Shown: one piece after another, positions 1 through 64,000 of the stretch | How positions within the stretch are numbered: the stretch's first letter is position 1 | Layout of the letters: every line of letters starts with the position of its first letter | From: Thermoplasma volcanium GSS1 | Lineage (GTDB): Archaea; Thermoplasmatota; Thermoplasmata; Thermoplasmatales; Thermoplasmataceae | Assembly: GCF_000011185.1 (NCBI RefSeq) | Contig: NC_002689.2 | Location: 868,001-932,000, forward strand | Reading direction: 5' to 3' | Length of the DNA: 64,000 nucleotides | Translations under genes and position numbers: made by a program | Notes under the pieces: generated by a model | Told to the model about the DNA's origin: nothing | The model's database searches: none | Seen by the model: the letters and a program-made list of their open reading frames with translations, nothing else

Positions 1-615
1 AGGGAAGATGAGGAAAGCGAGATAGTAAAACAGTTTCTGGATGACAATAATTCGGTTATTGTGGATTTTGATCCTATTGATTTATATGAAGCTGTGCATC
101 CTCCTTTCTCAATAAGACTATCGATTGATCGTATTTCTGCAATGCCCCTCTCCATATTAAGGAGGCGCGCAGCAGCTTTTGTTTCTGATCCCCAAACATT
201 ATCGAAGCTGCTGAATAATGATATCGCTGGAAAATTTGATTTCATATATGATAATTCCAACAGATCGTGGCAGAAATATTATCCTTTTAGCTATTACAGA
301 TCTATAAATGCCGCCGATCTGTATGAAAATATTAAGGCTTACACTGTTTTAGACGTTAGAGAGCCATTTGAGCTGATCTTTGGTTCTATTGCTAACTCCA
401 TAAATATACCTATATCTGAATTGCGCGAGAAGTGGAAGATACTCGAGCGCGATAAAAAGTACGCAGTGATTTGTGCGCACGGAAATAGAAGTGCAGCTGC
501 GGTGGAATTCCTTAGCCAGCTTGGTCTTAACATCGTAGATGTTGAAGGTGGCATTCAGTCATGGATCGAAGAGGGATATCCCGTTGTGTATGGAAGGGAG
601 AGTGCCGAAGATTGA
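1..615 (+). CDS. Rhodanese-domain protein (5' end outside window)
   Basis: The reading frame is open from base 1, so the true start lies upstream and at least 204 residues are visible. The C-terminal ~100 residues form a rhodanese (sulfurtransferase) domain: LDVREPFE, then a six-residue active loop beginning with the catalytic cysteine in ICAHGNRSA, then the closing GGIQSWIEEGYPV. Such domains carry sulfur as a persulfide on the cysteine. The N-terminal half (VIVDFDPIDLYEA, FDFIYDNSNRSW) may be a second, inactive rhodanese-like domain; no cysteine is visible there. The thiol donor and acceptor cannot be told from the sequence. The next gene starts 150 bases downstream on the same strand. Confidence 0.8.
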   Translation, partial: REDEESEIVKQFLDDNNSVIVDFDPIDLYEAVHPPFSIRLSIDRISAMPLSILRRRAAAFVSDPQTLSKLLNNDIAGKFDFIYDNSNRSWQKYYPFSYYRSINAADLYENIKAYTVLDVREPFELIFGSIANSINIPISELREKWKILERDKKYAVICAHGNRSAAAVEFLSQLGLNIVDVEGGIQSWIEEGYPVVYGRESAED

Positions 616-765
616 AACCGTAGGGTTCAACATTTCTGCGGAAAAATAAAATTGGCAAAAACTCCATAATAACCTTGTTACGATCCCATAATCGAAACGG
701 ATAAATCACATCGTAATGAGAAACGCAAAGTAGAGGTATTTAAGCAAGAAAGCCATGATCCATGT

Positions 766-1119
766 ATGGAAGATATTGATTCGTATTTGAATTACGTCAA
801 CAGCATATGGGTCAAGATCAATGAAAAGTTCAAGAACCAGGACGAGAACGTTAAAATAGCCATTCTACAGCTTGCTGCTAGACCTTACTATTATTGGATC
901 CAGGAGAATTTATCACCGCCTCCAAAAAAAGAGGGCCAAGAGACAGGCAAACTCGAGAATATAGTTAGCAAGTACGGTGACTCCATACAGATAGAAAACG
1001 ATACTGTAAAGATAGTTAAGAGGCTTGGTACCACAGAGTTTGCGGCTCTTCGTGACTCGCTAAGGGAGATTGGGTATCAGTACGATGCACAAAGCAGAGG
1101 ATTTAAGAAGAAGCAGTGA
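766..1119 (+). CDS. Conserved hypothetical protein, 117 aa
   Basis: I do not recognise this protein. It is small and charged, with a predicted helical N-terminus (DSYLNYVNSIWVKINEKF), a hydrophobic patch (ILQLAARPYYYW), a proline/lysine linker and a C-terminal helix-strand region (LRDSLREIGYQYD). No signal peptide or membrane segment is seen. It ends 4 bases before the ATG of the histidine phosphatase gene, so the two are probably cotranscribed. The reading frame has normal codon use and no better frame competes, which supports it being a real gene. Function unknown. Confidence 0.6.
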   Translation: MEDIDSYLNYVNSIWVKINEKFKNQDENVKIAILQLAARPYYYWIQENLSPPPKKEGQETGKLENIVSKYGDSIQIENDTVKIVKRLGTTEFAALRDSLREIGYQYDAQSRGFKKKQ

Positions 1120-1123
1120 TATA

Positions 1124-1690
1124 ATGAAGAAAGTGTACCTGGTCAGGCATGCAAAGACTATTATGAATTATACGAATAGATGGCAGGGAAGGAGCGATAG
1201 CGATATATTGCCGGGTGCCATAGAAAAACTTTTATCTTCGATCAAAAGCATCGAAAACGAAGGCATAAACAAAATTTATTCAAGCTGTATAGGGAGGGCT
1301 ATAAAATCCGCGGCTGCCGCTGCAAATGTCTTAGGTCTAAATTCAATATTTTTAGATTGCAGGTTTAATGAGAGAGATCTAGGGTTACTGGAGGGTAAAA
1401 CTGTGGATGAAATACGCACAAAATTTGGCATCGAGTTCTTATACATAACCTCTAGAGACATCGAAAAGCTGCCGTATGTTGAAAGCTGGCCTGACTTTGT
1501 TTCGAGGGTTTTCTCTGGCTTAGAGTCTTTGCCAGACGGCCGTACGCTTTTAATAACTCACGGTGGAGTCCTTAGGGCCGTTTACAATACCTTATCTCAT
1601 TCAGACGAAAGGAGAGTGATATTCGACAACGGTGATATCCTAGTTTTGAATAAAACTGATTCATGGGATATAGAAAGGATAATCAAATAG
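1124..1690 (+). CDS. Histidine phosphatase (phosphoglycerate mutase-like) family protein
   Basis: A 188-residue histidine phosphatase. The start is placed at ATG 1124 because MKKVYLVRHAKT puts the catalytic RHxxT motif at residues 8-12, as in the family; the frame stays open upstream only because it overlaps the previous gene. Other family marks are the SSCIGRA segment with the phosphate-binding arginine, the acidic FNERDLGLLEG segment and the late ITHGG histidine. The length is close to small cofactor-dependent phosphoglycerate mutases and to CobC-type phosphatases. The motif alone does not separate a glycolytic mutase from a broad phosphatase; a phosphatase seems more likely at this size. 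It follows the upstream small gene by 4 bases. Confidence 0.85.
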   Translation: MKKVYLVRHAKTIMNYTNRWQGRSDSDILPGAIEKLLSSIKSIENEGINKIYSSCIGRAIKSAAAAANVLGLNSIFLDCRFNERDLGLLEGKTVDEIRTKFGIEFLYITSRDIEKLPYVESWPDFVSRVFSGLESLPDGRTLLITHGGVLRAVYNTLSHSDERRVIFDNGDILVLNKTDSWDIERIIK

Positions 1691-1965
1691 GGCAGTTATC
1701 CTTAAATTTAGTTATTACTAAGCTATAAGTGGTATTCTTTATAGCAGTCTAATATTTAAAATGAACTATTGCTTCAATTATAATAAATAAACATTGATAT
1801 AGATCAAAATAAAACTATTCAAATATAACCTATTTTTACGTTATTGGTAATTACTCATAGATCTGTTGATTTTTTCTGAATGGATATAATTAAATAACCG
1901 GGAAAAGGTATAGTTATTATCAGGAATAATTAAATATTAGCAGAGGAAATTCAGAATTGATAGCT

Positions 1966-2514
1966 ATGTATGAAATAAGGTTCCATGGAAGAGGTGGTCA
2001 GGGGGCGGTTACAGCGAGCAGAATTCTTGCTGCGGCAGCCTTTCTGGAAGGTAAATACGCCGTATCGTTCCCATTCTTTGGTACTGAGAGGAGAGGCGCT
2101 CCTGTTACTGCCTTTACCAGGATAGACGAAAATGAGATATATGTCAAGTCGCAGATATATGATCCAGACATAATAGTTGTTCTGGATACATACGTACTGC
2201 GAACATCCAATGTTACCGATGGCCTCAAAAGTGGAGGTATAGCTGTAATAAATTCACCTTTGCCGCCTGAGAGTTTCAACCTAAATGCCAAGGTTGCAAC
2301 CGTTGACGCTGTTGGAATAGCAGTAAAGCACGGCCTTGGGAGCAGGGCCAATCCAGTCATAAACACATCTATGATCGGTGCATTCGCCAAGGCAACTGGT
2401 CTTGTATCACTGGAGAGTGTATTGAAATCAACGGAAACCAACGTGCCAGGGAAGGTCAAGGAGAACCTTGATGCAGTAAAGGAAGCGTATGAAAGCGTAA
2501 AGGTGGGGTGGTAA
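1966..2514 (+). CDS. porG: Pyruvate/2-oxoacid:ferredoxin oxidoreductase, gamma subunit
   Basis: Gamma subunit of a four-subunit 2-oxoacid:ferredoxin oxidoreductase, which oxidises pyruvate (or a related 2-oxoacid) with CoA to acyl-CoA and reduces ferredoxin. The N-terminus carries the family signature IRFHGRGGQGAVTASRILA, followed by FGTERRGAPV. ATG 1966 is chosen; a TTG three codons upstream is also in frame. It is the first gene of a tight gamma-delta-alpha-beta operon. It overlaps the delta gene if that gene starts at GTG 2508. An A+T-rich stretch near 1927-1937 upstream could be the promoter. Confidence 0.92.
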   Translation: MYEIRFHGRGGQGAVTASRILAAAAFLEGKYAVSFPFFGTERRGAPVTAFTRIDENEIYVKSQIYDPDIIVVLDTYVLRTSNVTDGLKSGGIAVINSPLPPESFNLNAKVATVDAVGIAVKHGLGSRANPVINTSMIGAFAKATGLVSLESVLKSTETNVPGKVKENLDAVKEAYESVKVGW

Positions 2515-2807
2515 AGACGGTGATGGTACCTGTTGCCGAGGTTTCTACAAGGAATCACCCAACGGATAGTTGGAGGATCCAGAAACCGACTATACAATAC
2601 GATAAGTGCATTAGGTGCATGATTTGCTGGAAGTATTGTCCAGACAACGCTATAGAGATAAAGACTGGAGATGAGAAGGCCCCAAATGAAAGGGTAGCAA
2701 AGATGGAGTTTCCAGCCATAGACTACAAATTCTGCAAGGGATGCGGAATATGCGCTAATGAATGCCCGGAAAAATGCATAGACATGGAGTTTGAGGTGAT
2801 ACAATGA
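2508..2807 (+). CDS. porD: Pyruvate/2-oxoacid:ferredoxin oxidoreductase, delta subunit (2x[4Fe-4S])
   Basis: A ferredoxin-like subunit with two complete cluster-binding motifs of the form CxxCxxCxxxCP: CIRCMICWKYCP and CKGCGICANECP. These would bind two [4Fe-4S] clusters that pass electrons from the beta subunit to free ferredoxin. Two starts are possible: GTG 2508, overlapping porG by 7 bases, or ATG 2523, which has GGTGG about 12 bases upstream. The later start removes five residues and no domain. The stop overlaps the next start as ATGA, which suggests coupled translation with the alpha subunit. Confidence 0.92.
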   Translation: MVKTVMVPVAEVSTRNHPTDSWRIQKPTIQYDKCIRCMICWKYCPDNAIEIKTGDEKAPNERVAKMEFPAIDYKFCKGCGICANECPEKCIDMEFEVIQ

Positions 2808-3982
2808 AGTCTATGCAGGATTATCGAACAATAATGACAGGAAACGACGCCGTTGCTTACGGTGCAAAGCTTGCAAGAGTCAAACTGATCTCTGCATATC
2901 CGATAACCCCGCAGACGACCATAGTCGAAAAGCTTGCCTCTATGATTGCTAATGACGAGCTCGATGCTAAGTATGTGAAGGTTGAAAGTGAACACAGCGC
3001 ACTTGCAACTGTAGTTTCCTCCGAACTCGCCGGCGTAAGATCCTATACTGCCACTAGCTCTCACGGGCTTCTATACATGCACGAAATGCTGCACTGGGCA
3101 TCCGGCCAAAGGCTTCCAATAGTTATGAGCGTAGTCAACAGGGCAATTGGCCCGCCTTGGAACATATGGGCGGATCAAAGTGATACCATGAACCAAAAGG
3201 ATACAGGATGGATGCAGGTGTACTGCGAATCAAACCAGGAAGCCTTAGATACCATAATAATGGGATACAAGATCGCAGAGAACAAAGATGTACTGCTTCC
3301 GCTCATGAGTATGGAAGATGCTTTCATTCTCTCGCATACATCAGAGCCGGTAACGATTAGGGATCAGGAGTCTGTAAACGAATATCTCCCGGACCTCGAT
3401 CTGCCATTTAAGATAAACGAGGAGCACCCAATGGGCTACGGTTCTTATGATACGCCAGATGGCAGCTTTATGGAGCTCAAAAAGGATATGGTAGATTCAA
3501 TGCAAAAGGCAAAACGCATAATAGAGGATGAAACAAGGAAGTTCAACGAAATGTTTGGTACGGAATATGGCGGGTTGATTGAAAAGTATAGGATGGAGGA
3601 CGCTGATTACGCTATCATCGCAACTGGAACTATAGCATCTACGGCAAGGTACGTCGTCGATATTCTAAGGAAAAAAGGGGAAAAAGTCGGTCTCATAAGG
3701 ATACGATACTTCAGGCCGTTCCCCTATGAAGAGATCTTGTCATCTCTCAAGTATGTAAAAGCTGCAGGCGTGATCGACCGTTCAGTTTCATTCAGCAGTG
3801 GCGGCCCTACTTACGTCGAGATAGTCCAGGGCCTATACGGAAAGCTAAATGTGCCATTAAGCAGCTTCATAGCTGGAATTGGTGGCAGAGACGTAAGGAT
3901 TCAAGACATAGAAAATATTTACGAAATGTTGAAGTCAGGCAATTCCGGCACATATTGGATAAACGTTAAGGAGGTGAGATAA
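2804..3982 (+). CDS. porA: Pyruvate/2-oxoacid:ferredoxin oxidoreductase, alpha subunit
   Basis: Alpha subunit, 392 residues, close to the usual length. It contains the conserved AYPITPQTTIVE motif near residue 30, which contacts substrate and cofactor, and the C-terminal transketolase-like domain around ATGTIASTAR and RIRYFRPFPYEEI. The start overlaps the porD stop by four bases, and its own stop overlaps the next start by one base (TAATG). This packing shows a single operon for porGDAB. The exact 2-oxoacid used is inferred from the four-subunit layout, which is typical of pyruvate and branched-chain enzymes. Confidence 0.93.
   Translation: MKSMQDYRTIMTGNDAVAYGAKLARVKLISAYPITPQTTIVEKLASMIANDELDAKYVKVESEHSALATVVSSELAGVRSYTATSSHGLLYMHEMLHWASGQRLPIVMSVVNRAIGPPWNIWADQSDTMNQKDTGWMQVYCESNQEALDTIIMGYKIAENKDVLLPLMSMEDAFILSHTSEPVTIRDQESVNEYLPDLDLPFKINEEHPMGYGSYDTPDGSFMELKKDMVDSMQKAKRIIEDETRKFNEMFGTEYGGLIEKYRMEDADYAIIATGTIASTARYVVDILRKKGEKVGLIRIRYFRPFPYEEILSSLKYVKAAGVIDRSVSFSSGGPTYVEIVQGLYGKLNVPLSSFIAGIGGRDVRIQDIENIYEMLKSGNSGTYWINVKEVR
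3970..3977 (+). promoter_or_regulatory. Strong Shine-Dalgarno site of porB
   Basis: GGAGGTGA lies 4 bases before the ATG at 3982 and inside the end of porA. It matches the complement of the archaeal 16S rRNA 3' end along its full length. It supports the porB start and shows that internal operon genes here use SD-led initiation, unlike the genes that begin right after a promoter. Confidence 0.75.
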
Positions 3983-4869
3983 TGCCAATATCGATACCAA
4001 AGCAGGAGCTTATGGAGCCTGGCCATACAGCTTGTCATGGATGCGGTGCAACCCTTGCCATGCGATACGTGCTTAAGGCCCTGGGAACAAAAACTGTCGT
4101 GTCCGTTCCCGCTTCGTGTTGGGCAGTTATACCTGGCGCGATGCCCTACCGTACACTCGACGTACCTATGGTATATACCCCATTTGCAGCTACGGGAGCA
4201 AGCATATCTGGACTCCGGGAAGCCTTAGACATCCAGGGCAAGGAGGACTATAATGTAGTTGGCTTCGCTGGGGACGGAGGTACAGCAGACATAGGCCTCC
4301 AAGGGCTGAGCGGGGCCATGGAACGGGGGCATAACGTATTCTACATAATGTACGACAACGAAGGTTACATGAACACCGGAGTACAGAGGTCAGGGAGTAC
4401 GCCTTACGGTGCCAAGACAACAACTACGCCAGTAGGTAAGGAAAGGGACTTCAAAAGGGAAAACAAAAAGGTAGTAGCTGATATGATGATTGCACAGAAC
4501 GTTCCATACGTGGCCACAGCTACAGTCGCGTATCCGGAGGACATAATAAAGAAGATAGAAAGAGCTAGGGAGATCAATGGCCCGAAGTTCATCCAGATAC
4601 TCGCCCCATGCCCGACAGGGTGGTACTATCCGCCTGAAAAGACTATAGAGATATCAAGGCTGGCTGTGCAATCGAGAATGTTCCCTCTCTACGAATTCGT
4701 AGAAGGAAAATTTTACCTAAATAAGAGCTTCAAACAGGTCGATGTTACCGATTACATAAAGGCACAGGACAGGTTCAGGCACCTTAATGACGAAGAAATA
4801 GAACAGCTCAGGCGGTATATTGAAGAGAGGTGGAATATGCTGCTTGAGTGGGAAAAACTTTATCGTTAA
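3982..4869 (+). CDS. porB: Pyruvate/2-oxoacid:ferredoxin oxidoreductase, beta subunit (TPP-binding)
   Basis: Beta subunit, 295 residues, which binds thiamine diphosphate and one [4Fe-4S] cluster. Visible marks are the CHGCG pair (Cys18 and Cys21), Cys46 in PASCW, the TPP motif beginning GFAGDGGTADIG and ending in MYDNEGYMNTG, and the late cysteine in ILAPCPTGW. It is last in the operon; its stop is followed by a T-rich stretch at about 4870-4900 that could end transcription. The gene downstream is on the opposite strand, ending 13 bases away. Confidence 0.93.
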   Translation: MPISIPKQELMEPGHTACHGCGATLAMRYVLKALGTKTVVSVPASCWAVIPGAMPYRTLDVPMVYTPFAATGASISGLREALDIQGKEDYNVVGFAGDGGTADIGLQGLSGAMERGHNVFYIMYDNEGYMNTGVQRSGSTPYGAKTTTTPVGKERDFKRENKKVVADMMIAQNVPYVATATVAYPEDIIKKIERAREINGPKFIQILAPCPTGWYYPPEKTIEISRLAVQSRMFPLYEFVEGKFYLNKSFKQVDVTDYIKAQDRFRHLNDEEIEQLRRYIEERWNMLLEWEKLYR

Positions 4870-4882
4870 TTTATATTATTTT

Positions 4883-5440
4883 TCAAATTTTCTTAAATAT
4901 TAACCCGTAATGATGAGGGCCCGCTTCTATCTCGGATTCGATGTCAAAGTTATGCGATGCTATCTCTAGCATAGCTTCCTTTTTATCTATGCGTATATCA
5001 ATCGGCGGGCCACGCGTGGTCTCTTCCTTTTTCCAATCTATATCTACCAAGAATCTACCAGCTCTTAATATTCTGTATATTTCCGAAAGCACTTCATCTC
5101 TATCATCAAAGTCATGATAGGCGTTTGCTATGAATACCAAATCGGCGGATAAATCAGGGAGAGGAATTTTCTCCGCTGGTGCCTTTATCGTTACTATGTT
5201 CGATCTCCCGTCTATTCTCTGTTTTAGGGCGTCTATCATCTCCTGCGATGCGTCTATGGCGTAAACCTTCCCATCCGTTGTCTCGGAGAGTGGAAGCGTA
5301 AAAAAACCAGGTCCGCAGCCAAGATCTACAATGTCGAAATTTGGCTGGATTGGTATCTGCGACACTATCTTTTCTGGATCTTCCCACTCCTTTCTTAATG
5401 AGGGCAGCATGAAATCTACGTTGTGCTTGCCAAAGTGCAA
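4883..5440 (-). CDS. Class I SAM-dependent methyltransferase
   Basis: A 185-residue Rossmann methyltransferase of the Methyltransf_11/UbiE type. SAM-binding motif I is IVDLGCGPGFF, followed by the acidic residue in VYAIDAS and a motif like LVFIANAYHDFDD near the substrate side. The substrate cannot be told; similar stand-alone archaeal enzymes act on small molecules. It is monocistronic on the minus strand, converging on porB, with about 250 bases of A+T-rich DNA between its start and the next gene. Confidence 0.85.
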   Translation of the reverse strand: MHFGKHNVDFMLPSLRKEWEDPEKIVSQIPIQPNFDIVDLGCGPGFFTLPLSETTDGKVYAIDASQEMIDALKQRIDGRSNIVTIKAPAEKIPLPDLSADLVFIANAYHDFDDRDEVLSEIYRILRAGRFLVDIDWKKEETTRGPPIDIRIDKKEAMLEIASHNFDIESEIEAGPHHYGLIFKKI

Positions 5441-5687
5441 ACAATCACCTTTATCCCTATCTTATTCATACTATTTATAAAAACGTTAGTGCTTTTGTGA
5501 AATTCAGGATGCTAACGATCCTTTAACTTTAGAATGTATTTTTGACGTTTCATTAACATCCAACTGTTATGCTTGTTCAAATACTTTTAGTGTTAAGTTG
5601 CTTAGCGAATTCCAGAACTTTAAAATTGATTAACGCCGTATATATGCTATTGGGTAATGCTATTAATCAGGTCGAGATACACAGTGC

Positions 5688-6800
5688 ATGATGGGTTATA
5701 ATTTCAATGAGAAGCCACTCCTCATCTTTTGGGAAACAACGAAGGCATGCGGTTTGAAATGTGAACACTGCCGGGCTTCTGCAATTCTCGAAGCTCTTCC
5801 AGATGAAATGAATTACGATGAGTCCATAGACTTCCTTTCACACATAAAGGAGTTTGGCAAGCCTTATCCAATAGTCATATTGACTGGCGGTGATATGCTC
5901 AGGAAGCGGCGAATAAACGATATAATGAAGTACCTAAAGGATGCCGAGATACCGTTTTCTGTCAGCCCTGCGGTCACTGAAATGCTTACTGATGAACGGA
6001 TTAAGTCATTTCTGGAATTTGGCGTATCTTCAGTTTCAATAAGCCTCGACGGCATGAAGGATGTTCACGAGAAGGTCCGAGGCGTGCCCGGGGTCTTCGA
6101 CGACACTGTCAGGGTAGTAGAAAAATTAATCAAAGAAGGCATACCTATGCAGATAAACACTGTCGTTATGAGATCAACAGTTAATGATCTTCCGAAGGTA
6201 CTCAAGCTTATCCTTGATAAGTCGGTTAAAGTGTGGGAGGTATTCTTTTTGATAAAAACAGGCCGCGGCATCGACAGGGAAGATCTAAGCCCTGAGGAAT
6301 ACGAGGATGTAAACAAGTATCTGCTCTACGCAACGGGTTACGGTATTAGGATTCGGACTGTAGAATCGCCCATATTCAGGCGCATCACATTGCAGAGCGG
6401 ATCAACGGGAAGAATTGAAGGCGGGCCTCTTTACCAAAAGCTCGTATCGGAGACGGAAAAAATAATAGGAAAAAAGCCGTCTGCTATTGCAAAGTCCGTT
6501 ATTCCTACACGAGATGGCTACGGCATAATATTTGTTGGCCACAACGGAGACGTATACCCTAGCGGATTTTTACCATACAAAGTTGGGAACGTTAAGAATC
6601 AAAGCATCGTAGATATCTATAGGAAAAGCGAACTTCTGAGAAAGATAAGGGATCCTGACAACCTTGTTGGAAAGTGCGGCTTCTGCGAATACAGATCGGT
6701 TTGCGGCGGTTCACGGGCAAGGGCATTTGCCTATAGCTCGGATCCATTCGGAACAGATCCAAGCTGTTCATACATGCCCAAGTCCGTTGTTAGTGCATAG
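5688..6800 (+). CDS. Radical SAM/SPASM protein (TIGR04053-like)
   Basis: A 370-residue radical SAM enzyme. The N-terminal CxxxCxxC motif is in TKACGLKCEHCRAS and binds the SAM-cleaving [4Fe-4S] cluster; ILTGGDML is the SAM-contact GGD region. The C-terminal SPASM region has cysteines in KCGFCEYRSVCGGSRARAFA and near DPSCSYMP, which would hold auxiliary clusters. This arrangement matches the TIGR04053 group, related to heme d1/siroheme-decarboxylase partners such as AhbC/AhbD. A heme-biosynthesis role is an inference from that kinship, not from neighbours. Two ATGs open the frame (5688, 5691). Its 3' end overlaps the converging gene by 11 bases. Confidence 0.85.
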   Translation: MMGYNFNEKPLLIFWETTKACGLKCEHCRASAILEALPDEMNYDESIDFLSHIKEFGKPYPIVILTGGDMLRKRRINDIMKYLKDAEIPFSVSPAVTEMLTDERIKSFLEFGVSSVSISLDGMKDVHEKVRGVPGVFDDTVRVVEKLIKEGIPMQINTVVMRSTVNDLPKVLKLILDKSVKVWEVFFLIKTGRGIDREDLSPEEYEDVNKYLLYATGYGIRIRTVESPIFRRITLQSGSTGRIEGGPLYQKLVSETEKIIGKKPSAIAKSVIPTRDGYGIIFVGHNGDVYPSGFLPYKVGNVKNQSIVDIYRKSELLRKIRDPDNLVGKCGFCEYRSVCGGSRARAFAYSSDPFGTDPSCSYMPKSVVSA

Positions 6801-7242
6801 ATATCTTTCCTCTTAAGCACTCTATACTTCTCTTTATATTTTCGTCCGTTACTTCTTTTATTTTTTCGCTCCCCATAGCCTTTAGTATAAGCCCGTAATC
6901 GATAGCTGCGCTCCATGTTACTTTAGCATGTTCGTTGCTGCCTTCAACGAAAACTTTGACGTTCATCGATACAGAAGAGCCTGCTATCCTTCCGCTTCCA
7001 TTTACCGAAATACCATTGTCCCTCTCTGGCACAAATAGAAACTTCATCTTTCCTGAGATATGCTTCAAATACGAATTGGATAATGAAGAAATATCTAGCC
7101 TAATCCTGCACTCAAACTCGTTTCCATTGTTCGTATAGCTGTCAATGCCTGGCAGACACGCGACTACATTCTCAAAATTTGATATAAACTGCTTAACCTC
7201 CGCGGGATCTCGATCTACGTAAAATGAACCGGAATAATCCAT
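6790..7242 (-). CDS. SRPBCC/CoxG-like protein
   Basis: A 150-residue protein with the START/SRPBCC fold pattern of CoxG-like proteins: the opening GSFYVDRDPAEVKQFISNFENVVACLPGIDS is typical of carbon monoxide dehydrogenase subunit G relatives. These proteins bind hydrophobic ligands or help membrane attachment; the ligand here is unknown. The gene starts directly after the stop of the FAD dehydrogenase gene (TGAATG, no spacer), so it is translated with it. That suggests an accessory role for the glycerol-3-phosphate dehydrogenase, such as membrane docking or electron-acceptor handling, which is inference. Confidence 0.75.
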   Translation of the reverse strand: MDYSGSFYVDRDPAEVKQFISNFENVVACLPGIDSYTNNGNEFECRIRLDISSLSNSYLKHISGKMKFLFVPERDNGISVNGSGRIAGSSVSMNVKVFVEGSNEHAKVTWSAAIDYGLILKAMGSEKIKEVTDENIKRSIECLRGKISMH

Positions 7243-8487
7243 TCAGCTCCCCTCTATTATTGTGGAAATAGCATAAGCTACGCTCCTCATTGCATTCTCT
7301 TCATCGATGGTGCCAATGCGGCTCATTGCCTTAGCTATGTACTTATCGTCTCTGCCGTACTTCTCTATAAACCTTTCATAAGTAGAATTCAGGTCAGGAT
7401 TCTCTATCCTTATGGTAGCGCCTGTTTCTTTAGATATCTCCTTCGCAACATGCTCTCCTATCAGCCTCCCTGTTGTAAATTTCCCGCCAACCACAGTGAA
7501 TACGCCTTCGCCATTTTTTATTATGCGGAAACTCCTGGATGCTTTCCTAGCATCGTCGCCTTCGTCTTCAAGGAGCGGCCTCACCGAATAATAAGTTCTG
7601 GAATAGTTCACATTCCGGATTAAAGGGATTAAAGAGGACATGTCCTCTATCATTGCTTCAACATCCTCGCTATCTATGGAAAAGTTTTCCGGATCATCAA
7701 CGATAACGGCTGATGTCCCGAGTATCGAGAGGCCATCGTAAGGAACCATTATGTCAGCATCTGAAGGCTCCCTCATCCTATTTATTATTGATCTCACTAT
7801 AGGTTTACTGAACACTACCATTATGCCGGCTGACGGCATAACTGGAGACCCGCCATAACCAGCAAGCTTAAGAAATTCGCCTGAAAATGGGCCTGTTGCG
7901 TTAACGATCAAATCAAAATGTTCGTAATGCAAAGATCCGTTTCTCTCAATACCTAGTACATATTTGCCTCCCTTCTCGCTTACTGAGGCTACTGGCGAAT
8001 AGAGCCTGAACTTCGTTCCGTTCATGAAGGCTTCTGCTGCCACTGCAGCTGAAAATTCGTAGGCCCTAATGACCTTGTCTGGAACATGTATAACTCGATC
8101 CACATTCTTTACATTTGGTTCTATTTTCTTGAATTCATCTACATCGATATCATAGTTCGGGATGCCAGCATCATTGCATGCCTTAGTTAACGTATCTCCA
8201 TAGTCTGACTCTTCACGATTAGAAGATACGAAGTATCCACCTGTGTCGTTGATGAACCATCTGGCGAAGCTGCTTATGGTATTATTCTCCGAAATACATT
8301 CCGATGCGGATACCTTGTCCGTAACTGCATACCTGGCACCACTATGAAGCATACCGTGGAACTTGCCAGACGTCCCCGAGGCGATGTCTCCTTTATCGAA
8401 CACCTCCACATCGAAACCGCTTGCGGAGAGGTAGTATGCAGTAAATAATCCTGTTATGCCGGCGCCAACCACAGCTATTTTTTCCAT
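7243..8487 (-). CDS. glpA: FAD-dependent glycerol-3-phosphate dehydrogenase (GlpA-like)
   Basis: A 414-residue DAO-family flavoprotein. The N-terminal dinucleotide fold VVGAGITGLFTAYYL binds FAD; FHGMLHSGARYA is the region typical of glycerol-3-phosphate dehydrogenases, and VVGGKFTTGR is the C-terminal FAD contact. It would oxidise sn-glycerol-3-phosphate to dihydroxyacetone phosphate, passing electrons to a quinone or carrier. In archaea this enzyme serves glycerol use. The neighbours fit: a glycerophosphodiesterase remnant lies 51 bases upstream and the SRPBCC gene abuts downstream. It lacks the long C-terminal iron-sulfur extension seen in some GlpA proteins. Confidence 0.85.
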   Translation of the reverse strand: MEKIAVVGAGITGLFTAYYLSASGFDVEVFDKGDIASGTSGKFHGMLHSGARYAVTDKVSASECISENNTISSFARWFINDTGGYFVSSNREESDYGDTLTKACNDAGIPNYDIDVDEFKKIEPNVKNVDRVIHVPDKVIRAYEFSAAVAAEAFMNGTKFRLYSPVASVSEKGGKYVLGIERNGSLHYEHFDLIVNATGPFSGEFLKLAGYGGSPVMPSAGIMVVFSKPIVRSIINRMREPSDADIMVPYDGLSILGTSAVIVDDPENFSIDSEDVEAMIEDMSSLIPLIRNVNYSRTYYSVRPLLEDEGDDARKASRSFRIIKNGEGVFTVVGGKFTTGRLIGEHVAKEISKETGATIRIENPDLNSTYERFIEKYGRDDKYIAKAMSRIGTIDEENAMRSVAYAISTIIEGS

Positions 8488-8538
8488 ATTTTTAAATCAC
8501 CCGTGCAGTGTTAAACTTTTCTCGTGCCTCAAAGCGCA

Positions 8539-9066
8539 TCATTTTATAGCACTAAGCATTCTGTCCCCCACATTCGTTATTATACCTTTGCATCCAAGCT
8601 TCTTCAGCTTATTCGCTAATTCGACATCGTCGACAGTCCAAGGAATAACCGGCTTTCGTAGATTCCTGCAGAAATCCTGGCTGATGAGGAAGTAGTGTGG
8701 AAGCAGTACACCATATTTACTTTGGGCGTCCTCAAGCAAGCCAGGATCATCAAAGTCTAGACCGGATCTAATGTCTGGATAATGCTCTGTAAGGTAATCT
8801 ATGGCTTCTCCGCTAAAAGATATAACAATCGACCTGTCGATCAACCTTGATGCATAGATATTATTTGCAACCAAATCTACTAGTCTTGCTGCTTTGTTAT
8901 CGAAGTGTTCTACTTTGATCTCGATAAAATAGTTCATGGAAGAATATCTTTCTAATACTTCCGAAAGGCTAGGTATGGGGCCTCCACTAATCAGTTTCAC
9001 CTCCGATATATCGCTATACTTCATCTGACTGGGCCTGGCATTTAGACCTGCAAGCCTGATAAGATC
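8539..9066 (-). pseudogene. Glycerophosphodiester phosphodiesterase, 5'-truncated by the IS junction
   Basis: The C-terminal ~175 residues of a GDPD (ugpQ-like) TIM barrel remain: DLIRLAGLNARPS, PIPSLSEVLERY, FIEIKVEHFDNKA, VIPWTVDDVELANKLKKLGCKGIITN. The N-terminal part that carries the catalytic HRG and ELDV-HD motifs is missing. Homology continues in frame upstream of ATG 9024 to about 9066, where it meets the IS200/IS605 right end, so the short internal ATG is not the true start. The enzyme would have released glycerol-3-phosphate from deacylated lipids for the dehydrogenase downstream. Loss of the active site means the remnant should be inactive. Confidence 0.8.
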
Positions 9067-9086
9067 AAACTGACCTCCTTCCCGCC

Positions 9087-10391
9087 CTAAAGGGTGAAGG
9101 TTCCCTTGTGGCGATTCATTGGTTTGCAGTTTACCGCCTTCATTTTCATCACTTCATAGCTAGTGGGTGAGGACACCCACCCCGCTCCATTCGTCCAGCG
9201 GTAGACCGCGGGCTGGGTCTTCAGCCCATTACCCCTATCCCTCACTGTGAGTTGCCCTCTGCTCCCAGCTCCTAGGGACTCGGGGATATGTAGGATATTT
9301 ATTGCACCATTCAGGTCTGCGTTTATTACCTTCCCTATGCGGAGACACCTATAGAGACCACGCTTAATACGCCCATCATCATGGGCTTCCCCACATAGGG
9401 AGCAGGTCTTAGAAGTCCACGCCTCGTCTACCTTAACCACTTTAACACCTAACTCCTCACCAACCCCCTCAAAACGTCTAATGATGTAACCGTAGTTCCA
9501 GAAGTTAACCGTGAGTTTGTTTCCATGATCCTTGCTTATCTCTTTAGGATAGCCTATGGCGATCTCACCTACGCCTTTATTCTTAAACTCCTCCATTATC
9601 TTCCTTACCATACTGTTAAGGGCGTGCTTCAGAAACCTCTTCCTTTTTTCATGTAATAATTTCATCTCCCTACTCCTTCCCTGCTTATGCCTAGCCAGGG
9701 TTTTCTGTGCGACACTTATTCTTTTGCTATAATACTCGTACTGAGAGAGAACACTACCACCTTTGAAAATATACCAAGACCCGTCCTCAACGTAGACAGT
9801 TGCTAAGTTAATTATCCCTAGGTCTATGGAAGCCTTTAGTTTGTCTTCAGCTTTCACGTCATTCTGGACTTCCACTGGTATATATGCATACCAACTCCTC
9901 CTAGCCTCATTATAAATTATTTCCAGCCTACCTTGTTTCCCGCGCCACTTCAACTTTCCATTAAAACTCAGAGAGAGTTTGAAGTCCTTCAAATAGATGA
10001 TCCTCTTTTCCTCATCAATTTCGTAGCGGTCGTTTCTAATGATTATTAACATCTTGTATTTTCCACTTTTATCCTTCCAGTACCCTGGGGGTCTAGGTTT
10101 AAACCATTTGGGCAATTTACCCTTCTTCTCTTCGATTAATGAGAAGAAGCTCCTCCAGCTCTCAGCGTTCTTCCTAGCAACCTGTTGTGTGTTAACCTTT
10201 AATATTTGCTTGTACTTCTCATACACCTCCTTTTCTGTTTTAGAGAAATCGACCCTCTCCCCTTCCTTAAACTGTTGCATTCTTAACCAGTTCACTTCGT
10301 TCCAGCATTTTGCAGCAACGATAGCGAGTTCTTTGAGCTTCTCGTGCGTCTCCTTACCTACGATTAGTTTAACCGCGTTAGCCCTCTTCAC
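9087..10391 (-). CDS. tnpB: TnpB RNA-guided nuclease of IS605-type element
   Basis: A 434-residue TnpB, ancestor of Cas12. The RuvC acidic residues are present: Asp190 in SIDLGIINLA, Glu276 in GEIAIGYPKEIS and Asp359 in NADLNGA. The zinc ribbon is damaged: CSLC (330, 333) is intact, but the second pair reads YRCLRIGKV, so Ile352 (codon ATA) replaces the expected cysteine. This may weaken the fold or mark early decay. The long tail after residue 370 matches Sulfolobales relatives. Its transcript end and the element end would form the omega-RNA, with the adjoining GDPD remnant as guide sequence (inference from TnpB biology). Confidence 0.9.
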   Translation of the reverse strand: MKRANAVKLIVGKETHEKLKELAIVAAKCWNEVNWLRMQQFKEGERVDFSKTEKEVYEKYKQILKVNTQQVARKNAESWRSFFSLIEEKKGKLPKWFKPRPPGYWKDKSGKYKMLIIIRNDRYEIDEEKRIIYLKDFKLSLSFNGKLKWRGKQGRLEIIYNEARRSWYAYIPVEVQNDVKAEDKLKASIDLGIINLATVYVEDGSWYIFKGGSVLSQYEYYSKRISVAQKTLARHKQGRSREMKLLHEKRKRFLKHALNSMVRKIMEEFKNKGVGEIAIGYPKEISKDHGNKLTVNFWNYGYIIRRFEGVGEELGVKVVKVDEAWTSKTCSLCGEAHDDGRIKRGLYRCLRIGKVINADLNGAINILHIPESLGAGSRGQLTVRDRGNGLKTQPAVYRWTNGAGWVSSPTSYEVMKMKAVNCKPMNRHKGTFTL

Positions 10392-10782
10392 CTTCCTTCA
10401 CCCACTGTTCCTCAATGTACTTCTTTATGGTCTCACTGGACACATTGCCAGCTGTCGATACAAAATAACTTCTAGACCAGAGCTTTTTGTACCTCCTTAG
10501 CTCTGGGGATTTCTTCAGTATTAGTCTAGCAGACTTCCCCTTGAAGTAGTTTGTTAGATATGATGGCGAATATCTTGGTGGGCAGTTTACGAAGAGGTGT
10601 ATGTGGTCTGGCATGACTTCTAAGGCTATAATCTCACATCCCAGCTCCTTTGCTATTGATTTTAAAACCTCTTTAGTGTATTCAGCTACCTCGTTAGTTA
10701 GTATAGCTCTTCGATATTTTGGGATCCATAGGTAGTGGTAGTTGCACAGATATTTTACGTGTCTCGTCGATTTTAGCTCCAC
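10378..10782 (-). CDS. tnpA: IS200-type Y1 transposase TnpA
   Basis: A 134-residue HUH-family Y1 transposase. The metal-binding HxH is PDHIHLF (His60, His62) and the nucleophilic tyrosine is Tyr122 in IKKYIEEQ. Full length for the family (about 130-150). It cuts and joins single-stranded element ends at hairpins during replication. It precedes tnpB and overlaps it by 14 bases. All catalytic residues are in place, so this half of the element may still be active. Confidence 0.92.
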   Translation of the reverse strand: MELKSTRHVKYLCNYHYLWIPKYRRAILTNEVAEYTKEVLKSIAKELGCEIIALEVMPDHIHLFVNCPPRYSPSYLTNYFKGKSARLILKKSPELRRYKKLWSRSYFVSTAGNVSSETIKKYIEEQWVKEGEEG

Positions 10783-10821
10783 AACGCTTAGAGTATTCCA
10801 GAGTTTAAAAAACTTATCCCG

Positions 10822-10838
10822 CCCCTAGAAGGGGCGAG
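10822..10838. repeat. Left-end hairpin of the IS200/IS605 element
   Basis: A perfect 7-base-pair stem, CGCCCCT and AGGGGCG, with a 3-base loop, sits about 40 bases before tnpA. IS200/IS605 TnpA recognises such subterminal hairpins on one strand, so this is the likely left-end recognition structure. Confidence 0.6.
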
Positions 10839-11025
10839 GCTTGTCTCTCGTTTTTGTCAAAGCGTGTATGTTGAATAGAGGGCCGATAAATAGCAGAGCG
10901 GGCCCGATAACTAGCAGATCGTATCCGTCTAGGAAGTAGCCCATGTCAGAAAGTATCGTAATAAAATAGTGGTACCTTCTGACATCTATATTATCTAGAG
11001 TCTTAAGCAATGCGTTCTGTTTCAC
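10825..11025 (-). pseudogene. MFS transporter, only the N-terminal ~55 residues left
   Basis: The frame starts at GTG 11025 and encodes a cytoplasmic start (LLKTLDNIDVRRYHY) then a first membrane helix with the FLDGYDLLVIG motif typical of archaeal MFS sugar/phosphate permeases. Homology stops after GPLFNI, where the IS200/IS605 left end begins; the rest (about 350-400 residues) is absent. The last ~12 residues to the stop at 10825 are encoded by IS sequence. A TATA-like stretch near 11070-11085 would still drive it. With the GDPD remnant on the other side, it shows a deletion across the element. Confidence 0.75.
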
Positions 11026-11098
11026 ATATACTTTTAAGATAATGGTCTTAAAAATTTTTTCGATGTAAAATATATATAAAAAATAAACGCGTTAATAT

Positions 11099-11635
11099 CT
11101 ATGGAACATCTTCATCGGTCGTAGAGAGCTGCCTTATCCTGGATATGCCATCTATCTCGCGTATTACTTCTACAACTGGCTCCGGCACATTTTGTTCCCA
11201 ATTCTCTCCCTTTATCATCTTTTCTCTTATCTTTGTGCCTGTCCACTCGCTTCTATTGACCATGGGCAATGATCTAACTTCGTAGTGCTTCTCTGTGAAG
11301 AGACGCCGGACAAGCGGGTTGTTCGTATATACTACATCGAATTTAGGGGCTAGGGCCTCTACATGCGATACCCATAAGGAGTTTGCGTTTACATCTTCTA
11401 TTGGCACAAGATAATAATTGTAAACGTGTTCCCGCTCAAGTGTGCGGGATATCATAAGATGCCTTTCACCTGCAGTAAAAGGATTTACAGTAGTGTGCGA
11501 ATATTGGGCTGACCCAATTCCAATTATAATGGAATCATTTTCACGGAGTATCCTCTTTACTATCTCGAGGTGGCCGAGATGGAAAGGCTGGAATCTCCCT
11601 ATCAGGAACGCTCTATGTTCCTTCGTACTCTGCAT
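11099..11635 (-). CDS. nadM: Archaeal NMN adenylyltransferase
   Basis: A 178-residue nicotinamide-nucleotide adenylyltransferase (NMN + ATP to NAD + PPi). The start is set at ATG 11635, giving [22 protein letters not shown]; the frame upstream adds 15 residues not expected in the family. The nucleotidyltransferase signature [10 protein letters not shown] binds ATP and the C-terminal [10 protein letters not shown] corresponds to the ISGTxIR motif. Length fits archaeal NadM. It is a single gene, divergent from the oxidoreductase genes, with about 225 bases between them. Confidence 0.93.
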
Positions 11636-11823
11636 GACATGGTTTAGAATTAGGCGAGATATAATCTTAATGCGTACCATTGTATATTTGAGTTTAGAAA
11701 TTAGATATATTTGCTAAAAATAACTGACAATATATGATCAGAAGCATTGACGGATTGCCTATAAACTTTACCTGTTTTCGTTGATTGATTTCGATATTCT
11801 GTCTACATTTTCGATCAAAAACA

Positions 11824-11833
11824 TATTTTAATA
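11824..11833 (+). promoter_or_regulatory. Likely TATA box of the KorAB-type operon
   Basis: TATTTTAATA lies about 30 bases before ATG 11862, the spacing expected for a transcript starting just before the start codon. No clear SD precedes the start. Confidence 0.45.
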
Positions 11834-11861
11834 CGAAGGTAATAACCATAGTTGATAGAAA

Positions 11862-13751
11862 ATGGACTTCAATATACTTATCGGCGGGCCGCAAGGTGGC
11901 GGTATTGATACAGCCGCAAACCTTGTAGGCAAAGCAGTTGCAACTTCTGGTTATGGTGTTCTCAGTGTGAGGGAATACCACTCCAACATTAAGGGAAGGC
12001 ACAGTTACACACACATGCGTGTCAAGGAAGACCAGCCGAGGTCGTTAAAGTACCCGGTCAATATTTTTGTAGCACTCGACCCTGACACAATATTTGAGCA
12101 CTTAGATGATGTCTCGGAAGCCTCAATCGTTATATACGATAAAACCACTGAAGATTACGATCTTCAGGCTGCAAGGATGATCATGAGGGATACATCCGCT
12201 AAAATCAGAAGCATCCTTCAAGAAAATGGTTTTGAAACAACTATTAGAGGCGCCCTGAAGTATATGCAAAAGCGCGGCGCCAAGTTGCTGCCTGTGCCAT
12301 TTGCAGATATAGCCACCCAGGCTGTTCCAAATGGCACACCGAGCAGGTACTTCAACACAATAGGTGCCGCTATAGCGCTGGCAATCATTGGCATCGATGA
12401 GAAATTCGCCAAGGATAGCATATCTTATATATTTAGAGGAAAGCAGCAGGTAGTTGAAGAGAATGTTAAGGTTGTTGAACAATCCTATAAATTCGCCACG
12501 GATAGCGGAGTAGCTGGAAAGACGCTGCCAGCAAAGCCTACGCCCAGAAAACTTCTCTTAACTGGGAACGATGCCTCTGCTCTAGGCAAGCTTCTCGGCG
12601 GATTAAGGTTCCAGACGTACTATCCGATAACGCCAGCAAGCGATGAGAGTACAACTTTAGAGGAGCACCAGAACATAAAATGGCTTAAAAACGAAGCTGA
12701 AAGCCTAAAGAAAGGCGGTGTAGTTATAGTACAAACTGAAGATGAGCTTTCCGCCATAAATATGGCCATAGGTGGTGCACTAACTGGCGCCAGATCAGCG
12801 ACTGCCACAAGCGGCCCTGGATTCTCATTAATGGCTGAAGGCTTATCGTTCGCAGGCATGGATGAAGTTCCCCTTGTCGTAACTTTCTACGAGCGAGGCG
12901 GTCCTAGCACCGGCCTACCGACTAGGAACGGTCAGTCTGATCTTCTCTTTGCATTGAACGCCGGCCACGGCGAGTATCCAAGGATTGTATTTTCGTCCGG
13001 AACCGTGGACGAATGCATATATGATGCCGTTAAGGCTTTAAACTATGCAGCAAAGTACCAAATGCCCGTAATACACCTTATCGATAAGAATCTTGCCAAC
13101 ACGCTTGACCTAATATCAAAGATCGATCTTGACAAGGTAAAGATTGAGAAGGTGGAATTAGCAAAGGAAGGAGACGATGTAAAGCGTTACGATCTCAACA
13201 CCCAGAATGGCGTTTCTCCATACGCTGTTATGGGTCGCAACATATTCTGGATGACCGGTGATGAGCATGATGAGCTTGGCCATGTTACCGAAGATTCAGA
13301 CATTAGGGACAGGATGATGGAGAAGAGATTCAAGAAACTGGAAACAGCTGACAAAGAAATACCGGTGGATGAGAAAGCCCAGCTTATCGGTCCAGAAGAT
13401 GCTGACATAACATTTGTGACATGGGGAAGCCAGAAGGGCCCGATATTAGATGTGATCGAGGATCTGAAACAAGATGACATAACTGCCAACCTGCTCTACC
13501 TTAAGATGTTCTCTCCGTTCCCAACTGAGTTCGTGAAATCCATACTTTCAAAGGCGCACTTAGTGATAGATGTAGAGAGTAACTTTACAGCACAGGCCGC
13601 ACAGATGATCAAGCTGTATACTGGCATAGAAATAGAGAATAAGATCCTAAAGTACAATGGTAGGCATATGACGGAGGACGAGATACTGAACTCCGCGAAG
13701 AATATATTGAATAAGAAAAGTTTAATGGTGGTGCTTGAAGATGGTTCATAA
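11862..13751 (+). CDS. korA: 2-oxoacid:ferredoxin oxidoreductase, fused gamma-alpha subunit
   Basis: A 629-residue subunit with a gamma-type domain at the N-terminus (LIGGPQGGGIDTAANLVGKA, residues 6-25) fused to an alpha domain from about residue 225. The alpha domain has the YPITPASDE motif near residue 253, the pattern of Sulfolobus-type two-subunit enzymes that accept pyruvate and 2-oxoglutarate. With the beta subunit it converts 2-oxoacids and CoA to acyl-CoA and reduces ferredoxin. This is the second such enzyme in the window and needs no separate delta subunit. The substrate range is inferred from the family. It overlaps the next gene by 11 bases. Confidence 0.92.
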   Translation: MDFNILIGGPQGGGIDTAANLVGKAVATSGYGVLSVREYHSNIKGRHSYTHMRVKEDQPRSLKYPVNIFVALDPDTIFEHLDDVSEASIVIYDKTTEDYDLQAARMIMRDTSAKIRSILQENGFETTIRGALKYMQKRGAKLLPVPFADIATQAVPNGTPSRYFNTIGAAIALAIIGIDEKFAKDSISYIFRGKQQVVEENVKVVEQSYKFATDSGVAGKTLPAKPTPRKLLLTGNDASALGKLLGGLRFQTYYPITPASDESTTLEEHQNIKWLKNEAESLKKGGVVIVQTEDELSAINMAIGGALTGARSATATSGPGFSLMAEGLSFAGMDEVPLVVTFYERGGPSTGLPTRNGQSDLLFALNAGHGEYPRIVFSSGTVDECIYDAVKALNYAAKYQMPVIHLIDKNLANTLDLISKIDLDKVKIEKVELAKEGDDVKRYDLNTQNGVSPYAVMGRNIFWMTGDEHDELGHVTEDSDIRDRMMEKRFKKLETADKEIPVDEKAQLIGPEDADITFVTWGSQKGPILDVIEDLKQDDITANLLYLKMFSPFPTEFVKSILSKAHLVIDVESNFTAQAAQMIKLYTGIEIENKILKYNGRHMTEDEILNSAKNILNKKSLMVVLEDGS

Positions 13752-14664
13752 CTTTAGAAACGACATAACTGTGGATTGGTGTCCAGGTTGTGGAGATTTT
13801 GGTATACTGACTGCTCTCACTTCAGCGTTGTCCGAGCTTAACCTCGGATCGCATGATGTTGCTATTATCTCTGGTATAGGGTGCTCAGGTAAGACTCCTC
13901 ACTACGTTAACGCTGCTGGTGCTCACACGCTGCATGGCAGAGCGATACCTGTGGCTGTAGGAGTCAAGCTTACGAATCCGCACTTGAAGGTCATCGTCAC
14001 CGGCGGTGATGGGGACCTAATGAGCATAGGTGCCGGCCACTTGGTAGCGGAAGGCAGGAGGAATAGCGGTATAACCGTTCTCATGTATGATAACGCCGTA
14101 TATGGGCTAACTAAGGGGCAGGCTGCGCCTACTCTAAAGCTTGGCGTACAAACAAAGAGTCTTGCAAGGCCGAACATATACGATGCAATCAACCCGATAA
14201 TGCTTGCTATTTCATCAGGCTATTCATTCGTGGCTAGAGGTTTCAGCTTTGAGATTGCACATTTAAAGAATATCATAAAGCAGGCGATAATGTTTCCAGG
14301 ATCTTCATTTATAGACATACTGCAGCCATGCCCGACATACAACAACATAAACACCATGGACTGGTACAAGAAGCGTGTCTACAAACTAGACGATGACAAG
14401 TCATGGGATCCAGTTATAACGGAAAACGATCCGAAGGCTGAAGAGAAGTACAATAAGGCCATAGAGAAGAGCTTTGAGTGGGGAGATAAGATACCTATCG
14501 GCGTATTCTACGTTAACAAGAAGGTTCCGCCTTTCACAGAGCGTCTTAAGCAGTACGTCGACAACTATGAACAGATACCGCCGGCCGTCCAGGATGTATC
14601 AACGGAGGATGGCAAGCCTATACTAGATCCGTTCGAAACCTTCAAAGACAAGATAATAGTCTAA
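13741..14664 (+). CDS. korB: 2-oxoacid:ferredoxin oxidoreductase, beta subunit
   Basis: A 307-residue TPP- and [4Fe-4S]-binding subunit. ATG 13741 is preferred over the in-frame TTG 13735, since it gives MVHNFRNDITVDWCPGCGDFG. The cluster ligands are the CPGC pair, the cysteine in ISGIGCSGK and the one in LQPCPTYNN; the TPP motif runs from TGGDGDLMSIG to MYDNAVYGLTKGQ. It is translated with the alpha subunit by overlap. The stop is followed by a T-rich run (about 14665-14695) shared as a possible bidirectional terminator with the converging aminotransferase gene. Confidence 0.93.
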   Translation: MVHNFRNDITVDWCPGCGDFGILTALTSALSELNLGSHDVAIISGIGCSGKTPHYVNAAGAHTLHGRAIPVAVGVKLTNPHLKVIVTGGDGDLMSIGAGHLVAEGRRNSGITVLMYDNAVYGLTKGQAAPTLKLGVQTKSLARPNIYDAINPIMLAISSGYSFVARGFSFEIAHLKNIIKQAIMFPGSSFIDILQPCPTYNNINTMDWYKKRVYKLDDDKSWDPVITENDPKAEEKYNKAIEKSFEWGDKIPIGVFYVNKKVPPFTERLKQYVDNYEQIPPAVQDVSTEDGKPILDPFETFKDKIIV

Positions 14665-14678
14665 AATTTTTATATATT

Positions 14679-15851
14679 TTATTCAAATTTTTCAATTAAT
14701 TCTGACGCTTCCCTTACATGTTCTGTGTCAGCACTGAATGCGAACCTTATATATCCGTCTCCTGCAGGCCCGAACACTGGTCCTGGAGATGATCCGACAC
14801 CTGTCTTGTCGAGAAGATAGTACGTCATATCCCAGGAATCCTTTACTTCTTTCGGATATTCCTTTATCTTTGCCCAAAGATAAAAAGTCCCGCCAGGCTT
14901 TACGGGTTCGAGGTACCTGGATTTTGAAACGGCATTGAATATAATATCGCGCCTCTTCTGGTATTCGCTCCTCATTTGCCCTACAAATTCCTGCGGGCCT
15001 GTGAGAGCAGCTACAGCACCGTACTGTGTTGCTGAATTCACACCGTTTATAGTGCATCTCAGCAGTTTTTTCATCCTGTCATAAAGTATTTCACTGTTGG
15101 TATGGGCGTAGCCTATGCGCAGGCCGCTCATAGCGTACGTTTTTGACATTGAGAATAACGAAATTGTGTTGTCGTACTTTGAACCTGGGCTCACGTGTTC
15201 GCGACCATCGAATATGACATCCTCGTAAGCTTCATCGCTGACTATGAAAATGCCCTTTGATTCAGCAAATGAGATGATCCCATCTATCTGCTTGGGTGTG
15301 AAGACAAGGCCAGTAGGGTTATGCGGGCTATTTACGAATACAGCTTTCACTTTATCGTCATCCTCATATTTTTGCATTTCCTCTATATAATTTTCAACCG
15401 GCAATCTTATAGGTACGCCTTCAGCTAATTTTATTATCTCGGCGATCTCAGTCCACATTGGATCTGGTATTATTACTTCATCGCCGGGGCTAAGGAGTGA
15501 ACGGAATGTAACGTAGAGTGCATTCATCCCGCCGTTTGAAACTATTACGTTCTCCGGCGTCGCATCTTTGATCTTGTTCTTTCTCACCAGCTTCTCTGCA
15601 ATAGCCTTTCTAAGTTCTGGGATTCCTGTAGAATCCGTATAGTGAGTTTTATTATTCTCTATGGCCTGCTTTATGGCCTCCTTAACATGCGGTGGGAGCG
15701 AAAATGACGGGTCTCCGGATTCAAGCCTGTATACCTTTTTGCCTTGCCTCTGCATCTCGAGCAGTTGATCCCTTATCTTTACTATGGCGCCAAATGAAAT
15801 CTCGTCTACTATGTTCCTTCCTATGGTTGATTGTTTCATACGGCAGTTCAT
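14679..15851 (-). CDS. Class I/II PLP-dependent aminotransferase (aspartate aminotransferase-like)
   Basis: A 390-residue fold-type I aminotransferase. The PLP lysine is in SMSKTYAMSGLRIGY, the cofactor-contact asparagine in NSPHNPTG, the aspartate in VSDEAYED and the substrate arginine near GDGYIRFAFS. The first in-frame ATG (15851) or MKQST at 15839 may be the start; the short extension MNCR is unusual, so the second is likely. The family includes aspartate and aromatic aminotransferases, and the amino-acid specificity cannot be told. Single gene, converging on korB. Confidence 0.9.
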   Translation of the reverse strand: MNCRMKQSTIGRNIVDEISFGAIVKIRDQLLEMQRQGKKVYRLESGDPSFSLPPHVKEAIKQAIENNKTHYTDSTGIPELRKAIAEKLVRKNKIKDATPENVIVSNGGMNALYVTFRSLLSPGDEVIIPDPMWTEIAEIIKLAEGVPIRLPVENYIEEMQKYEDDDKVKAVFVNSPHNPTGLVFTPKQIDGIISFAESKGIFIVSDEAYEDVIFDGREHVSPGSKYDNTISLFSMSKTYAMSGLRIGYAHTNSEILYDRMKKLLRCTINGVNSATQYGAVAALTGPQEFVGQMRSEYQKRRDIIFNAVSKSRYLEPVKPGGTFYLWAKIKEYPKEVKDSWDMTYYLLDKTGVGSSPGPVFGPAGDGYIRFAFSADTEHVREASELIEKFE

Positions 15852-15979
15852 TTATTATCATGATATAAAACATTACTTCAATCGTTTGACAATTTGACTT
15901 TTTTCAATACCTAGCTGAAGAAAATAACTTTGCGTGCTGAAGAGAACAATAAAATAATATTCTGCGATGGCCAATTAAA

Positions 15980-16813
15980 ATGGAGTACAGTAAAGCCTGC
16001 TGCAAGCCAGTCTTGAAGTGGGCGGGCGGAAAGAGGCAGCTTATTCCATATATAATGCGCTACGTTCCTGAGAGGTTCAAAACGTACTACGAACCTTTCC
16101 TTGGAGGCGCAGCTGTACTAATCCACCTGTACTCTAAGGGAAGGATATCAAAGGCAGTCGTATCGGATGTCAACAGGGATCTCTACATGCTATACAAAGA
16201 AATAAAGGAAAGGCCCATAGAATTGATAAGTGTGATGAGAAGCCTAAATTTTCAAAATAAAAGAGAAGACTATTACCGTGCAAGGGACTTGTTCAACGAA
16301 ACGTCGGATTATAAGTTGAGATCAGCACTTCTCATCTATCTTAACAAACACGGATACAACGGCTTATATCGGCTAAATTCACTCGGGCTTTTCAATGTTC
16401 CGTTTGGCAGGCACAGAAATACGTCATTCCCGTCGGATCAGGATATACTTTCATTGTCGAATATGCTGTCATCTTGTACTATCTTGAATGAAGACTTCGA
16501 AAAGGCAGTAGCAGGAGCGGAATCCGGCGATTTCGTCTATTTCGATCCGCCTTACGTTCCGTTGAGCAAGACTTCTAACTTCACTTCATACACGGAATCT
16601 GGATTCACGCACAAAGATCAGGTCAGGCTTAAGGACGTATTTATCGAACTATCCAACAGAGGTGTATTCGTAATGGAAACAAATTCTGACACGGAAAACG
16701 TGAGAGATCTTTACAAAGCCTTTGAAATAATAGGGGTGCCAGCGAGGAGGAACATAAATTCGAACGCATCAAGAAGAAATGGCGCAACAGAGCTTATAAT
16801 AAGGAACTACTGA
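15980..16813 (+). CDS. D12-class (Dam-type) adenine-N6 DNA methyltransferase
   Basis: A 277-residue alpha-group adenine methyltransferase. The SAM motif is KWAGGKRQLIPYI with the second part YEPFLGGAAV; the catalytic motif is YFDPPYVPLS. It also has SDVNRDL, as in Dam/DpnM enzymes. No restriction endonuclease gene lies next to it, so it looks like an orphan methylase, perhaps GATC-specific as for most close relatives (inference). NSDT in METNSDTENV is also a family landmark. Roles could be protection from incoming restriction or marking of replicated DNA. Confidence 0.88.
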   Translation: MEYSKACCKPVLKWAGGKRQLIPYIMRYVPERFKTYYEPFLGGAAVLIHLYSKGRISKAVVSDVNRDLYMLYKEIKERPIELISVMRSLNFQNKREDYYRARDLFNETSDYKLRSALLIYLNKHGYNGLYRLNSLGLFNVPFGRHRNTSFPSDQDILSLSNMLSSCTILNEDFEKAVAGAESGDFVYFDPPYVPLSKTSNFTSYTESGFTHKDQVRLKDVFIELSNRGVFVMETNSDTENVRDLYKAFEIIGVPARRNINSNASRRNGATELIIRNY

Positions 16814-16867
16814 TCCGCATTCAACAGAAATGTGATTTATACTTAGAAGGCGTTAATGCGGAAAAGG

Positions 16868-16878
16868 ATTTTAAATTT
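16868..16878 (+). promoter_or_regulatory. TATA-like box of the UPF0173 hydrolase gene
   Basis: TTTTAAATTTT lies about 25 bases before ATG 16896, as expected for a leaderless transcript. Confidence 0.4.
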
Positions 16879-16895
16879 TGAAGTCATAATCAGCT

Positions 16896-17567
16896 ATGGA
16901 TGTAAAAATTATTTGGCATGGGCATGCTTGTTTCTCTATAGAAGGAAAAAAGAATGTGTTGATAGATCCGTTTCTGACAGGAAACCCCATGGCTAAGGTA
17001 AAGGCAGAGGATCTAAACCCAGACATAATCTTGGTTACGCATGGGCATTACGACCACGCAGCCGATGCAGTCTCAATATCCAAAAGGACTGGAGCCCCGG
17101 TGCTTAGCGTATTCGAACTTTCAGAAATATTCAAGGAATCAGGGATCAATACGATTGACATAAACCCTGGCGGAACGGTTGAGTTCGAAGGCGTAAGCAT
17201 TAAAGCTACAATAGCGACACATTCCTCAAGCTACGATGGCAGATATGCAGGCAACCCAGTTGGTTACGTGATCGACATAGGACGCAAAATATACCACGCC
17301 GGCGACACTGGATACTTTAAGGATATGGAGTTAATTGGATCTGTAGATAGGCCAGAGATCTCGCTCCTCCCCATAGGTGGCCACTATACTATGGACGTGG
17401 ATGGAGCAGTAGAAGCCCTCAAGATGCTGAAATCGCCCATAGCAATACCTATGCACTACAACACCTTTGACGTTATAAAAGCAGATCCGTTAAGATTCAA
17501 GAACCTGGCAGCAGCCGTAGGCACGTATGTAATCGTACCTAAGGTAGAGGAGCCTGTAGAACTCTAA
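16896..17567 (+). CDS. UPF0173 metal-dependent hydrolase (metallo-beta-lactamase fold)
   Basis: A 223-residue protein of the UPF0173 family. The metal motif HxHxDH is [10 protein letters not shown] (residues about 49-58), preceded by the typical opening [13 protein letters not shown] and followed by [10 protein letters not shown] and the late IPMHYNTF histidine. The full-length match suggests an active binuclear-metal hydrolase. The physiological substrate is unknown for the family. Its last four bases overlap the converging PIN gene. Confidence 0.9.
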
Positions 17568-17929
17568 AACAATATTTTTCTGCCTGATATCATTGCAACC
17601 TTTATTCCGGTTTCTCTCAATCTCCGTGAAAGGCGCTCATCGTTGGTAAGAACCATCGCACCAGTCTTCATTGCGGCTTCTATTACGCCATCATCTCCGT
17701 ATTTATCGGTTTCAATTATCTCAAGCTTCTTTGCGTATTGATAGGCAATTCGTGCCGTTACGTTTTTTTTAGCGAGTCCGTAGAGCTCACGGATTACGCA
17801 GTAAGGAACGGCAGGCCGCGAGACTCCAGGTATCTCGATAACAGCATCCTCGAGCCTAATCTTCTTTTCTATAGCGTAAATTATTGCATTTGTATCGAGC
17901 AATATGAAGTTAGGCGTATCTGCTTTCAC
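17564..17929 (-). CDS. FCF1/Utp24-like PIN-domain protein
   Basis: A 121-residue PIN domain of the archaeal FCF1 type. The acidic active-site residues are visible in [32 protein letters not shown] and [11 protein letters not shown]. In eukaryotes FCF1/Utp24 cleaves pre-rRNA at sites around 18S; the archaeal members are proposed rRNA-processing nucleases. No antitoxin gene of the VapB type adjoins it, which favours an RNA-processing over a toxin role. It overlaps the upstream kinase gene by 20 bases and so belongs to a three-gene operon. Confidence 0.85.
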
Positions 17930-18521
17930 CCTTAACGATCATTTCTAAAATTGTTCGCCTGGCCTCTTCATAGTTGGAAGTATCGATAATCTTTACATTG
18001 TATTCCGATGATCTCATCATACTATACTCCATAATATTCCTATACTCGTAGAGGTGTTCTGCCAGCCTTGTACCGGGTGAGTTCTTATGCGTATAATTTA
18101 TTCTATCCACTAATCGATCTCTATGGAGTTTCTCATCACCTATGTATAAATAAAACATATGTACGTTATTTCTTGCCTTTTCCGATAGCATCTCTGGGAG
18201 AAAATACAGTGTTTCCAGTATTAGATTTTCACCGTTTTCTATGGCCCTAATGAGTATACGATCGATGCCGGCCATCATTATCTTTGCCTGATCGATATAT
18301 CCCTTTACTATATTCTCGTCGGTCTTCTGCCCATAGGCCTGCCATGCATCGTATACACTCTTCTGAATCAAAGGGTTGTCTCCAAACAACGGCCTAAGGA
18401 ACTCCCTTAAGTAGTCTCCGGACAGCATGATGTCTATGCCGAGTTCTCTTGCCAGGAATCCCGATATGCTCGTCTTTCCGACACCTGGCACGCCGCCTAT
18501 GAGAATGATCTTAGAATGCAT
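17910..18521 (-). CDS. P-loop kinase, 2-phosphoglycerate kinase-like
   Basis: A 203-residue P-loop NTPase with Walker A GGVPGVGKTS right at the N-terminus. The start is ATG 18521, which overlaps the upstream stop as TGATG; five more residues are open upstream but would extend into that gene. The wording (ELGIDIMLSGDYLREFLRP, LILETLYFLPE, DRLVDRINYTHKNSPGTR) resembles archaeal 2-phosphoglycerate kinases that feed cyclic 2,3-diphosphoglycerate synthesis, but the N-terminal ATP-cone extension of that enzyme is absent. Substrate is therefore uncertain; another small-molecule kinase is possible. Confidence 0.7.
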   Translation of the reverse strand: MHSKIILIGGVPGVGKTSISGFLARELGIDIMLSGDYLREFLRPLFGDNPLIQKSVYDAWQAYGQKTDENIVKGYIDQAKIMMAGIDRILIRAIENGENLILETLYFLPEMLSEKARNNVHMFYLYIGDEKLHRDRLVDRINYTHKNSPGTRLAEHLYEYRNIMEYSMMRSSEYNVKIIDTSNYEEARRTILEMIVKGESRYA

Positions 18522-19105
18522 CAGCCCACGCTCCAATACCTGATGAGGTCCCTTGAATCTATGACTTCTACATGCTGCGAGAGCAGATCGAGCGCTTCAA
18601 AGTATGTCCTTTCCGATATAGTTGAAGTTGCGTCAGATATAACGAAGGTGTAGTAATCATGAAGCAGCGACTCGATGGCAGATATATAAATGTCAGATTC
18701 TGTATAAAATCCTGCAAGTACTACGGTAGTTTTCCCCGACCCTTCGATCATATTCCTAACGGTATTGTCAGAAAATATGTCTTCACTCCCTATACTCAAG
18801 CCTGGCGGAATAGCAAGTTCTCCGAACTGCCTTATATATTCTTCATCATAACTAGACGGTGACATTAAGCTAACCATCTTCTGGCTGTACTTTCTTGCGA
18901 TATAATCCGAAAGCCTTGAGCTGCGGAAGTTCCTCTCGATGAATACAGCGGGTATATTGTAAAGTTTCATTGCATCCTCTATCACCTTCATTGAAGTGAT
19001 GAACTCTAGCTTACTAAAGATGTGTTTGAAATTTTCCTCAGTTGCGTTCATGATAACCAATATAGAATGGCCTGGATCTAGATCAGCACCGTCATACCTT
19101 TCCAT
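18521..19105 (-). CDS. Isochorismatase-fold protein lacking the catalytic cysteine
   Basis: A 194-residue protein with the cysteine-hydrolase (isochorismatase/nicotinamidase) layout: opening SILVIMNATEEN where active enzymes have VIDMQ, and VVLAGFYTESDIYISA where they have AGxxTxxC. The nucleophile position (138) is Asp and the N-terminal Asp position is also changed, so the classic hydrolase mechanism is not possible. The C-terminal VISDATSTISERTY keeps the family shape. It is first in an operon with the P-loop kinase and FCF1-like genes. A binding or regulatory role is the best guess. Confidence 0.7.
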   Translation of the reverse strand: MERYDGADLDPGHSILVIMNATEENFKHIFSKLEFITSMKVIEDAMKLYNIPAVFIERNFRSSRLSDYIARKYSQKMVSLMSPSSYDEEYIRQFGELAIPPGLSIGSEDIFSDNTVRNMIEGSGKTTVVLAGFYTESDIYISAIESLLHDYYTFVISDATSTISERTYFEALDLLSQHVEVIDSRDLIRYWSVG

Positions 19106-19167
19106 CCATCACACCTAACCGCTAACTGCATAGTTTGATGCTTAATTATTTTATCTGCAACTGAAAA

Positions 19168-19179
19168 ATTTAAAGTATA
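19168..19179 (+). promoter_or_regulatory. TATA-like box of the DPM synthase gene
   Basis: TTTAAAGTATAT lies about 25 bases before ATG 19197 on the plus strand, in the divergent gap to the isochorismatase-fold gene; it fits a leaderless start. Confidence 0.4.
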
Positions 19180-19196
19180 TCCTGAAAATTCTCACC

Positions 19197-19952
19197 ATGG
19201 TAATCTGTTTGAGTACAGAAATCAGCCTCGTGGCAGCTACACTCAATGAGATTGGAAACATAGCAACTTTCCTTGACAAGGTTGAGAAAGAACTCATTTA
19301 CTACAACTTCGAGATAATAATCGTGGACGACAACAGTTCAGACGGAACTAAAGAATACCTTGCTGAACGATCGTTAAAGGACAAGAATCTGCATGTAATA
19401 GAAAATCCCTATAGAGTAGGTATGCTGGGGTCGCTCAAAATGGGGATAAATTCGGCAAAGGGCAAGTACTGTATTGTCATGGATGCTGATCTACAGCACC
19501 CGCCCGAGGCAATACTATCCATAATAGAGCGGCTGAATCACGGCTGCGACATAGTTGTTGGGAGTAGATACGTAAATGGAGGATCTGCCGGCGATAGGAA
19601 CAGTTATCGAGCTTTATTATCCATTGGTGCACAATATCTATCTTACCTTTTCCTGCGTTCGGCAAGGTCCACTACCGATCCAATGTCTGGCTTCTTCGGC
19701 TTCCAAACTTCAATGAACCATGACTTTAGCTACAAAAACAGATTTAAACTGACAGATATGGGGGCTAAGATACTGCTTCTGCTGCTCGCGGAAAACCAGA
19801 ACTGCAATGTATGCGATGTAGGTTACGTCTTCAGAAGCAGAGAACGCGGAAAGTCTAAAATTGTAAGCGGCATGTCTTTTCTAGAAAGGTATATGTCCGA
19901 ATTATTGGACGCAATGATAGTCGAAAGGCAGTGGAAGAATAGGGGGTGCTGA
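19197..19952 (+). CDS. Dolichol-phosphate mannosyltransferase-like GT2 enzyme
   Basis: A 251-residue family 2 glycosyltransferase close to dolichol-phosphate mannose synthase (DPM1). Motifs in order: VAATLNEIGNI, VDDNSSDGT (nucleotide binding), MDADLQHPPE (metal-binding DxD), DPMSGFFGFQ and SRERGKSKI. It has no C-terminal membrane helices, as in the soluble DPM1 type. It would transfer mannose or another sugar from a nucleotide to archaeal dolichol phosphate on the cytoplasmic face, supplying the glycan enzymes of the island downstream. Its 3' end lies 3 bases from a converging gene. Confidence 0.85.
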   Translation: MVICLSTEISLVAATLNEIGNIATFLDKVEKELIYYNFEIIIVDDNSSDGTKEYLAERSLKDKNLHVIENPYRVGMLGSLKMGINSAKGKYCIVMDADLQHPPEAILSIIERLNHGCDIVVGSRYVNGGSAGDRNSYRALLSIGAQYLSYLFLRSARSTTDPMSGFFGFQTSMNHDFSYKNRFKLTDMGAKILLLLLAENQNCNVCDVGYVFRSRERGKSKIVSGMSFLERYMSELLDAMIVERQWKNRGC

Positions 19953-19955
19953 TAG

Positions 19956-20279
19956 CTAATCCGGCTTCTTCTCCTGCATATCCTTCTTCTTACTAGATCC
20001 TTTGGGCCTGCCTCTTTTACGAGGCATAACACTGCCTTTTCTAAGGTTTTTCTCCAGATACGAAACCGCTTCTTGCACATCAGATATATACTTTAGACCG
20101 TCAGCAAGATCCCTTCTGCCTATATATTCAAGCCACATGGATATATGGCCTTCAACAAGGTGATAGTAAACTGCGGCGCTATCAAACTTCGAAAGGCATT
20201 TCATTTCCTGCAGGAGGCTTTCTTCATCGCATGCAACACCGATTAGTTTATCGTATGATTTAAAATAAAAAGGTTCCAT
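19956..20279 (-). CDS. Small protein with DUF5752-like region and AT-hook-like tail
   Basis: A 107-residue protein. The first ~80 residues (FYFKSYDKLIGVACDEESLLQEM, AAVYYHLVEGHISMWLEYIGRRDLADGL) resemble the DUF5752 pattern found in archaeal proteins; this is a recognition by wording, not by search. The C-terminal 30 residues are very basic and contain RKRGRPKGSSKKK, which fits an AT-hook DNA-binding motif (core RGRP). A DNA- or RNA-bound regulatory or architectural protein is possible. It starts right after a poorly conserved A+T stretch and ends 3 bases from the DPM gene. Confidence 0.55.
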   Translation of the reverse strand: MEPFYFKSYDKLIGVACDEESLLQEMKCLSKFDSAAVYYHLVEGHISMWLEYIGRRDLADGLKYISDVQEAVSYLEKNLRKGSVMPRKRGRPKGSSKKKDMQEKKPD

Positions 20280-20402
20280 GGTTTATCAATGCACTTATAA
20301 TATTTAAAATTTTATAAAGAATAAGTAAACTCTATGTAAGATATGGAATAAAGTTATCTGCTTAATTTTCACTACCGAAGCAAGAAATTTCGATCTCTCC
20401 CA

Positions 20403-21953
20403 TCACTGTGAATTTTTTAAGTATGACATTAATGCGTTCGCATCTAACGTATTTATTATTCTATTTTTTTCTATCCATGCCCTCCGCGTTATGCCTATGC
20501 CAAAGCGCATAGAACCTTCCAATGAAGGCTCGTCGGAAAACGATCCTATGGCAACTTTGAAATCATATTTCCGAAGTGAGTATAGGAAATCACTTGTCGG
20601 CCTCACGTCACTGGAATTTATTAACACGATTATCCCAGATTTGCTTAACTTCTCAATAAGATTTTGAACAGCAGCAGATTCTGGCAGCCCGAGAGAGTCT
20701 ATGTTGTAAAGCATAATTACGCCACTTGCTGATTTTAATTCCGAGACAGCGTTAAGCTTGCTGCAGTCCAAAGCCTTAATACTGGCTCCTGTTTTCACTG
20801 CTCTTCCCCCATCGAAAGTATACATGTAAAGATCTGTTAATGGCCCGTCCCCGGAGTCTACGAACACGTAGCTTATTCCCGTAATATTTTTTATATTCGA
20901 AACGTCCATTTTGCTGAACATATCACCCTTTACTTCACCGTACTGCACGATTTCCGGCAGCCTTTTCTGGGCCGCTGCCTCTATCTCGCCTCTGTCCTCC
21001 CTTAGCTCAGGAGGTATGTAGGCTAAATCCAGGGTTTCATATACCTTTTCCTCAGGCATTCCAGAAACGATGTTTTTGTCTCCGGAAAAGAGGCCGTACT
21101 CGTTGAGTTTCATCCCCTTTCCAATAGCGAGGCGCCTGAGCTTTATGTTGTGGTCTTTGCTGCCCGTAAAGTACTGCATTGCAGCACCGAAGCTCTCCTT
21201 AGATACTATCCTTAAATCGCACGTAGTACCTATTTTTAGAGATACGGTCGATTTCTTATCACCTTTCGCAATAATGGAGGAGACGCCGTCCATCTCTACG
21301 AACTTATCCATGAGCGCGTTTGGATACTCTGAAGCAGCCAGTATGTCAATGTCTCCAATCGTCTCCTTCATTCTCCTTGTAGAACCAGCGATCTCTACAA
21401 TGAGAGCATAGCCTGTCGATTCAAGATAATTTTTTATGCGTAATGCTTCGGGATAAGCCTTCCATATGGGTATTCTCTCCGATACCCTTTCAGCCATTTC
21501 AATGTTCTTGAGGAGTTGATTTTCACTTTTTTCACCAAATCCTGGAATGCCCCGCACTTTGTGGTTTAAGATTGCATTTCTTAACTCTTCCACATTTGTT
21601 ATACCGAGCGCCTGATAAAGTACTGCTAACTTTTTTGGGCCTAGCCCCTCTATCTTCATTAGCGAAATAAAATCTATAGGATACTTTTTCTTTAGATCCT
21701 CGTACTTTTGTATGCTTCCGCTATTTATGTATTCAACTATCTTATCGGCGATGCCCTTTCCTATCCCTGGTATCGATAAAAGTGCATCTTTTCCGCCTTT
21801 TTCATATATTGTTTCTAGGTCTTCTTGCATAGACGATATAGCTCGTGATGCCTTAAGATAAGCGTTGGCCTCGAACTGGCTTTTCTGTTCGCCGGCGGCT
21901 TCTAGTAGATACGCGATCTCTGTAAATATTCTAGCGATGTCTTGATTTATCAC
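20403..21953 (-). CDS. polX: Family X DNA polymerase (PolX) with degenerate PHP domain
   Basis: A 516-residue PolX. Residues 1-150 form the lyase-like helix-hairpin-helix region (SIPGIGKGIADKI, IEGLGPKKL, GIPGFGEKS). The polymerase palm has AGSTRRMKETIGDIDILAA with Asp201 and Asp203 as metal ligands and Asp246 in TTCDLRIV as third; YFTGSKDHNIKLR is the thumb-side signature. The C-terminal ~200 residues are where bacterial-type PolX has a PHP exonuclease, but the HxH opening (GDLHxH) is replaced by GDMFSKMD and other metal ligands are missing. It would fill short gaps in base-excision repair, probably without proofreading. Confidence 0.88.
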   Translation of the reverse strand: MINQDIARIFTEIAYLLEAAGEQKSQFEANAYLKASRAISSMQEDLETIYEKGGKDALLSIPGIGKGIADKIVEYINSGSIQKYEDLKKKYPIDFISLMKIEGLGPKKLAVLYQALGITNVEELRNAILNHKVRGIPGFGEKSENQLLKNIEMAERVSERIPIWKAYPEALRIKNYLESTGYALIVEIAGSTRRMKETIGDIDILAASEYPNALMDKFVEMDGVSSIIAKGDKKSTVSLKIGTTCDLRIVSKESFGAAMQYFTGSKDHNIKLRRLAIGKGMKLNEYGLFSGDKNIVSGMPEEKVYETLDLAYIPPELREDRGEIEAAAQKRLPEIVQYGEVKGDMFSKMDVSNIKNITGISYVFVDSGDGPLTDLYMYTFDGGRAVKTGASIKALDCSKLNAVSELKSASGVIMLYNIDSLGLPESAAVQNLIEKLSKSGIIVLINSSDVRPTSDFLYSLRKYDFKVAIGSFSDEPSLEGSMRFGIGITRRAWIEKNRIINTLDANALMSYLKNSQ

Positions 21954-21999
21954 ATTGCAATATGTAATATCGAGGCTTTAATTTTCCCGATGTAAATGC

Positions 22000-22362
22000 T
22001 TAAAAGGAGAACTTCAGCAGCACGACTGCGATCGCTGCAATAAGTATTGCTGCACCAAGCGCATAGAAAATTATAGAGTCCCTTCGCCTTTTGCGTATGC
22101 CGAATTCATCGTAGTTTTCGTATTGGTAGGCGTAATCGTAATCATCCTTTTTTTCGTCACTACTCTCATCTTCAGCAGGTGCAGGTGCCTGCCTACCTCT
22201 ATAACGCCTGCCGAACATAAAGAAGGGAAAGAAAAATATCAAGGGAAAATAGCTGAATGCACCAGCATAGGCCGGTAAAAAAATCGGGAACAGAAAGTCA
22301 ACAAGGACTATTAATACTATATAGAACAACAATATGAATAAAATACGGTCCCTGTAAGACAT
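22000..22362 (-). CDS. Small membrane protein with charged cytoplasmic loop
   Basis: A 120-residue protein with an N-terminal pair of hydrophobic segments (ILFILLFYIVLIVLVDFLF and AFSYFPLIFFFPFFMF), an acidic, tyrosine-rich loop of about 40 residues (DESSDEKKDDYDYAYQ) and a C-terminal helix (ALGAAILIAAIAVVLL). No domain is recognised. It lies between the PolX and cyclase genes on the same strand with short gaps (46 and 39 bases). Confidence 0.6.
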   Translation of the reverse strand: MSYRDRILFILLFYIVLIVLVDFLFPIFLPAYAGAFSYFPLIFFFPFFMFGRRYRGRQAPAPAEDESSDEKKDDYDYAYQYENYDEFGIRKRRRDSIIFYALGAAILIAAIAVVLLKFSF

Positions 22363-22401
22363 CTACACTCAATTTTAATATTATATTTTAACGTATCTGC
22401 C

Positions 22402-23058
22402 TTATTCGGTCTCCGCAGCAACTACTCTGGCCATAGAGCCGCTTGTACCCTTTAAGCGGAGCGGCAAAGCTATTATTAAGTACGGCCGGCCTTCTTCCAG
22501 CGAATCAAGCCCGTAAAGATCCTCGATTATAGGTATTCCTGACCTTAGCAGTTTCTTGTGTACTCTAAAATCCGTATTTTCGTAAGGTTCTATACCCAGG
22601 GTGTCTATTCCGACGGCCTTCACATGTTTTTGTATTAAGAAATCTGCTGCGTCTTCGGATAGACCAGGAAAATCATACTGGAATTCACGTGTATAACCTC
22701 TCTTTTTGTACCATCCAGTCTCGATCAATAAGATCGAATTGTTGTAGATGCCCTGCCACTTCTCAGCCAAATGGGTTGATCGAATAGTATGGCCATCAGG
22801 GAGGACTTTCAGGCAATACCCTGTTCCAATCAGGGAAGCTAGATCGAGATCGTCCACCGTTGTCCCACCTTCGATCATGTGGGCCGGCGCGTCTATGTGA
22901 GTGCCTGTATGCGTTGAAGCCTCGATAATCTCCGCAAGGTAGCCGTCCTTTGGTACAGTTACGATTGGCTTCAACTCCACAGGTGGATTTGATGGCCATA
23001 CGGGCATATAGGGATAAATCGGTGCGGTCAGATCAAAATAACGATCCACTTTAAACAT
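22402..23058 (-). CDS. Cyclase-family metal-dependent hydrolase (kynurenine formamidase-like)
   Basis: A 218-residue member of the cyclase family (PF04199). It carries the metal motif HTGTHIDAPAHM and opens with the typical FDLTAPIYPYMPVWPSNPP. Further landmarks are LLIETGW, VGIDTLGIEPYE and a C-terminal LPLRLKGTSGSMARVVA. Family members hydrolyse N-formylkynurenine, isatin or act as polyketide cyclases; no tryptophan-degradation genes lie nearby, so the substrate is open. Confidence 0.82.
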   Translation of the reverse strand: MFKVDRYFDLTAPIYPYMPVWPSNPPVELKPIVTVPKDGYLAEIIEASTHTGTHIDAPAHMIEGGTTVDDLDLASLIGTGYCLKVLPDGHTIRSTHLAEKWQGIYNNSILLIETGWYKKRGYTREFQYDFPGLSEDAADFLIQKHVKAVGIDTLGIEPYENTDFRVHKKLLRSGIPIIEDLYGLDSLEEGRPYLIIALPLRLKGTSGSMARVVAAETE

Positions 23059-23083
23059 ATACTAAATCACTCTCTAACCTGCA

Positions 23084-23320
23084 TTAGAGGATGTGATGCT
23101 TCTTTTCATTTTGCTCCGATCCTTCATCACTCCTCGGTTCGTAAAAATCGACTTTTCCACACTGTGGGCATCTGTATAGGCTGAATGTTTGAGTACTTTC
23201 CATCATATCGTTCCAACCTCCCAGAAACATGCCGCCTATTCCAGTGAATCCGCCTACCCTAAACTTCATATCGCCAACTGATTCCATTTCCGAACCACAA
23301 TTGCTGCATTTCCTTTCCAT
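23084..23320 (-). CDS. Small zinc-ribbon protein
   Basis: A 78-residue protein when started at ATG 23320 (MERKCSNCGSEME); the open frame upstream adds 26 residues with no family features. Two CxxC pairs, CSNC and CPQC, about 45 residues apart form a zinc ribbon around a glycine-rich stretch (FTGIGGMFLGG). The C-terminus is charged. Its partner is unknown. The start faces the next gene across about 78 bases. Confidence 0.65.
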   Translation of the reverse strand: MERKCSNCGSEMESVGDMKFRVGGFTGIGGMFLGGWNDMMESTQTFSLYRCPQCGKVDFYEPRSDEGSEQNEKKHHIL

Positions 23321-23398
23321 AAAATTATATGCAAAATTATATTTTAAAACTTTCCCCTTTGACACAAAATTAGTTAATGGATGGATACATGACAACAT

Positions 23399-23770
23399 AT
23401 GGAACGAGGTTTAGAGATAGCCTTTCAGCCTGTCAATGGAGACGACGCAAAGCTTGCAAAGGCCTTGGCTGCGATCACAGCAAATTATTTCTCGGATACA
23501 ATGAAGGTAAATTACCGCATATTTTTAGTTGAACTCGATGGCCAGCATTTCTTTCGCATACTATTCGAATCTAAAGAGCTCACAAAGTTTCATATGGAGA
23601 TGAGGAAAAAATTCATGGAGCAATTCGATAGTGTATCGAAGTGGAGTTACGAAGATGTAATATCGTATTATGAGGAATTGCTTAAGGATGGCAGATGCAA
23701 AGACATTGAAATTAAGAGGGTAAAGGAAGAATACGATTTGTGGGAAGACCCAATATGGAAATATATTTAA
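23399..23770 (+). CDS. Conserved hypothetical protein, 123 aa
   Basis: I do not recognise the family. The protein is soluble with alternating strands and helices (MKVNYRIFLVELDGQHFFRILFES, then helical MEMRKKFMEQFD and DVISYYEELLKDGR). It ends with WEDPIWKYI. It is a single plus-strand gene between minus-strand genes, with a 6-base gap to the converging prephenate dehydratase gene, which argues that the frame is real. Confidence 0.55.
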   Translation: MERGLEIAFQPVNGDDAKLAKALAAITANYFSDTMKVNYRIFLVELDGQHFFRILFESKELTKFHMEMRKKFMEQFDSVSKWSYEDVISYYEELLKDGRCKDIEIKRVKEEYDLWEDPIWKYI

Positions 23771-23776
23771 CTGATA

Positions 23777-24583
23777 TCATTGCTTCATAACCGGCCCGAT
23801 AGCTTTTCTATACTTTCCCAATATTTTTAGTGACACTGTTTTTTGAGAAATTTCGTCCATAGCTTGTTTGGAAAAACCGTTATCGATAAAATCTATATAG
23901 AATATGTACGAAAAAGGGTTGAATTTTATCGGCCTAGATTCAATTTTAGTCATGTCAATGCCATATTTTGCCAGCACGTCTACGATCGATGCGAGCGATC
24001 CTGGTTTGTTCAATAAGGTAAAAGCAATGGATATTTTATCGCCTTGAGGTTTTGCCAGCCCTTTCTTTGTTATTACAAAGAACCTGGTGAAATTATCATG
24101 TTCATTTCCAATATCCCTATCCAATATAGTTAACTTACACGCTGAGGCCGCTTCTTCACTGCATATTACGGCGTGGCCTTTGTTTTGCTCATTAAACAGC
24201 TTCTCTATTCCTGCAGTTGTACTAGTTTCTTCTATCACAGCGTATCCGTGTTTTTCTATATAATTTGAACACTGCATGAGAGCCTGGGGGTGAGAATGTA
24301 CAATTTTGACATCCGCATTGTCGGTCGCTGCAATACAATGCACTACTCTAAGGTAATATTCTTCAATAATTGATACATCTTTAGAGAATAGAAGATCGAG
24401 TGTTTGGCCGACCTGGCCTTCCAGCGAATTCTCAACCGGTACAACGGCCCTATCTATTCCTCCTTTTTCTACGGCATCAAATAGATCAAATATGGTTTTA
24501 AATGGGACCCCATCGTTATATCCCATTTTCGAGGTAGCTAAGAAAGAATATGACATTTTAGGACCAAGGTATCCAGTACTCAT
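23777..24583 (-). CDS. pheA: Prephenate dehydratase
   Basis: A 268-residue monofunctional prephenate dehydratase (prephenate to phenylpyruvate + CO2 + water, the phenylalanine branch). The N-terminal catalytic part opens with GYLGPKMSYSFLA and contains VPVENSLEGQVGQTLDLL and the catalytic NFTRFFVI. The C-terminal ACT domain (IAFTLLNKPGSLASIVDVLAKYGI, ESRPIK) gives feedback control by phenylalanine. No chorismate mutase domain is fused. It is the last conserved metabolic gene before the glycan island. Confidence 0.9.
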   Translation of the reverse strand: MSTGYLGPKMSYSFLATSKMGYNDGVPFKTIFDLFDAVEKGGIDRAVVPVENSLEGQVGQTLDLLFSKDVSIIEEYYLRVVHCIAATDNADVKIVHSHPQALMQCSNYIEKHGYAVIEETSTTAGIEKLFNEQNKGHAVICSEEAASACKLTILDRDIGNEHDNFTRFFVITKKGLAKPQGDKISIAFTLLNKPGSLASIVDVLAKYGIDMTKIESRPIKFNPFSYIFYIDFIDNGFSKQAMDEISQKTVSLKILGKYRKAIGPVMKQ

Positions 24584-24968
24584 GCGTTTCAGGATTTATT
24601 GAGAAATTAAATATTAAGTTTACTGGGTTGAATGATTATGTTAGAGGCTATTTGTGAAAAGAATACAATATTTAGTTTCTGTTATACTGATATAATAGAT
24701 ATATTATATCGGTATCTTTAAAACTAATAGGTCTCTCATAAATGAGCCTGACATAATCTCCTTACACAAAATAGATATCTAATCTCTATTATTTCGAATT
24801 CATAGATACTCTATATTGTACTTTTAGATTACAAGAAGCCTTGCGTAGAGGTATGTTGCAGGAGACTAACGTTTTAAAAAAGGAAAACAAGAACGCTCCG
24901 GTTTTAATAAGTTACATCAAATCAAACAATTTCCGCGTAATCAAAATCAGATAACGATTCGTAATTTT
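24584..24968. other. Non-coding gap at the edge of the glycan island
   Basis: An A+T-rich gap of 385 bases with no convincing reading frame, tRNA or repeat. It separates the conserved metabolic genes from the glycosyltransferase block and probably contains the promoter of pheA near 24610-24720. Confidence 0.5.
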
Positions 24969-25913
24969 CTATTCGTTATCCTCTTTTATGGAATCTCTCA
25001 TCAGGTACTTCTGGACTTTGTAAACGATTGGAACAGGGCCAAATAGTTCGAAAACCCGGATATACTTTAATGGATACGCAATGGGTGAGTCCCAATAATA
25101 TAGTATGGACATCCACCTGAGGAATTGCGAAAAGCTTATTCTATATGGCTGATTTTTTCCAAGGAGCCGACTAGCAATATTAGCAATGATACTAACTTCC
25201 ATTATGTGATTGAATATAGCTCGCCTTGTCCCTTTCTTCGAAAAATAATTATAAAGCTCTGTAAAATGAATGACGTCAATAGAGTATGATGATATAGTCT
25301 GCTCAAGCCTAACTCTATAAGGAGCAAAAGTGTGTGAACTGCTGGTATGATACCTATATAAGGTTAGTACTTTTTTTCCATTGATTATTTTACCCGATGA
25401 TTCTAGCGCAAAATAAAACATCATATTGTCTACCGATACCTTTGAATTCTCAAGGAATTCGTGCATCACAACGCTTTTTCTGATGCTTATGGATGATGAA
25501 TTGAAGCTCAGACCCCTATTTGTTCGGCCTAATTTTTTTCCGGATTCATCTATGTACTCAGCAACGTTATGGTAGTAAACTACATTTGTATTCCTCCTAA
25601 ATATCTTGTAGACGGTTTCCAGCTTCTGTCGATCGAACATATCGTCATCTTCCAAAAATGATACTATTTCACCTTTTGACACATAAAGCGCTTCAGATAT
25701 TTTTCCGCCCAGTGATTTGTTTTCACTTATTATTCCTTTAATATTATTTTCTTTAATGAAATTATCTATCGTATCATCCTGAAAATTTTTGATGACTATA
25801 ATCTCATAATATTCTCTGTCTAATGTTTGATCCAATGCACTTTTTATGGCATCCAATAAAAATTCCTTTCTGTTGTATGCAATTATTATGACGCTTATAA
25901 ATGGATCTCCCAT
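24969..25913 (-). CDS. Family 2 glycosyltransferase, module-sharing copy A
   Basis: A 314-residue GT-A fold glycosyltransferase. Residues about 5-90 form the nucleotide-sugar domain: ISVIIIAYNRKEFLLDAI, EIIVIKNFQDDTID and the metal-binding FLEDDD. The DNA for this module (25654-25898) is almost identical to that of the glycosyltransferase at 42396-43451, while the C-terminal acceptor half is unrelated. A third, broken relative lies at 33936-34890 and is similar over most of its length. It is the last of three minus-strand glycosyltransferase genes. Donor and acceptor cannot be told. Confidence 0.85.
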   Translation of the reverse strand: MGDPFISVIIIAYNRKEFLLDAIKSALDQTLDREYYEIIVIKNFQDDTIDNFIKENNIKGIISENKSLGGKISEALYVSKGEIVSFLEDDDMFDRQKLETVYKIFRRNTNVVYYHNVAEYIDESGKKLGRTNRGLSFNSSSISIRKSVVMHEFLENSKVSVDNMMFYFALESSGKIINGKKVLTLYRYHTSSSHTFAPYRVRLEQTISSYSIDVIHFTELYNYFSKKGTRRAIFNHIMEVSIIANIASRLLGKNQPYRISFSQFLRWMSILYYWDSPIAYPLKYIRVFELFGPVPIVYKVQKYLMRDSIKEDNE

Positions 25914-25970
25914 TAGGTCATCATGACATAACCAATTAATAATGATTCGGAAGATAATAATTATGTTACG

Positions 25971-27104
25971 CTAATGTTGATTCCTCTGCATTGATATGTA
26001 AAGATTTTCTATATTTTTGTAAAGATCTCTTACTACTACAGAGTTATCGTATTTTTCAACAGCGTAGCTGTGCTCGGCATCCGAGATCGCCCTTAGTTCA
26101 GCTACTCTATCTATTGCCTTGAGAAGCCTATTGGATAGATCATCGAGAGATAAACTGCTATACTCTAAAAAGCCCTTTTCTGAGAGATCGTCGTAAGTGC
26201 CTCTAATTCTCTGAGAGGTAATTATATATTCGCCCGCAGATAAGGCCTCGGCTATAACTGATGGTTGAGCGTCCCATCTTGTGGGATATAAGAATATATC
26301 ACACTTTCCGTAGAGATCTGCTAGTTCACCTTCACTTAATACTCCATGGTAAGTAAGATTGGGCAATTTATTGTCATTCAATATCTGGGAGTATTCCCCA
26401 CCTCCAGAAACATTGAATTTTACACCAGTATTTCCTTCAAATTTCTTGCATACTTCAATAAATAGGTCGATGCCCTTTATATATTCTAGTCTTCCTACGA
26501 AAAGGACGTTAACAGTGTTGTCTCTAGCCTTTGGTTTAAATTGGGAAGTTTCTACACCAATTATCCCTGTAAAATAGCGCTTTCCCATCAATTTTCCGAT
26601 ACCTTTGGATTTAGGGAATAAATGGAATGCGTCTATTCCTCTGTATACTAGGCCGGATCGCACAAGCAATGCAAGTATTCTGTTATAGGTATTATCAAAT
26701 GCAAACTGGGCGTGATTGCTTCCTATTATCAACTTCCCTTTGAAAAGTGGCCAGTACTCGTTTTTAAAGAGATAGACTACGTCAAGCTCTCCTATCGATC
26801 TTAACTTTTTAATGTTAAGCACTTTCGTTATTCTTATCAGCAAGGGAAGAATCAGAGCGTATATCGGCTTAGTTATCCGATGCATCCTTAAAAACGATAT
26901 ACAGTGCTCGTAATCTTTAATAGTTACGACATTCTTAATGCCGATACGATCCAGTACGTCGTTAGGCAAGCGCTGGACTTTATAAAACTGAGATTGGACT
27001 ATTACTAATTGATGATCAGTATTGTATTTAACATAATTTAAAAGAGTTTTCTCTATGCCTGCACCAAGAGAAACGTTGGTATTCGTAAAGAGGGCAATTT
27101 TCAT
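25971..27104 (-). CDS. Family 4 (GT-B) glycosyltransferase
   Basis: A 377-residue GT-B enzyme. The N-terminal glycine loop is SLGAGIEKTLLNY; the donor domain begins LFVGRLEYIKGIDLFIEV and holds the Ex7E-like element in PSVIAEALSAGEYIIT. These features match retaining family 4 enzymes that add sugars from UDP- or GDP-donors to lipid-linked glycans. It lies 57 bases upstream of the family 2 gene on the same strand and 346 bases downstream of another family 4 gene. Confidence 0.88.
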   Translation of the reverse strand: MKIALFTNTNVSLGAGIEKTLLNYVKYNTDHQLVIVQSQFYKVQRLPNDVLDRIGIKNVVTIKDYEHCISFLRMHRITKPIYALILPLLIRITKVLNIKKLRSIGELDVVYLFKNEYWPLFKGKLIIGSNHAQFAFDNTYNRILALLVRSGLVYRGIDAFHLFPKSKGIGKLMGKRYFTGIIGVETSQFKPKARDNTVNVLFVGRLEYIKGIDLFIEVCKKFEGNTGVKFNVSGGGEYSQILNDNKLPNLTYHGVLSEGELADLYGKCDIFLYPTRWDAQPSVIAEALSAGEYIITSQRIRGTYDDLSEKGFLEYSSLSLDDLSNRLLKAIDRVAELRAISDAEHSYAVEKYDNSVVVRDLYKNIENLYISMQRNQH

Positions 27105-27450
27105 TCTGTTTTGAATGAAACCGTATTATTATAATATTTTTCTCCTTCTAAATTCACCGAAGAAAAACGATCTTCTAATTACGATTGGATCGGTTTACTC
27201 AATAATAATGTTGGAGATCATTTTTATAATATACAGCCATAAATCAGTTTAACGCTATTAACTACGACGTATTGACACGGACATCTAATATACGTAAGGG
27301 TATGTGCCATTTTAATTATAACAACTAATTCTATATTAAATCTATAGAGTTAATATCGATGTGATCATTAGTCTCGTACTATGCGATATTTAATATTGTA
27401 AGTTTTGATTTAAGAGTGATGAAATTCTTCAATAGTATACGAAAATGCTT
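27105..27450. other. Non-coding gap between glycosyltransferase genes
   Basis: 346 bases of A+T-rich DNA. No coding frame is convincing. It probably holds the promoter for the two genes to its left, which suggests that the three minus-strand glycosyltransferases are not a single transcript. Confidence 0.45.
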
Positions 27451-28554
27451 TCATAGAAACTTTTGGAGGTCTTTTTCTAATCTTTCGCCTACATTTTCAG
27501 GAGAAAATCTGATAACGGAAGTTCTGCAAGATTCCTTGATTTCGTTGTCTTTTTCTCTTTCTAAGGCTTTTCTGCATGCATCCAATAACTCCTCATATGT
27601 GCTGATGAATGTAACGTTTTCATTGCCTGCTAGTTCTAGGCTGGGGCCCTGCTTATTGTAAGTTATTACAGGTGTTCCGCATGCAAGCGATTCAAAAGGT
27701 ATTAGGCCTAAAGCTTCGTAATTGTATAGGAATAGAGTGGCTGAAGCGCCGCTGAGGACCTTAACCATTGTATTTTCATCAAGATAGCCGAGGTTTTTTA
27801 CACCCTCGAGGTTAAGGGGCCCGTATGCCACTAGAGGTATGCCGTCCTTGGCTAGCCTCTTCACCATTTCTCTTCCGTTAATATCCGATGAAAGACTTAC
27901 CGTTGGGACTGCTATGTATTTATCTGCTGTATACGGTTCTCCTGGTTTGAACAGATCCGTATCTATGACGTACAAAACGTCCTGAACGTATAGGCCGTAA
28001 AGATACTCAAACAATGTTTTAGTCCACGTTGAATTTGCAAAGAATCCGTCGAACTCCTCGAATCTCGATCGTTCAAAGAACTTGAGAAAGCCGTAAAATG
28101 GGGAAAAGACAATGTTCCTTAACATTGAGTTCTTCTCAGGGTATCGTTCCATTGAGACGACACCGTGATCGTGGAGTTCCATAACAAGCAGCAGTACCTT
28201 AGCCCTTGAATTTTTCTTTATGTACTGTGGCAGCCAGTGGCCCTCGTTGGCAATAACGAACACGATATCGTATTCCCCATTGTCCGTTATAAACTTTGCA
28301 AGTTCTTTCGCTTTTTTCCTAAGAAACTGGTAATTTAAGGAGAAACGTACACCGAAATGGCCTTGATCTATGATCTTGATATATTTTAGTTCAGCAGGCC
28401 TGATGTAATCTTCAACTGATTCCTTGGTCCTCTGCGTTATGGTATGAATGAACAATGTTACGCTATTTAGACGGGAGAGGGCCCGTGCAAGAGAAAAAGC
28501 CAAACGATTGCCTTCGATCTTATGGACATAAGGTACTACTATTGCTATCTTCAC
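27451..28554 (-). CDS. Family 4 (GT-B) glycosyltransferase
   Basis: A 367-residue GT-B glycosyltransferase. It opens with IAIVVPYVHKIEGNRLAFSLARAL, has a linker with the typical TKTLFEYLYGLYVQDVLYVIDTDLF, and carries a clear Ex7E donor motif in YNYEALGLIPFESLACGTPVITY. The base composition is closer to the core genome than to the A+T-rich genes after 31 kb. Sugar specificity is unknown. Confidence 0.88.
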   Translation of the reverse strand: MKIAIVVPYVHKIEGNRLAFSLARALSRLNSVTLFIHTITQRTKESVEDYIRPAELKYIKIIDQGHFGVRFSLNYQFLRKKAKELAKFITDNGEYDIVFVIANEGHWLPQYIKKNSRAKVLLLVMELHDHGVVSMERYPEKNSMLRNIVFSPFYGFLKFFERSRFEEFDGFFANSTWTKTLFEYLYGLYVQDVLYVIDTDLFKPGEPYTADKYIAVPTVSLSSDINGREMVKRLAKDGIPLVAYGPLNLEGVKNLGYLDENTMVKVLSGASATLFLYNYEALGLIPFESLACGTPVITYNKQGPSLELAGNENVTFISTYEELLDACRKALEREKDNEIKESCRTSVIRFSPENVGERLEKDLQKFL

Positions 28555-29002
28555 TTTAAAAGTATACCTTAACTTTATATTTCATTTTCCTCCCATTAAT
28601 GCAGTATAACTATTGTTATACAGCATACTGTTATTGCATTACCTCCTATGAAATAAGAAATCCATAGGGATGAGTGATTAGAGTATGCAGGTCGATGACA
28701 AGAAGCAACGACATATACTTCACTTTGGTTAGTATAAGCAAAAAGATGTTATTCCTTCGTGTTCAAGGATCCAAGCATTCTATTGCGTAATCTCCAGATC
28801 AAATTTCATCAATTATTGCGGTTAAGAATGCCGAGGATCACATGAACAAGCGTTTAGGGCGAATTTACTTAAATTTACCTTTAAAATAGTTATTCTTAAG
28901 AACATTGGATGTAGATGAGGTGGATTGCAATGAGGATGCCTTGGGGCTATTAGATAAGATCTTAAGTTTGTTCCGCATAACTATCTCGAATCTTCACATC
29001 CC
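28555..29002. other. Non-coding stretch before the IS cluster
   Basis: About 450 bases with no open gene. The segment ATTGCGTAATCTCCAG near 28781 recurs in slightly altered form near 51151 (ATTGCGTAATCTTCCAG), hinting at shared debris, but no function is visible. Confidence 0.4.
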
Positions 29003-29065
29003 TTATTTTGCATAGATATAACCGGTACGCACGTTATATTCTGTTGCACGCTTATTACTAACTTT
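29003..29065 (-). pseudogene. Relic of the C-terminus of an FkbM-type methyltransferase
   Basis: On the minus strand this encodes ATEYNVRTGYIYAK and a stop, nearly the same as the C-terminus of the intact FkbM gene at 36721-37602 (ATEHNMRMGYIYAK). Upstream similarity continues at the DNA level for a few dozen bases but in broken frame. It is a leftover of a second FkbM gene cut by the IS1634-like remnant. Confidence 0.6.
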
Positions 29066-29273
29066 TTACCAGTTTTCATACACCAGGGTTGTGATAAACT
29101 CCTGCTTCTTTGACAATTCCATACTTTCACTCCATTCAATATTGGATTCTCTATCCTTCAAATAAACATTATACACGGTGTTCAATATGATCAATGCCTC
29201 TGTCCCTGATATTCCTATACTATTTATTTTACATTCCAGCATTGACAGTATTACATATGTAAATAGCATATTT
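29066..29273 (-). pseudogene. C-terminal remnant of IS1634-like transposase
   Basis: About 67 residues (LFTYVILSMLECKINSIG, SGTEALIILNTVYNVYLK, LSKKQEFITTLVYENW) that look like the tail of IS1634-type DDE transposases, where a hydrophobic helix is followed by an EAL-x-LNTVY segment. It is on the same strand as the N-terminal remnant at 30668-31402. An IS3 element lies between the two. Roughly 200 central residues, including part of the catalytic core, appear missing, so insertion was joined by a deletion. Confidence 0.55.
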
Positions 29274-30667
29274 TGTGAAATGTTTCACGCATCTCTGGAC
29301 AAATCGTGAAATTAATTAAGATACACTTCGTTCCATGTCCATAAAATGCCAGAAAGAAAGGTATATAAACCGGAAGAGAAACTGAAAATTGTACTGCAAG
29401 GCCTGAGCGGAACCATCTCAGTTTCGGATCTGTGCAGAAAATATGATATCAAGTCTGCAAGGTTTTACTCGTGGAAGGAGAAACTAATGAGGAGTTCTGC
29501 TGATATATTCGAAGACAGGTAGAGAAAAGGTGTACCTGCAGATAAACGCATTGACGATCTGAAAGAGGAGAATGCAAGGCTAAAGGAGACCATTTCCGAG
29601 ATTGTAGAGGAGAACCTTGAGATCAAAAAAGTATAGAAGCATCTTTCAGGGGAGGGGATGGACATGAGGTCACTGTTCCATGACATCCACCGGACTGTCA
29701 TGAATGCCATGGAAAGGGCAGGATATTCAGGAAAAGCAACACTGAAGATCCTTCGCACACCAAGGTCCTGGTACTATGTACAGCTTGATTTCTCACCCCT
29801 CCTGGACGGAAGGTTCAACTCCTTCGCTGTCAGGGAGGATGATGAGTGGATCGTTATAGGATACAGGCGTAAACAACCGGAAATGTCATTCAGGGAGATT
29901 GCATACACACTCATTGATGAGGATCTTACATATCTCTCCCCTCAATCAGTTTACAGAATATTGAAGAAGCACGATCTCATAACAGAATGGCACATGAAGA
30001 CCTGGCCATCCACAAGACCGTAAAAGGCGAAGAGACCTGACGAAAGATGGCAGACAGACATTATGTACATCAAGATAAATGGAAGATTCTTCTATCTTCT
30101 GATCTTCATAGACGAATATTCCAGGTACATAGTGCATCATTCACTGCTGATATCTATGGATGTCGATTCCATATCCATGGAGGCACAGAGAGCAATCGAC
30201 ACACTGAGAAAATCATCACTTGCAGAACCTGTTATACAGAGCGATAACGGTTCATCATTCATCGCAATGGAGTTCAAACATGTCCTGAGGGAGAATCATC
30301 TCACTCAAAAACTCATAAGGCCTCACACACAAGAAAACAACGCGATCGTTGAAAGAGCCAACAAGACCATGCGAGAGTCTTGGTACCTGTCATACAGACT
30401 GATTACGAACAGGCGAAATCCGAAATCTCCGGTATCGTTCAGCACTACAATAACGAAAGAAGACATTCCGCACTGCAGTATCTCACACCGATACAGTATT
30501 ACAGGGGCGATCCTAAAATACTCCTGGCAGTGAGGGAGGCAAAGATAGAGAAGGCAAAAGTATTGAGGAGGGAAGCAAATATGAAAGAAAGGAAATGAGG
30601 TGAAGAGACAGGAACCGTTTCTTAATTATTTTCCTGATCTATCCAGAAGTGTGAGAAACAGTACACT
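29274..30667 (+). mobile_element. Degenerate IS3-family insertion sequence
   Basis: Imperfect inverted ends are visible: left TGTGAAATGTTTCACGC...TCTGGACA from 29274, right end (reverse complement) TGTACTGTTTCTCACAC...TCTGGATA ending near 30665. They enclose an OrfA/OrfB-type transposase reading frame with several stops. The element splits an IS1634-like transposase gene. Ends are accurate to a few bases only; the target duplication could not be fixed. Confidence 0.65.
29346..30598 (+). pseudogene. IS3-family transposase (OrfA-OrfB), inactivated
   Basis: From ATG 29346 the frame encodes a helix-turn-helix OrfA (KVYKPEEKLKIVLQGLSG, VSDLCRKYDIKSARFYSWKEKL), a coiled leucine-rich region (RIDDLKEENARLKETI) and an OrfB integrase core with the three catalytic acids: Asp in WQTDIMYIKI, Asp in VIQSDNGSSF and Glu in NAIVERANKTM. 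It is broken by TAG 29520, TAG 29634, TAA 30021 and a one-base deletion near 30378, after which the frame resumes as VPVIQTDYEQAKSEI and ends at 30598. Unlike most IS3 elements, OrfA and OrfB lie in one frame. Confidence 0.85.
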
Positions 30668-30676
30668 TCTGGATAG
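30639..30676. repeat. Perfect 14-bp inverted repeat at the IS3 right junction
   Basis: CTATCCAGAAGTGT (30639-30652) is followed after 10 bases by its exact complement ACACTTCTGGATAG (30663-30676). The left arm lies inside the IS3 right end and the right arm reaches into the flanking IS1634-like gene, so it may be a chance product of the insertion site or a preferred hairpin target. Confidence 0.6.
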
Positions 30677-31402
30677 TAGACCATTTTGTATACTGTATTC
30701 ACGTCGTTTATGTTGCCCTCGAATACTTTGTTAACGACAGGTATTCCATACTTTCCGTTCATTATCATCGCGATGTTTATCTGGAGTTTGTTGAGTTTCC
30801 CATCCTTGTTGTGCCCAAAGAATGCAAGAGGACAGCATTTGCCTTCAAAATATATCGGGGTGATATCGTAGAAGTAGGTGTCGTCTTCTTTGCCGAACAG
30901 TTTCAGTGCGTTTCCGTATAGTTGTATCGAGATCCTGTACAGGTGGTCGGTGTTCTTTTCCTCATAGTAGAGTTTGTTCATTAGGTACTGCTGCGTGTTA
31001 TCTGTTATGCGCTCGGGGTCAAAGTTCATGGATAATGGCAGATGGGTCTTCTTTACCCAATTTGTTGAGTTCGCAGATGTTGGTTTATAATCTAATAGTT
31101 TATGCGACGTTGTAAGAAAGAATTCAAGACCTAACGACAGTCCTTGCCTCCTTGGAACGTATGTGTTTACCACGTCAAACAGGTTGATGGCCTCCGCCGG
31201 CCTTATAAAGTAGTGCAGCACCTTCGAAATCGTATGCATGAAGAAGCAACTCCTTGGTTATCGGTTTGGCGTCAGGTTCCTTTCGTGGATCTGTCCGACC
31301 ATAATACTTCAGCACACGTTGCCTTACTTTTCTTTCTTTTGTGCGATACCCTTCGACTTCCATCCATGTAATATTAAATGCCTCTGACCTCTTTTGATAC
31401 AA
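30668..31402 (-). pseudogene. N-terminal remnant of IS1634-like DDE transposase
   Basis: Two overlapping frames join with one frameshift near 31200. The first (from 31402) gives VEGYRTKERKVRQRVLKYYGR and AKPITKELLLHAYDFEGAALLY; the second gives AEAINLFDVVNTYVPRRQG, YDITPIYFEGKCCPLAFFGHNKDGKLNKLQINIAMIMN and GIPVVNKVFEGNINDVNTV. The last two blocks are the typical first-aspartate region of IS1634/IS4-type transposases. The gene is then cut by the IS3 element. Non-functional. Confidence 0.75.
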
Positions 31403-31599
31403 TGTAGCTCATAGTCTCCCTTTGTTATATTAAAGTTAATACAATAAGATTATTATGCCTTTCAGTATGGAAAGAGCAGTATATCGAGAGGAAGCGTGTG
31501 TTGTATTAAACTTTTATCTGAACTCAATTCAAAGACTCAGGTATGTAAGATAAGAACAACAGTTTTTAATATTTGTTATAGATAAAGATAACTACGAAA

Positions 31600-32412
31600 T
31601 TGAATAATGATATTTCTATAGCTGCATTAATAGTGACATATAATCCAGATAAGAGACTGATAGAAAGTTTAACAAAATTGGAAAAACTTGTTGATTTTGT
31701 TGTTATTGTAGATAATAATTCCAATAAAAGTCCGGTTCTTGATTACATAAGTAATAATATCTTTAATGACCGATACCTAATTCAATTGGAAGATAATCTT
31801 GGTATAGCCTATGCATTAAATACCGGTATTAAATATATCTTGGAGAAAGGGCATTATGACTACATACTAACACTGGACCAGGATACAGTTCCTTTAATAG
31901 ATGATATTAAAGAGTTAATAAAAAGAGCAAATTCTATTTACAGCAATATAGGGATTATTGCGCTAATATCGAAAATGGACCCTAAAATTCCAGAATTCAC
32001 GGATGTTAAATTTCCAATGACAAGTGGAAACATTGTAAAATCAGAGATATTTAAGTATATTAAATACAGGGAAGAGTTCTTTATAGATTCCGTAGATTTC
32101 GACTTTGATTATAATGTAAGAATGCATGGATACCGTATTATACAATACAACTACAGGGCTATAGACCATAATGTAGGAATTACCAAAAATGGATTTCCAT
32201 ATGAATCAAGCGAAAGACTTTACTATATAATCAGGAATTCTACTGTGCTTTTCGGTGAGAATAAGATAACCTTTAGAATGTACATATTTCAAGCTTTTTA
32301 CTGGATTACCATGGGTTTAATTCATTGGGAAATTTTAAAGACTGCTAAATCAAGTGTAAAAGGGTTTAAAGATGGTGTAAATAAAAAATTAGGTAAAAAT
32401 AATGATATTTAA
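31600..32412 (+). CDS. Family 2 glycosyltransferase, rhamnosyltransferase-like
   Basis: A 270-residue GT2 enzyme starting at TTG 31600 (no suitable ATG). Motifs: AALIVTYNPDKRLIESL, VIVDNNSNKS, DNLGIAYALNTGI and TLDQDT (the DxD-type motif), then FIDSVDFDFDYNVRMHGYRI and YYIIRNSTVLF. The wording matches bacterial O-antigen rhamnosyltransferases of the RfbN/WbbL type. The gene is very A+T-rich, unlike the core genes, and stands alone between IS debris; acquisition by transfer is likely. A C-terminal hydrophobic patch (FQAFYWITMGLIHWEIL) may associate with the membrane. Confidence 0.82.
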   Translation: MNNDISIAALIVTYNPDKRLIESLTKLEKLVDFVVIVDNNSNKSPVLDYISNNIFNDRYLIQLEDNLGIAYALNTGIKYILEKGHYDYILTLDQDTVPLIDDIKELIKRANSIYSNIGIIALISKMDPKIPEFTDVKFPMTSGNIVKSEIFKYIKYREEFFIDSVDFDFDYNVRMHGYRIIQYNYRAIDHNVGITKNGFPYESSERLYYIIRNSTVLFGENKITFRMYIFQAFYWITMGLIHWEILKTAKSSVKGFKDGVNKKLGKNNDI

Positions 32413-32413
32413 T

Positions 32414-32625
32414 ATTTTTAATGAATTTATATTTGGCAATATGAAAAATCTAGAAATATGGCAACTTAAGTGAAGGAATTAATACATATCTATTACACTT
32501 TTGTACGGAATCAACAATAAACGAATATAAAAAAATAAGCAAAGAACTAAACTCATTAAGATCCAAACTGATTTGTTTTTTAGCCTTGTGAATTACAGCA
32601 ATAATCTCTATATTTCAAACAATCC
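32414..32625. repeat. Dispersed inverted repeat, left copy
   Basis: This A+T-rich segment (with TTTGGCAATATGAAAAATCT and TTTGTTTTTTAGCCTTGTGA) reappears in reverse orientation at about 52485-52695. The match is imperfect but continuous over ~200 bases. It has no intact frame and may be two decayed copies of the same lost gene or element. The rest of the gap to 32778 shows nothing else. Confidence 0.65.
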
Positions 32626-32778
32626 TAAAAAATTAACGAATTCTATATTAGCTTTAAAAATAAGGAACGGATTATACAATGAATGAAAGAAACACTTAAA
32701 GCTATACTAAATACAGGTTAATTCAAACCACCGACCTCTTAGAAACAAAATTATATATATGTTTTTAATAAAAGGTTA

Positions 32779-32889
32779 ATGAAAGCTATAATTGCTGGTA
32801 TCTCCGGTCAAGATGGTTATTTTCTTTCACAACTTTTGTTGCCGAAAGGTTAGGAGGTACGCGGAATACTCAGACGTAACAGCTCAATG
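32779..32889 (+). pseudogene. N-terminal relic of GDP-mannose 4,6-dehydratase
   Basis: From ATG 32779 the frame reads KAIIAGISGQDGYFLSQLLLPKG, then TAG 32851, then EVRGILRRNSSM. This is the start of GDP-mannose 4,6-dehydratase (TGITGQDG glycine motif and HGIVRR region). Everything after residue ~37 is lost. An A+T box (TTATATATATG) lies about 30 bases upstream, so a promoter may remain. The lineage once may have made GDP-deoxy sugars such as rhamnose or fucose. Confidence 0.7.
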
Positions 32890-32899
32890 ACATAGGGTA

Positions 32900-33858
32900 C
32901 AGTCGATCTTCTTCCAGAAAATTTCCATACAAAATCAATAGAACCATACAATAGATCAATAGGAATAGAGGATCTTATAGTATAAATGTATTTCAATGGC
33001 ATATCTACAAGGGGAATAGCGGTATAATAGAGGATATATTAGGAAATAAATACTCTAAATCCACTGTATCAAGAATAACAGATTTAACTATAGAAGAGGT
33101 TTATAAATTTGTTAACAGGTCATTAAATAAAAAGTATATAGCAATATTGTTAGATGGCTTATTCTTCTATTTAAGAAGGGGGATGTTGATAAGGAACCTG
33201 TAGTATTTGCATTAGGAATTAAAGAAACAGGAGAGTATGAAGTATTAGGATTCTATTTAACAGTAAAAGAATCACATAATACATACAAAGATGTATTGGA
33301 GGATCTTTATAGCAGGGGATTAAAGGAGCTATTATTGATTGTAGCAGATGGAATAAAGAATTTAGATGAGGAAGTCATGGAAATATATAATAGATCAGAA
33401 TTCCAGTTATGCACTATACATTATTTAAGGGGATTAAAATCTGATGTAAGAAAAAAGGATGCTGATGATATTACTAATGATGGAGATAAAATGTTTAAAT
33501 GTGATAATAAGGAAGAAGCTATAATAAAATTCAATGAATTTAAAAATAAATAGAAGAATAAATATCCAAAGTAATATCCAATACAGAGAAAAACCTTGAA
33601 AAGCTACTAAGGTTCTATAATTATTCTCCAAGCATAAGAAAATTACTGAAATCAACCAATGCTATAGAAAAATTAAGTGAAGAAATAAGAAAGAGGATAG
33701 ATACTATATCATGATTCCATAATAAGGATTCAGCAATGAAGGAATTCCATTTTAAGTCAATATAATTTAATTCAAAGCATGCATTAGGGAAAATGAACGA
33801 ATATTATAAATGCCAGTACGAAATAAAGGAAATGTACAATAAGAGGTATCCCCTATAA
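32900..33858 (+). pseudogene. IS256/mutator-type transposase, decayed
   Basis: Pieces in several frames assemble into an IS256-type transposase: YNRSIGIEDLI, SKSTVSRITDLTIEEVYKFVNRSLNKKYIAILLDG, VVFALGIKETGEYEVLGFYL, GLKELLLIVADG, FQLCTIHYLRGLKSDVR, then LRFYNYSPSIRKLLKSTNAIEKLSEEIRKR and ending near YNKRYPL. The catalytic DG, ADG and late ST-NAIE regions are recognisable. Several stops and frameshifts break it; the longest intact piece is 33296-33553. A related N-terminal relic is at 52922-53250. Confidence 0.8.
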
Positions 33859-33935
33859 ATAGACAAAATTCCCGATAGAATCAAATTATAAAAATATTAA
33901 TAAGCTTATAATTAATGCATTCAGAAAAGGGTAAT

Positions 33936-34890
33936 ATGGTTATATCAGTAATAATAATAGCATATAACGGAAAAAAATATATATTAGATGCAGTAAAAAG
34001 CGCATTAAATCAGACGTTAGATAAAAAATATTATGAGATAATAGTTATAGAAAAATTACAATGATGATAAAATAGATTATTTTATAAATAAAAATAATAT
34101 AAAAAATATGTTCAGCAATGATAACTCACTTTCGGGAAAGATATATGATACACTTAAAATAACAAATGGAAATGTAGTATCATTTTTAGAGGATGATGAT
34201 TTATTTACAAGTAATAAACTTGAAATTGTATTTAACTTATTTAAAAACGAAAATGCTTGTTATTATCATAATGCTTCAGAAATAGTAGATAAATTTGGGC
34301 ATTCTTTAAATATAAAAAATACTGATCCATATTTTAATTCATCATCAATATCTATACGAAAAGATATTATATATAGAGATATAATAAAGGAGATTCCGAA
34401 AGGCGTAAATACCGTATTATATATCAATGCGTTAGACTCTGGTAAAGAGATTGTAAACGGTTATGAGGCTTTAACATATTACAGGGCTCATAAAAGTGAA
34501 ACGCATTTTACTGGATCATTAGAAGAAATTGCATCATCAGATTTAAATCTGGCTAAATTAGCAGTTGCATCATTCGAAATTTTATATAAAAGGTTGATAA
34601 ATAAAAACAGAAAACAGTAGAGATAAGTTAATGTCATATACAATAGACGCTAAACTTAAGGCAAATTTGTTGAGCAGGTATTTAACGAAAAATAATATAT
34701 ATTTTATAGGGAATGAAGATATTAAATCTTGGTTATTTTATAATAATGAGAAATTTTTACGTGGAGTTAAATCATTTTTTATAAAATATCCATGCTAATT
34801 TTATTATCAATGCCCTCATTTATTATAAAATATGCAATAGAGCCTTTCATAAATCAAAAATATATTAAGAGCAAAATAGGCTTTAATTAA
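33936..34890 (+). pseudogene. Family 2 glycosyltransferase, frameshifted third copy
   Basis: Starts ISVIIIAYNGKKYILDAVKSALNQTLD; a one-base A insertion near 34050 shifts the frame, which goes on as SLSGKIYDTLKITNGNVVSFLEDDDLF and FNSSSISIRKDI up to 34620. Further frameshifts then give SYTIDAKLKANLLSRYL and SMPSFIIKYAIEPFINQKYI to about 34890. The full-length layout matches the intact gene at 24969-25913, including the central SSSISIRK block, but at lower identity. All three interruptions lie in A/T runs. It should be inactive unless the runs are sequencing errors. Confidence 0.75.
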
Positions 34891-35038
34891 TATCAAATTA
34901 CTCTTATAAATTTTTATCTTTTTAACTTAATTTTCCTTTTGGGATATACCAAATTGATTTTTTTGTATAATACCGCATCATTTACCCGATTACATGTAAT
35001 TGCAGTAGACCATAAAAATATTTAAAAACAAACAACCA

Positions 35039-36250
35039 ATGAGTGTTTGTAAAAATATGAAAGATAATAAAATGAAGCTCAATATTTATGATGTGGTTTT
35101 TGTTTTGCCAAGACCTAGTATTACTTATCCATCAGGTGGCTATGATATTGTTTACAGGCTTGCTAAAGCACTTAACAAGGAAGGTATAAGAACCTCTATC
35201 ATTTTTTTAGAGAAGCCAGAAATTTATATAGAGAATTATAATGTTAGTCAACATGTAAAGAATGAGAATAGATGGTATAGATTGATTGTATATTTATTTC
35301 GCTTATTATTTAACGTTAAGAGAATTGATTTGTTCTATAAATTACGACTATATAAACTCCTAGGAGTTGATTATAATTATTCTATTTTAGATGATATTGA
35401 TTTATATTATTATGAAACTATTGAAGATGTTAAAATTAAAATAAATATCATTATAGCCACTTCATGGGAAACTGCTTATTTCGTTAGGGAATATGTTAAA
35501 AAGCATAAAATCGAAACGCTATACCTTGTCCAGCATAGTCAAGATGATGTCTCTTTTAGCGGAGAGAATTCCAACAATGCAAAATTTACATATACTTTTC
35601 CATTTAAAAAAATTGTCATAAACCAAAAAATGTATAACAGGTTTAAGGCGGAAAAACCATTGTTTTTCCATGTCGGTATTGATACTCAATTCTTTAAAAA
35701 GCTAACAAAAACTAATGATAGGGAATACATTATGTTTCCATTAAGAATAAGTGAATAGAAAGGCTCAATATATGCTATTGAATGCATTAGAAAATTATTG
35801 CAGAATAATGAAAGTATAAAAATCACGGCATTCGGAGATTATAAATTGGATGAAATACCGGCAGATATAAGGAACGAGATAATTTATTATTACAGGCTAT
35901 CCAGAAAAGTTTTGCTTGGCCTGTATAACAAAAGTATTATTTTTGTCTTGCCTTCTATAGTCGAGGGAATGCCATCGCCACCTCTGGAAGCGATGGCATG
36001 TGGTTGTGCTGTAGTTGTAACTGACAACGGAGGAGTAAATGAATATATTAAAGATGGCTTAAATGGCATTGTGTGCCCTGTGAGAGATTCTTATTGTTTG
36101 TATCAAAAGGTTATATTGTTAATCAATAACAAAGCTTTAAGGGAGCAAATGATTCAAGACGGATTGGAAACAGCTAAAGAATTTAGCTATGATAACATGA
36201 ATAAAAATTTTATTAGGTTAATTGAAGAAGTTCAAAGAAGAAAATCTTAA
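35039..36250 (+). pseudogene. Family 4 glycosyltransferase interrupted by one amber codon
   Basis: One continuous frame of 403 codons with a single TAG at 35756-35758. The first part (FVLPRPSITYPSGGYDIVYRLAKAL, LYLVQHSQDD, FFHVGIDTQFF) is the acceptor half and the second (ITAFGDYKLDEI, SIVEGMPSPPLEAMACGCAVVVTDNGG) is the donor half with the Ex7E motif. Nothing else is broken, so the stop is recent, or a sequencing error, or the two halves are expressed separately. An A+T box lies near 35015-35025. The preceding gap of about 150 bases shows nothing. Confidence 0.75.
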
Positions 36251-36720
36251 GATAAATAGTATTACTACTTGTATGAATTCTCTTTTCTATATTCCATATA
36301 TAATTTTAATTTCTCCATTATTGCTATAATTCACTTTGTTGGACTATCTAAACGATCGTGATCTGTTCCCCTTTAATTCTGGACAGTTTTGTATAATGAT
36401 TTTAACCATAACACCATTATGGCAATGATCAGGGGGCACTATTAGTTCCATGTGGCATGATCCACCCTATTAAGTATGTATTTCTTTTTTCATGTTCAAG
36501 TATAATAATATATATTGCACAAATGTACCGATAATAAGCAAGGCTGTTGGAACATAGAAAAAGATTGTATTAACTGTAGACCATATAATGTGGAATAGAC
36601 ATAGCTAAGAAGAAGTTTGATTACTGTATTATAGAGGAATTTTCTTATAATATTCAAGCTTTTTGTCTTACGATTTAGGATTAGACCATTACACTTATTA
36701 TGTCCTGTAAATATGTTTAT
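36251..36720. other. Gap with a possible solo IS3-type terminus
   Basis: 470 bases without a gene. Around 36361-36390 the wording TGTTCCCC...TCTGGACAG resembles the terminal repeats of the IS3 element at 29274-30667, so it may be a solo end left by a lost copy. The rest shows nothing. Confidence 0.35.
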
Positions 36721-37602
36721 TCATACACCTGATTTTGCATAGATATAACCCATACGCATGTTATGTTCTGTTGCATCTTTATTAAATAGTTTTACAGGTT
36801 TAGTATAAGTTACAGTGAATCCGGCTTCTTCAAGTTTATCCTTTAATTTTTCATAACCGTAGTGGTACTCGATTTCTATTCTTTCAAATTTCTTTAACGT
36901 ATCGTTATCCTCCTTGAGTAAATTATACTCACAGCCCTCGCAATCCATCTTTAGAACAGCCTTATCTATTTGGTAATCACTCAACAACGTTTTTAAAGAC
37001 AATATTTTAATATCCATGCCATCGGTGAATGATCTTAAATTAATAGTACCGGGGTTTTTAAAATCAGGATCTACCTTTATAGTACCATCTTGACCGTAAC
37101 CCGCATTTAATAATATTATTTTATCTTGTAGATCGTAGTTTTTGATATTTTTTAATGCTATGTTATAGGAGTACGGATATGGTTCCAAAGCGATAACTTT
37201 TTTTGCGTTATTTAATGCAAAATATATGGATGAATCGCCAATATTGGCACCTATATCAATGACAGTTTCATTTTCAACTCTGAGGAAAGCGTAAATTTCG
37301 AATCCAAAAACACCTGCAGCGTCACCGATGGGGTATTCGAACATTATGTTATGACCATTATAAGTGAATTTTATACTATTGCCTTCTAAATTCACATTAT
37401 AAATGTGATCATTCCTAGTGGTAAATAGCACAGAATACGCGTATGCCAAATCGTGATTTAAATATGTTGAATTTCCATTTTGCAATATAACCTTAATTCT
37501 ATCTCTTCCTCTCCAAACGTTCCACATAACGCCCATATAGTTCCTATATGCCTCTTTGTATCTTTTTATCGTACGCATCATATCTTTCATTCCCATTTTC
37601 AA
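36721..37602 (-). CDS. FkbM-family SAM-dependent methyltransferase
   Basis: A 293-residue FkbM-type O-methyltransferase. The SAM motif is TVIDIGANIGDSSIYFAL with the following VIALEPYPYSYNIALKNI, and the family's late motif is AVLKMDCEGCEYNLL. Such enzymes methylate sugars of surface glycans or natural products. The N-terminal ~90 residues (RYKEAYRNYMGVMWNVWRG) may position an acceptor. It sits alone between decayed genes. A relic of a second copy is at 29003-29065, so this methylation function has been duplicated and lost once. Confidence 0.85.
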   Translation of the reverse strand: MKMGMKDMMRTIKRYKEAYRNYMGVMWNVWRGRDRIKVILQNGNSTYLNHDLAYAYSVLFTTRNDHIYNVNLEGNSIKFTYNGHNIMFEYPIGDAAGVFGFEIYAFLRVENETVIDIGANIGDSSIYFALNNAKKVIALEPYPYSYNIALKNIKNYDLQDKIILLNAGYGQDGTIKVDPDFKNPGTINLRSFTDGMDIKILSLKTLLSDYQIDKAVLKMDCEGCEYNLLKEDNDTLKKFERIEIEYHYGYEKLKDKLEEAGFTVTYTKPVKLFNKDATEHNMRMGYIYAKSGV

Positions 37603-38329
37603 TCCTACCCTTTACCTTTTTATAAGATGTGACAAAGATCCTCTATTTATTTTTTTTCATAACACGATGTGTACTTGTTTATCGCTTGTTATTTCCTTTC
37701 CTTAGGTTCAATAGATGCTATTTTTTCTTACATTCACTGTATCTCTTCTTGAAATATATTTGCAGAGCTACCTTACGTCCTCAACCATTGTGTTGTCAAG
37801 AATATGCAGTTTGCTCTTAAGTACATAACGTATACTGAAATTTTTCCTAAAATTTACCAATTAATAGTTTAGCTGTATTGGGCTTCAATCTTATTTAATG
37901 ATTCCTAATGGTTATAAAATCAGATCTTTTCATTCCTAATTCAAGCATCTCGATAATGGAATAATCTATCATATATCTAACTTGTTCTTAAAATCATAAA
38001 TTAAGGGATGTTTCGTATCTGTAATTGAAAGCAGAAGTCAAATTGATTGGTTAAGACCTATTGTATTGATATCTTTCCTTATTAATGATTGAAGAATTGC
38101 ATATCCGTAATTGAACCTTGCATTTATAGGATCAGTTACTCAATATTCCACTAATATTATTTATTCTTCCCAGATTGGAAATTGAATTCATGTGCCAATT
38201 CATTTAATATTTTTGGGATAATTGAGAAATAAGAAGATGCATCGCAACAATCATAAGTCGTTAGGTTTTTTGTCTTTATAATACGATCTCTCATACTCAT
38301 TTTTAATCTCTATCGTATCTATATTGTAA
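37603..38329. other. Decayed A+T-rich DNA
   Basis: About 730 bases upstream of the FkbM gene. It should include that gene's promoter near 37625. No other coding, RNA or repeat feature is convincing. Confidence 0.4.
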
Positions 38330-39050
38330 AAATTTGAAGGAATAGCCAGTAAATTCATAGATGAATACACGACTGTATACGTGAATTGCGTTACACTATC
38401 ATATGCAATGATTCAACAATTTGTTCTGAATCTCAACGGCTTTACATTTAAAAAAGGTGTAAACACAGTAAACAATACATTTGTCGATCCAGCAACAACG
38501 ACGAGGTAAGCAACATAATCGTACAGTATGACATAAATATAACTAATAATGAATTCTACCCTTACAACGTAGGCGTATTTTGCAATATGTGATGCAGGAA
38601 GCTCGATGATAGTTCGCGCCGATTCCAATACTATCACGAATAATACCTTTGTAAAGGTTAACTCTACAGCGAACAATTCGCCCATAAAATATGGAGATCC
38701 TTCGTCTATCCCTAATATACTATGGCATTGAATTTAATTAGGTTGGTCTACCGGCAAATACGTCCTGAACGTTGTTAATGGAACTACATACAACACGAAA
38801 AATTCATCCGTTATATTTATAAAGGTTCCCAACGATCCTACAAAGCGACATAAATAGGATAAAACTTTATATCTAGCACAGATAACTTGATATCACCATA
38901 CGTTGCGATTAATCTTCCCTTAGCCTTATCTCCAGGGTATACGGTACCATTTAAAGAAGATCGGTCTGCCCAAAAAATACAGATGTTTCGTCACATTAAA
39001 TAGAATAACCAAAAACAGCACGAATCAATATGTAAACTTTACAGCATAAA
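38330..39050 (+). pseudogene. Relic of an Asn/Thr-rich secreted surface protein
   Basis: Short open stretches in shifting frames read like a secreted archaeal glycoprotein: GVNTVNNTFVDPATTT, VQYDINITNNEFYPYNVG, NTFVKVNSTANNSPIKYG, STGKYVLNVVNGTTYNTKNSS and YVAINLPLALSPGYTVPF. Many N-x-S/T glycosylation sites and beta-rich patterning are seen. Frameshifts and stops are too many for expression. Its base content is less A+T-rich than its flanks. It suggests a former surface or S-layer-like protein gene beside the glycan genes. Confidence 0.5.
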
Positions 39051-39194
39051 ATGTGGCTTACATATACTCCATTGAATTGGCTAAGGTTATTACACACGGG
39101 ATCGATTGCTGTTAATTGTAATGCTGTAACGATACTGAAACTTGATATCATATCACGTACAAGATTACATTCACGGATCCGGCATCTTCCATGC

Positions 39195-39690
39195 TGGCTA
39201 GTACTCCTGAATCCTGGCCATGCTTATTGTATCGATTGTTTCCATGGATGCTTCTTTGGTTACTTCATCCATGTTACCTAATGTTACCATGAGTTCTAAA
39301 GAGGTAACATGGGCATGGTAACATTTCTTAACAGATCCGCTATTATAGGCATTTTCCTGAATGGAAACATGCAAAGGAAACACGTTGCCACATATTGTCC
39401 CATGCATATGTCCCATTTACTCCGAACACACCAGCAGAACCAAAATTATACGCAATTTCCTATGTTGCAATTAGTGTTGCAACGGTTGCAACATGGTCAC
39501 CATGAAAAAGCCAGCGTTCGTTAGAAGACCCTCTATTTTAGGCATTTTCCGATGTTGCAACTGGTGTTGCAACAGTTGCAACATAGTGTTGCATATTCAT
39601 TTTATCCTATATTATCCTAATTCCATATTTTAATTTTCATATCCATATTTTATTTTATTGCAACATGATCGGTTGCAACATGTTGCAATC
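39195..39690. repeat. Cluster of GTTGCAAC- and GGTAAC-type inverted repeats
   Basis: The octamer GTTGCAAC or its 6-7-base core TTGCAAC occurs about ten times, often as facing pairs (TGTTGCAAC ... GTTGCAACA), together with GTTACC/GGTAAC pairs near 39277-39322. Around them a ~45-base block recurs three times, with GCATTTTCC-like cores near 39349, 39451 and 39540, spaced about 90-100 bases. No long frame is preserved. The pattern fits clustered protein-binding sites or iterons more than coding DNA. Confidence 0.6.
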
Positions 39691-40283
39691 GGCCTTAATT
39701 CATGATACCGATCATATGGATTTTTGATCCCATTTCCCCGATAATGACCTTTCAGTTTTTCTAAAATTTTTATTCTGTACGGTCTGTGATTCATGGTTGT
39801 CATGATAATTTTCTTCCACATCAATTAGTACATCTTAAACTTTAAAACCAACAGGATATGATTTTATGTAAAATAGTTGACTTTAATATAAATAGGTGTC
39901 TTTCGAACATGTTTAAAACCATTTTCCGATGGCATCGATATTAAAATATTGTCTTTGAAATGCAAGAATGATATATATTGAAATGGAATGCAAAGACCTA
40001 AAATTATCCTTCAAAAAATTTGTACCGTAATTAAAGTTATACGTAAAGAAGAGAAAAATTTAATTCATGATCAGTATGTTACGACTTAAAAATTTCTTAT
40101 TACATATATTTGATATATACTCCATTGTATATTTTGCAACCAATTTGTAATACTATTAACAAGCTTCCATTAGATACATATCTTTTACTTTCCACAGTAA
40201 GCGGAAGCAAGGAATGCAACATTGCATTTTGTTGATGAAATCAAGATAACAGGCATAGCGGTGTTCAAGAAATTATTTTATTT
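39691..40283. other. Non-coding DNA between the repeats and the recombinase relic
   Basis: About 590 bases of A+T-rich sequence. No convincing frame, RNA gene or repeat is seen. Confidence 0.4.
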
Positions 40284-41184
40284 GACAAAGGTAAGGGTTA
40301 TTTACAGTAATTTGCAGGATATGTTCCTTAATCAGGAAAAATGATATTATAAAAATGCTATTGAATTTCAAGAAGAAATATATGGGTCCGACTTTTGTTG
40401 ATTATGAAACCGTTATGAAAAGGTTTTATAAATGGTAATTTGGCACATTGCCAGATTATATTGAAAATTTAAAGGTCAGGAAGCCAAGCCGTGATAAGAA
40501 GATAAGTCTGATTACCAGGACAGGTGTCGATGAAATAATTAGAAACTGCAACAATGCCAGGGATAAGGCAATTATATCCATTTTATATTATTCAGGGTGC
40601 AGGGTAAGTGAAATATTATCTTTAAAAATATCCGATATTGTTTATGAAGAATATTGTGTGATATCGCATTTTCATGGCAAAACAGGTAATAGAATCTTGG
40701 GAATAATAGGCTATTCTACAGCATATTTAAGGGATTATATAAAAATAAAATATGATGGGGATTAATACCTTTTTACGTGGCAACAGGGAGATACAATGCA
40801 TAAGCGATTACATTATTACGCAGTAAGAAAATTATTTTTTAATGTTAAAAAACGTGCAGGAATAGATAAAAGGATGTATCCACATTTGTTCAGGCATACA
40901 AGAGCTTCGTTGCTAGCTTCTAAAGTTACCGAAGTATCTTTGGAAAATCAGATGGTATGAATTAATGAAAGCTAGATGGCTGTAATATATGTGTATTTAT
41001 CTGGAATGGATCAGGATGACGCAATTCTTAAAGCTTATGGAATTGTTGTAAAAGAAGATAAAATAATAGTAGAGAAATCCAATATAATACTGGATATGAC
41101 AAAGAAGATAATGGAGAAATCACAGGATGCTTTTAAATCGCAATTAATAGAAAATATATTGGAGGAAATTTTAAAAAGATCCTG
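40284..41184 (+). pseudogene. Tyrosine recombinase/integrase (XerA-like), decayed
   Basis: The pieces assemble into an archaeal tyrosine recombinase: an N-terminal SAM-like part (GPTFVDYETVMKRFYKW, then TAA), DYIENLKVRKPSRDKKISL, the first catalytic arginine in YYSGCRVSEILSL, then TAA 40762, then the HxxR box in YPHLFRHTRASLLAS and the tyrosine region AVIYVYLSGMDQDDAILKAYGI. Several stops and a frameshift near 40960 kill it. Such enzymes integrate mobile elements or resolve chromosome dimers; here it probably marks a lost integrated element. Confidence 0.75.
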
Positions 41185-41639
41185 AATTGTTAGAAAAATT
41201 TAGAAATGAAATAAACAAATAAATATTCAGTAATATTTTAGCTCCTATTATTAATAGACTAAGACAACACATATCTATTAATGAATAGATTTATTGCAAT
41301 AATGGTGTATTCCTTTAAAAACACAGAAAAACCAATGGTAATCATATATCTATGACATAGAAAAATACCTTAAAGCCTGACACAGATGCTTTAGATAAAC
41401 AAAAACACAGTATAAAAAGAGAGATTCTAATGTAATTTCAAAAATAAAAATATCAAGTATATGATTCTATAAATATGACCATACTATTAGAAATAGCCTT
41501 CTCCACATTATTACCAGTGATGGTCAATTTATATTATTTCCCGAAAATGAATATACCTTTTTAATTTATCAATTATATTTATACGACAATATGCTAATCC
41601 GCATAGCATCTTTGATCCAGGGCATTTTATGCATAATTC
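41185..41639. other. Decayed A+T-rich DNA
   Basis: About 450 bases with only tiny frames between the recombinase relic and the aldo/keto reductase relic. Nothing recognisable. Confidence 0.35.
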
Positions 41640-42145
41640 CTGAGGTATTTTTATTATTTTATCCTCCATATATTTCCATGTGAAATGGGGCTGTATATAA
41701 TAATTGCTATATTATTATTCTTGCAGTAATCATAAAGCCCTGACCTTTCTATATCCCTTGCAATTATACTATACTCAACCTGATCAAATGTAATTTCATA
41801 TTTTTCGTAGAACTCTGTGCATTTTCAGCTTACTTTGCAGAGAAATTGTTAATACCTATATTCTTAATTTTGCCCTCGTCCATTAATTCCTCCGTTGCCT
41901 TCATTGTTTCTCCAATGAGTACATCTGGATTTGGCCAGTTAAACTGGTAAAGATCTAAATAATCGATACCCAGCTTGTTTAAGCTAGCTTCGCGCGCTTT
42001 CATCAAATCATCGTAGCGGAAATGGTTTGCCCATACCTTGCCTGCTATAAAAAGATCATCCCTTTTATAATCTCTTATTGCTTCCCTATTATTGGCTCTG
42101 TGCCATATATTTCAGCTTTATCAATAAAATTCACTCACCGGGGTC
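41640..42145 (-). pseudogene. Aldo/keto reductase relic
   Basis: Minus-strand pieces read DKAEIYGTEPIIGK, then in another frame DDLFIAGKVWANHFRYDDLMKA, LNKLGIDYLDLYQFNWPNPDV, MDEGKIKNIGINNFSAK, then after a stop YEITFDQVEYSIIARD and GLYDYCKNNNIAIIIYSPIS. This is the NADPH-dependent aldo/keto reductase barrel with the catalytic tyrosine (AEIYG) and the IGxSNFS strand. At least two frameshifts and one stop inactivate it. The 250 bases to the next gene hold nothing clear. Confidence 0.75.
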
Positions 42146-42395
42146 TAACATATTTGTTTCTAATACATCCGAAAGCAATAAAAATCATATTTTACGTTAT
42201 TCGTATATATATTTCCTTGTCTCATGCTTTTTATTTGAATTGTTATTATTACTAACAGATATTATTTCATATAAATCGCAATCAGTATAATTTAAAATAT
42301 TATTTAAATTTAGTGTGTCTTTTACAGATATAATTATAGAAATTCCTTCCATTAAATGTTTATCTTTTATAAAATAATAAATTTTTTTATTATTT

Positions 42396-43451
42396 TTATA
42401 TGGTATTTAAAAGAAATGATATATACAAAAATATTTTTGTTGAAAGTTTTTTAGAAATAAATTTACCAAATAATACTAAAATAAACGCACCTGAAAGATA
42501 AATACTTTTTCTCATTGTTACAAACTTAAAGAATAATTTAATATCGTTTATATTAATTTCATATTCGTTTAATAAATATAATTGTGATTTCCGAGCTGAT
42601 ATTGTAAGTTTGAGATAATCACATAATGGTTGTTTATTATCATAGAAATTATATAAATTATTCTTAATACAAAATTCATTAAATATATATACAATAGCAT
42701 TTAAAGTTTCTTTGGCAATAGTAAAATTTTTATTTTTGAAGTTTTTTATTTCTAAATCACAAGAGGTGTTGGACCATGAATTATGGATAAACCAAATTGA
42801 TAAGGGTTTATCATATATCAAAATTTCTTTTGAGGTATCTGATTTGCCTGAAAGACAAAAAAAGAAACACATATCATGTGCTATTCTTATATTTTCCAAA
42901 ATGTCTAAGCAATCATTAAAATATGATTTTCTTATTGTAATAGCTGACATATTGAAGGCTATTAATTTTTTACTTATAAGATAATTGATGGTTTTAATAT
43001 TGTTCAATTCGATTAATTTTAGAAATATTTTTTTATTTTTCTTGTTTTCACTATAATCTATTTCAAATAATCTATTATTGGTTTTAATAAAATTATTATG
43101 ATAATAAACAAGATTTGGATTACTAATAAAAATATCATAAACTTCCCTTAATTTATTTGGAAAAAATAAATCATCGTCTTCTAAAAATGATACTATTTCA
43201 CCTTTTGACACATAAAGCGCTTCAGATATTTTTCCGCCCAGTGATTTGTTTTCACTTATTATTCCTTTAATATTATTTTCTTTAATGAAATTATCTATCG
43301 TATCATCCTGAAAATTTTTGATGACAATAATTTCATAATATTCTCTGTCTAATGTTTGATTCAATGCACTTTTTATGGCATCCAATAAAAATTCCTTTCT
43401 GTTGTATGCAATTATTATGACGCTTATGTATGGTAATTTTTCATTCTCCAT
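42396..43451 (-). CDS. Family 2 glycosyltransferase, module-sharing copy B
   Basis: A 351-residue GT-A enzyme. Residues about 7-97 carry ISVIIIAYNRKEFLLDAI and FLEDDDLF and are nearly the same as copy A at 24969-25913; the DNA identity (43183-43427) is 242 of 245 bases. After the metal-binding DDD the two proteins part company: this one goes on as FFPNKLREVYDIFISNPNLVYYHNN, with a C-terminal hydrophobic helix (SIYLSGAFILVLFGKFI). Outside the shared module the gene is far more A+T-rich, so the module seems to have been pasted in. Confidence 0.85.
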   Translation of the reverse strand: MENEKLPYISVIIIAYNRKEFLLDAIKSALNQTLDREYYEIIVIKNFQDDTIDNFIKENNIKGIISENKSLGGKISEALYVSKGEIVSFLEDDDLFFPNKLREVYDIFISNPNLVYYHNNFIKTNNRLFEIDYSENKKNKKIFLKLIELNNIKTINYLISKKLIAFNMSAITIRKSYFNDCLDILENIRIAHDMCFFFCLSGKSDTSKEILIYDKPLSIWFIHNSWSNTSCDLEIKNFKNKNFTIAKETLNAIVYIFNEFCIKNNLYNFYDNKQPLCDYLKLTISARKSQLYLLNEYEININDIKLFFKFVTMRKSIYLSGAFILVLFGKFISKKLSTKIFLYISFLLNTI

Positions 43452-43573
43452 TTAAATAGTTATATATTTTATACATATAAAATTTATTACTAGATACACA
43501 TCACAAATTGAAAGGTAAGATGGGTATTACAATGTTATAAATTTTATAACATAAAAATTATTGAAATCATTGC

Positions 43574-44704
43574 TTATTTAAGAACATTCATTAAGATTCT
43601 ACAGTGTCTTTCCCAAGTATATTCTCTGGTTATATTTAATAAGTTGTTCTGTAGTTTTTCATAATTGATTTCATTATTATTTTCCAATATAAAATTGGAT
43701 ATTTTGTTAATATCATTTTTATCTACAATATACCCACCACCATATTTTGTAATTATATCAGAAATTCCCAATGTGGAATCTATAATCACAGGTGTAAGAT
43801 GCGAGATAGCGAATACTGTAGCGGTTCCCAGACCGTACTCCTTGGTACCACCAAATCTAATTACAAATTTTGAAGAAGCATATAATTCATCAAGTTCTTC
43901 ATCAGGCATATTATCATTTATGATAACTTTTTCCTGTAAATTTCTTTTATATACATTATTTTTAAAATCTTCAAATTCAGATTTTAGATTCCATCTTCCA
44001 ATAAAATAAAGTTTAAAATCAGGTATAGCTTCGATAATATCTAAATAAGTATCGGGTGATCTGTCCTTGCCCCAAGTAGACGTTGCAAGGATTATATTAT
44101 CCCTTTCATGAAAGTTTTTAGTTTTTTGTAATGTCATTCCTACTAAATCTGGTTCACATTTAAATCCATATATAGATGTTACATTATTGGCAATTTTCTC
44201 GGTTACAGCAAAAATTTTATCTGCATTTTTTAAAACGTCTCTCTCCATTTTAGTAGCTATTTTACCTAATACAGGAACATTATACTTACCATTAACATGT
44301 TCGTGCATCATTACAGAGTATGGAATTCCCAGCTTTCTCTTAATTTTTAGACCAGCCAATCCAGCCCACTGGTCGTGACATATTATATAATCCGCGTCCC
44401 CCTTTTTAACAGATCTTGCAAATTTATTTATAAGGTTATAATCAACTGTGCCTTCTCCTCTTCTATCAAGCATAAATAGGCCTGTTATAAATGAGTATAT
44501 GAGTTTCGGTTTATAGTTTTCACCTGAAAATATTTCATAATCTATATCCTCAAGTTTATTTAAAAGATTCCTGCCACTTTCCGTTGCTCTCAAAAAAACA
44601 AGTTTGACTTTATACCCCATTTTAGTTAATTGTTTTGCCTCAGCTATTGCTATTTTCTGTGCTCCTGCAGTCCATAGAATTCTAACCAAAATTATTATCT
44701 TCAT
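43574..44704 (-). CDS. Family 4 (GT-B) glycosyltransferase
   Basis: A 376-residue GT-B enzyme. It opens with IILVRILWTAGAQKIAIAEAKQL, has the acceptor-side YSVMMHEHVNGKYN and the donor-side ATSTWGKDRSPDTYLDII and YLDII-FIGRWN segments. The Ex7E region is altered (GGTKEYGLGTATVFAISHLTPVI), so the second glutamate is not obvious. It lies 122 bases upstream of the family 2 gene on the same strand and is A+T-rich. Probably acts on the same glycan; specificity unknown. Confidence 0.82.
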   Translation of the reverse strand: MKIIILVRILWTAGAQKIAIAEAKQLTKMGYKVKLVFLRATESGRNLLNKLEDIDYEIFSGENYKPKLIYSFITGLFMLDRRGEGTVDYNLINKFARSVKKGDADYIICHDQWAGLAGLKIKRKLGIPYSVMMHEHVNGKYNVPVLGKIATKMERDVLKNADKIFAVTEKIANNVTSIYGFKCEPDLVGMTLQKTKNFHERDNIILATSTWGKDRSPDTYLDIIEAIPDFKLYFIGRWNLKSEFEDFKNNVYKRNLQEKVIINDNMPDEELDELYASSKFVIRFGGTKEYGLGTATVFAISHLTPVIIDSTLGISDIITKYGGGYIVDKNDINKISNFILENNNEINYEKLQNNLLNITREYTWERHCRILMNVLK

Positions 44705-44905
44705 TTTGGTGTGTATAAATATTTAATATAAAATTTTATGCATTTCGTTATTGGCTGTGTACATAATTCTGTGTAAATATAAACCCCGGTTATTAATGCA
44801 AGGATCATTAAGGAACATATGAAAGAGTCCCTTTTGAGTAAGAAGACAGTAAAACAGTGAACACAACCATACGAAATTACACTTTATACGTGTCTTACAA
44901 TTATA

Positions 44906-45232
44906 TTAAAATTTGATGACTTCATAGGCGGTGTTTTCAAGGATTTCGCAATTATCTGACATGAGGCGCCACTCCATCCCTATGTGGTTGAATTCATCCA
45001 CTGTCTGAATCACTATTACATCTCCTGGAGATAATTTTACATTCATCAACTTTCCCTTATTGCATAGATGATTCTTATTGTTGAAATAACTATCCGTATA
45101 GAAGTAAAACAAAGTTCCGTGAATGACCTCAATTTCATTCTTATCAATGCAGGTATGGAGGCGTGCCATAAATGAGAAAACCTGGGAATTTTTATTTTCT
45201 GGTAGGTACAGCATTATAACGAACAAATACAT
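44906..45232 (-). CDS. Hypothetical protein, 108 aa
   Basis: I do not recognise it. It could be intact or the tail of a lost gene. It has no signal peptide; the second half (VKLSPGDVIVIQTVDEFNHIGMEWRLMSDN) is strand-rich and resembles a small beta-barrel. Composition is somewhat less A+T-rich than its neighbours. The plus-strand frame 45335-45454 nearby (39 residues, EKIDKRLGINIPLKNLWKLT) is likewise unassigned. Confidence 0.35.
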   Translation of the reverse strand: MYLFVIMLYLPENKNSQVFSFMARLHTCIDKNEIEVIHGTLFYFYTDSYFNNKNHLCNKGKLMNVKLSPGDVIVIQTVDEFNHIGMEWRLMSDNCEILENTAYEVIKF

Positions 45233-45497
45233 ATAGGAATTATTAACCGGAAGCAGTGTTCAGCCTGTCAGTTAAAGGTGTATTGTTAAAGTTCCCAAAA
45301 GTATACGTAAATAGCCCATTGAAGTAAGAAAACAATGAGCAAAATATATTCAATCGTTGAAAAGATAGACAAAAGACTCGGAATTAATATACCTCTTAAA
45401 AATCTGTGGAAACTGACAGTTTCGCACAAAAATCTGTTATTTAGCATATTATAACAACATCATAAAAATAAATGTGGTATCGTTTAATCTTATTCAT

Positions 45498-48400
45498 TCA
45501 AATTTTATTTTTTCTATAGGTGTCCAACACAAAGTATGAAAGCACAGCTAAATAAATTATTATGCCTATATAAAATACATCCATTATTACTTTTCCCTTA
45601 GTTATTATCTTAATATCATTTAATGAAGCTATACTTTTATTTATGATAAAGATGCTGTTTCCATAAATTCCGGGTATGGAACTATAAAGTTTCCCCCCGT
45701 AACTCGCCCTATATTCCCTTAAGCTCGGGTATATTGAGACTATAATAGATGTATTTTTGTTATTTAATAAAGATGTGTTTTTAATCAAAATTAAGGCTGC
45801 AACTTTGGTATAGCCTTTCAAATATAATCCTTTGCTAAAATTAAACTTTACCCATTGGTAATTATTCATTGTACTATTTTCCATATAGATAAGGGCACTT
45901 CCATTGTTTCCATTCAATAAAGTATTATTCAATGTCACAAAGTTGCCAAAGGGCAATGTTGAATTTTCACTTATGTGCGGATATGGTATATATCTGCAAC
46001 TTAAATTATTGATATAAAATGTGCCATTGGTAGAGTCGTATAGCCTAAAGTCAACATATTTTTCTATGGCGGGAAATGTATAGGAGAAAGTGTATTTTTT
46101 ATATGAATTGGAGACATTGAAATTATACCCTGAATATACATTATCGGTATATATATTGCTTCTCGGTTCTCCCATGAATAGTACCGAACCAGTGCCATTG
46201 ACAGATGCTTTAGCATAAAATGTAAGCTTTAATGAAACCACTGTTGAGTTGATGGAGTTGCTATTTACATAAAATCCTCCTGCACCACCATCAAATGAAC
46301 CATTATACGAAACACTAACACCGTTACTATACGCATTGCCTGTAATTTTTATTGTTCGATTATAATAAGAATAGTATGCTTCATTATTTACCCATAACGT
46401 CAAAGTGAAATTGTCGGGCAATCCAGTAGCATAATTGTGTCCAGCACCTGAGATAGTTTTATTGGAACTTAAGTTGAAATAGGGGGACTCGGTTGAACCT
46501 ACTAAGGTAGATAGATATCCGGGTGTGTCTATGGAAATATCTTTGCTATTATTGTCAAAATTCACAGGTAATCCATATTTATTGTCATAGGTGATTGCAA
46601 CATTATAGCCCAAGGTCTTGAATAAATATGGGAGTGAAACTTCATAGATATTATTTCCTTCATAGTTTAACAGCAGGTTAGACGTATAAATTGAAGTAAA
46701 GTTATCTACCTCAAATATGTCTACTTGATATTTATTATATATCTCCTTCAATCCGGTGGTATTCTGTAGAAAACTCTGTGCTTGTGTAAAACTCTTAAAA
46801 CCCGCGTTAGAAAATGTATATTCAAATATTGCCCCTGGATTCTTCTGTATGTCCTGATTTGAAATCACAACGTATTTTACACCAGAATATAATAAATTAT
46901 AATATAAATCTACACTCAAATTATTTGATGTAATATAATCCAAGTTAGGTATGGATGCTTCTGGGTGTGGTGGTGCATATACCCTATTACTAAATGCAGG
47001 ACCACCAATCCATAGTATGTTGAAATTGCTCTTCTGCGATGAAATAAAATCATAGGCATGGATAACACTGCTATTGATGTTTAATGGCGTATATCCACCT
47101 ATATTGGCAACATGATTTCCATATGCAGTATCAGGAGCTCTTGCCGGATAAAATGTACCGTCGAATGCCTGCCAGCCAGAAAATATAACAATAAACATTA
47201 TAAATATTATCACAAATACCTGAAATTTATTATTTTTAAAATATTTTTTATTTTTAATGTTTTCGATATAATTTTTTATAATTGATATGTTTATATTGAA
47301 TTTATCCTTATCTGATTTTATATCTACATGAAAATGCATATTCATTAAATTTACAAGAGACATTGAAAATAATATATAGTACATTGATGCAATAACGTTA
47401 ATTACGTGCCCGGGAAGAGACAGCGTTGTTCCTATTGAGCCTCCAATCAGTGGAATTTTACTTATATGCAACTCTAAGTAAAATAAAGGCTTTATATAAT
47501 AAACAAGTGACATTGTATAGAATATTATAAATAATATTATAACTGGGAATACAATTTTTCTAGTTTTCCTGAAAACGATTGAAATTAATGATATAACAGG
47601 AACCATTATTACTGTTAATAGCCATATATATGTTATAAAGCCATCTGGCAATAACAGCTGCGATGGATACATTAAAGATTTCACTGAACTTATTTTGTTG
47701 CCATAGAATAATATATTTGGTGGTGCATAAACGATTGTTGACCATAAATGCCCTATTAATATCAACGGGTATAATGGCTTTATGTTTCCGCTGAAGAAAG
47801 ATATCGTTCCATAGCTGTAAACTCTTAATGCACCAACAGCCGTTATCGTAGATCCAGAACTGGATGTCAACACAAGCCCGAGTATAACAAAAGCCACCGG
47901 AATTATTGTGGATATTATTGTTAATATAGCATATTTGAATCTATATATAAAATCTCTATTGATTAAACCTGCTATTATGCTGCCGATTATTATAGAAATA
48001 AAATAAAATGTAGTGTAATCCGGTTCTACAAGTATAGATATAGTTAATAATATGGTTGATACTAAAAATGCCATTTTCATATTTTTCCATGAGATAAAAG
48101 CTAATAGTATAATTGCTATAAATATTATATTTAAGTTGTCTGAATATGAACCACCATCGTTAATGAGGTTTAGTGAGGTAAAGTTTGAGAATATAAATAA
48201 TACAATAATGAATTTTACCGCTATTATTTCATATTTATTTTTGGTTTGTAAAAATTTTGATGTTATCATCGTGGCAAAAATATAAGCAAAAAAAAGATAT
48301 AAAACAAAGGTGTAATATATAAATACCCTTTCAGTTATCATAACACTATTTGTGAATAAAGTTATGACATAATATGGCCAATCTATTATCAACCTTGAAA

Positions 48401-48614
48401 AACTAAAACCACTTAACGAATTAAATGATAATATACCAACTGTGTAAATATAATTTGATAATGGCCATGCTTGATCGGCATAGAAATAATAGCCTGATTC
48501 AAACAAAAACCCCCTTAAAGCAATTAAAGGTATAATTAAAATCAATATCATATCTATGTAATGTTTTTTTAAACTGTGTTTTATTAAATACAAAAGATAT
48601 TGAATTCTTATCAT
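45498..48614 (-). CDS. Large polytopic membrane protein with extracytoplasmic sugar-binding-like region
   Basis: A 1038-residue protein, the largest here. The first ~480 residues have about 12 hydrophobic helices, starting with DMILILIIPLIALRGFLF and an early luminal segment FESGYYFYADQAWPLSN, a layout like GT-C glycosyltransferases. Residues about 490-990 are outside the membrane, beta-rich and full of N-x-S/T sites, with a carbohydrate-binding-module-like part (DGGAGGFYVNSNSINSTVVSLKLTFYAKA). One last helix (VFYIGIIIYLAVLSYFVL) anchors the C-terminus. A role in lipid-linked sugar transfer outside the cell is inferred; no conserved catalytic motif can be assigned with certainty. Confidence 0.7.
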   Translation of the reverse strand: MIRIQYLLYLIKHSLKKHYIDMILILIIPLIALRGFLFESGYYFYADQAWPLSNYIYTVGILSFNSLSGFSFSRLIIDWPYYVITLFTNSVMITERVFIYYTFVLYLFFAYIFATMITSKFLQTKNKYEIIAVKFIIVLFIFSNFTSLNLINDGGSYSDNLNIIFIAIILLAFISWKNMKMAFLVSTILLTISILVEPDYTTFYFISIIIGSIIAGLINRDFIYRFKYAILTIISTIIPVAFVILGLVLTSSSGSTITAVGALRVYSYGTISFFSGNIKPLYPLILIGHLWSTIVYAPPNILFYGNKISSVKSLMYPSQLLLPDGFITYIWLLTVIMVPVISLISIVFRKTRKIVFPVIILFIIFYTMSLVYYIKPLFYLELHISKIPLIGGSIGTTLSLPGHVINVIASMYYILFSMSLVNLMNMHFHVDIKSDKDKFNINISIIKNYIENIKNKKYFKNNKFQVFVIIFIMFIVIFSGWQAFDGTFYPARAPDTAYGNHVANIGGYTPLNINSSVIHAYDFISSQKSNFNILWIGGPAFSNRVYAPPHPEASIPNLDYITSNNLSVDLYYNLLYSGVKYVVISNQDIQKNPGAIFEYTFSNAGFKSFTQAQSFLQNTTGLKEIYNKYQVDIFEVDNFTSIYTSNLLLNYEGNNIYEVSLPYLFKTLGYNVAITYDNKYGLPVNFDNNSKDISIDTPGYLSTLVGSTESPYFNLSSNKTISGAGHNYATGLPDNFTLTLWVNNEAYYSYYNRTIKITGNAYSNGVSVSYNGSFDGGAGGFYVNSNSINSTVVSLKLTFYAKASVNGTGSVLFMGEPRSNIYTDNVYSGYNFNVSNSYKKYTFSYTFPAIEKYVDFRLYDSTNGTFYINNLSCRYIPYPHISENSTLPFGNFVTLNNTLLNGNNGSALIYMENSTMNNYQWVKFNFSKGLYLKGYTKVAALILIKNTSLLNNKNTSIIVSIYPSLREYRASYGGKLYSSIPGIYGNSIFIINKSIASLNDIKIITKGKVIMDVFYIGIIIYLAVLSYFVLDTYRKNKI

Positions 48615-48683
48615 TTTTATACCTCCATCAATATATGATATATAAACTTAATCAAAGATGTTAATTAACGTTTCATAGAGATA

Positions 48684-49454
48684 TTATTTAATGATTCTCC
48701 CGAGTTCATACATTAAGCCCCTCAAGATTTGTACAATATATCCTCTACCTATACCTAGATCTTTAATATGTAAGGCGTTTTTATTAATCTTGTTAATGAG
48801 CATCAATATCTCGTCTGGTGCTTCTAAATTCTGCAATATCTTCCTATATTTGCCGTATAAAAATGCCTTTTGCATCAATATCTTTAGAGGGGGATCATAA
48901 TTTAAAATGTATTTTTTTGCAAAACCTATATTCTGGGTTTCTTTGAAAACTTCATAGTATAATATTGAATCTTCATGGCTCTCTATTTTATAAATATCTG
49001 GCGATAATTTGTTTATAACGTTTAATAACACTGATCTCCTATAATATCTGGGAACGACCGGGATATATGGATTCGGGTTTTTCATAGCATATTTTTCATT
49101 TCTATATCTCCAATCATCCAGACATTTCGTTGTGAAATTTTTATTTATAGATTTTTCCGGTATAATTACCATATCCTCACTTTTATCATCGAGTTCATGC
49201 AAAAGTCCTTTCTCAGGAATTTGGTCACTATCAAGCAATAAAATTCTATCATAATTAGCATTTTTAATTCCGGTTATTCTGGCTTGAAACATGTTTGAAT
49301 TTTCAATAATCAAATTTATACCTTTAATATCATGATCATTTATTCGGCATACTGCTATTATTTCTTTTTCAACCTCTAAATTTGTATGAAGATTTGAAAT
49401 TAAATTCTTTAGCTCTGATGTTTTATATGCTCTTGTAACTATGGATATAGGCAT
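48684..49454 (-). CDS. Small family 2-like glycosyltransferase
   Basis: A 256-residue protein with a shortened GT-A core: opening ISIVTRAYKTSELKNLISNL, then NANYDRILLLDSDQIPEKGLL with the metal-binding DSD, and HEDSILYYEVFKET in the position of the catalytic base. The N-terminal nucleotide motif is poorly kept. It lies 69 bases upstream of the large membrane protein gene on the same strand, so the two may act in one pathway. Specificity unknown. Confidence 0.72.
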   Translation of the reverse strand: MPISIVTRAYKTSELKNLISNLHTNLEVEKEIIAVCRINDHDIKGINLIIENSNMFQARITGIKNANYDRILLLDSDQIPEKGLLHELDDKSEDMVIIPEKSINKNFTTKCLDDWRYRNEKYAMKNPNPYIPVVPRYYRRSVLLNVINKLSPDIYKIESHEDSILYYEVFKETQNIGFAKKYILNYDPPLKILMQKAFLYGKYRKILQNLEAPDEILMLINKINKNALHIKDLGIGRGYIVQILRGLMYELGRIIK

Positions 49455-49700
49455 TAAACCGTTATTTAATTTATATATAAAAGTTTACGTATGATTTATA
49501 TTTAAGCATTTAATTACGAAAACCAGTAAAAAATAGCATTGGAATATATTATGTATACATATTAAATTGCAGGCGATACATTAATAATATAGCAATATTT
49601 AATAAAATTAAACAGTATTTTTCAGGATGATGATCGTACATTATAGAATATTGTATTAAAGTTCCAAATATTCTTTGTAAATTAACCTGAAATTTTTATT

Positions 49701-50762
49701 TTAATTACCATTTAATAATTTGTACCACAGATCTGCAGTTTTTTCCCATGTAAAATTCTCTGCAAATTTTCTCGAATTTAATATAAATTTATCCTCATTT
49801 TTTATTATGTACAAAATTTTATCAGTAAATTCATTAATATTATTTACTAAAAATCCATTATAACCATCAATTATTGTATCGACTACGCCAGGAACTTTAA
49901 AAGCAACACTTGGCGTACCGGAAGCAGATGCTTCCAGAATAGAATAACCCCAACCCTCGGTAACAGAAAAATGCAAATTAACCCACGATTCCCTTATTAT
50001 TTTAGCAAGTTCATCATATTCTAACTTACCTGTAAAAACAATATTATAATTTTTACCTTTAACTTTATCTTTGATTTCATTTAACAATATACCATCGCCA
50101 ACAATTATTAATTTTAAATTATCTATTTTTTTGTATAAGTTTTCATAAATTGTTATTGCATATTCTGGCCTTTTATATTTCCTTAATCCCCCAAAATACA
50201 ATAATTGAACATTGTCTGTTTTTTTACCTGTATGAAATAAATTTAAATCAACCCCAGGAGGTATCCTTACAATTCTATCTTTCTTAATTCCAAGATCAAT
50301 TAAATCGTTTTCCGATGTATCGGATTCTGTTACAAATATATTATTTTTATATATGATTGGGTATAATTTTTCGACTAAAGTTATAATTTTTGCAAGAAAG
50401 AAATTAACCTGACCTGGTAACGACTTAGCGTGCAAATGCCTGAAAAATACTATCACTCTTTTATCAGTAAACCATGGAGAAAACCAGGGAACAGCATGGC
50501 CCATATCATCTATTATGACATCAGGATTTATTTTTTTAATCATTTTTCTTACATACAAATGAGTCCTTATGTTTCCTTTAATTCTATATATTATTATCCC
50601 ATCAACATTTTCATATTCCAATAAATTTCCAGGATTTACGGTTACTAAATTAACTCCAATATTTAATTTGGATAACCTTTTACCAACTTCATATATTGTC
50701 CTTTCTGCACCACCAGCCTTAGGGTGTTTAATATCCCTATGGGCGAACCATAGAAGCTTCAT
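49701..50762 (-). CDS. Family 4 (GT-B) glycosyltransferase
   Basis: A 353-residue retaining GT-B enzyme with clear motifs: PKAGGAERTIYEVGKRL at the acceptor end, YFGGLRKYKRPEYAI at the domain junction, LIIVGDGILLNEI, and the Ex7E donor motif in VTEGWGYSILEASASGTPSVAF. It is A+T-rich and is the last of five minus-strand glycan genes from 42.4 kb. The wording resembles mannosyl- and glucosyltransferases of surface polysaccharide loci. Confidence 0.88.
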   Translation of the reverse strand: MKLLWFAHRDIKHPKAGGAERTIYEVGKRLSKLNIGVNLVTVNPGNLLEYENVDGIIIYRIKGNIRTHLYVRKMIKKINPDVIIDDMGHAVPWFSPWFTDKRVIVFFRHLHAKSLPGQVNFFLAKIITLVEKLYPIIYKNNIFVTESDTSENDLIDLGIKKDRIVRIPPGVDLNLFHTGKKTDNVQLLYFGGLRKYKRPEYAITIYENLYKKIDNLKLIIVGDGILLNEIKDKVKGKNYNIVFTGKLEYDELAKIIRESWVNLHFSVTEGWGYSILEASASGTPSVAFKVPGVVDTIIDGYNGFLVNNINEFTDKILYIIKNEDKFILNSRKFAENFTWEKTADLWYKLLNGN

Positions 50763-51338
50763 TTTTGTTTATTGTATTGATTCTTAATAATATTTTTTTT
50801 TATATCATAAAAAATAATACTTACCATAATGTATGAATCATTCTTAATATCTATAATAAAAATAGTATCATGTTATGATTATAAAAATATATTTAAATTT
50901 TATTCCTGACTCAAAAACTATTTACATTTTTGCTTTCAGATACTAGTGTAGAAGAATATTCAAACTCGTTTCCCTACAAATATTTGAGCTTTTTAGTCTC
51001 TCCGCACCACTCTGTTAGGGCATAGAATGGTATTGATTCAATTCTAAAGAGCAAAATATAATATACAATTCATAACGGTTAATAATAAATAACAACTGAA
51101 ACTGAATAAATTATTTCTAAAACTTAAATAGCTATATGTTCACCTCACGATTGCGTAATCTTCCAGTGATTCTAAGTTAAAAGCACGATAAAATACTATA
51201 AAATCGACTTTTATCCGATTTATTGCTATATAACACCTGAAAACTTACATGAAGAAACTAAGAGCTAAATATAGAAAACATATATATATGATATAATTAA
51301 CTGAAGAAATATTAACGCAAATTCACAAGTTTGGAGAA
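50763..51338. other. Divergent intergenic region
   Basis: 576 bases between diverging genes. It should carry promoters both ways; an A+T box CATATATATATGATAT at about 51279-51294 precedes the methyltransferase gene. The repeat-like wording ATTGCGTAATCTTCCAG near 51151 is shared with about 28781. No gene is seen. Confidence 0.4.
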
Positions 51339-52010
51339 ATGAATATGGATAGAAACGGCAATTCACAAGAGACAGGTTATGAACAAACACATGCTGAAAG
51401 GCATAAATTAATGTTAAGGGATATAATTAAACTTGCAGGTTCCGATAAACTGGTTTGTAACATTGGTTTATCTAGTTTTGATAAACTAGCGGTTAATTAT
51501 TTAGGCGATAGGTACTATTGTGCAGTGCCGAACGTGGAATTCCTTAAATCTGTTGATCAATTATATATATCTGAACAGAATATTATTTATTATGATATCA
51601 CTAAGAATAATCCCGAGCCAAATTCTAAATTTGACCTTGTTATTATTTCAGAAACCTTAGAGCATATATTTGCAGATGATGAAATTGTGATGCGTTCTAT
51701 TGCCAATTTATTGCGTCCTAATGGGATCATTTATTTGACAGTTCCTAATGCAGCGCGGCATATTAATAGAATAAAATTATTGTTTGGTAAAAACATTTTT
51801 TGGTCTAAATACGACATTTTAAATGGTGGGTATGGTCATATTCGCGAATATACCGTTATTGAGGTTAAATCAATGTTAGAGAAATACTTCGACGTAAGAC
51901 AAATTTATGGCTTTAACCCTTATGGATCAAAATTAATTCGTATATCTTTAAATTTGCTACCCACATCTTGGCGGTCTACTATAGTCGCTATAGGAATGAA
52001 ACGCTCTTAA
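51339..52010 (+). CDS. SAM-dependent methyltransferase (Methyltransf_11-like)
   Basis: A 223-residue methyltransferase-like protein. The central motif FDLVIISETLEHIFADDEIVMRSIANLLRPNGIIYLTVPN is typical of the family. Motif I, usually GxGxG, reads LVCNIGLSSFD, so the glycine loop is poor and activity may be weak or use a different loop. The late part (NGGYGHIREYTVIEVKSMLEKYF) resembles methyltransferases in glycan clusters. It ends before a long decayed stretch. Confidence 0.75.
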   Translation: MNMDRNGNSQETGYEQTHAERHKLMLRDIIKLAGSDKLVCNIGLSSFDKLAVNYLGDRYYCAVPNVEFLKSVDQLYISEQNIIYYDITKNNPEPNSKFDLVIISETLEHIFADDEIVMRSIANLLRPNGIIYLTVPNAARHINRIKLLFGKNIFWSKYDILNGGYGHIREYTVIEVKSMLEKYFDVRQIYGFNPYGSKLIRISLNLLPTSWRSTIVAIGMKRS

Positions 52011-52484
52011 TTAATAGATAGTTGCTTATGGATACAACAAGATTGATGGCACCTAAATCCATAGCTTATTTAGGGAAAAATTGTATTATTTTTCAGTAGA
52101 TTTCTATAGATTATTACTTTTTATGTGTCCCATATTTACCGAACATGACAATAGAAATTAAAACAATAGGAAATACACGTATAGATATGAAAGCTCTATG
52201 ATATGGAAACATACAAAAAGGTATAAAGTATCAAAATATATGGACAAGGTAATGGATGATTCTGGTATTCTAAAGAGAACTATGAATATTATTTCTGTTA
52301 ATGAAATATATAGGACAGGCAATATATAACTTGCATAGTCACTAGTGTAATATAGTAGAATTAAGAATTGGATACAATAATGATCTTCTAAAAATCATTA
52401 TATTTAACAGAATATATACCACATGCTAATGAAGTCTATGAAACTAGATAAAATATACCTTTTCAGAACAATGCATGAACTATC
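52011..52484. other. Decayed stretch after the methyltransferase gene
   Basis: About 470 bases with no intact gene. A 43-codon frame at 52198-52329 (RYKVSKYMDKVMDDSGILK) could be a transposase scrap, but no family can be named. Confidence 0.35.
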
Positions 52485-52695
52485 ATTTAAGTATAGTGGT
52501 TATTGCAGTAATTTACAGGGCTAAAAAACAAATCAGTTTAGGTCTTGATGATTTTTTTGCCTATTTGTTTTATAATCATTTATCGTTGGTTTCATATAAA
52601 AGTGTAATAGATGTGTATTGGTTGATTTATTCCATCACCTAAGTTGCCATATTTTTAGATAGTTCATATTGCCAAATATGGATTCATTCAAAATA
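52485..52695. repeat. Dispersed inverted repeat, right copy
   Basis: Its reverse complement matches 32414-32625 over ~200 bases, with shared wording such as TTTGGCAATATGAA, ATCTATTACACTTTT and ACTGATTTGTTTTTTAGCC. Both copies are followed within a few hundred bases by IS256 relics. Nothing else is seen up to 52921. Confidence 0.65.
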
Positions 52696-52921
52696 TTAAA
52701 TATCATTATTTTTACCAAATTTTTTATTTACAAATACATCTACCAGATAGCCAATGAGTTTGCGATGTTGATGAACTCCTGGAATTGTTAAATATTCAAT
52801 AACATAATATATTTCAATGATACCATAATTTTATGTAAATATAAATTTATCAACGAATTCAATCATTAAATAATAGGAAAGGATACATTTTTTTGAATGT
52901 AGATGTAATAAAATATGGAAA

Positions 52922-53250
52922 ATGAGAAATATAAACATATCAGATATAGATAGAACATTAAGAGGAAACGATAAAGGAAAAATAGAAAAGTTAGTAGAAT
53001 AAAGTTAAATACGTATTTAGAGGAAAATACAGGAATAAAAATGGGAAATACGAAAGGGATTTGAGGACAAAGTATGGTGATATAAAGGAGTTGAACATTC
53101 CCGAGATAGTAATTTCTATACAAAAGTAACAGATCCATAGTAGATCAATGGGAATAAAAGGTTTAATGGTATCAATACATTCTAATGATATGCCTACAAA
53201 AAAGATAGCAAATATACTTGAGTATATCTTAGGTAACAAATATTCCTAGA
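52922..53250 (+). pseudogene. N-terminal relic of IS256-type transposase
   Basis: Short pieces in several frames: MRNINISDIDRTLRGNDKGKIEKLVE, then FYTKVTDP, then INGNKRF/GIKGLMVSIHSNDM, and KKIANILEYILGNKYS. They match the N-terminal and first core part of IS256 transposases and overlap the start of the longer relic at 32900-33858. Heavily broken. Confidence 0.6.
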
Positions 53251-53300
53251 ATTTTACATTAATTTTATTCTCTCACTGACAAATAATTCTTTCAGCTATA

Positions 53301-54512
53301 ATGGTTATGAATATGCCGAACATTTGTCGGCCACACGGATATACCCATATATTCCAGCCACGACATTCTCAATGAACCAACAGGCGTTTCGAGGAGCTTG
53401 TCTCATCCTTTCAAACATCTCAAAAGAGGAGTGTGGCACACCTGAATTCCACCATCATTGCTCATGCGAACCAGTCAAGCATGAACAGATTCCTCTCTTC
53501 AAATATTGACACCGACCTAATGTTCATGAAAACTCTAGAAAACATAAATTCAGTTGAAGATGATGGAATACTTGCAATAGACGACATAATAAAAAAGACA
53601 GGAAAGAACATTGAGGCTGCGGGATGGATATTTGATCATTCCACCGGAAGGACTGTCTGGGGCATACAGTTTGCAACATCCGTCCTTTCGGGCAGATATG
53701 GTATATATCCCATATCTGCTGAGGTATACATGATAAAAGAGAGTCTTGACGATGAGAACGAATACCGCTCAAAGATCGATATACAGAAAGGAGTCATTGA
53801 GAAATGCTTCACCGATGGGCTTAATTTCTCAACAGTGACCGATGACGCATAGTACTTCACAAAGGATATCATATCGTTCCTGAATGGAAAGAAACTTAAC
53901 TGGGTATTCCAGAGCAAGGGCAACAGGAAGATCAAGATTAAGGGGAGATAGATCGCCTTTGATTCCCTATTCCTGCCATACAGTAAGTCTCAGACCATAA
54001 AATTACCAGGGAATACATACTCTGTCTGGGAGGTTAAGGGAAAGATAATAGGCATGGGAGAGGTGAAGGTAATCATATCAGAAGGCATCAATTTTAAACG
54101 AAACTATGCAACAAACAGATAGGAATGGAACATGAAGCGAATCATGGAAACATATCTCAGGCGTAGCGATATCGAGGTTATGAACAGGGATATTAAGCAG
54201 GACGGATTAGGTCACATCTTTATGAGGAAGCTATGCAAGACAGAGCTGTACCTCCGTCTCATGGTTACAGGAAGGGTGATCCTCGAAATTGCTGCCATAA
54301 TGTCAATGCGAAAATATCTCTACGCACATAAAAGGATAGGGAAACGGAAGAGATGGATCGGCTATGAATTCCTTGAATCACTGCTGGATGGGTTCAGTAA
54401 GTATGGTGATCGATTCGTTATGGCTGTGAAACAATCCAAGCTGAACCCGTATAAATCAGCAGGACATGTCATGAAAACCAGAGATAAATTAAATCATGGA
54501 GTTGCTATATAA
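53301..54512 (+). pseudogene. IS4/IS701-like transposase with four in-frame stops and no frameshift
   Basis: A single frame runs from 53301 to 54512 and reads as a DDE transposase: TNRRFEELVSSFQTSQKRSVAHLNS, QSSMNRFLSSN, ILAIDDIIKKTGKNIEAAGWIFDHSTG, TDDA, then KLNWVFQSKGNRKIKIKGR, and METYLRRSDIEVMNRDIKQDGLG with the late glutamate. It is interrupted by TGA 53373 and TAG at 53850, 53949 and 54120. The lack of any frameshift, together with three TAG stops, is unusual for a decayed gene. Composition is less A+T-rich than its flanks. Confidence 0.78.
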
Positions 54513-54747
54513 TTAACGCAAAACTTTAGTTCTCCAAAAATCGCTTAATATAGTATCCCTTTTACGTTAATCCTGTTCCTTGGTTTTTCCGCATAAAAAT
54601 GCGTGTAAATAAGCAGAAAAGGCTTGTAGCGAGGCATATACAACACGAGCAAAGATCTAGACACAAAGGAAATTGCCGTCAGATCAAGCTATTGACGTAA
54701 AGTTTAACTATAAGTCTTTAGAAAAGATGACTATAGTGTATTAACAA

Positions 54748-55542
54748 CTAGATCCAACGAAATTTCCGATAGTATAATGAAATTAGCTTCTCCGGCACGT
54801 ACTTATAAAACCGTGAATTTCTAATTCGAAAAGCTATGAGGGATATGCCTTCCCCTAACACTAATTCGACGACATGGAATTTACTGTTTCTATCATAGTT
54901 ATATTCAACAGGGATCTCAATATATTTCGCTCTTTCCTTTTTTAGGTAATAAAGAAGGGCTACATCAAAAAAGGCATTGCTAATAGTGATTTTGTTGAAG
55001 GCCCTCTGAGCATATTCTCGCTTAATAATTTTATAGCCACACTGCGTATCATTGATCTTTAGACCAAGAAATATCCGAACAAGCTTGTTAAATCCCCTAC
55101 TTGGGAACCTTCTGATGAAAGGAATTCTATTTCCTCTATTAGAATACCTATCAAAAATAATTAAGTCATAATAATTAGTTAAGTCGAGCGCCTTTACTAT
55201 TTCCTTTAAAGGAACGCTGCCATCTGCATCCATAAGTATGACGAATTCTCCAGTGGCTGAAGTAATAGCACGCTTTATTGCCGCACCCTTTCCCCCTCGA
55301 CCTTTTCCCTTGCTATAGGAAAGAAAGGAATATTCCTGCATCATTATTTTGACATTAGATTCTGTTCCATCGTCACCATCGATAGATACCATTACTTTCC
55401 ATTCCAAAGAATTTGATCTAATGTATTCGCATAGTTCGTATAATACTGGCATTAATCTTTTTTCCTCGTTATATGCTGGGATAATTACTGTTGAACGCTG
55501 ATAAGCAATAGAATTAGCCTTAGTTGAGACCAAAGCGTCCAT
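54748..55542 (-). CDS. Dolichyl-phosphate sugar synthase-like GT2 (ALG5-type)
   Basis: A 264-residue family 2 enzyme like ALG5/DPM-type transferases. Motifs: VIIPAYNEEKRLMPVLYEL, VSIDGDDGTES, KGKGRGGKGAAIKRAI, LMDADGSVPLKEI (DxD) and NDTQCGYKIIKREYAQ, the signature of dolichyl-phosphate glucosyltransferases. It would load glucose or a related sugar on dolichol phosphate for later transfer outside the cell, fitting the nearby membrane proteins. A second such enzyme, DPM1-like, is at 19197-19952. Confidence 0.85.
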   Translation of the reverse strand: MDALVSTKANSIAYQRSTVIIPAYNEEKRLMPVLYELCEYIRSNSLEWKVMVSIDGDDGTESNVKIMMQEYSFLSYSKGKGRGGKGAAIKRAITSATGEFVILMDADGSVPLKEIVKALDLTNYYDLIIFDRYSNRGNRIPFIRRFPSRGFNKLVRIFLGLKINDTQCGYKIIKREYAQRAFNKITISNAFFDVALLYYLKKERAKYIEIPVEYNYDRNSKFHVVELVLGEGISLIAFRIRNSRFYKYVPEKLISLYYRKFRWI

Positions 55543-55752
55543 TTTGTCATTTATATTAAGATCATATTTAACGTTTCCCTTTTATTAGACCTAACAGGAA
55601 GAATCCAAAATTTGGTTTGAGAAGAACTAGTTGGTATGAATACATAGATCCTGGCATAATATTATTCATACGTTATGTATGATGCTAAAGTCAATATCAC
55701 ACTCTGAACTGCATATCTAACCTATTTTAATTACTCAACTTCTTCTTTAGCC

Positions 55753-56280
55753 TTAGAGATGTATTTTCGGCATCCTAACGGTAGAAAGGATTTCCCTATT
55801 CTTCCTTACTATCCAAAAAGATTCACCTATTATAAGTCCGGAGGCCAGGAAGAGTAACACTGTAAAAAGATCGCCATTAAAACTTGGAAAGAACAAAATT
55901 AGAGCGAGCCTAGTCAAAAAAGCCAAAGACCATATCGCGACGACCCATCCAGGTCTCTTATAATAGAGAATATTATTTTTAGAGAAGAATACAATACTTC
56001 TGGTTGTGTGGAATGAGATGTAGATACCAAAAACGAAGGCAATAAGAGACAAAACTATACCTAAGAGGGACGTACCGTAAGATACAGCTATAGAGAAGAG
56101 TATATAAAGGATAGGCGGGATGAATATTGAATATCTCCTAAAACGCCCTCCTTTTACTGTCCTTATAATCTTCCTAAATACAAGTATTACGGATATCAGC
56201 ACAAATGATACGTATTTCAAGCTGACCAAATAACTCATCACAACACTGTATAGAAATTGATAGAGTGATTCAAGCTGCAT
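55753..56280 (-). CDS. Membrane protein, CcdC/DUF1453-like
   Basis: A 175-residue protein with about five membrane helices (YVSFVLISVILVF, SIFIPPILYILFSIAVSYG, LLGIVLSLIAFVFGIYISF, VVAIWSLAFLTRLALILFF, LLFLASGLIIGESFWIV). The wording of the middle (FGIYISFHTTR, WVVAIWSLAFLTRL) resembles the DUF1453/CcdC family. Function unknown. It is 53 bases downstream of the DUF2079 gene on the same strand. Confidence 0.65.
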   Translation of the reverse strand: MQLESLYQFLYSVVMSYLVSLKYVSFVLISVILVFRKIIRTVKGGRFRRYSIFIPPILYILFSIAVSYGTSLLGIVLSLIAFVFGIYISFHTTRSIVFFSKNNILYYKRPGWVVAIWSLAFLTRLALILFFPSFNGDLFTVLLFLASGLIIGESFWIVRKNREILSTVRMPKIHL

Positions 56281-56333
56281 TTATGTTCGCCATAAATAAT
56301 GGATTTAAATAACTTCCATGCATGGGAACACCC

Positions 56334-57968
56334 TTACCAAGTTATCTGTGTAAACGAAAAAACGGAATTAGTACGAGCAGTAAAGGTGACGTTATAGAGG
56401 TAAACAGGTGTAGTAAAGAGAAAGTTTCCGTTGCTAACAGGAAGAGATAATTCATTATTGCCGTACAATACGTATACTCTAGTCACATTGCTGTTAACTT
56501 CAACACTGTATGTTCCTGGAGCTATGAAAAGTAAATTCGAACCAGACATTGAGGAAAATGACATTCCTACAAATTTTATTGGCAAACCGCTATAATTTTT
56601 TTTCAACAGGGCAATTCCATCACATTCGAAATAAATTCCATAACCAGAGAGGAGCCTTTCGTTTGTGAATTTCACGTAGTTTGTGTAAGATCCTGGCGAT
56701 AGAGTCGTATTGTAGAACCAAACACTGTAAGGATCAGTGATAACATATTCTGGAGATCCGCTGTAATTATTTATAGGCAATACCCATCTGTAGTCCTGAG
56801 TAAATTGAGGCATATTATTTTGTATAGCCAGTGTAGAACCTTTTGGAACATAAGATACAGCCGAATATATGTACCTATCATACTTTGTCTCGGTAATCCG
56901 TTCTGAAGTTTGGTAATTTCCCCCAACGAAGTAATCAACGTAACTAAAATGATTATTATTATCGGTTAATAAATTGCCATAGGGTGTAAACAGTAAGAAC
57001 GTTATTATCGATAACGAAATAATAACAATTAGTATACTCTTAACTTTTTTCCTACTTATCTTTTTCATACATTTAGATATGGAACTCAATGCTCCTAAGA
57101 ATATCGGTGCAGAAGTTAGCGCAGGGTATTGATACAGTATAGGCATAAGATATGGAGTATAATTATGAACAATTGATAAACCGACGTATGGAATTATCAT
57201 AAGTATATCTATAGAACCAAAGGGCAAAAGCGCTAAAGGAAGTGCTATCATTGGGTAATATATAATCTTCCTTACAAGCATAGATGCAATTATAGCCGGA
57301 TCTTTTATTATCGCTGTATAATTTATTAAGCCTAAAGTATAAGAAGGCGAGGCTATATTAACTGCAACAAACACAGCAAAGAACGGTACAACTAGAGAAG
57401 CATAATAATACTTTGGCACTCGCTCTCGTTTCACTAAGAGTACAACAAGATACATCAATATTATTAGAGGGGCCATATAATCGGTTATGGCTGAGAGGAA
57501 CATGAAAAGGAGAGAAAACCTATATTTTTTATAACTAAGAAATGCAACAGCAGTAAGAAAAAGAGTAGGAAACAAAGCCATAAAGTGGAAATCAAACCAT
57601 TCAACTCCGTATATTGGATAATAAAGCAGCCAGAGAATACCAAAGATAAATCCAAAAAACTCTGAGTTTAATATCTTCTTTGATATAAAATAAATAGGAA
57701 TCGATCCTAACGAAATAAAAAAATCCTGAAAAACAAGTAGATACTCTGGATTCGGATCAAGAGAATAAAAAGGATATAGCAAAAAATAGATGAGTTTCCA
57801 GTAGACGATTGGCCTTGTTGATAGCGCATGAGAAATCAAATATGATGAAACCCCCAAATCAAAGACATATGAATGGAATGATCGGTATTTTTCCACGTAC
57901 ACGAATGAAGAGATTGTTGAGATCACGATTGTTATTAAGAACAACAAAGCTAGGTAACGGAAGCGCAT
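56334..57968 (-). CDS. DUF2079 polytopic membrane protein (GT-C-like)
   Basis: A 544-residue protein with about ten membrane helices followed by a ~150-residue extracytoplasmic part. It has the DUF2079 pattern: SYVFDLGVSSYLISHAL, then a long LLYPFYSLDPNPEYLLVFQDFFISLGSIPIYFI and WFDFHFMALFPTLFL (the conserved FDxHF-like region). DUF2079 proteins are thought to be GT-C glycosyltransferases using lipid-phosphate sugars. The tail (SGSNLLFIAPGTYSVEVNSNVTRVYV) is beta-rich. It diverges from the epimerase gene across 48 bases. Confidence 0.78.
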   Translation of the reverse strand: MRFRYLALLFLITIVISTISSFVYVEKYRSFHSYVFDLGVSSYLISHALSTRPIVYWKLIYFLLYPFYSLDPNPEYLLVFQDFFISLGSIPIYFISKKILNSEFFGFIFGILWLLYYPIYGVEWFDFHFMALFPTLFLTAVAFLSYKKYRFSLLFMFLSAITDYMAPLIILMYLVVLLVKRERVPKYYYASLVVPFFAVFVAVNIASPSYTLGLINYTAIIKDPAIIASMLVRKIIYYPMIALPLALLPFGSIDILMIIPYVGLSIVHNYTPYLMPILYQYPALTSAPIFLGALSSISKCMKKISRKKVKSILIVIISLSIITFLLFTPYGNLLTDNNNHFSYVDYFVGGNYQTSERITETKYDRYIYSAVSYVPKGSTLAIQNNMPQFTQDYRWVLPINNYSGSPEYVITDPYSVWFYNTTLSPGSYTNYVKFTNERLLSGYGIYFECDGIALLKKNYSGLPIKFVGMSFSSMSGSNLLFIAPGTYSVEVNSNVTRVYVLYGNNELSLPVSNGNFLFTTPVYLYNVTFTARTNSVFSFTQITW

Positions 57969-57990
57969 CGTTCTAGTAATGAAAAAGTTC

Positions 57991-57999
57991 TTTATATAA
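57991..57999 (+). promoter_or_regulatory. TATA box of the epimerase-kinase operon
   Basis: TTTATATAA sits 26 bases before ATG 58017, the classic archaeal box A distance for a leaderless transcript. It lies in a 48-base divergent gap, so both promoters must overlap there. Confidence 0.6.
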
Positions 58000-58016
58000 G
58001 TATGTCATGAAAGCCT

Positions 58017-58940
58017 ATGGCTATAGAAAATAAAGAGATTCTAGTTACAGGTGGCGCAGGTTTCATAGGTTCAAATCTTGTTGCTAGATTATCTGAAAAG
58101 AACCACGTTTATGTTTTAGATTCTTTACAAACTGGTTCCCTACATAACATAGATGGGCTTTCGAACGTTGAATTTATTAAGGATTATGCCAAAAACGTAT
58201 CAAACTACTGTATAAACCCAGATTATATATTTCACATCGGCGTGTATTCATCTTCACCAATGTATAGGTCTAATCCCTTTCTGGTCAGCGAAGCAATACA
58301 CGACATGATAGCTATACTGGAACTCGCAAAGAAATCTAAAACACCAGTCGTGTTTGCATCTACATCCTCAATATATAACGGTGTAAAACCGCCCCATAGG
58401 GAAAATGTAACCCCACTTGTTTCAGATTATTATACTGAAGCAAGGATATCGATGGAAAGAATATCTGAACTTTATTCAAAACTTTATGATATAAATATAT
58501 CCGCTATGCGCTTCTTTTCTATATACGGATACCGTGAAATGAAGAAAAGGATGTATGCAAATCTTGTCTCACAATTCCTCTGGGATATGCACAGCAAAAA
58601 ATCCCCAATCATATACGGAGATGGGGAACAGAGACGTGATTTCGTGTTTGTTGATGATGTTGTAGACGCACTTATCCTAGCAGCTGAAAAATCGGATGGA
58701 TTTCAAGTTTATAATGTCGGGACTGGCGTTAATTATTCCCTAAATGAACTCGTACAAAAGCTGAACAAATACCTCGGTTCTAACATTGAACCGAAGTACG
58801 TGGAGAACCCAATGGCCAAGACCTATGTCCACGAGACGCTTGCAGATACTAATAAAGCAGAGAAAATGATCGGGTTCAGGGCTAAGATCTCTCTCGATGA
58901 AGGAATTAAGAGATTAATATCATACTATGGATACGCATGA
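58017..58940 (+). CDS. NAD-dependent sugar-nucleotide epimerase/dehydratase, Lys-to-Arg active site
   Basis: A 307-residue extended SDR. The NAD-binding motif is TGGAGFIGSN (residues 11-20), with FASTSSIYNG holding the active serine/threonine. The YxxxK motif reads Tyr139-Thr-Glu-Ala-Arg143, so the usual catalytic lysine is arginine. The substrate part has MRFFSIYG and RRDFVFVDDVVDAL typical of UDP-glucose 4-epimerases and dTDP/UDP-sugar dehydratases. Its stop overlaps the kinase start (ATGA), so the two make or modify the same sugar, possibly a heptose or a deoxysugar for surface glycans. Confidence 0.85.
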   Translation: MAIENKEILVTGGAGFIGSNLVARLSEKNHVYVLDSLQTGSLHNIDGLSNVEFIKDYAKNVSNYCINPDYIFHIGVYSSSPMYRSNPFLVSEAIHDMIAILELAKKSKTPVVFASTSSIYNGVKPPHRENVTPLVSDYYTEARISMERISELYSKLYDINISAMRFFSIYGYREMKKRMYANLVSQFLWDMHSKKSPIIYGDGEQRRDFVFVDDVVDALILAAEKSDGFQVYNVGTGVNYSLNELVQKLNKYLGSNIEPKYVENPMAKTYVHETLADTNKAEKMIGFRAKISLDEGIKRLISYYGYA

Positions 58941-59911
58941 TAATAACGAAGACACCTCTTAGGATAACCTTTGTTGGCGGAGGAACAGATATACCAGAAT
59001 ATTACAGGAAAAAAGGTGGTGCCGTTGTATCAGCAGCCATCAATAAGTACATATACGTTATTGTTAACAAAAAATTCGACAACAAAATTAGAATTTCTTA
59101 TTCTAAGACAGAAATGGTAGATTCCGTTGAGGATATCGAACATCCATCTGTAAGGGAATCACTTAAGCTCCTTGGAATAGATGGAGGAATAGAAATACTG
59201 TCTATATCCGATATACCTTCGAAAGGGACTGGTCTGGGATCCAGCAGTACGTTCCTCGTGGGTTTGTTGAATGCACTTCACGCCTACAAAGGAGAACTTA
59301 CGTCTAGGGAAGAACTCGCCAGGGAAGCTGTTTTAATCGAAAGAGAAATACTAAAAGAGCCAGGAGGAAAACAGGATCAATACATGGCTGCTTATGGCGG
59401 CATAAATCTCATGAATTTCAACCAAGACGAAAGTGTTTACGTGAGGCCTTTATCAATAAACGCAAAATCTCTGGAGGATTTCCGAAATCACCTTCTTCTC
59501 TTGTACACTGGAATACAACGAAATTCAACGGATATCCATAAAAAGCAAAGGGAAGAAGTAATTAAGAAAGAAGAGTACTATGATGAAATGAAAGAGCTTG
59601 CTTATACTTTCTTTGAAGCAGTATACAAGGCAGAATACCCCAGAATAGGTGCAATAATGGATGCAAATTGGAAAAACAAGAAAAAGCTCACCGATGGTAT
59701 TAGCAACGATATCATAGACAATCTTTATGAACTTGCTATGAAGAAAGGAGCATATGGGGGCAAACTTATAGGTGCTGGCGGTGGTGGATTTCTGCTATTT
59801 GTGTGTGAACCTTCTGATTCGGATGATATAATTAAGGCCCTTTCACTTAGAAAAATAGATTTTGATTTTGATTTTGAAGGTTCTAGAATAATATATGTTT
59901 CAAAAGACTGA
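58937..59911 (+). CDS. GHMP kinase, heptose-7-phosphate kinase (HddA)-like
   Basis: A 324-residue GHMP kinase. It opens with TPLRITFVGGGTDIPEYY, the pattern of D-glycero-alpha-D-manno-heptose 7-phosphate kinase and related fucose kinases. The ATP loop is SKGTGLGSSSTFLVGL and the C-terminal motif is KLIGAGGGGFLLFV. EPGGKQDQYMAAYGG is another family landmark. Translation is coupled to the epimerase by a 4-base overlap. Heptose isomerase, phosphatase and nucleotidyltransferase genes of a GDP-heptose pathway are not in this window, so the sugar is uncertain. Confidence 0.85.
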   Translation: MIITKTPLRITFVGGGTDIPEYYRKKGGAVVSAAINKYIYVIVNKKFDNKIRISYSKTEMVDSVEDIEHPSVRESLKLLGIDGGIEILSISDIPSKGTGLGSSSTFLVGLLNALHAYKGELTSREELAREAVLIEREILKEPGGKQDQYMAAYGGINLMNFNQDESVYVRPLSINAKSLEDFRNHLLLLYTGIQRNSTDIHKKQREEVIKKEEYYDEMKELAYTFFEAVYKAEYPRIGAIMDANWKNKKKLTDGISNDIIDNLYELAMKKGAYGGKLIGAGGGGFLLFVCEPSDSDDIIKALSLRKIDFDFDFEGSRIIYVSKD

Positions 59912-60371
59912 ACGGGCCAAAACTTTAGCATATTTTTGCTTAATAAATATTGAATTGCACGTGTGTAATTTAACTTACCAATAACTATTATAGATTAATC
60001 GCGACAGTAATCAAAGTAACAATAATATTAATTATCCTCTTCGACAGGAGTTGTCGTTAAGGTATTAAATTAATAACCCTGAAATTGATATACGTGAACT
60101 CATATGATTTAAATCAGTCCATCTTCAGATATATTTATAGTAAAGATAGGGTAGTTTCAGAAAGAATAATTGGCATAAACGAATGTTTGCTTCGGCAGGA
60201 GATAAGTCATGAGCATAGATGAACAAAATAGGTTTATAATTTACAGAGGCGGATAAAAAGCAACAAACTAGTAAATTAATAAAAAACCTTGAAGAAGATG
60301 GTGGCGAGTTTCTAGTTTTCGCACTTAAATTGCAAAGTTAAATATATAAGAAACCATTCTATGCCTGTTAT
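59912..60371. other. Intergenic region before the flippase gene
   Basis: 460 bases. A 3' relic may end at about 60343: one frame from 60250 reads ADKKQQTSKLIKNLEEDGGEFLVFALKLQS, but no family is recognised and upstream frames are broken. The flippase promoter lies at the right edge. Confidence 0.4.
60340..60349 (+). promoter_or_regulatory. TATA box of the flippase gene
   Basis: AAATATATAA ends about 22 bases before ATG 60372, giving leaderless spacing. An out-of-frame ATG at 60361 is ignored. Confidence 0.55.
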
Positions 60372-61892
60372 ATGCCCCAGACATCTTCTTTGCTCGGTAT
60401 TGATGCGTTATACCAATTTACCGGAGCTGGGGCACAGTTGTTTTCTGGAGCTCTTTTTTACACGGTTATTGTAAGGTTTTTTAGTGCGTCTCAGGTCGGA
60501 GCTGTTGCTCTTTTTATAGCAATCATAGGTCTATTCAATCTAATATTCTCCTTCGGGCTGGGTACAGCCGTACAACATTTCGCATCGTACCATCTTGGTA
60601 GGCAGGAATACGCCACTGCAAAAAGCATAGTTTTTAAAATACTAATACTCGGTATAATATTCTCCTCTATAGGTTTAATAACTATGTTTTACCTAGCTAA
60701 ACCTATATCAATTACATTTATGCATACCGCTCAATACACCCCTATAGTAAAACTTCTCAGTATTGTGTTAGTTGGCGATGTATTATTCGGTCTGCTTAAT
60801 GGAAGCGCACTTGGTTTACAGCTTTTCCGCGCATCTGGTTTAATGAACATTATAATTTGGATAACTTATTACTCTACCGCTCTTGTTCTAGCATTTCTTC
60901 TTAAATCACTATATTACGTTGTTGTTGGTTGGTCTGTTGGAATATTCCTTGGTGTCATCCTTTACCTATACCTTATAATAAAATCCACAAAAAATTACAA
61001 AGGTAGGCCTCGCCATTTAACCCCCTCTCTGCTTTTCCAGTTTTCGATACCTGTACTCCTATCGTCCATAATATCTTATGGGGCAACATACATAGATAGA
61101 TTTATTGTAGCTGGTCTAATGACACTTTCTGCTCTAGGAGTTTATAATTTCGCTCTACTTGTAGCAAGTTCAATCGGTTTCATAGTCGCTCCTTTGAACA
61201 ACATTATGCTGCCAAAATTTTCGGAATTCTACGGGGAAGGGAATAGGGAAAATATAAAAAATAGGACAGCCATAGCTACGACAGTAGTCGCTGGAGTATA
61301 TGTTCCCGCAGCCCTTGGAGTAGCTGTACTCTCAAAGATGATAATAACTTTGCTCGCAGGCAAATATTACGAAGAAGGATCAGATGCAATTTCAATAATA
61401 ATGGTTTTTTCAGCTCTATTCGTAACCAGCAACGTTATGACGCAGCTCATAGCAGCTGTAAGGGAGACAAGAGTTTTTATCTATTCTAGCGCCGCTTCCC
61501 TTGCAAGCAATGCAATACTTTCAATTATTCTTATACCACATTTCGGGATAGAAGGCGCTTCGATTGGATTCTCATCAATATATGCTGCATCGTTCTTCGT
61601 ACTTTACAAGTATGCTAAAAAAACCGGTTTCTATCAGGCTAATGTATACGATTTAGCAAAGGTGTGGGGTTCTTCGCTGGTTATGGTTTTTGTCGTTTTG
61701 GCGTTCGAAGTACGTTTCGGCACATCTATAGATCTATTAGTGCCGTATATACTTCTCGGCGCTGTAGTTTACCTAGGTATGATTAAGTCAACTCGTCTGA
61801 TACACAGGAATGAGGCATTATTCCTGTCTTCACTTTTTCCACAATCAATGCCATTTATAACGAAATTGATAAGGCTAATATCTTCAGAATAG
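60372..61892 (+). CDS. Wzx-type polysaccharide/oligosaccharide flippase
   Basis: A 506-residue MOP-superfamily membrane protein with 12-14 helices. The N-terminal wording (ALYQFTGAGAQLFSGALFYTVIVRFFSASQVGAVALF) and the central PVLLSSIISYGATYIDRFIVAGLM and KFSEFYGEGNRENIKNR segments are typical of Wzx/RfbX and archaeal AglR-like flippases. It would move lipid-linked glycans from the cytoplasmic to the outer face. In context it connects the cytoplasmic glycosyltransferases to the extracytoplasmic GT-C-like proteins. It is monocistronic on the plus strand. Confidence 0.88.
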   Translation: MPQTSSLLGIDALYQFTGAGAQLFSGALFYTVIVRFFSASQVGAVALFIAIIGLFNLIFSFGLGTAVQHFASYHLGRQEYATAKSIVFKILILGIIFSSIGLITMFYLAKPISITFMHTAQYTPIVKLLSIVLVGDVLFGLLNGSALGLQLFRASGLMNIIIWITYYSTALVLAFLLKSLYYVVVGWSVGIFLGVILYLYLIIKSTKNYKGRPRHLTPSLLFQFSIPVLLSSIISYGATYIDRFIVAGLMTLSALGVYNFALLVASSIGFIVAPLNNIMLPKFSEFYGEGNRENIKNRTAIATTVVAGVYVPAALGVAVLSKMIITLLAGKYYEEGSDAISIIMVFSALFVTSNVMTQLIAAVRETRVFIYSSAASLASNAILSIILIPHFGIEGASIGFSSIYAASFFVLYKYAKKTGFYQANVYDLAKVWGSSLVMVFVVLAFEVRFGTSIDLLVPYILLGAVVYLGMIKSTRLIHRNEALFLSSLFPQSMPFITKLIRLISSE

Positions 61893-62643
61893 ACAGTTCT
61901 ATATTAAAGAAGGTTTAGTTATGAGGAATTAATGGGTGTTTTACATACAATACGTATTATTCAGAATTTATTAATCTAACGAAAATATCGAACCACACAA
62001 AAAGAGACAATCTGTTTAATGTTGAAGGCAGTCACTTAATGAAGACCCTTCTGACTTGAGAAGATATGGAAAAGGGTAAATAACCTCAAGATAATTTAAG
62101 CGAACATGTAGTGATTAATAAAGCTTAAAAATTATTTGATAGTGGAATAACAAATAATAGTTGAGAGTCACTAATATCCTGACCATAGATCTCCTAAAAA
62201 TGTAGATGAAAGCTAAATTAGATTAGATAATTTTCAGTGAATAATACCTGATATTGGTAAACGTCTTGGGATTAAATAAAATGCGAAAAAATGTGGTATA
62301 ATGTATCTAAAAGAACAGCTCACTATATCTCATCCCAACCGTTTCAGTGGTATGTATACTGGACTGTGGGTAGTATCGCACAATTAAGCAAAATTTTTAA
62401 CAGTGAAATAGACGTACTTATTTTATCGTGTAGTTGTTTATTGCACACTTTGATTAACTATTCCTTATATTGTTTCTAGTGGAAGGTCCTCTTGATTGTA
62501 TATAGACTTTACAGACAAATAAGAAATAATATTTATTTTTTAGAGTTATATTGAGATCTCTTATTATGAGAAAAATTCAGAAAGAGTTTCATATTAATAG
62601 CCAAGGCAAATAATTTTTAAACTACATTCATTATTTCGTATCT
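61893..62643. other. Long A+T-rich gap at the right edge of the island
   Basis: 750 bases without a convincing gene. A stretch at 62291-62479 can be read as WYNVSKRTAHYISSQPFQWYVYWTVGSIAQLSK, which looks protein-like but is short and has no recognisable family; it could be a relic. The promoter of the peptidase gene is near 62610-62630. Confidence 0.4.
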
Positions 62644-64000
62644 ATGGATGCACGCGAGGCTTATTCTCTAAAACTAATGTCACAGCCAACCATATATGAT
62701 AAAAAGGCCTATTTCACGCTTACTTGGATAGATGGATCGGAATACAGATCGTCAATTTACTCGTTTGATGGCAAAAATTCAGAACGGATGACGTTCGGTG
62801 GCAGAGAATCTTCCCCTAAATTCATAAATGACGATCTGTACTACATAAGGTCGGATGAGAATACAGACCACCTAATGGTTTTGCGGAGATATTCTGAACC
62901 TACCGAAATCTTCAGCTATCATAAAATATTAAAGTATGTCCCTTATTTGGATGGGATAATAGCAATAGTCGAGGATGACCCTGGAAAAAGCACTATGTTC
63001 ATTACCGATAGACTAAAATATAGATTCGATACAAGAGGACTCATTTGGAAAAAACGGAAGCTTGTATATTTCGATGGTACTTTTCATGATTTAGTTAGTG
63101 GAAATTTCGACGTGACCGATATAGAAACCGAGGGGAAGCGAATAATATTTTCTTCTACGCAAACAGATGATGATACCGGACTCGAAGACGTTTACGTTCT
63201 TCAGGACGGAAAGATAGAAAAGTTAACTGAAGGCCAGGGCTCCATTTCGGCTGTATCCATAGGGGATGGAAAGATAGCATATGCAGGTCATAGAAAAGGT
63301 TTATGGCCACCTGCTGTTTCAAATCTCATGTTCCCCGAGGAAGGCAAGGAGATACCAATTGGAAAAGGCATAGGCAATATCTTGTTGGATCATTTTGTAG
63401 AACCCCCAGTGAAGCTAAAATACTCAAAGAGGTTTTATACGATCGCCCTGGATGGGGGGAAAAGTGCAATTTATTCCTATACAAATGCAGTTAAAAAGGA
63501 AACAGACATTGAAGGGACGATAGTCGACTTTGACGTTTCTGAAAACGAAATGGCCTATATTTATACAAATTTTGAAAAACCATCAATTCTTAGTTTTCGA
63601 GGAGGCGAATTTGATCCTAACAATGTTAAAGGCATAACCGCTGATAAAAATGAAGTTGACGGACTTGATTATTGGTCAATAATAACAGATAAAAATAATC
63701 CGACGATACTCTTTGTGCACGGTGGGCCTCACGCCAGTTATGGGAATGCATACTACATAGAATTTAACTACCTGGCCAGCAATGGCTTCAACGTTATATT
63801 CGGAAATCCACATGGAAGTGGCGGTTATGGTGAAGATTTCGCTGCCTCTGTAATTGGAGATTGGGGTGGCAAGGATTACGAGGAACTTATATCATTTGTC
63901 AGAGATGCTAAGGATAAATATGGCCTATTCGACAATTTCCACGTTACCGGAGGTTCTTATGGCGGTTATATGACAAATCATATTGTAACTAAAACGGATT
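62644..64000 (+). CDS. S9 family peptidase, prolyl-oligopeptidase/acylaminoacyl-peptidase type (3' end outside window)
   Basis: The frame opens at ATG 62644 (MDAREAYSLKLMSQPTIYD) and is uninterrupted to the window end, 452 codons so far. The N-terminal ~330 residues are strand repeats of a beta-propeller (YFTLTWIDGSEYRSSIYSFDG, RIIFSSTQTDDDTGLEDVYV). The catalytic alpha/beta-hydrolase part follows: LFVHGGPHASYGN (oxyanion side) and the nucleophile serine in VTGGSYGGYMTNH. The Asp and His of the triad lie beyond the window. It would trim peptides in the cytoplasm and supply amino acids to this heterotroph. Confidence 0.9.
   Translation, partial: MDAREAYSLKLMSQPTIYDKKAYFTLTWIDGSEYRSSIYSFDGKNSERMTFGGRESSPKFINDDLYYIRSDENTDHLMVLRRYSEPTEIFSYHKILKYVPYLDGIIAIVEDDPGKSTMFITDRLKYRFDTRGLIWKKRKLVYFDGTFHDLVSGNFDVTDIETEGKRIIFSSTQTDDDTGLEDVYVLQDGKIEKLTEGQGSISAVSIGDGKIAYAGHRKGLWPPAVSNLMFPEEGKEIPIGKGIGNILLDHFVEPPVKLKYSKRFYTIALDGGKSAIYSYTNAVKKETDIEGTIVDFDVSENEMAYIYTNFEKPSILSFRGGEFDPNNVKGITADKNEVDGLDYWSIITDKNNPTILFVHGGPHASYGNAYYIEFNYLASNGFNVIFGNPHGSGGYGEDFAASVIGDWGGKDYEELISFVRDAKDKYGLFDNFHVTGGSYGGYMTNHIVTKTD

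Follow-up and report, generated by a model that had tools for sequence, protein, structure and literature searches.

Two kinds of described systems come closest to the case reported here. In the pilE/pilS system of Neisseria a short tract of one paralogue is written into another, which results in a mosaic gene (PMC10745880, PMC5445459), and in the variable glycosyltransferase islands of archaea, described for Sulfolobus acidocaldarius (PMC5554439) and Haloferax (PMC5867893), genes or islands are gained, lost or transferred, the island of S. acidocaldarius showing deletions (PMC5554439). Paralogue conversion and variable glycosyltransferase islands are each already known; their combination at the domain boundary described below was not reported for the Thermoplasmatales in the literature searched, a search that most subscription papers lay beyond. 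The locus that we have compared with these systems belongs to Thermoplasma volcanium GSS1, whose genome consists of one contig of 1,584,804 bases. The window, i.e. the whole stretch of DNA that was analysed, covers 64,000 nucleotides of it (868001-932000), and the coordinates given below are those of the window unless the genome is named.

Two genes on the minus strand are in the focus of the study. Gene A (24969..25913, 314 amino acids, likely the recipient of the tract discussed below) and gene B (42396..43451, 351 amino acids, likely its donor) are open reading frames which matched PF00535 with E values of 5e-18 and 6e-17; their scores of 65.9 and 62.5 bits lie above the curated cut-off of 23.3, and no NCBIfam equivalog approached its own cut-off, the highest score being about 42 of 400 bits. 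Known GT2 enzymes such as PglI (PDB 9jma) and chondroitin synthase (2z86) are alike in the N-terminal nucleotide-sugar domain and carry DDD at the place of the DxD motif, but these matches stop short of the C-terminal halves of A and B. PglI was aligned by residues 9-124 of B, where its DDD falls on the EDDD sequence, the DxD-type metal-binding motif which closes the nucleotide-binding half in A, B and also in a third gene, C. Structure prediction was carried out for B from the alignment of A and B; the whole model was poor (pLDDT 39) and usable at most for the order of the N-terminal strands and helices, which within the shared region is beta-alpha-beta-alpha-beta-alpha-beta, as expected of the nucleotide-binding half of a GT-A fold. 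A and B are thus classified, by sequence, as paralogous GT2 glycosyltransferases of the GT-A fold with a predicted role in sugar transfer.

The genome contains six members of this family, A to F. The DNA of the N-terminal module of C (at 936 kb of the genome, outside the window) is about 90% identical to those of A and B, and E and F are found at 952 kb and 99.8 kb of the genome, respectively. D (33948..34620, plus strand) is a frameshifted relative and was considered as a silent donor copy; its module is just 73% identical to that of A at the DNA level, so that D was rejected as a recent donor. A consensus-like composed query found no additional copies in the genome beyond the known members, and a scan of genome contigs with peptide patterns returned two distant relatives only, since the patterns had been taken from stretches private to B. 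Of 77 genomes belonging to this taxonomic family, 57 carry such genes, with up to 8 copies per genome.

The first-pass annotation had claimed a gapless match of 245 bases with three differences between A and B, and this was reproduced on realignment: positions 25654-25898 and 43183-43427, both read on the minus strand, are identical at 242 of their 245 positions, and no gap is needed to align them. This patch starts at ISVIII (codon 6 of A) and ends directly ahead of EDDD, between FL and the motif, so that it spans the nucleotide-binding half as codons 6-87 of A and codons 9-90 of B, where it is flanked by the leader MENEKLPY and the junction DLFFPNKL. The three differences are T/A at 25797, C/T at 25803 and C/T at 25832; two of them are silent and one is a D/N difference. 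The abrupt loss of identity at both ends, also claimed previously, could be seen in steps of 50 bases: identity was 96-100% within the patch, 52-62% over the conserved DDD...KL..VY region, which takes up about 100 bases past its low-coordinate side, and 14-42% farther out. The patch is the sole long direct repeat above 90% within the window. The probability of three or fewer mismatches in 245 positions was about 10^-22 at the DNA identity which the module shows between genera (77.5%) and about 10^-78 at a background identity of 45%, which excludes both chance and the between-genera degree of conservation as the source of the match.

The contrast of silent sites inside and outside the patch had been named as the decisive comparison, and it proved to be very large. 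In the patch, dS was 0.043 between A and B and 0.46 between either of them and C, whereas in the C-terminal halves it reached 4.3 for A/B (NG86, experimental module of Biopython) and was saturated for A/C and B/C, where no value could be computed; identical residues in these halves use the same codon in just 42-43% of the cases. Contrary to the earlier claim, the C-terminal halves are not unrelated. Those of A, B and C share 28-33% amino acid identity and, in a common order, the motif FN.S(S/A)I(S/T)IRKS, a conserved D and the motif (YR)YH..S, which identifies them as very old, much diverged homologues. Among the 1,225 pairs formed by 50 genes only those within A, B and C combined a module identity of 92-99% with a C-half identity of 28-33%; in the remaining pairs with modules above 85% the C-halves were 65-93% identical.

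Additionally, gene A proved to be a mosaic. At the informative sites of module codons 0-80, 25 of the 28 group A with B (1 A=C, 2 B=C), while from codon 80 onward to codon 99 A sides with C at 19 of 24 sites (2 A=B, 3 B=C). The maximum chi-square was 35.7, unmatched in about 20,000 permutations (p <= 5e-5), and the position at which B gives way to C as the closest relative of A falls within module nucleotides 231 to 246, shortly ahead of FLEDDD. Since the informative sites switch at one breakpoint, A is read as following B as far as the DxD motif and C for about 40 bases more, after which all three genes diverge. The C-like stretch, DMFDRQKLETVY (25615..25653, minus strand), lies directly downstream of the patch with the breakpoint at its start and is common to A and C, not B. 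Tree tests were weak: in AU tests of the C-halves one clade of A+B+C gave p 0.036 and A+B gave p 0.33, and the AU test of the topology of the N-terminal half was uninformative. It should be emphasized that the reading of paralogue conversion is based on the silent sites, the identity contrast and the breakpoint, and topology is not its basis. Together with a second case in another genus, described below, the silent sites and the mosaic with its sharp breakpoint back the recent recombination or gene conversion proposed at first, and they make a strong case for recent intragenomic recombination between A and B.

The direction of this event can be proposed with moderate confidence only, because the evidence consists of a short junction and a leader. 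The leader and junction of B resemble those of relatives in other genera (MENDKLPY and DLFFENKL in G012 and G020), therefore the module of B looks native in B; the leader of A (MGDP) differs from that of B, and the junction of A is derived and common to C. Third-position GC content was 0.25 in the patch of A versus 0.38 in its C-half (p 0.03), and 0.24 in the module of B. When the three later differences were polarised by outgroups, two were assigned to A (one of them only probably) and one to B. These features suggest that the tract moved from B to A in an event that may have been non-reciprocal, the leader and the junction of B looking native. In this proposed mechanism homologous recombination would have overwritten part of A with the corresponding stretch of B, about 245 bp that make up the nucleotide-sugar-binding half as far as the DxD motif, and A would have kept its own leader and its C-like junction. 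Homologous recombination between direct paralogues, stopping where conserved motifs supply local identity, would be the simplest mechanism. The comparison covers one genome per species, in which a single event and a recurrent one would look alike.

The last event would have been preceded by others. The search for the same module on further C-terminal halves was successful, as it was found on three differing ones (A, B and C), and the presence of the module in C at about 90% identity indicates that older exchanges, predating the last event, had already joined related modules to differing acceptor-side halves. Since A and C have the junction in common, the module replaced in A was probably C-like and about 90% identical to the incoming one; the last event would consequently have barely altered the donor half, and most likely homogenised rather than diversified it. 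The suggestion that one donor module is pasted onto differing acceptor halves could thus be retained as the older pattern of A, B and C, but not for the last event, in which the modules were already about 90% alike. Over longer times the family consists of one donor-half type joined to several old acceptor-side halves. The C-halves presumably set acceptor specificity, and the A, B and C enzymes are expected to use one and the same donor sugar. The account as a whole, a B-to-A copying of the nucleotide-sugar-binding half atop older joinings of modules and C-halves, is in our judgement very probable.

The best surviving alternative is that, after duplication of a module-bearing gene, one of the two copies exchanged its C-half for that of a different GT2 gene through crossing over within the conserved DxD region. 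Such a swap of the 3' half would likewise yield a recent module next to old C-halves, and the relatives of the C-half of B (G077 L061, G005, G098 and others) do differ from those of the C-half of A; however, the own leader and upstream region of A and its C-like junction are not expected in a duplicate of B. We regard this course as improbable for the last event, and likelier for the older split of A, C and B. Even less probable is a separate acquisition of the module by A and B from one outside donor. The AT-rich, mobile character of the island would fit such transfers, as would the absence of the module at the DNA level from other Thermoplasma genomes, its nearest copies occurring in other genera; these are nevertheless just 78% identical, and two events as well as an unseen donor would be required. 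No module and no relatives were found in the viral contigs searched. Protein selection alone, keeping the modules alike with no exchange, has hardly any probability left: throughout the family no other part is indeed as well conserved as the module, but its silent sites are near-identical too in A and B, while between genera dS is about 1.2-1.4 at a DNA identity of 77-78%, and the great difference in age between the two halves of A, B and C means that this kind of selection cannot by itself explain the patch. The same two full-length genes with equal identity were not found in distant genera, the modules of other genera having at most 78% DNA identity. An assembly collapse or error is similarly negligible in spite of the single assembly as source, as both copies lie on one contig with unique flanks and three differences, and the third copy of about 90% identity was kept apart.

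The proposed exchange between A and B has a parallel outside Thermoplasma. In G022, which belongs to a different genus, two genes 30 kb apart (L074:201-499 and L076:118-414) have modules 90% identical over 299 bases, with 118 of 120 identical positions over the final 120 bases, and the match ends abruptly directly behind DDDDLFFNNKLE. An inspection of the alignment by eye puts the identity of their C-halves at about 40%, and one copy is frameshifted in the module. By its sequence this pair is an independent second case with the same anatomy and breakpoint region as A/B. The inverse pattern was observed in the orthologues L067, L068 and L081 (from G028, G012 and G078), where dS was 0.47-0.61 in the module and 0.14-0.26 in the C-half (two pairs measured), as expected if the module had been replaced there too. 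Furthermore, among pairs from the whole family with C-halves below 45% the DNA identity of the module was 0.61 within genomes and 0.57 between them (p 0.002), a comparison of non-independent pairs that includes A, B and C and to which shared base composition may contribute. A far more general statement, that the GT2 family of Thermoplasmatales, through conversions recurring at one set position next to the DxD motif, keeps a common donor half, lets the acceptor halves be reshuffled and diverge, and in this way varies the glycans of a wall-less surface, actively in living populations, would go well ahead of these data and is improbable; that the combination of modules and C-halves in this family may vary the surface glycans is plausible.

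The genes are located in an island with GT1/GT4-type and GT2 glycosyltransferases, an FkbM methyltransferase, an epimerase, a GHMP kinase and a MurJ/Wzx-like flippase. GC content is about 27% in parts of the window between 32 and 52 kb and 41-45% to the left of the island. In G001, of the same genus, a flippase and a GT2 relative are near each other as well (744.8 and 754.3 kb), hence the position of the island seems to be old and its content variable. A, B and C have the same orientation, so crossovers among them could delete 17-42 kb of the island.

Several further features were recorded in the surroundings. The low-GC part contains remnants of an rve transposase (29658-31239), a mutator-type transposase (33296-33553) and a phage-integrase family protein (40448-40765), and an inverted repeat of about 250 bases with 82.5% identity (32376-32618 and 52486-52732), of which most lies outside long reading frames, perhaps represents mobile-element remnants. 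At 35039-36250 a frameshift has probably split one GT1-type glycosyltransferase gene into two adjacent plus-strand frames of 239 and 150 amino acids; it is to the second of these that PF00534 matched, with its C-terminal part. Short repeats around the FkbM-type methyltransferase gene (28993-29066, 36720-36793 and 39912-39960; 74 nt at 80% and 49 nt at 88%) are probably fragments of a second and a third copy; these repeats were considered as a possible parallel to A and B, but a complete second copy did not turn up. Adjacent to the island, the prephenate dehydratase (23777-24583) is 32-35% identical to the versions in other Thermoplasma genomes and possibly of foreign origin; the corresponding value for the flippase (60372-61892) is 70-81%. 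The island also encodes a protein of 1038 amino acids with many hydrophobic stretches and without a Pfam match (45498-48614).

The locus offers a clean natural experiment, in which recombination has led to a shared donor-binding half next to acceptor-side halves of great age. A tree built from whole genes of such glycosyltransferases would therefore blend two histories, and recurrence in strain data would link intragenic recombination to the variation of surface glycans in wall-less archaea. Compared to the previously described systems, the likeness to the pilE/pilS conversion of Neisseria is the short paralogue tract that makes a mosaic gene; there, however, one expressed gene is accompanied by silent cassettes, whereas A and B are two intact, apparently complete genes, known from one genome sequence. 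With the islands of Sulfolobus and Haloferax the locus shares the richness in glycosyltransferases and the variable content, and it differs from them in the unit of exchange, which is here half a gene.
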